A DNA stretch of 23,025 nt from Acanthamoeba lenticulata (Eukaryota; Discosea; Longamoebia; Acanthamoebidae). The position numbers were made by a program, and so were the translations under genes. Shown piece by piece: positions 1-23,025 of this stretch. The first letter of the stretch is position 1; every line of letters begins with the position of its first letter. The stretch covers positions 1-23,025 of the forward strand of contig NAVB01000999.1 in NCBI GenBank assembly GCA_002179805.1, given 5' to 3'. Below the pieces are notes generated by a model. The model did no database searches and was not told where the DNA came from. It worked only from the letters and a program-made list of their open reading frames with translations.

Positions 1-103
1 TACGCCGTGTGAGGAAGAGGAAGGAGCCATCTTGTTGTTTTACAAATACAGTCAAGCTTGTACTCTTTTTACAGAAATATTTTATTTATTTAGATTTTAC
101 AAA

Positions 104-734
104 ATGGAGATGGAGGCGCAGGAGATTGTTGAGCTACTCGGGATGCAGCCCCACCCTGAGGGCGGCTACTACAAGGTGCTTTCTCGTGTGTCGTGTGCCA
201 TTGCTACAGGTGGCACTAAATCTGTGCGTTGATCAATGCAGGAAACCTTTCGTGCACCCGGAGTGAAGGAGAACGAGCGGGGCTCGTGCACGGCCATCTA
301 CTTCCTTCTTGCCCAGGGCCAGAAGTCTCACTGGCACAAAGTCGACGCCGTCGAAACGTGGTTCTGGCACTCGGGTCTGCCCGCTGACCACCCTTTTGAA
401 TCTTCCTGGCTGACGCACGTTGGGCTGCAGGCGCTCCGCTCGAGCTGTCCATCTCGGAAGACGCCCAGACGGTGACCACGACCGTGCTGGGCGCCGACCT
501 CAAGGCCGGCCAGCGGCCGCAGGGCGTCGTGCCCAAGGACGCCTGGCAAGCCGCTCGGTACGCCACTTCATCACCGTCACAGTGGGTTGGCCCTCGCTGA
601 TGATGTCTTCGTCCACAACCACCAGATCGCTTGGCAAATGGACGCTGGTCAGCTGCACGGTGGCCCCTGCCTTCGAGTTCTCTGGCTTCACGTTGGCCCC
701 GCCCGAGTGGGCCCCGGGCGCGCCTCTCTCTTGA
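104..734 (+). CDS. Cupin superfamily protein, DUF985/Cupin_5 (YML079W-like)
   Basis: Four exons, 104-175, 242-374, 431-557 and 626-734, with introns of 66, 56 and 68 nt. All have GT-AG ends and phases match, giving about 146 residues. Visible family marks are an early PHPEGGYYKETFRAP stretch, then TAIYFLLAQGQKSHWHKVDA followed by ETWFWHSG, the His/Glu/Trp-rich cupin core, and a C-terminal EFSGFTLAPPEWAPG. These match the small beta-barrel DUF985 family, whose yeast member is YML079W; the family's substrate is not known to me. The ATG at 104 is chosen because it opens directly into the conserved ELLGMQPHPEGG start. A sense-strand TTATTTATTT run lies just upstream at 82-91. No signal peptide or membrane segment is visible, so the protein is probably cytosolic. 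The family call is firm, the biochemical role open. Confidence 0.88.
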
Positions 735-897
735 TGATGGTGTTGTCTTTTTTTTCTACTCGAAGAAAAATACTTCGCCTTTTATTGATTGTTTCATTTT
801 TAAAACACATTAATCAAAAAAAAATACACAATAACTTGCATCGTCAGCACCAGCATGTTGGCCTCTGGTTTGTCCTCGTTGAAAAACATGTACGTGC
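735..897. other. AT-rich gap between the cupin and dysbindin genes
   Basis: This holds the cupin 3' flank and the start of the dysbindin promoter. T and A runs lie around 747-835. On the minus strand CAATAAAA reads near 778-786, but I find no convincing minus-strand gene ending here. No TATA element is clear. Confidence 0.4.
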
Positions 898-2310
898 ATG
901 ACCAGGACGCTAAAGGCGCGCCTTGCGAGTACTCACGCTTGCAATTGCAGCACCACAGGCTTGCGCAATCTTGACGCAAGCACGGTGAAGGCAACAACCG
1001 AATCGCTTGCCCATTCCATCCAACTCTTACCTTCCCTAGGCGGTGGCCCTGAATCTTATCACGAAAATGGACTCAATTTCGCTGCTGGCGCGGAACTCTT
1101 GCAACGGTGCTCGCTCTCAGCATCTCAACCTTGTCGGTGCAGATGTGCTCACAATCCATTCTTCCTTCAGATATGAGTCTCTACTTGCCCAAATGCACGA
1201 AAATCAAGTCACTCTTGCCGCCAAAGCCGAGGTAGGACCACCTGCCACCTGCAGTGCGCTGTTGTGTCTGCTGTGGCCAACACAACAACCACAACCACAA
1301 CGTGTTCATGCAGACTACGGACCAAAGGGTGCGGCCCGTGCTCGAACGATGCAACGCGCAGTACCGAGCCATCAACGCCCTCTACAAGGAGCTTTGGACG
1401 CTGCCCAAGATCCTCGAGGGCCTGACCAGCTTCCAGCAGTCCCTGCGCACCATCTGCAACGACATCGACAACCTCGAGGTGCTCCTCGCTGAGCGCAACG
1501 TCGAGGTCGAGGCTCTGGAGCTCGAGCGGTGGAAGATCGCGCAGCAGCACAAGCTCGATGAGTATCGCCAGATCAAGCGGTGCGTCATCATGTTCAACGT
1601 AGCGCGCAGCACAACATGTCGCTGACCCACATACGTCCGCCTTTTATCGCGTCGCACAGAGCCGAGCTGCAGAGGCTGGAGAAGGAGATGCAGGCCAAGA
1701 AGAAGCAGCTCGAGAAAGAGCTGGTCAAAGGCGAGGAGCGCGAGAAGAAGAAACTCGAGGCCGAAGAGGAGAAGTACCGCGAGGCCTGCGAGGCCGCCTT
1801 CCGGCACTCGATGGAGGAGTTCAAGAAATACGGCCCGCAAGCCATCCCACGTACGCGCCTCCACCGTGCTGAAGCTCGTTCGCCTTGGTCCACTTGCCTG
1901 GGCGTCCTTCTGAAGGCGCTTGTTGTTGTTGTTGGGGGCACACAACAGGCGTGCAGGTGAAGGAGTCGTTGGCGCAGGTCTCGTTGGGTGCCCTCAGCGA
2001 CAGCGAGCTCGAGCAGTTCCTGGGTTCCGATGATGATGACGACGAGGACGATGGCGATGTGGACGACCTCCTCGGCGTTGGCGGCAATGATGAGGAGGAG
2101 GAGGAGGATGATGAAGGTGCTTCCAGCAAGCACTTCCGCTGGGCGGCTGAGGCTGGCGCAGACGACGTGGACGATGGGGATGAAGCCGTCGCCAAGCGAA
2201 AGCAGAAGCGAAAGCCCAAACAGACAAAGGAAGCCGAAGGCGACGCCGAAGAAGGAGAGCCTCAACAGTCAACAGAAGGAGCGACGGAAGAGCAGAGAAG
2301 CGACGAATGA
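898..2310 (+). CDS. DTNBP1: Dysbindin-like protein (BLOC-1 subunit 8 homologue)
   Basis: Five exons, 898-1106, 1171-1231, 1314-1579, 1660-1850 and 1949-2310, join in phase to 362 residues. The N-terminus (TLKARLAS, then TGLRNLDAS) resembles the TLRERLLS...SGLKTLSD start of animal dysbindins. GAELLQRYESL, formed across the first splice, matches GLELLSRYED. A long coiled coil follows (about residues 90-255) with LERWKIAQQHKLDEYRQIKR, like the animal LERCK...QLENYKKNKR, then the FRHSMEEFKKYG motif and SLGALSDSELEQFLGS, equivalent to the conserved C-terminal LMDISDQEALDVFLNS segment. Dysbindin is part of BLOC-1, which acts in endosome-to-lysosome-related-organelle sorting. The last 110 residues are odd: a long Asp/Glu tract, then a KRKQKRKPKQ basic cluster and another acidic tail. 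I did not find a better start than 898, because it gives the aligned N-terminus without a further intron. Confidence 0.86.
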
Positions 2311-2385
2311 AGGCCTCACGTGTATTTACTTTTTTTCATTCGGAAGTGGTACCTTCACCTCAAGGAGACGTGGTTGCAAGAAGCT
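2311..2385. other. Short convergent gap between dysbindin and the coiled-coil gene
   Basis: Seventy-five bases separate two convergent stop codons. A T-rich run lies near 2327-2337. No separate gene is seen. The two transcripts probably overlap in their 3' UTRs. Confidence 0.4.
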
Positions 2386-4082
2386 CTACAGGAACAGCAG
2401 CGGGCTCGTCTTGAAGGGAGCGCGTGGCGCGTCGTCGTTGCTCGTGGAGGCGCCACTTTCTGAACGTAGCAGCCGACGTCGAGGCGCCGCTCCGAACAGA
2501 AGCAAGGGCGACGGAAAGACGGGCGAGGGCAAAGACCAGCCCACGCCGCCCTCAGCGAGTTGAAGCCGCGAGTCCGAAACGACCGATGAAGAGGAAGCCG
2601 GGGACGACCATGAAGGCAACGCATGGAGGTGGCGCCGTGAAGAATGGCGCAAGCCTCCACTGGCGCGAAGATCATCTGCGCCCCCGAGGCGCTTGGCGAA
2701 GGCTGAGCGGGAAGCTCGAGGAGGCGAGGACTGGCGCTGCACGAGACTTAACTTGAGCGCAATGCCGCCAGAGTGGAGATGGGAGGAAGAGAGGCATACC
2801 CGTGAATAGAGGTCCGCTATGTGCGCCTCAGCCCGGGTGCAGAGAGAAGTAATGGACGGCATCAGGAACGTCGCTTCGGTCTCAACGTCGCGCAGCAGGC
2901 GCTCTTGCTCTTGAAGCAATCGGCGGCTGGTTTCGAGGAGCTCGTCCGTCTGACTTCGCATTGTTGCCTTTGGGGGCGCTTCAAAGTTGAAACCTGAGAC
3001 CCAAAAGGTCGGCAGGATGAGCTTGGGCCAAGGAGGGAACTTTAAAGCGCAAACGAACCTTGCGGTTGGCGAAGAGGTGATCGAGCTGGTTGGTCACTTT
3101 GGTTGCAAGTATCCTGTGTACTGCAGCTAGCATCGTCTCGTTGATCTGAGGCGGCGCTAGACGTGGTCCGATCAGCTTCGGATGGGCGTGATGGCTCGAT
3201 GTGTGCTCGCTTGAGTGCTGTCGTGGATCTTGCAGCCAGAGCCGACCCGGAGGGAGGAATGGGAGTTGTCGTCTTGTCAAAGAAGTCGTCCTCGTCAAAT
3301 GCAAGGCTAATGCGAGGCCGGTCTACGAGACAGTGAATGAGTTGACCTTTACGTGCTTAAGAGGCGGGAGTTGGTACGCAGGGCAGAGATTGTCTTCGAG
3401 CGTTTGCCGTTGTTGAACATGCCGATTGTGTTAGGGAGCGACGGAGGCTGGCAGAAGAAGTACCTTCAAAGGTGTGTAACCGTTTTGCAAGTGCGAAACA
3501 TTGAGGTTGCAGGTACCCGCGATGAAGGATCAGAGGAAGTTGCCCTAGTGCTGCTCTCGGTGCCGCTTGGTCGAGTGTCCGTATGTTGAGCAGACGAGAA
3601 GCCATTCGCTTTGAGGTGCTTGAGCAGCACCTTGTGTATTACAGAGTCAACCATCTGCTTGCGTTCCTCAGCCAATTTGCTCTTCTCTTGGGCAAAGACT
3701 TCTGTTCCGGCCGAAGTCTGGCAGGGTTTGGGGCTGGCCGGTTCTAGGACGAACACCAGTTCAGAAAGAGCGGCGAGCAGACAGGGAGCCAGAGAGATGG
3801 GAGGGAAGGGGGAACAGCGGTACGCTTGGTATCAGCGCTCTTAGGCCTGTATCGAAACCGTTTCAGAGCTGAGCTTCGTGCCTCTTCCTCATCTTCTGGG
3901 CTTCTTCTGATTCTCTTGCGACTGGTGCTGCGCGTCTTCTCGTGCGTAGCTGGCTTCTTGCTCTCCTCCCGAGTTTCTCCTGCCTGAAGTGTCTCCTTAG
4001 TCGTCTCTACATCAAGCTGGTCGCCGCTTGTGCCTTTGCCAAGAGCTGCCTTAAACTGGGCGATTCTACTTGCCGAAGTCAT
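2386..4082 (-). CDS. Basic coiled-coil protein of unknown function
   Basis: A seven-exon model, 4082-3824, 3743-3517, 3447-3353, 3306-3163, 3113-3059, 2967-2800 and 2736-2386, closes in frame with GT-AG introns of 46-91 nt and gives 432 residues. I do not recognise the family. The first 90 residues are polar and basic, with a KRIRRSPEDEEEA cluster that could be a nuclear localisation signal. Residues about 100-130 form a helix (EKSKLAEERKQMVDSVIHKV). The middle is Ser/Thr/Pro rich with an acidic FDEDDFFD patch. A second helical block (about 243-305) contains DELLETSRRLLQEQERLLRD and looks like a coiled coil. The last exon is Ser/Arg rich. The short 3162-3114 intron is the weakest join: an alternative frame across it gives an attractive INETMLAAVHRILATK helix but cannot be joined upstream in phase. 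A kinetochore-like or other nuclear scaffold is possible but unsupported. Confidence 0.6.
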
Positions 4083-4306
4083 GTCTTGCTTCTTGTGTCT
4101 TGTTCTACACGTGCAAGTAAATAGCAAAACAAAAAAAGGGAACAAAACGAGGATTGGGCCGCAAAGTTTTTGTTTTCTTCGCCACCCGAGGGTGTTTGCT
4201 AACTGATACAACAAGGGGGGCCAAGAGCGCTGCAAAGACGCGAGCAGCTGGCCAAGCCGGGATCGATGTCCGGCGGCAGCTTGAGCAGGAGTCCGCCAGC
4301 CGAAGC

Positions 4307-5060
4307 AAATAAATAGATACGATGTTATGAAGGGGCAGAAGCGAGGTGACATCCCATGTGGGATGCGCCGCGCTAGGGGGAGTCGTGTCGAGATCCGACG
4401 TTGACGCGAGAGCCTCGGTGTATGTACACCCGGGGTGGGTCGCGGTGAGGCGAGGCACACTGGGGCTCTGGAGTAGGCAGCGGTCGCTACGTAGAGACAA
4501 GGAAGGGAGCTCGGTCGAGTCGAGTAGCCAAGCCGCCGAGTCGTCGAAAGCACTCAACTCTCTACTGGTGGGTAGAAGAGGAGGCGTCACGAGAGTCGGA
4601 GACGGCATTGGGGTCGAGGTCGAGCGAGAGTCCGTCCACTTTGGTCGCAAGAGCGGGCCGACTGGCCGTCCAGAAAGAGGGAGGTTCGTCGAGCGTCGTT
4701 CGGATCGGTCACGAATAAATAATACTGTGAGAGAGTAGAAAGAAATAAATAACTTGATGATGCTGGAGGAGAGAGGAAGAAGCAGTCGATCGATGAAGGA
4801 GCTGCGATGTAGTCGGAGGAAGTAATAAATAGAGCTGGCGTCGTGTGTACAGCCTCGAGGCTGCAGGGGGGCAAGCGAAAGGTATGCCCGTTGTGCAGGT
4901 ACGAGGGAAGGATCATCGCAGGTCACGCGGGGTCTCGTCGAAGAGGAGTCGGCCGACAGTGTCACGAAGGGACAGGGCGGTCACGAATCGCTTGACGAGA
5001 AGGTCCGGGAACTGGTCGATCCAGAGGAAGTTGACGTAGCGAAGAGAGGATAATAAATAA
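4307..5060 (-). repeat. Five TATTTATT (AU-rich-element-like) motifs
   Basis: On the plus strand the copies read AATAAATA or close variants at 4307-4315, 4714-4722, 4743-4752, 4823-4831 and 5051-5060. In the sense of RFX-A they read TATTTATT or TTATTTATT, matching the AU-rich-element nonamer core of unstable mRNAs in animals. Whether amoebae use such elements this way is not shown here. AT bias alone could also produce them. Confidence 0.4.
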
Positions 5061-5061
5061 C

Positions 5062-5111
5062 TGCTCGACAGCGCCACGATTCGCGTTGCAAAGCCGCGAC
5101 GCTGTCGAGCA
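5062..5111 (-). other. Strong hairpin in the RFX-A 3' flank
   Basis: TGCTCGACAGCG (5062-5073) and CGCTGTCGAGCA (5100-5111) are perfect 12-bp inverted repeats. Inside them TCGCG (5081-5085) can pair with CGCGA (5095-5099), leaving a one-sided seven-base bulge and a nine-base loop. It lies about 70 bases past the RFX-A stop codon, so it would be in its 3' UTR. It could be an RNA stability or processing element, or a palindromic DNA site. Confidence 0.6.
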
Positions 5112-5181
5112 CGGGAGAAGAGGCGCGGTGTGATCTTCAAACCGGGTCTGCTTCTCTCTTGGGATGGCTGAGCGCCAAGGC

Positions 5182-6498
5182 TCAGTTGTCCATGAGGAAG
5201 GCGGTCCAGTCGTCCTCGAGCGGCAAGGCTATCTCGACCGAGGGAGGCGACGAGGGACCGGCGGGCATGGCCACGTAGAGCGGGAGCTGCTCGAGGCCGC
5301 CGCACGACGACGGGTAGGCCGAGTAGGAAGTAGGAGCACCAGTCGACTGGGCGGGCGCATACATGGACGCGTCGACCGAGGAGCACATGCCGACCGAGGC
5401 CGGAGTGGTCATCTCCTCAGGCAGCCAGGTAAGGGGCTCCTGCTTAATGTAGGCGACATCGTCGACGGGCGGCAGCTGGTGGTGCGAGACGACCTGCTGC
5501 GAGGCCTTGCTGGCGGCCTGGCACTGATCGCAATAGAGGCAGCCGGAAGCCGACGCGGCCGTCGGGATAACGGGCATCTCCAGGCAAGGCTGCTGCTCAG
5601 ACGTCGAGACAAGCATCTCGGGCTGGATCGGGTTGGAGAGGAACATCCACGATGTGGGCGAGGTGGAACGCGACGAGGTGCCACCGGGCGAGGCAGGCGC
5701 GCCGAGGGGAGCAGCCGCCATGGTCGACTGGTGCGGCATCACGGGCGAGGCCATGGTGGCCGAGCCGTTGCTGCCGGGCATGAGGCAAGCCAGGTAGGCC
5801 ATCTCGTCGTTCTCACCGAACGAAGGGGTCGACTGGCAGGCCGGGGCTGAGGCGCTGAGGAACATCTTGGCCTCCTCGGGGCTACACGGCGAGCTGAAGC
5901 CAAGGTCGGAACCGTCGCTGGGCGAGTCGGGCAGGAGACCAATCTCGTCACCAGTCGGGAAAGCACGCTCCTCCTCCTGGTTCATGGAGATGCGCTGAAG
6001 GTGCGTGTAGTGCTGTTGTTTCATAACGCATAACGCCTTATTAGTAAATTTACCCGGCGCTTTGGAGGAAAAAAAAGCGGACAATTATGATAAAATTTCG
6101 GACAATAACAAAAAATGAAGTGGGTGTTGTACCTGCTTGGTGTGGCCGCGAGGTCCCTTGCGGTTGCACTTGATCGAGGGGAAAGCGCGCTTGACCAACT
6201 TGCCGAAGAACGTGGGCGAAATGAGCGGCTTCTTGGTCACCTGCTTGGTCACGTTGAGGTAATGGTTGTAGACGCTGCGCTTGCTCATGGATCCAGACGA
6301 GCCAACCATGTAGTTCTCGCGCAACCTGGAAGATCAAACAAAACGAAGCGTTAGCGTGTGTGTTGGTTGAGACAAACAGACCAAGACGTGGTTGAGAGCT
6401 CACCAGAACACAATGTGGTTGGCGTGCAGGCGTCGCTCCAGGTTGTCCATGAGCTGCTTGTGCTGTTCCCTCTCACCGTCGGCAACGCAGATCCTCAT
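5182..6498 (-). CDS. RFX-type winged-helix transcription factor (RFX-A)
   Basis: Three exons, 6498-6404, 6325-6133 and 6012-5182, give 372 residues. Residues about 28-101 are an RFX DNA-binding domain: VFWLRENYMVG, then SVYNHYLNV, SPTFFGKLVKRAFPSIK and RKGPRGHTKQHYTHL. This matches the canonical order WLxxNY, xxYxxYxxxC, FGKxxRxxFP, RRLGxRGxSKYHY. RFX proteins bind X-box DNA through the winged helix. The remainder is a long Ser/Pro/Ala-rich region with scattered acidic patches, ending in EDDWTAFLMDN, a possible acidic-aromatic activation motif. No RFX dimerisation region is evident, so it is a short-form RFX. The start is the first ATG upstream of the domain, with a plausible short 5' UTR. 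It is transcribed away from its relative RFX-B at 7884. Confidence 0.85.
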
Positions 6499-6598
6499 TG
6501 TGTGATGTGTGTGGTGGTGGTAGCTCGACAAAAGAAGAAGATCTTGTTTGATGCAAGCGTTCTTTCAGCAGAATAAATATTTGAAACGATGGGCGTTG

Positions 6599-6617
6599 CT
6601 CTCTCTCTCTCTCTCTC
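6599..6617 (+). repeat. CT dinucleotide microsatellite
   Basis: Nineteen bases of uninterrupted CT, reading GA on the sense strand of RFX-A, about 100 bases upstream of its ATG. It may act as a promoter-proximal GAGA-like tract or may be simple slippage. Confidence 0.8.
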
Positions 6618-6971
6618 GCACAGAGATGGACGTGTGGCGCGTGAGAGGGTGGCGTGGGAGCGAGGAAGCAAATGCACTGCAAACGGCTCAGCTGTCTGAG
6701 GGTGGTTTGGTGGTGACGAAGAAGAAAAGAGTCAGCTAAGACAGGCCGCTTTTATGCCCCAGAAGCAGACGTTGCCTGCCGACAAATAATGTCGATGGGC
6801 TATTAATTAGCGAGGACTGTTATCATAACTGTCGACTGCTTCCGGTAAGCCCTTTTCCTTATCTCCCCAAGTCCGAGGACGAAAACTCCTGGCGAGGTGG
6901 TGGAGCCACGCAGTTTCTTGCTTTTTAGCCGGTTTAGGAGGCATGAAAGGGCAAGTTAAGATGGCTGTCAA

Positions 6972-6983
6972 GGCCAATTGGCC
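6972..6983. promoter_or_regulatory. GGCCAATTGGCC palindrome (overlapping CCAAT boxes)
   Basis: A perfect 12-bp palindrome containing CCAAT on both strands, in the divergent RFX promoter. CCAAT is the NF-Y recognition core in many eukaryotes; use here is inferred. Confidence 0.45.
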
Positions 6984-7009
6984 ACACGTGCGTTTTATTG
7001 CGCCTATGC

Positions 7010-7033
7010 CATTGGTCATGCATCGGACCAATG
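7010..7033. promoter_or_regulatory. CATTGGTC-N8-GACCAATG inverted repeat
   Basis: Perfect 8-bp arms at 7010-7017 and 7026-7033 around ATGCATCG. Each arm contains a CCAAT-type core. The same seven-base core pair, ATTGGTC and GACCAAT, recurs at 8340-8359 with a six-base spacer. Confidence 0.5.
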
Positions 7034-7247
7034 AAAGGGTTTGAGCAACGCGGAATGTGACGAATGTCCTCCCCTGTCACCTCATGTCGCGAAGGTGGCG
7101 CGAGGCGGTGCGGCCTCGTGTTGTGCCGCACAATGCGCGTGGCAAGGAGGGGACAAGGGGAGGGAGGCGTTTACGGTCGGTTGTGGGGTAAAACGAGAGA
7201 ACGAAGGTCTAGTTCGAGAGCGTTCTCTCAGAGGTGACCGTAGCGCG

Positions 7248-7269
7248 TTGCCGCAACCCTTCGTTGCGG
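7248..7269. promoter_or_regulatory. X-box-like GTTGC/GCAAC cluster
   Basis: Around 7248-7269 lies GTTGC-C-GCAAC, immediately followed after five bases by GTTGCGG. CCGCAAC (7251-7257) and GTTGCGG (7263-7269) are a perfect 7-bp inverted repeat. RFX factors bind X-boxes of the form GTTGCC...GGCAAC, so three half-sites are present in a promoter flanked by two RFX genes. The spacing is tighter than the classical X-box, so binding is only a proposal. Confidence 0.45.
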
Positions 7270-7883
7270 GTATTCTGCGGACGGTGCGACTGTTCAGCCA
7301 ATGGAGTTAACTCCCGTCATTCAGGTGACCAGTACCCGAGCGCCGCCAAGCACACGCCAGCTGCCACCTTAACCACCCGTCTGCGACCTCTGCCGCGGGA
7401 CACAGCAGCCGGAGAACAGGCAGTCACAAGGGCGACCGTCCCCTCGACACGTATCTGTTCAGGGCGACTTTCTCGGTGAACGGGGGCTGTAGGGGAGGCT
7501 GGTTTTCGCGCAGCGCTCGCTTGTGGTTGGCCCGCGCGAGGTGACGCGCTGTTGGACCCAGTCTCCCGTGCGCGCGGTTGGTCGCGAAGCACGCTCGCGG
7601 CTGCTTTGACGACCGGACACGACACACAAAATCCGGACAGACGAGGCCAAAAGCGCAGCCGAACCCACCTGGCGTTTCAACTCCTCCTCCCACACCCCGC
7701 CCCAAGCAGCAGCACACGAACGCGAACCCTCTTCGCACAAAAGAGTCAGTTCGCTCCCGCACAACAACAGCAGTCAACTCTCTCTTTCCCTAGGACGCGC
7801 GGCTCTCTACCGTTCTCTGCGCCCTTCATCGCTTCAAGAACACACAAGCACCCTACACACACATACCCTACACACATACAAAG

Positions 7884-9387
7884 ATGAAGAGGAAGGCCAC
7901 TGCCGCGCCCGCCAGCCCTAAGCAGCCCAAGGTCGCCAAGAAAGAGACCGAAGAGAAGCAACTCGTCGTTATTCAATGGTACACACAGCTCGCGAGAAAA
8001 ACACAAACCCCTAAAAGAACGAAAACGACGACCTCGAGGACGAGAACAAGTTTACTCACGTTTGTTTCTTCTTCTTCTTCTTCTTCTTCTTCTAGGTTGC
8101 GCGAGAACTACTACCTTGGCACTGGTGGCTCGACCCCCAAGGCCCTTCTCTTCCAGGACTACTTGGACATGTGCCGAAGAGAGAGTCTGGACGCCACTTC
8201 CAACTCAGCCTTTGGCAAGCTCGTTCGCACGTACGTGGACCTCCTCCTCCACCACCACTACACCCCCAATTCCACACACCCTTGGGTCGACCTCCTGTCG
8301 TCTTGTGTCTCACAGGAGTTTCGCTACTTCCCCGTTCTGATTGGTCGGAGTTGACCAATCCCAGCGTAACATTTAATTAATATTCATGTCTCCGGTGTGT
8401 AGGGCTTTCCCGGGCGTGCAGTCCAGCAGGAAGGGCCCACGCGGCGCTGCCAAGCACCAGTACAAGAACCTCCTGCCCATCGGTGAGGGCCCTCGCCTCG
8501 CCCTTGCCTCGGCCGATGCCGCCATGGCCCTCGCGCCCCTCTGCAGCGCTTCGTCCTCCGAGGAGGACGAGTACGAGGAGGAGATTTCGTCGTCCTACAC
8601 CTACTCGGCGGCCTTTGGCGACTCTTCGTCCTCGTCCTCGCCGTCCGCGTCGCCGCACCACTACCTGGCCGCCCACTGCCAGCCGCCCTGCGCCGAGCTG
8701 CCTCCTCGGCCGGTCTACTTTGCGGGCGCGGGCGCCAGGGCCTCGTCGCCGCTCTCCTCGGCCCACGGGGAGGAGGGCCACGAGCTCCAGGCCCACGGGG
8801 CGTCCTCGCCGACGCTCTCCATCTCGTACTCGTCGACGCCCGCCTCGTCCCCTGTCGTGCTGACCTCGGCCGAGTGGATGCCGCCGATGACGGACAACGT
8901 TGTGCACCACCAGCAGCAGCCGTTCCTGGGGCCCCAGATGCAGCCCTGCCAGCAGCAGTGCTGCAGCGCGGCGATGATGGTGATGCCCTGGAACTACCGC
9001 TCCTCCTCCATGGGGCAGCTCGAGCTCGAGCAGGTCCCGTTGGACAGCAGCAGCAGCAGCAGCAGCGCCAGCTCGTCGTTCGACGACCTCCTCGATGCCT
9101 ACGACGCCGAAGCGGCGGCGGCGGCCTCGGGCCCGCAGGGCATGTGGGACGGCGACGACGTCGAGTCCTTCTTCTCGCTCACGCCCGCCGCGGCGCCCTA
9201 CCAGCTGTCGTCCGGCCACTACGCCTCGATCCCCGCGGTCGACTTTGGTGTCGTCGGCGGCCCTGCGGCCGAGCGACGAGACGAGGAGGCCCAGTTGATG
9301 TGGTGCAGCCGCTCGAGCGTGGAGGACATCCTCTCTGCCAGCAAGGGCGAGGAGTGGATCAGCAACCTTCTCCAGGGCTGCAACTGA
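7884..9387 (+). CDS. RFX-type winged-helix transcription factor (RFX-B)
   Basis: Three exons, 7884-7978, 8096-8230 and 8403-9387, give 404 residues. Residues 28-100 form an RFX DNA-binding domain: VIQWLRENYYLGTGG, ALLFQDYLDMCRRE, SAFGKLVRTAFPGVQ and RKGPRGAAKHQYKNL. A basic KRKATAAPASPKQPKVAKK leader precedes it and could be a nuclear localisation signal. The long tail is Ser, Ala and Gln rich with acidic runs, and ends in KGEEWISNLLQGCN. Exon 1 is exactly 95 nt, as in RFX-A, and intron 1 interrupts the same Trp codon in the same phase. The second introns differ: here after VRT, in RFX-A after HTKQ. Intron 1 ends in a long TTC tract. The protein is probably a nuclear regulator; targets are unknown. 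A Ser-AGC repeat (about 9047-9070) encodes a polySer run. Confidence 0.86.
8066..8093 (+). repeat. TTC trinucleotide tract in RFX-B intron 1
   Basis: An almost pure TTC run ending two bases before the 3' splice site AG at 8094-8095. It forms an exaggerated polypyrimidine tract. Confidence 0.8.
8339..8360. promoter_or_regulatory. GATTGGTC-N6-GACCAATC inverted repeat in RFX-B intron 2
   Basis: Perfect 8-bp arms, 8339-8346 and 8353-8360, around GGAGTT, inside the 172-nt second intron (8231-8402). The core repeats the element found at 7010-7033 in the shared promoter. It may be a CCAAT-type enhancer or an intronic RNA hairpin. Confidence 0.5.
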
Positions 9388-10084
9388 ACCAGCACATCAA
9401 CAACAACAACGACGACGACAACGACGGCCACGACGTGGGCGAGTAAGAGGACGGCATAAGGGGCATGTAAAGAGGAGGAGGATGAGGACGCGATGCGGAG
9501 AGATCTCTCAAGCGCACTGCACACAACATGTACTTGTCGGGCAGTGCAGACACCACCACCACCTTTTGTAATCACAACAACAGCAAAATGCAATGTAAAC
9601 TATTATTATTATCAGATAAGAATATTATTAGCCGGTTAGCCAGGCGAATGTTACGGTGACCATGAGTGCAACTAGGCGCCAATGTCACATACATCAAAAG
9701 TGAGCACGACGTTCTTCACCGAGGTGAAGCGGCACATGTTGCAGAGTTGCATGTGAGGTAGGTTTTACCCGATCTTACCCGTCACTACGTTATCACATTC
9801 GTGTCTGGTGCTCAGCAGCTGACTTCTTGTCTTGGCTCCAAACCTCCTGTTCCTCAGCAGAGCGGTGCCGGCCCTGGCGATGTCACGCAGCGAAAGTGAG
9901 CACGGGAGTCTGCACGTGGCATGCGACTTATGCTCCGCATCCTTATCGTGCCTCACATTTCACTCGCGTTCTTCATGTTCATCATTCTTCACACCAGTGA
10001 GATCGAATTGTATGAAGTGGTTGCCCTAAGGCTACAACGGCAGAGCCATTCCCTCCCTTCCGACAACAACACACAACAGCAACA
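9388..10084. other. Gap between RFX-B and the zinc-ribbon gene
   Basis: RFX-B 3' flank and the next promoter. It holds an ATT-rich segment at 9601-9632 and a 16-bp near-palindrome, CTTCACC-GA-GGTGAAG, at 9714-9729. CAACAA repeats lie just before the ATG at 10085. Short open frames on both strands show no domain. Confidence 0.45.
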
Positions 10085-10545
10085 ATGCGAGTGCAAACGG
10101 CTGGTCCTGGCTCTTCGGGCTATGAGCCCAACCGTCAAGATCCTGGCAAGGCACTGCCTTCAGCGCGTGTGCAGGGTACCCGCGTGCAAGCTGCTGGTCC
10201 CGGCAGCAACGGCTACCAGCCCAACAAGGTGGATGTTGGCAAGTTCGCTCCTTCGGGTCACGTTCAGCCCGGCTTTGTTCGTGCTGGTGCGCTCCCCTTC
10301 CTGCTGTAAATATACAAAAATCTGCGTAAAGAGCTGACATTTATATAAATTTCACAGGATCGACGGCTTCTGGGCCTGGCACCGAGGTGCACCGTCAGGC
10401 CGCCTCGCCGGGCTGGGCCACAAACGTCTCCCGAGACCCTCCGGCCAGCGGATCGCCCCGCGCTGGTGTCGCTCGCTTTTGCTCTCAGTGTGGTCACCCC
10501 AACAATGGTGGTCGCTTCTGCTCTGAGTGCGGCACGCCGTTCTGA
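10085..10545 (+). CDS. Small C-terminal zinc-ribbon protein
   Basis: Two exons, 10085-10286 and 10358-10545, separated by a 71-nt phase-1 intron, give 129 residues. The C-terminus is a clear zinc ribbon of the zinc_ribbon_2 type: Cys109-x2-Cys112, then Cys122-x2-Cys125, in FCSQCGHPNNGGRFCSECG. The N-terminus has two tandem copies of a unit of about 26-27 residues, one starting QTAGPGSSGYEPN and the other QAAGPGSNGYQPN, both Gly/Pro/Ser rich and probably disordered. No membrane segment or signal peptide is seen. Such ribbons often mediate protein or nucleic-acid contacts, so the function cannot be named. The intron contains an AT-rich TTTATATAAAT just before its AG. Confidence 0.83.
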
Positions 10546-10720
10546 TGCGTCACCCCATGCAGCGTTCAATGTAGATTATTACAATACATTTCATTACAAA
10601 GTAGAGCCCTCGACAGAGGCACAACACTCATTTTTCGTTTTCCTGCACTCTTTTCCTTGTTTGGAGGGCGCCGGCTTTTGCCTCAAGAAGCGCTGTTCTA
10701 CTTACTTCAACCGCGACAAC

Positions 10721-12123
10721 ATGGTGCGTATCGTCGGCGGCAGCTATGCGGCATGGATAGCCACGGTGCTTTTGTGGGTGCCGTCGGTCATTGCTGTGTT
10801 TCTCTACTTCGGCTGGACCACAGACAAATACCCCTCGTACGAGCTTCAGCCGTTAGTGCTTTCGCGCGTTTGCTTACCAACACGTTCTCCTTCTGCACAG
10901 GTTCGACGGCAGGGTTTACACCTCCAGGGTACCCTCATACTGTTCTTCCGCATGCCCTCTTCCACCTCTTCTTAATCTTGCGTCTTCTGCAGCTTGATCC
11001 CGAGTACTTGAAGAAACTGTGGGACTACAGGCGCTCTACGTTCTCTTATCTGCTCGGTGCGCCAAAACTTCTTTCTGTGCCCCACGCCAACTTAGTCAGG
11101 GACTGATTGTTTGATCTGCTATGACTTCTGCTCAGCCATCGACTTCTTTGTGTGCGCTGTACGCGGCTCCTCCTTCGCTTGCTAGATGTCTGTTGTGCAC
11201 CATACTGACCTTCTGTTGACTGTAGGGCCTTCTCTTTGCGCTCTACAGCGTGTTGTGCCTGAAGAAGGTTTGTCCGCACTCCGTCTGCTCGTGCCAGCTA
11301 CTACAGCGTTCTAAGTCTTCTTGGTTTGCAGATCTTCAAGCACTCGCCCGGTCTAGCCAAGAACCTGATGGTCTACGCCTTCGTGGCAGCCACAATCCTC
11401 CCTATCTTTGAGTTCCTGAGGGACATGGGGTAAGTCTCCTGCCATCCTTGTCTTTGCAAGCCTACCTGTTTACTCATGCCTGTCCACCAAAGAGCTTATG
11501 AAGAGGCCTACAACTTGGCGGAAGAGGTGAAGGGGGCCTACAATCAGTCTCAAGAGGGCAGTGCCGCCGACTACAGCGCTCTTGAGATCAGCTTCCGCAT
11601 GACCCAGGTACGGCTCTGCGACATCTTCACCTTCTCTACACAAGGCTCAACAACGCGTCTTGTAGGCGCAAAGCATTTGGATCTTCTCGATCATCTACCT
11701 CGCTGTGGGCCTGGCCCTGCTGTGCGCGTCGCACCTCTTCTGGAGCAAGCCCGACTTCCCCAACAAGAGACACGCTTTCTTGGGCATCTTCATTGCCCTC
11801 ATCGGCTTCGTGTGCTTCGCACTGGAGATCGCTTCTTTCTTCAACGAGGACCTCCTCGTCGTGTTTGGCGTCGCCACTCTCTTCTGGGGCGTCGTTGCCT
11901 TCCCAGTACGTCTTCTTCTTCTTCATCTTCGTCTTCTACTTGGGCCAACGTGTATTTCTCAACTCTCGTACGACAGGTGTGGCTTGTGTGGCTTGGCATC
12001 CGCCTCCACCGCCTGGCCGCCACCGAGGTCCTCGGTGCAGGTCCTCACGCAGGGCACCGCACGGCGCCGGTGCACGATGAAGAAGACCTCGACCTGGAGA
12101 TGGACCCCAACCTGAGGGTATGA
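10721..12123 (+). CDS. Six-pass membrane protein of unknown function
   Basis: Nine exons, 10721-10851, 10901-10928, 10993-11056, 11136-11158, 11226-11267, 11332-11429, 11493-11607, 11666-11905 and 11977-12123, give 295 residues with every phase matching. Predicted membrane helices lie near residues 10-31, 72-94, 107-124, 168-190, 203-223 and 229-254. Helix 2 (SYLLAIDFFVCAGLLFALYS) reads continuously only if a 23-nt exon is included. The loop between helices 3 and 4 (about 125-167) is polar and helical. The C-terminal tail is hydrophilic and ends DEEDLDLEMDPNLRV. I recognise no family; it could be a transporter-like or tetraspan-type protein. The start is the first ATG after a pyrimidine-rich leader and places a hydrophobic helix near the N-terminus. 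Confidence 0.78.
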
Positions 12124-12157
12124 CGTTCTCTACATGTCGAAGGAGGAGGAGAAGATC

Positions 12158-12163
12158 AATAAA
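12158..12163 (+). terminator. Poly(A) signal AATAAA for the membrane-protein gene
   Basis: A canonical AATAAA lies 35 bases after the TGA stop at 12121-12123. Confidence 0.55.
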
Positions 12164-12207
12164 GAAAGAACTGAATAAGGCACGTGTCAAGCTCATGTTG
12201 TGTGGCG

Positions 12208-13950
12208 TCAACTGCCTCGTCGGGCTCGACCGCGAGCCCATCCGCCTCGGCGCGCGCCGCGCCAACCGCCCCTCTTCCTCTTCTTGCTGCTTGCCGAGGA
12301 AGAGGCCGAAGCTGAAGCCTTGGCGCGCTGGCGCTTGGGCGGCGTAGCCTCTTCGATCGCGTCGTCGTCGCCGTCGAGCTCGATGACCTCTCCCGCTACT
12401 GCTGTCGCCGCCATCGGCTCGTTCTCCTCGTCCTCGCCATACACGGTTCTCTTCTTGCTCGCTCGAGCGCCGCCTCGCGTCTTTCGCTTCTTCTCGCGGT
12501 TGAACTGATTCTGGTAGTCGTAGGGCAGTCCTTGGGTTGACCATATCGGCCTGTGTGGCGCATCGACGACCGTCATGATGAGCGCAATCGAGCGACGAGA
12601 TGAGGAGGAATGAGGCACGTACTGAAAGTTGAAGGTGACGTCGTCATAGGTGTCCTCCTCCTCTTCTTCTTCCCCCTCCTCACCTCCACCTTCACTCGCG
12701 CCCGTCCTGGCGGACGTCGCGCGCAGGCCGCCCGCCGCGCGCGCCTCCTGCGAGTCTGGCACCAGCGTTTCGGCCGTGGTCGGCTTGGGCCTGACGCTCG
12801 AGGCCGTGGCCGTCGTCGTCGTGGTGGCAGACGCGGAAGCGCGTTTGACGACAAAGGGCGAGAGGGTTGAGCCGAAGGAGGTCGGCAGCTTCCGCGCGGG
12901 CTTGGTCGATGGCGCCACCAGCGGCAGGCGCGTCCTCGTCTTCTTCGTCGCCGCCGTTGTTGATGTGCTCATTGTTGTCGTCGTCTTCTTCTTTGTTGTC
13001 CTGTTCTCGCCGCTGGGGCTGGTCGCGGCCTCACAGGCGGCCATCTCGCGGAGGACGTGCTGCTCGAGCTCCACGCCGCGCCGGAAGCGCCGCTGGCACA
13101 ACGGACACTCGGCCTCTTCCTCGTTCTCGCCGCTGCAGTCGATCTCTTCTTCCGCTTCCTCATCTTCTTCTTTACCTTCATCATCGTCCAGCACGACCAC
13201 CTCCACGCCATTGCGGCGCGTAGACGGTTGTGGTTGTTGTTGTTGTTGTCGTCGCTGCTGTTGGTCGAGCTCGGCTTCGACGTGGGCCTGCAGCTGCTCG
13301 ACGTTGACGAGCTTGCCGCACAGTGGACACGCCTCTTGTGCGCTGCCGCCGCCAGAGCCCGCGAGCGGTGACGGCGCTCGTGGCGGCGGGAGAACGCTCG
13401 TGGCGGCGCCTGCCGTCTTGGTTGTGCCGCCGATGATCTCGAGCGGACGGAGCTTGGGGTGGACCACCATGCCTCGCTCGCGGCTGCGCGTCTTGCGCGG
13501 CTTCTTATCCTTGGCCGATGCAGCCTCGCCCGCTGCAGATTCTGCAGCAGTTGATGGCGCATCGTTCTTATTTTGGGTGGCGTCTTTGGCAGGTTCTCCA
13601 AAGAGATCAGCCAGCAGCTCCTCCTCGCTGGGCGCTCTGAGGTTGGGTGCAGAGGGGGTCCGACCGGCAGCAGATGCTCGTGTCGTAGAGGACGAAGACG
13701 ATTTGGTGGCCTTACGAAAGGGCCATGGGGCAAAGGCGTCATCGTCCTCATCTTCGCCGTCGTCGCGGCTGGTGTTCATCCCCTGCTGGGTGGCCAAGCT
13801 GCCAAAATCGAAGCTAGCATTTGAACTTTGGTCAGATGCTTCTACGGGTTCGCCGGCGGCAGGTCCCCGCAAAGGCCGCATCTCAAGCAGAGTCTCATCT
13901 TCCGATTCGTCCAGCACAATCAATGCAACGACGCTCTGCTCCTTCTCCAT
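12208..13950 (-). CDS. Acidic protein with SIM-like motifs and two UBZ-like zinc fingers
   Basis: A single open frame of 580 residues from the ATG at 13950. Two finger-like segments are visible: CPLCGKLVNVEQLQAHVEAE (Cys208, Cys211, His223) and CPLCQRRFRRGVELEQHVLR (Cys282, Cys285, His298, then Cys306). The first has the spacing of a UBZ4 (Rad18-type) ubiquitin-binding finger but Glu227 where the fourth ligand Cys is expected. Three hydrophobic-plus-acidic stretches resemble SUMO-interaction motifs: VALIVLDESEDE (8-19), VEVVVLDDDE (249-258) and EVIELDGDDD (521-530). The C-terminus is basic and RGG-like, after KKRKRGG. This layout recalls DNA-repair scaffolds such as SLX4 or RAP80, but no catalytic or orthologue-specific domain is seen. 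The frame is open upstream of 13950, but no other in-frame ATG occurs before the opposite gene. A cryptic GT...AG intron lies around residues 445-467. Confidence 0.72.
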   Translation of the reverse strand: MEKEQSVVALIVLDESEDETLLEMRPLRGPAAGEPVEASDQSSNASFDFGSLATQQGMNTSRDDGEDEDDDAFAPWPFRKATKSSSSSTTRASAAGRTPSAPNLRAPSEEELLADLFGEPAKDATQNKNDAPSTAAESAAGEAASAKDKKPRKTRSRERGMVVHPKLRPLEIIGGTTKTAGAATSVLPPPRAPSPLAGSGGGSAQEACPLCGKLVNVEQLQAHVEAELDQQQRRQQQQQPQPSTRRNGVEVVVLDDDEGKEEDEEAEEEIDCSGENEEEAECPLCQRRFRRGVELEQHVLREMAACEAATSPSGENRTTKKKTTTTMSTSTTAATKKTRTRLPLVAPSTKPARKLPTSFGSTLSPFVVKRASASATTTTTATASSVRPKPTTAETLVPDSQEARAAGGLRATSARTGASEGGGEEGEEEEEEDTYDDVTFNFQYVPHSSSSRRSIALIMTVVDAPHRPIWSTQGLPYDYQNQFNREKKRKTRGGARASKKRTVYGEDEENEPMAATAVAGEVIELDGDDDAIEEATPPKRQRAKASASASSSASSKKRKRGGWRGARRGGWARGRARRGS

Positions 13951-14148
13951 CGCCGCTTCAATGCCATCAACATGCCGACCTTGAAAATATGCCACGAAAA
14001 AGAAAGGGCGCGCAAAAGAAAAAAACAGCTTTTTAATTGTTTTTCTTTGCCGCAACGGTAACGGCCAGATCGTGTGCAATTGATCAGCCTGCTGGGCGCG
14101 CGACGTGTCTGCATTGGTCCGAATTGAGCCCCAATCGAGAGGCGAGGG
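13951..14148. promoter_or_regulatory. Compact bidirectional promoter
   Basis: Only 198 bases separate the start codons of the UBZ/SIM gene (minus) and the polyQ gene (plus). ATTGGTCC begins at 14113 and CCAAT lies at 14131-14135, so two oppositely oriented CCAAT cores are present, as in the RFX promoter. The left part is rich in A. Confidence 0.5.
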
Positions 14149-16558
14149 ATGCAACAGCAGAGAACTGGGCACCTGCCCCCACCAGGGGGCATGCCCCAAC
14201 GCGCCGCAGGTGGCGGGCAGTTCACTTATGGGGTTGCTGCCAGTGGAGGAATTCCTGCAGCCTCTCCCAGCGGCGTAATGTACGGCGGCCCGCATCAGGC
14301 ATCGACCGTCACCGATGCTCCCTCCTACATGTGCGTACTCCCCTCCCCATGCCTCAATTCGTATCCCTGAAAGGGCTTCAATTTTGCGCATCTTTTTACA
14401 CTAATTAATTATATATCCCTTCTTGTGCCGTCCATTCTCTCCATTTTGCGCTTCAGGCCGTATGGTGTGGGCGCTGCGGGCTACCGAACAGCTTCGCCAT
14501 CGCCCACCACCTACGGGATGCCCTCGCCCTCGTCGTCTGCCGCCTCGCCCTACGCCAACGCTGGTGCACCACCACCAACCGCTTCGTCGGCCGCCTCTTC
14601 TTCTTCCGCCTCCTCGGCCTCTGCCCCGCCCTCGTTCTACGCGCCCTACGGCGCCCCCGCTACGGCGTCCTCGCCCTCGTCGGGCCCCATCTCGCCCGCC
14701 GCTGCCGCCGCCGCCGCCGCCGCCGCTGCTGCCTACGGCGCCTCGCCCTACGCGCGGGGCCCGATGGCCCACCACGGCATGCCCATGTCGTCCCCGTCCT
14801 CGCCCGCGGCGGCGGCCATGCGCGTCCCGGTCCCGTCCCCGGGCATGCCGGCCGCCTCGCCCTTGCCCATGTCGCCCGGCGTGGCGTCGCCCGCGCCTTT
14901 GTCCTCCTCGGCCTCGTCGTCATCAGCGTCGTCGTCGTCGTCGGGCCCGGGCTCGGGCTCGACCTACACCGGGGCGCCGCTGAGCCTGCCCACGAGCCAC
15001 ATCGTCAAGCAGGAGCAGCAGCCCTACTTGCCGTCGTCCCAGACGGCCTGGGAGCAGAAGGAGCGCGAGCAGCAGTACTATCAGCAGCAGCAGCAGGTCC
15101 GCCAGCAGCAACTCCACCAATTGAAGCAGCAACAGCAACAGCAGCAACAGCAGCAATACGCGCACCAGCAATCGCACTACCTCGCACAGCAGCAGCAGCA
15201 GCACGGCCACGGCCACGGCCAGCAGCAGCAGCCGTACGGCGCCAATCCGCTGCCGCCACATCAGCAGAAGCAACAATTTTATCAGCAGAAGCCGATGCAG
15301 CAGCACCAGTATCAGCCGATGCAGCTGCAGCATCCACAAGCACAGGCACAGGCACAGGCACAGGTTCAGCCGCCGCCAGGGCCGGACGTGCATGGCGCGT
15401 TTGCGACGCGGGGCGACGCCGTGAAGCGGCTCGCGCGGGTCGGGTCGCTCCTGCTCGAGGCCAGCCCGCCGCTGCCGGAAGCGGCGGCCTTGGACGGCGA
15501 GGCGTGGGCCGCGACGCATCGGACCCGGTGCGCCGCGCTCGACGGCCGCATCGAGGCCGCCACCACCCGCTTCGTCTCCTTCCTCCAGGCCGAGGCCGGC
15601 GGTATTCACCCTCATCTCCTTGTTCATCTTCTTCTTCGTCGTCATCATCATCACCATCATCTTCTTGGTCGTTGTTGTGCTCACATGGGCGGGCGGGCGG
15701 ACAGGGCTGGGCGAGGAGGACGAAGTGCTGCTCCTGCGACTGCAGTGCGCCGACCTGCAGCACGATATTCGCCTGGAGCGCGAGCGCGAGCAACGACTGG
15801 CGCTCCTCCAGCAGCAGCAGCAACAGCAACAACAACAGCAGTATATTCAACATCAACAACAACATCAACTACAACAACAGCAGCAGCAGCCATACCAGCA
15901 TCAGCATCACCAACAACACCAGCAGCAGCAGCCACAGGGCGGCTACGCGGCCGCCATGTCGCCCTACCAGGGCTCAGATGGCGCTGCTGGAGGCTACCAT
16001 CCTCTTCACCACCAACAACCACAGCCACAGCAACATCCTTCTACGCATCCTCATTATCCTCAGGCCTACGCTCCTTCTCCTTCTTCTTCGTCTTCTTCTT
16101 CTTCTTCTTCATCCTCTTCGTCTACTACTTCTTCGTCTTCTTCTTCAACTTTATCCACTTCGTCGCAGCCGCCACCAGCTTCGTCGTTCTCGACGACAAC
16201 GTCGTCGTCGCCATCTCCCTACGCCGCCTATCCGCCACAACAACAACAACTCTATTCTCAACAGCAGCAGCAACACCTTCATCGCCAGCAGCAGCTCCAA
16301 CAGCAACAACAACTTCAACAACAACAACAAACGCTACAGCGATCCTCGTCTTCTTCTTCGTTGTCTGGGCCGCAGCCATCGGCCTACGCGGCGGCGAACG
16401 GCCCACCCGCGTCAGCAGGAGCAGTGACCAACGCCGCCTCGATGGCGTCGCCCGCCTTGCCTGTCTCCTCCTCTTCGCCTTCGCCGTCGGTTGGTGGTGT
16501 GGCGGCCTCGTACGGCAACGTCTACCATCCGCCTCCTTCTTCAGCCTACTACCCGTGA
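14149..16558 (+). CDS. PolyQ/polyS/polyA low-complexity protein with a small helical core
   Basis: Three exons, 14149-14330, 14457-15601 and 15705-16558, join in phase to 726 residues. The N-terminal 370 residues are Ser/Ala/Pro rich, with a run of more than ten Ala near 14698-14732, then long Gln runs (15060-15230) and an alternating QA segment. Residues about 371-490 are the only ordinary-composition part: DAVKRLARVGSLLLEASPPL, RFVSFLQAE and, across the intron, EEDEVLLLRLQCADLQHDI, likely helical. After that come more Gln, a Ser run (16078-16148) and a Tyr/Pro-rich tail ending SSAYYP. The pattern of a small helical domain inside Gln-rich tails is common in Mediator or other coactivator subunits, but I cannot assign a subunit. 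Antisense frames with polyLeu are shadows of the CAG runs. Confidence 0.78.
15061..15225 (+). repeat. CAG/CAA glutamine-coding tract
   Basis: Dense CAG/CAA codons encode interrupted polyGln. Mixed CAG and CAA use suggests the tract is old or selected at protein level rather than a fresh expansion. Confidence 0.8.
15799..15945 (+). repeat. Second CAG/CAA glutamine-coding tract
   Basis: Interrupted Gln and His codons, including a run of eleven Gln around 15808-15840, in exon 3 of the polyQ gene. Confidence 0.8.
16078..16148 (+). repeat. TCT/TCG serine-coding tract
   Basis: Near-continuous Ser codons in exon 3 of the polyQ gene, mostly TCT and TCG, broken by two Thr codons. Confidence 0.8.
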
Positions 16559-16693
16559 CACGGGAGGCCTCTCTTTCTTCCAACAAACAGACAAACAACA
16601 ACAAGCTCGAGAGAGGGAGAAGGAACAGGAAGAGAGTCGTTGTTCTCGCTGCTTCTCCCTCTTGTTCTTCTTGCTCTACTCGCGGCGAACCAT

Positions 16694-16699
16694 AATAAA
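16694..16699 (+). terminator. Poly(A) signal AATAAA for the polyQ gene
   Basis: Canonical hexamer on the sense strand of the polyQ gene, followed by a TGTGTGT stretch as in typical downstream GU-rich elements. Confidence 0.5.
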
Positions 16700-16965
16700 C
16701 CTCCCGTGTGTGTACAGGCGCAAATGGGGACTCTTGTCTGCGTGTAGCGCCTCTTGTAGTGGTTGGTGGCGTTGATGTGGCCACGTCGCGTAGCCGATGT
16801 CAATTCAACTCGAGGCGAGGCCTCCAGTACGGAAGCTTCTTGCTTGGTCCTTCTTCTTCTTGTTCTTCTGTCGGCTTCTTCGGGCCGGTGCGAAGACGGC
16901 GAGCGCCGGCACTGGCGGACTGCGGACTGGAATGGCAAGCATGTCGGGAGAAGCAGGCAAAACAA

Positions 16966-16972
16966 TAAAAGG
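16966..16972 (+). promoter_or_regulatory. TATA-like element of transketolase
   Basis: The plus strand reads ATAAAAGG from just before 16966, about 40 bases upstream of the ATG. This would imply a very short 5' UTR. Only the sequence resemblance supports it. Confidence 0.3.
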
Positions 16973-17010
16973 GCGCGCCGGCCAAATCGTCCCTCCATTG
17001 AACCACGAAC

Positions 17011-19910
17011 ATGCAGCAGGATCTCACTCACCTTTGCATCAACACCATCCGTGCGCTGAGGTACGCGCTCAGCCACTCTTGATGCACTCCGCGACCTTTG
17101 GATAATATACGAACGTTCAGAAATCGGTTGATCTGAATTTTGATGTAGATTGGACTTACGCGCTTTTTCTTCGCTTGCAGCGCTGACCAGCCCCAGGCTG
17201 CCAACAGCGGTCACCCTGGCGCCCCGATGGGCATGGCGCCCATGGCTCACATTCTCTGGACTGAGTTCATGCAGTTCAACCCAGCCAACCCCAGATGGGT
17301 ATGTCATTCGCGATAATAGCCTAGCCTTTTAGAAATCTTGTTGCTCATTCACCTTCCTTCTGCTCCTTCAGGTGAACCGCGACAGGTTCGTGCTCTCAAA
17401 CGGCCATGCCTGCGCGCTCCTCTACTCCATGCTGCACCTCACTGGTCATGACATGACCATTGACGATCTCAAGGTCTGCTCTTCTCTTCCTTCCTTTCCT
17501 CCTCCCGCACGCTCACATCAACACTCGATCCACAACAGAAATTCCGCAAGGTGGGCAGCAAGACCCCCGGCCACCCCGAGTCCTTCGAGACGCCCGGCGT
17601 GGAGGTCACCACCGGCCCCCTCGGCCAGGGTAACCTCTTCTTCCTCTACACCCCCCCCCCCTTCTTACAAGTGTGCGGGCGCTGACAACGCGACCGCGAT
17701 GGTCGGATTCCAGGTCTGTCCAACGCCGTGGGCATGGCCATCGCTGAGCGCCACCTGGGTGCGCGGTACAACCGTGAGGGCTTCCCCATCGTGAGCAACC
17801 ACGTCTACGTGTTCTGCGGCGACGGTTGCCTGCAGGAGGGCGTCACGTCGGAGGCCTCGTCCATCGCCGGCCACCTTGGCCTGGGCAACCTGATCGTGCT
17901 CTACGACGACAACCTCATCACCATCGACGGCGAGACCGACCTCTCCTTCACTGAGGATGTCAAGCGCCGCTACGAGGCCTACGGCTGGCACGTCCAGGAG
18001 GTGGCCGACGGCAACCACGATCTCGACGGCATCCGCCGCGCCATCGAGGAGGCCAAGAAGGTCACCGACAAGCCCTCCATCATCAAGGTCCGCACCACCA
18101 TCGGCTTCGGCTCCAAGAAGGAGGGCACCGAGGGCGTCCACGGCAGCCCGCTCGGCGATGACGACCTCGCCAGCGTAAAGACCAAGCTCGGCCTCGACCC
18201 GGCCCAGAAGTTCCAAGTCCCCGAGGATGTCCGCAAGTTCTACGCCCAGTTCGCGACCAAGGGCCAGGATCTCCAGAAGCAGTGGGAGGAGCTCTTTGAG
18301 GCCTATGCCGCCAAGCACCCCGAGCTCGCCGCTGAGTTCCGCCGCCGCATGGCCGGCGATCTGCCCGAGGTCGGCCTTTCCTCCTCCATCTTCATGTTAA
18401 CGATGATCCGAATCTCACATTCGACACCGCCGTGTGCAGGGCTGGGAAGCCGTTCTGCCCCTCAACAAGCCTGGCGGCGCCGAGGAGGCCACCCGCAAGT
18501 CCTCTGGTACCACTGCCATCATCTTTATCAACATCTTCATTTCCTTTAACTTCGCGGTGAACGCCACACAGGTGTGTGCCTGAACAAGCTCGCCGAGCTG
18601 CTGCCCGAGATCGTGGGCGGGTCGGCTGACCTGAACCCGTCGACGCTGACGTACCTGACCTGCTCCAAGGACTTCCAGAAGGAGACGCCCGAGGGCCGCA
18701 ACATCCGCTTCGGCGTGCGCGAGCATGCCATGTCCGGTACTCGACCAGCACACAACCATCTTCATCTTGCTCATCACCATTTTGACCGTCATCTTCTTCT
18801 TGTTGTTGTTGTTCTTGTTGGTGAATGACAGCCATTTGCAACGGTCTGGCTGCCTATGGTGGGTTCATCCCGTTCGGAGCGACGTTCCTCAACTTCATCG
18901 GCTACGCGCTGGGCGCCGTGACGCTGTCGGCGCTGTCGCACCTGCAGGTGCTCTACATCATGACCCACGACAGCATCGGCCTCGGCGAGGACGGACCCAC
19001 GCACCAGCCCGTGGAGAAGTTTGTCGTGTGCCGCTCGACCCCCAACCTCCAGTTCATCCGCCCGGCCGACGTCACCGAGACCGCCGCGGCCTACATCGCC
19101 GCCCTCCGCAAGAAGCAGGGCCCCACCGTCATGGCCCTCTCCCGCCAGGTATCACTCGCTCGCCATTAGCCCGTTTTATTCGCTTTCCATTTGTGCTGCT
19201 GTTGCGTTGCAACAATACTAACCCCACGTGTGGCGGCGACGAATCAGAACCTGCCGCCGCAGAAGGGCAGCTCGATCGAGGGCGCGCTCAAGGGCGCCTA
19301 CACCATCGAGGACGTGGAGGGCGGCCAGCCCGACGTCATCCTCGTGGCCACGGGCTCGGAGGTGCCCATCGCCGTGCAGGCCGCCGAGACCCTGAGGTCG
19401 CAGGGCAAGAAGGTCCGCGTCGTGTCGATGCCCTCGTGGGAGCTCTTCGAGGCCCAGAGCAAGGACTACAAGCACTCCGTCTTCCTCCCCGGCGTCCCGG
19501 TCGTCTCCATCGAGGTCCGTCTCTTTCCTCCTTAATTCTATAATTTAAATCATTTTGTTATTTAAAAAGTATTATCTTTCCATTTATATATGTATTAATA
19601 TTATTACCATAGGCTGGCAGCACGCTGGGATGGGATCGCTACGCGCACGCCTCGGTCGGCGTGGACAGGTTCGGCGTGTCGGGCCCCTACAAGGATGTAC
19701 GTCTTTCTTCCTCTTCTCTCTTCCTTCTCCTCGTTATCGCCACCGCCACATCGACAACATCAACTTTGACTTCTCACGACAACATAACAACAACAACAGG
19801 TCTACAAGTACCTGGGCATCACGGCCGAGCATCTCGTGGAGAAGGCGCAGGCCGTGCTGACCTACTACGCCAACCACCCCGTGCCCACCCTCATGCGCCC
19901 GGCCTTCTAA
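17011..19910 (+). CDS. tkt: Transketolase (EC 2.2.1.1)
   Basis: Eleven exons, 17011-17060, 17181-17298, 17372-17473, 17539-17629, 17714-18369, 18440-18506, 18572-18736, 18832-19148, 19248-19514, 19613-19696 and 19800-19910, total 675 residues, the normal family length. It transfers two-carbon ketol units in the non-oxidative pentose-phosphate pathway using thiamine diphosphate and a divalent metal. Key motifs are present: SGHPGAPMG (His28), [12 protein letters not shown], the ThDP/metal signature GDGCLQEG (156-163) continuing to DDNLITIDG, the catalytic Glu412 in FGVREHAM, and GEDGPTHQP (His474). The C-terminal domain ([19 protein letters not shown]) is intact. The reading frame has no breaks. 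No targeting presequence is seen, so it is probably cytosolic. Intron 4 contains a long C run. The common metal-loop Asn of DNNxI is Asp here (DDNLI), a mild variant. Confidence 0.97.
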
Positions 19911-20030
19911 GTAGCCTGCGACTCTCTCTCCCTCTTCCTCAAGGAGGAGGAGGAGGAGGAGGACGACACCCCAATTGCTCATTAAAGGGTCCCATACTTT
20001 CATTTTCCTCTTCCCTCTTCTTCTCCTAAA
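19911..20030 (+). other. Transketolase 3' flank
   Basis: A GGAGGA repeat (about 19943-19961) and ATTAAA (19981-19986), a possible variant poly(A) signal. No gene is seen. Confidence 0.35.
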
Positions 20031-20218
20031 GCCCAGCGCGAGGTTCCTCTGTCCTCCTCGTCCGAGGCGGTCTGTTGGGAGACCAACGCGCACCGCATCG
20101 AGGTAGTCAACGTGCTGGGGCATCGGCGCTTCATGCGTGACCTGCTCGCGGGCACCGGCCCCCTACGCCGACGTGGCCCTGCTGGTCGTCTCGGCCGTTC
20201 TCTACGCTGACGAGCGTG
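20031..20218 (+). pseudogene. EF-1alpha-like translational GTPase fragment, frameshifted
   Basis: One frame reads CWETNAHRIEVVNVLGHRRF then MRDLLAGT, and the next frame continues YADVALLVVSAV. Together these match the switch II and following strand of EF-1alpha-type GTPases (W.FET...V.DAPGHRDF...M..GTSQADVALLVV). The frame changes at the run of C near 20159-20164. The invariant DAPGH has become NVLGH, so the nucleotide-binding role is lost. There is no G1 P-loop upstream and no downstream domains. This is a decayed piece of a duplicated or retroposed gene. Confidence 0.7.
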
Positions 20219-20469
20219 AATGTTGGGGACCCTCACTTCCTTACCTCTCCTCATAAGTAAAGACCAATTAATGCCAGCGACATCCATCTCTGGAGTAGCT
20301 GATGATGTTCATGAACCATGACGGCTGTCTAAACGTTGGGACCATCATCGAGGTACTGAGTCTTGTCACGTCTCGTCCCCGGACAGCGCTTCACGGACAT
20401 CGAGGGCACCCGCGGCTCGTTCGCTCGTTGTGTCAAGGGAACAGCCTGTAGGCCGCACGAGGGCCACGA
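20219..20469. other. Unassigned degenerate sequence between two gene fragments
   Basis: No intact frame. On the minus strand, pieces such as EIVALV and ALDVREALSG appear in shifted frames and may be the continuation of the decayed ankyrin gene. I could not place them firmly. Confidence 0.3.
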
Positions 20470-20705
20470 TCTCCTAATGGCCGATGATGGGAGCGTGGCG
20501 GTGGTGGCACGGCGGAAGAAGCGGACGAGGTAGTGGAGCGCTGTGGCGCCGTCGGCCGCCGTGGCGAAGAGCGAGGCGCCGTGGTGGATCAGGCACTCGA
20601 AGACGGCGACCTGCGCGTGTGGGACGGGCTCCAGCCCTGCTTGTCGGGCTTGTTGAGGTCGGCCTTCTTGGTCTCGACCAGCTTATGCCAGGGGCCGAAG
20701 AGTAA
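20470..20705 (-). pseudogene. Ankyrin-repeat gene fragment, frameshifted
   Basis: On the minus strand one frame gives HKLVETKKADLNKPDKQGWS followed by PSH, a typical ankyrin turn and start. Another frame then continues QVAVFECLIHHGASLFATAA and DGATALHYLVRFF, a second ankyrin repeat. The frame breaks near 20614-20620, where the consensus LHxAA segment should be. There is no start, no full repeat array and no stop in a sensible place, so it is a remnant. It lies head-on to the EF-1alpha-like fragment. Confidence 0.68.
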
Positions 20706-20866
20706 TTGAAGAAAAAAAAGTGATTTTGGATGATTAAAATGGCAATTAGAGAGATGAGATGTGATGTGCGTTTTAATTACAACAAGCCCAAGGGCCGTAA
20801 GGCAAAATTGATGACGATTCACGCGTCATGTTGGGTCAAGGGTTAAGGGATGAAGACGTTCGGCGA
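20706..20866. other. AT-rich 3' flank of the PTTG1IP-like gene
   Basis: A-rich and T-rich stretches (20705-20775) with no clear AATAAA in the minus-strand sense. No gene is seen. Confidence 0.35.
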
Positions 20867-21842
20867 TTACTGTGAGAAGATGCTGCCGCGGGCGCCGCTG
20901 TTGACGCTGCGCTCACCAGGACGGCCGTACTTGGCGTAGATCTCGGCGCGACGCGTGTCGGTCTTGGGCGTGCGGGTGCCGAGAAGGCGGTCCATCTCGG
21001 CCTCTTCGGCCTTGATCTGGGACCACGACTTCTGTCGGTCGACGATGTGCCGGAGCCTTCGCCTCTTGCGGCAGTAGCAGCAGCAGCAGAAGCAGCAGAA
21101 GAGGAACAAGAGCAGACCCGCGGCTGTGATGCTCACGGAAGCCCAGAAGATGGCCTTACCGTTGGCTGTGAGAGGAAGAATATCGTCAGCCAATGTGCAT
21201 AACAATTTGAGGAGTAGAAAAAATGAAACAGGAATCAGGTTTAAGTCATGAGTTTGTCGGCATTGCTCAAGAGAATTGCTTCTCTTGGGCCCTTTGTAGT
21301 CGAAATCACTAGCATCATGTAAAATTGTAAAAGAGGTAAAAAGATGGGAAACGAGACGCACCCTTGCATTGGCGCCACCGCCAGTCCGCACAGCCGTTGA
21401 AAGGGTTCTCATCGGGGCCCCAAACGCCTCCGTCGACGCACTTGCTGTCGCTGTCGCACCACACGCACGCCCACTGTTCGGTACAGTTGCCGCAGCCGGT
21501 GTAGTTGGCACATTCGAGCTTGGGCTTGGGAGATGGCGTCGCGGTGGCGTTGGGAGCAGTCGAATTCGAGGGAGTGGGAACAGCCGAGACTGTGGCGGAA
21601 GGCGATGGCGAAGTCGTCACGTTGGCCGCTGGCGCCGGGGTGTGAGATGGCGAGGGCGAAGGAGGCACAATGGAGTGGCTAGGGCTAGGGGATGACGGAA
21701 TCTCGGATGTGGACGGGCTTGGGGATGAGCTTGGGACCGGAACCACGGATGTGGACGGGCTTGGCGATGCGCTTTCCTGGGCCAAGGCAAGGCACACAAG
21801 GGCGGCCAGCACCGCAAAGAAGAGCTTACGCATCATCATCAT
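20867..21842 (-). CDS. PTTG1IP-like single-pass PSI-domain membrane protein
   Basis: Two exons, 21842-21362 and 21165-20867, with a 196-nt phase-1 intron, give 259 residues. A signal peptide (about 1-21, RKLFFAVLAALVCLALA) is followed by a mucin-like Ser/Pro/Thr linker of about 85 residues. Then comes a PSI domain with eight Cys (111, 117, 120, 126, 129, 135, 151, 159), one transmembrane helix (about 166-192) running into a cysteine cluster FCCFCCCCYC, and a basic helical tail with RRAEIYAKYG. This is the order seen in PTTG1IP (PBF), whose tail has RHDEIRKKYG. The Cys cluster is a likely palmitoylation site. Four ATGs stand at the start; any could be used without changing the signal peptide. 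Human PTTG1IP moves securin to the nucleus; that role is not established here. Confidence 0.85.
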
Positions 21843-22167
21843 CGTCGTAGCGCGATGTGTGGCGTAATGTTTGGCGTCGAAAAGACGATTTGTTATGTGA
21901 CTAGTGGTGTGCCGGCGCGTGGGAAAGAAGTGTGTTTGCCAGCCCTTCGCCCTTTCTTCTTTCGAAAAATTAAAATCTTTTCATTTGCCTTTCCGGGCTC
22001 CGGTTCTCCGTGAATGGCGAGCAAAAGTCCAGCGCTGATCCCGCACGCCACCATTGGCCGCGGGGCTTGACTTCTTCTTTCTTGGCTCGAAGTAGTGGAA
22101 GTAGAGGAATTGATTGTTGATGATGATGTTAATCTTTCTCTACTTTTTTTCTTAGGACTTGACTGTA
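21843..22167. other. Promoter of the PTTG1IP-like gene and 3' flank of the EF-hand gene
   Basis: No gene in 325 bases. CCATTGG (CCAAT on the minus strand) lies near 22051-22057, about 210 bases upstream of the PTTG1IP-like ATG. T-rich runs around 22137-22155 lie just after the EF-hand stop. Confidence 0.4.
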
Positions 22168-22912
22168 CTACGAGGCCTGGTTGGAGGAGGAAGAGGAGGA
22201 AGACGATGAGGACGACAAGAGGCCGCTGAGGCTCCAGGCCGTCTTTGGTCGTTCGGCCTTCTCCTCGGCGCCCCCCTCCCGCGGGAGTTTGAAGAAGGTC
22301 AGCAGTGTCCCGCGGTCGATGCACTCCTCCGTGACGTCCTGCATCCTCAGCCTGTCTTGCCGCTGCACACATGTCGACGACGAAGATGAAGATGAGACAG
22401 ACTCTCTTCACGGCTTCTTTCGAGGGCCAACGTACCACTGGCGACAGGAAGAAGAGCTTGTCGACAAACTGCTTGATCTCTTGCGTCTTGTCTCGTTCAA
22501 ACGTCACGCCGCGCGACGACCTCGTCTGGTTGAACAGCCTACAGCATTCATGAACAACAACAACAACAAGGTCTTGTCAGCGCGCCTCATAATGACGAGA
22601 AAGGGATGATGATGATGGGCGGTCGTGGCGATGGTCGTACCCGAGAAAGGCGTGGAGGGCCTTCTCGCACTGCGGGCGGGTCAGCTCGCCCACGCTCTCG
22701 GTGTCGAACATCTCCAGGCAGACTGCAAATCGCACCAGGCCAACCTCAATGAGAGCCCACCCACATCATCCACTGCACACCACACAAAGAAGGAAAAGGT
22801 TGTCTCGAGACGCACATTGGAAGCGGTCCCGCGTGGAGCCCTTGCACAGGCGCGACACGCCCACGGCAAAGTCGATCACGTCGAGTGCGTTTTGCTTGTG
22901 GCGGTCAAACGC
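22168..22912 (-). CDS. EF-hand protein, C-terminal part (5' end outside the window)
   Basis: Four exons, 22912-22816, 22722-22641, 22538-22436 and 22362-22168, join in phase (phases 1, 2 and 0) to 158 codons plus stop. The visible start is a splice acceptor, so the gene continues off the right edge. AFDRHKQNALDVIDFAVGVS and then FQFCLEMFDTESVGELTRPQ resemble the paired EF-hand pattern of recoverin/calcineurin-B-like proteins (FD...G.LD..EF..GVS.LC.G, then F...D.D..G.L...). The first loop has D.H.QNALDVIDF and the second DTESVGELTRPQ, both missing several Ca-ligating acidic residues, so calcium binding may be weak. The next part (VTFERDKTQEIKQFVDKLFF) is helical. The tail ends in a polySer run before NQAS. 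Identity of the full protein is unknown. Confidence 0.75.
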
Positions 22913-23025
22913 CTGTGAATGCCACGTTTTAGAATAAATCATGAATTTATAATAGAAATAAATCACTTATTATTATCAAAAATTATATTGAAATAAATGA
23001 AGAAAAATAAATAGGAAAAGGCGCG
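22913..23025 (-). other. Intron of the EF-hand gene, running off the edge
   Basis: Strongly AT-rich sequence upstream (minus sense) of the acceptor AG at 22914-22913. Four AAATAAAT-type motifs on the plus strand (22933, 22956, 22991 and 23004) read ATTTATT in the gene's sense. Confidence 0.5.

What the first reader, a model, noticed from the sequence alone, without database searches (positions are those of the whole stretch)
5182..9387. Divergent pair of related RFX factors sharing one intergenic region
Both genes encode an RFX winged helix starting at residue 28, and both read WLRENY, FGKLV, AFP and RKGPRG in order. Exon 1 is exactly 95 nt in each, and intron 1 splits the same Trp codon in phase 2, so common ancestry by inverted duplication is well supported. 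The second introns differ (after HTKQ in RFX-A, after VRT in RFX-B), showing intron gain or loss since the split. Head-to-head RFX paralogues with one shared promoter are not something I know to be described.
Basis: partly seen in the sequence, partly recalled or inferred. Interest (0 to 1): 0.75.

Follow-up and report, generated by a model that had tools for sequence, protein, structure and literature searches.

The report
Two neighbouring amoeba RFX genes
Two genes for RFX-type DNA-binding proteins lie head to head in an Acanthamoeba-like genome that carries dozens of RFX genes; the shared features that made them look like a special duplicated pair are common in that family, so the pair is a fairly ordinary part of a known expansion.

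Summary
The Acanthamoeba-like genome has 94 exon-level PF02257 matches; I resolved 70 RFX loci in 54 clusters. The split-Trp intron is in 56 of 70 loci (41 of 54 clusters), so it is an old family trait, not evidence for an A-B duplication. Three other clusters carry the cited motifs; A and B are each other's 11th-best match of 47. In trees A groups with other paralogues and B is an orphan; sisterhood is not supported, but AU tests do not reject it (p 0.131, 0.189). Outside the DNA-binding domain the proteins are unrelated. Both genes are intact and on a second haplotype. Simple tests show no single shared promoter in the 1385-nt gap. The genome has ten RFX pairs within 10 kb, two of them head-to-head. 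RFX expansion in Acanthamoeba is published (22 genes). Verdict: ordinary, low interest.

The parts
5182..6498 (-). RFX-A gene, 372 aa, exons 6498-6404, 6325-6133, 6012-5182
   Evidence: homologues P0001-P0008
6326..6403 (-). RFX-A intron 1, phase 2 in the Trp codon (position shared by 56 of 70 loci)
6013..6132 (-). RFX-A intron 2, phase 0 after HTKQ
   Evidence: P0002 reads HTKQHYTHLQ without interruption
6499..7883 (.). intergenic region between the two start codons, 1385 nt; no tRNA, Rfam match or canonical X-box found
6574..6579 (-). TATA-like TATTTA, first base 81 nt upstream of the RFX-A ATG (motif match only)
7884..9387 (+). RFX-B gene, 404 aa, exons 7884-7978, 8096-8230, 8403-9387
   Evidence: homologues P0012-P0017
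7979..8095 (+). RFX-B intron 1, phase 2 in the Trp codon (position shared by 56 of 70 loci)
8231..8402 (+). RFX-B intron 2, phase 2 in the residue before AFP; same position in C217, C374 and C439:24310

Best explanation
Two distinct, intact RFX transcription factors in which the DNA-binding domain is the only recognised domain, both members of the large lineage-specific RFX expansion of Acanthamoeba-like amoebae. Shown: intact gene models, the RFX domain, more silent than replacement change per site between haplotypes, homologues in other sources, and the split-Trp intron shared by 56 of 70 loci. Inferred: each protein binds X-box-like DNA through its winged helix and acts on its own target genes through its own C-terminal segment, which ends in an acidic-hydrophobic stretch in each but is not shared between them. 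Inferred: the pair arose by local spread of RFX genes, probably before the sources sampled here diverged, rather than by a recent inverted duplication. Inferred: each gene has its own promoter at its end of a 1.4-kb gap.
For: PF02257 in both and no other Pfam family at E up to 1. Sequence match to human RFX1 (1dp7, E 2.2e-12 for B, 8.2e-11 for A) and RFX5. 94 PF02257 exon-level matches in the genome, 70 resolved loci in 54 clusters. Split-Trp acceptor in 56 of 70 loci. Ten RFX pairs within 10 kb after merging haplotypes: 2 head-to-head, 7 tandem, 1 tail-to-tail. BLASTP between A and B finds only the DNA-binding domain. Haplotype pN/pS 0.13 for A and 0.31 for B. Published: 22 RFX genes in A. 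castellanii (PMC4053784, passages seen), lacking the dimerisation domain and domain C of other RFX proteins (PMC3493443, one passage seen).
Against: AU tests do not reject A+B as one clade (p 0.131; p 0.189), nor B joined to A's 13-row clade (p 0.316); 72-86 columns give little power. Adjacency of two family members is itself some evidence of a common local origin. No binding or expression data were available. pN/pS rests on 10 substitutions in each gene.
Confidence: 0.75

Rival explanations
1. A and B are the two products of an ancient inverted (head-to-head) duplication of one RFX gene that has diverged almost beyond recognition as sisters.
For: Adjacency: several neighbouring RFX genes in this genome are near kin, e.g. 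C301 (93/84), C439 (97/88*), C84 (100/98*) and C337 with C194 (98/83*). Both A and B fall in the same half of the tree, 97/90*. A+B is not rejected. An 18-nt exact match spans the exon-2 acceptor in both.
Against: Not sisters in either tree. A lies in a 13-row clade without B at 96/87*, although that clade is not recovered as such with exon-1 residues added. Mutual identity rank is 11 of 47. B shares its second intron position with C374, C217 and C439:24310 rather than with A. The exon-1 sequences show no likeness by eye. Neighbours need not be kin: the two C1732 genes fall far apart.
Confidence: 0.3
2. The gap is one bidirectional promoter that co-regulates A and B.
For: Divergent arrangement, present on both haplotypes.
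Against: 1385 nt between start codons, long for a gene-dense genome (own judgement). TATA-like site 81 nt from A only, and no shared 10-mer between the two 700-nt upstream stretches. No canonical X-box. No co-expression data.
Confidence: 0.12
3. Chance neighbours: two RFX lineages brought together by rearrangement.
For: They belong to different sub-lineages in the best trees and their C-terminal regions are unrelated.
Against: With 54 clusters in 48.5 Mb, fewer than one chance pair within 10 kb is expected (about 0.6, own estimate), against 10 seen.
Confidence: 0.25

Closest known systems
RFX gene expansion of Acanthamoeba castellanii (22 RFX genes, Clarke et al. 2013, PMC4053784)
   Same: Same family in a close relative; RFX-A has a clear homologue in strain Neff (P0002, 73% identical over the whole length)
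   Different: This genome shows about 54 RFX-domain clusters; in two searches the only proteins named as Neff that were returned for RFX-B were P0018 and P0002, matching over 18-24% of the query
Animal RFX1/2/3 and RFX5/7 transcription factors
   Same: Winged-helix DNA-binding domain, aligned over its length
   Different: No other Pfam domain in A or B; human RFX1 and RFX5 group with other genes of this genome (C715, C805), not with A or B
Head-to-head RFX pair at C32:101587-/102605+ (= C1545)
   Same: Divergent RFX neighbours, on two contigs
   Different: Closer (1018 nt between domain starts, 1773 for A/B), and both genes fall in one six-gene clade, 95/84*, though not as sisters

Membership tests
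RFX transcription factors | RFX winged-helix DNA-binding domain (PF02257) above the curated cut-off | tested here: met
   A 52.6 bits, B 57.1 bits, cut-off 27
RFX transcription factors | binding to X-box DNA | not testable with these tools
   no binding data
RFX1/2/3-type animal RFX | further conserved domains (B, C, dimerisation) after the DNA-binding domain | tested here: not met
   only PF02257 found in A and B at E up to 1
Acanthamoeba RFX expansion | phase-2 intron in the domain's Trp codon, frequent in this genome's RFX genes | tested here: met
   A and B are among the 56 of 70 loci that have it
recent inverted-duplicate pair | A and B sisters, closest to each other | tested here: not met
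   rank 11 of 47; not sisters in the best trees; AU tests do not reject sisterhood, p 0.131 and 0.189
bidirectional promoter pair | short shared promoter and co-expression | tested here: inconclusive
   1385-nt gap without a shared element by simple tests; expression not testable

The most novel reading that the evidence does not exclude
An ancient head-to-head RFX pair kept together because both are driven from one regulatory gap, with short gene-conversion exchange between the inverted copies: 18 identical nt span the exon-2 acceptor, and RFX-B reads WLRENY like RFX-A although its three homologues that cover the site read WLRQNY or WLRQHY.
Probability: 0.07. Interest if true: 0.4.

Novelty: new member of a known kind. 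Interest (0 to 1): 0.2.

Why it matters
It removes a misleading argument: in this family a shared first intron and shared motifs do not date a duplication. It also shows an RFX repertoire about twice the size published for A. castellanii, with many local clusters, a usable system for studying how a transcription-factor family expands in an amoeba.

Tried and rejected
Sister relation of A and B: looked for in two trees and two AU tests; not supported, not rejected. An AU test joining B to A's 13-row clade gave p 0.316. Two scans of viral contigs (P0012, P0002) gave 4 and 301 pattern matches and no confirmed relative. X-box search: none in the window with up to 3 mismatches to one 14-base consensus; none in the gap by a degenerate two-half-site pattern; half-sites in the gap 2 against 1.5 in mononucleotide shuffles. 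tRNA and Rfam (gathering) scans of the window were empty; the tRNA scan used bacterial settings. A bacterial-type promoter scan of the gap is uninformative for a eukaryote. Paper searches: 'Acanthamoeba, RFX, transcription factor' 5 papers; 'Acanthamoeba, RFX' 7 papers; 'RFX, head-to-head, paralog, bidirectional promoter' 1 paper, listing only; 'RFX, Amoebozoa, expansion' 7 papers; encystation terms, 79 papers of which 12 were listed. One search was the only search aimed at head-to-head RFX genes, and only this open-access library was searched, so I make no claim that such pairs are undescribed.

Dropped rows: of 94 PF02257 matches, 4 rows were not carried into and 9 lay on stretches not held, leaving 81 rows and 70 loci. 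Six doubtful or broken domain models were left out of the trees, among them one member each of the C497 and C1457 pairs, so the kinship of those pairs was not judged. The A model used had one extra Gln from a hand-made join (373 aa); the corrected 372-aa model was used from then on. One search used wrong exon edges for A, so its A counts are void; one search replaces them. One search did not find the second-haplotype file; one search repeated the comparison.

Full report
What is there. The window (contig C742 of a 48.48-Mb genome in 1825 contigs) carries two divergent RFX-domain genes. RFX-A runs on the minus strand from ATG 6498 to its stop at 5182, in three exons (6498-6404, 6325-6133, 6012-5182; 372 aa). 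RFX-B runs on the plus strand from ATG 7884 to 9387, in three exons (7884-7978, 8096-8230, 8403-9387; 404 aa). Both carry PF02257 and no other Pfam family at E up to 1, and both match human RFX1 and RFX5 by sequence.

Are they real genes? Homologues exist for both. RFX-A: P0002 of A. castellanii Neff, 73% identical over the full length, and P0001, 92% over 88%. RFX-B: P0012-P0017. P0002, P0003, P0012, P0013 and P0014 read through the proposed joins, several from contigs with little room for introns, e.g. P0012 (374 aa, longest contig 1444 nt), P0013 (382 aa, 1302 nt) and P0003 (349 aa, 1791 nt). A second contig, C608, carries the region at 96.2% identity. Between the two copies RFX-A has 7 silent and 3 replacement changes and RFX-B 5 and 5, plus 12 nt of length change in exon 3 of each (pN/pS 0.13 and 0.31). 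Both look maintained, on small counts.

Why the duplication argument fails. The genome holds a large RFX family: 94 exon-level PF02257 matches, down to weak ones (E up to 10). I carried 90 rows forward; 81 lay on DNA I held and gave 70 loci in 54 clusters at 90% domain identity. An in-frame AG|G acceptor at the split Trp codon is present in 56 of 70 loci and 41 of 54 clusters. Among the 45 clusters whose domain start was resolved it is 41; of the four exceptions, C301:20002 also shows AG|G there, while C905 and C707 have an unbroken Trp. The intron is thus an old family trait. The motifs LRENY, FGKLV, AFP and RKGPRG occur together in A, B, C497, C1008 and C1258, 5 of 54 clusters. The 95-nt exon length holds in A homologues P0002, P0003, P0005 and B homologues P0012, P0013, but B homologue P0014 has 92 nt, and A's wider relatives P0018, P0009 and P0010 have 62, 47 and 56, so its equality in A and B is more likely coincidence than descent. 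The three RFX-B homologues that cover the site read WLRQNY or WLRQHY.

Second introns vary freely in this family: 14 position-and-phase classes among the cluster representatives as spliced by script, doubtful ones included. B's position (phase 2, in the residue before AFP) is shared with C217, C374 and C439:24310; C374 is one of A's two best matches (63.4%). A's phase-0 intron after HTKQ was seen in A only; C1008 has one in phase 1 of the next codon.

Relationship. By domain identity A and B are each other's 11th-best of 47 within the genome (42.3%). In a 59-row tree A lies in a 13-row clade of mostly NRKGPRG types (96/87*) without B, and B forms only its own homologue clade (100/98*). With 14 more columns from exon 1, A again groups with P0018, C905 and its homologues (91/74), B stays apart, and the 13-row clade is not recovered as such; A and B share the larger half of the tree against the RFX1/RFX5-like half (97/90*). 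Forcing A and B together costs 13.05 and 15.35 log-likelihood units, AU p 0.131 and 0.189; joining B to A's 13-row clade gives p 0.316: not supported, not excluded. Outside the domain BLASTP finds nothing of note.

The neighbourhood. RFX genes in this genome often lie close together: after merging haplotypes, 10 pairs within 10 kb, of which 2 head-to-head (this one and C32/C1545), 7 tandem and 1 tail-to-tail (other genes between them were not excluded). Chance would give fewer than one (about 0.6, my estimate), so local duplication is at work in the family, and head-to-head order is one of its outcomes. Some close pairs are near kin in the tree (C301, C439, C84, C337), the C1732 pair is not, and the C497 and C1457 pairs were not judged. 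For the given pair, either an old local duplication or later shuffling within the family remains possible.

Shared promoter. The start codons are 1385 nt apart. The gap was found twice in the genome, here and on C608. It has no tRNA or Rfam hit and no canonical X-box. A TATA-like TATTTA lies 81 nt upstream of RFX-A; none of the scanned TATA forms lies on the plus strand in the gap, and the two 700-nt upstream stretches share no 10-mer. Nothing here shows one promoter; no expression data were available.

Literature. Clarke et al. 2013 report 22 RFX genes in A. [quoted passage not shown] In my tree two genes of this genome group with human RFX1 (C715, 98/91*) and RFX5 (C805, 99/80*), which differs from a plain out-group, but only two human rows were used. 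A 2012 paper notes that the A. castellanii Rfx lacks the dimerisation domain and domain C (PMC3493443, one passage seen); in A and B too no domain but PF02257 was found. [quoted passage not shown] RFX factors appear among host genes in a cluster of the megavirus-infection transcriptome (PMC11464507, one passage seen). The encystment atlas has no 'RFX' in its main text (PMC9283445, term search). The count of about 54 here is larger than 22 but rests on exon-level matches, a partly two-haplotype assembly and a 90% identity threshold, so it is approximate.

Verdict. These are two members of a known lineage-specific RFX expansion.

Noticed in passing
G000:C32:101372-102730 (L006), also C1545 (L005): A second head-to-head RFX pair, 1018 nt between domain starts, with both genes in one six-gene clade (95/84*, 94/85) though not sisters in the best tree (AU test of sisterhood p 0.241): perhaps a better candidate for an inverted duplicate with a shared promoter than the given pair.
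   Followed up: partly
window 6310-6327 (minus strand) and 8094-8111 (plus strand): 18 identical nt (AGG plus the codons for LRENY) span the exon-2 acceptor of both genes, while the other LRENY genes shown use other codons; codon bias, chance or a short conversion tract.
   Followed up: partly
G000, 54 clusters: RFX repertoire about twice the 22 genes published for A. castellanii; two members (C715/C1560 and C805) group with human RFX1 and RFX5.
   Followed up: partly
G000:C646:28028-28228: An RFX domain with an in-frame stop codon, possibly a pseudogene or an assembly error.
   Followed up: no
window 17686-19169: Transketolase gene pieces in separate frames (PF00456 E 1.9e-92, PF02779 E 1e-32).
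   Followed up: no
database searches for RFX-B: No A. castellanii Neff protein close to RFX-B was returned, although RFX-A has a clear Neff homologue; loss, a missed annotation in Neff or the search's length limits.
   Followed up: partly
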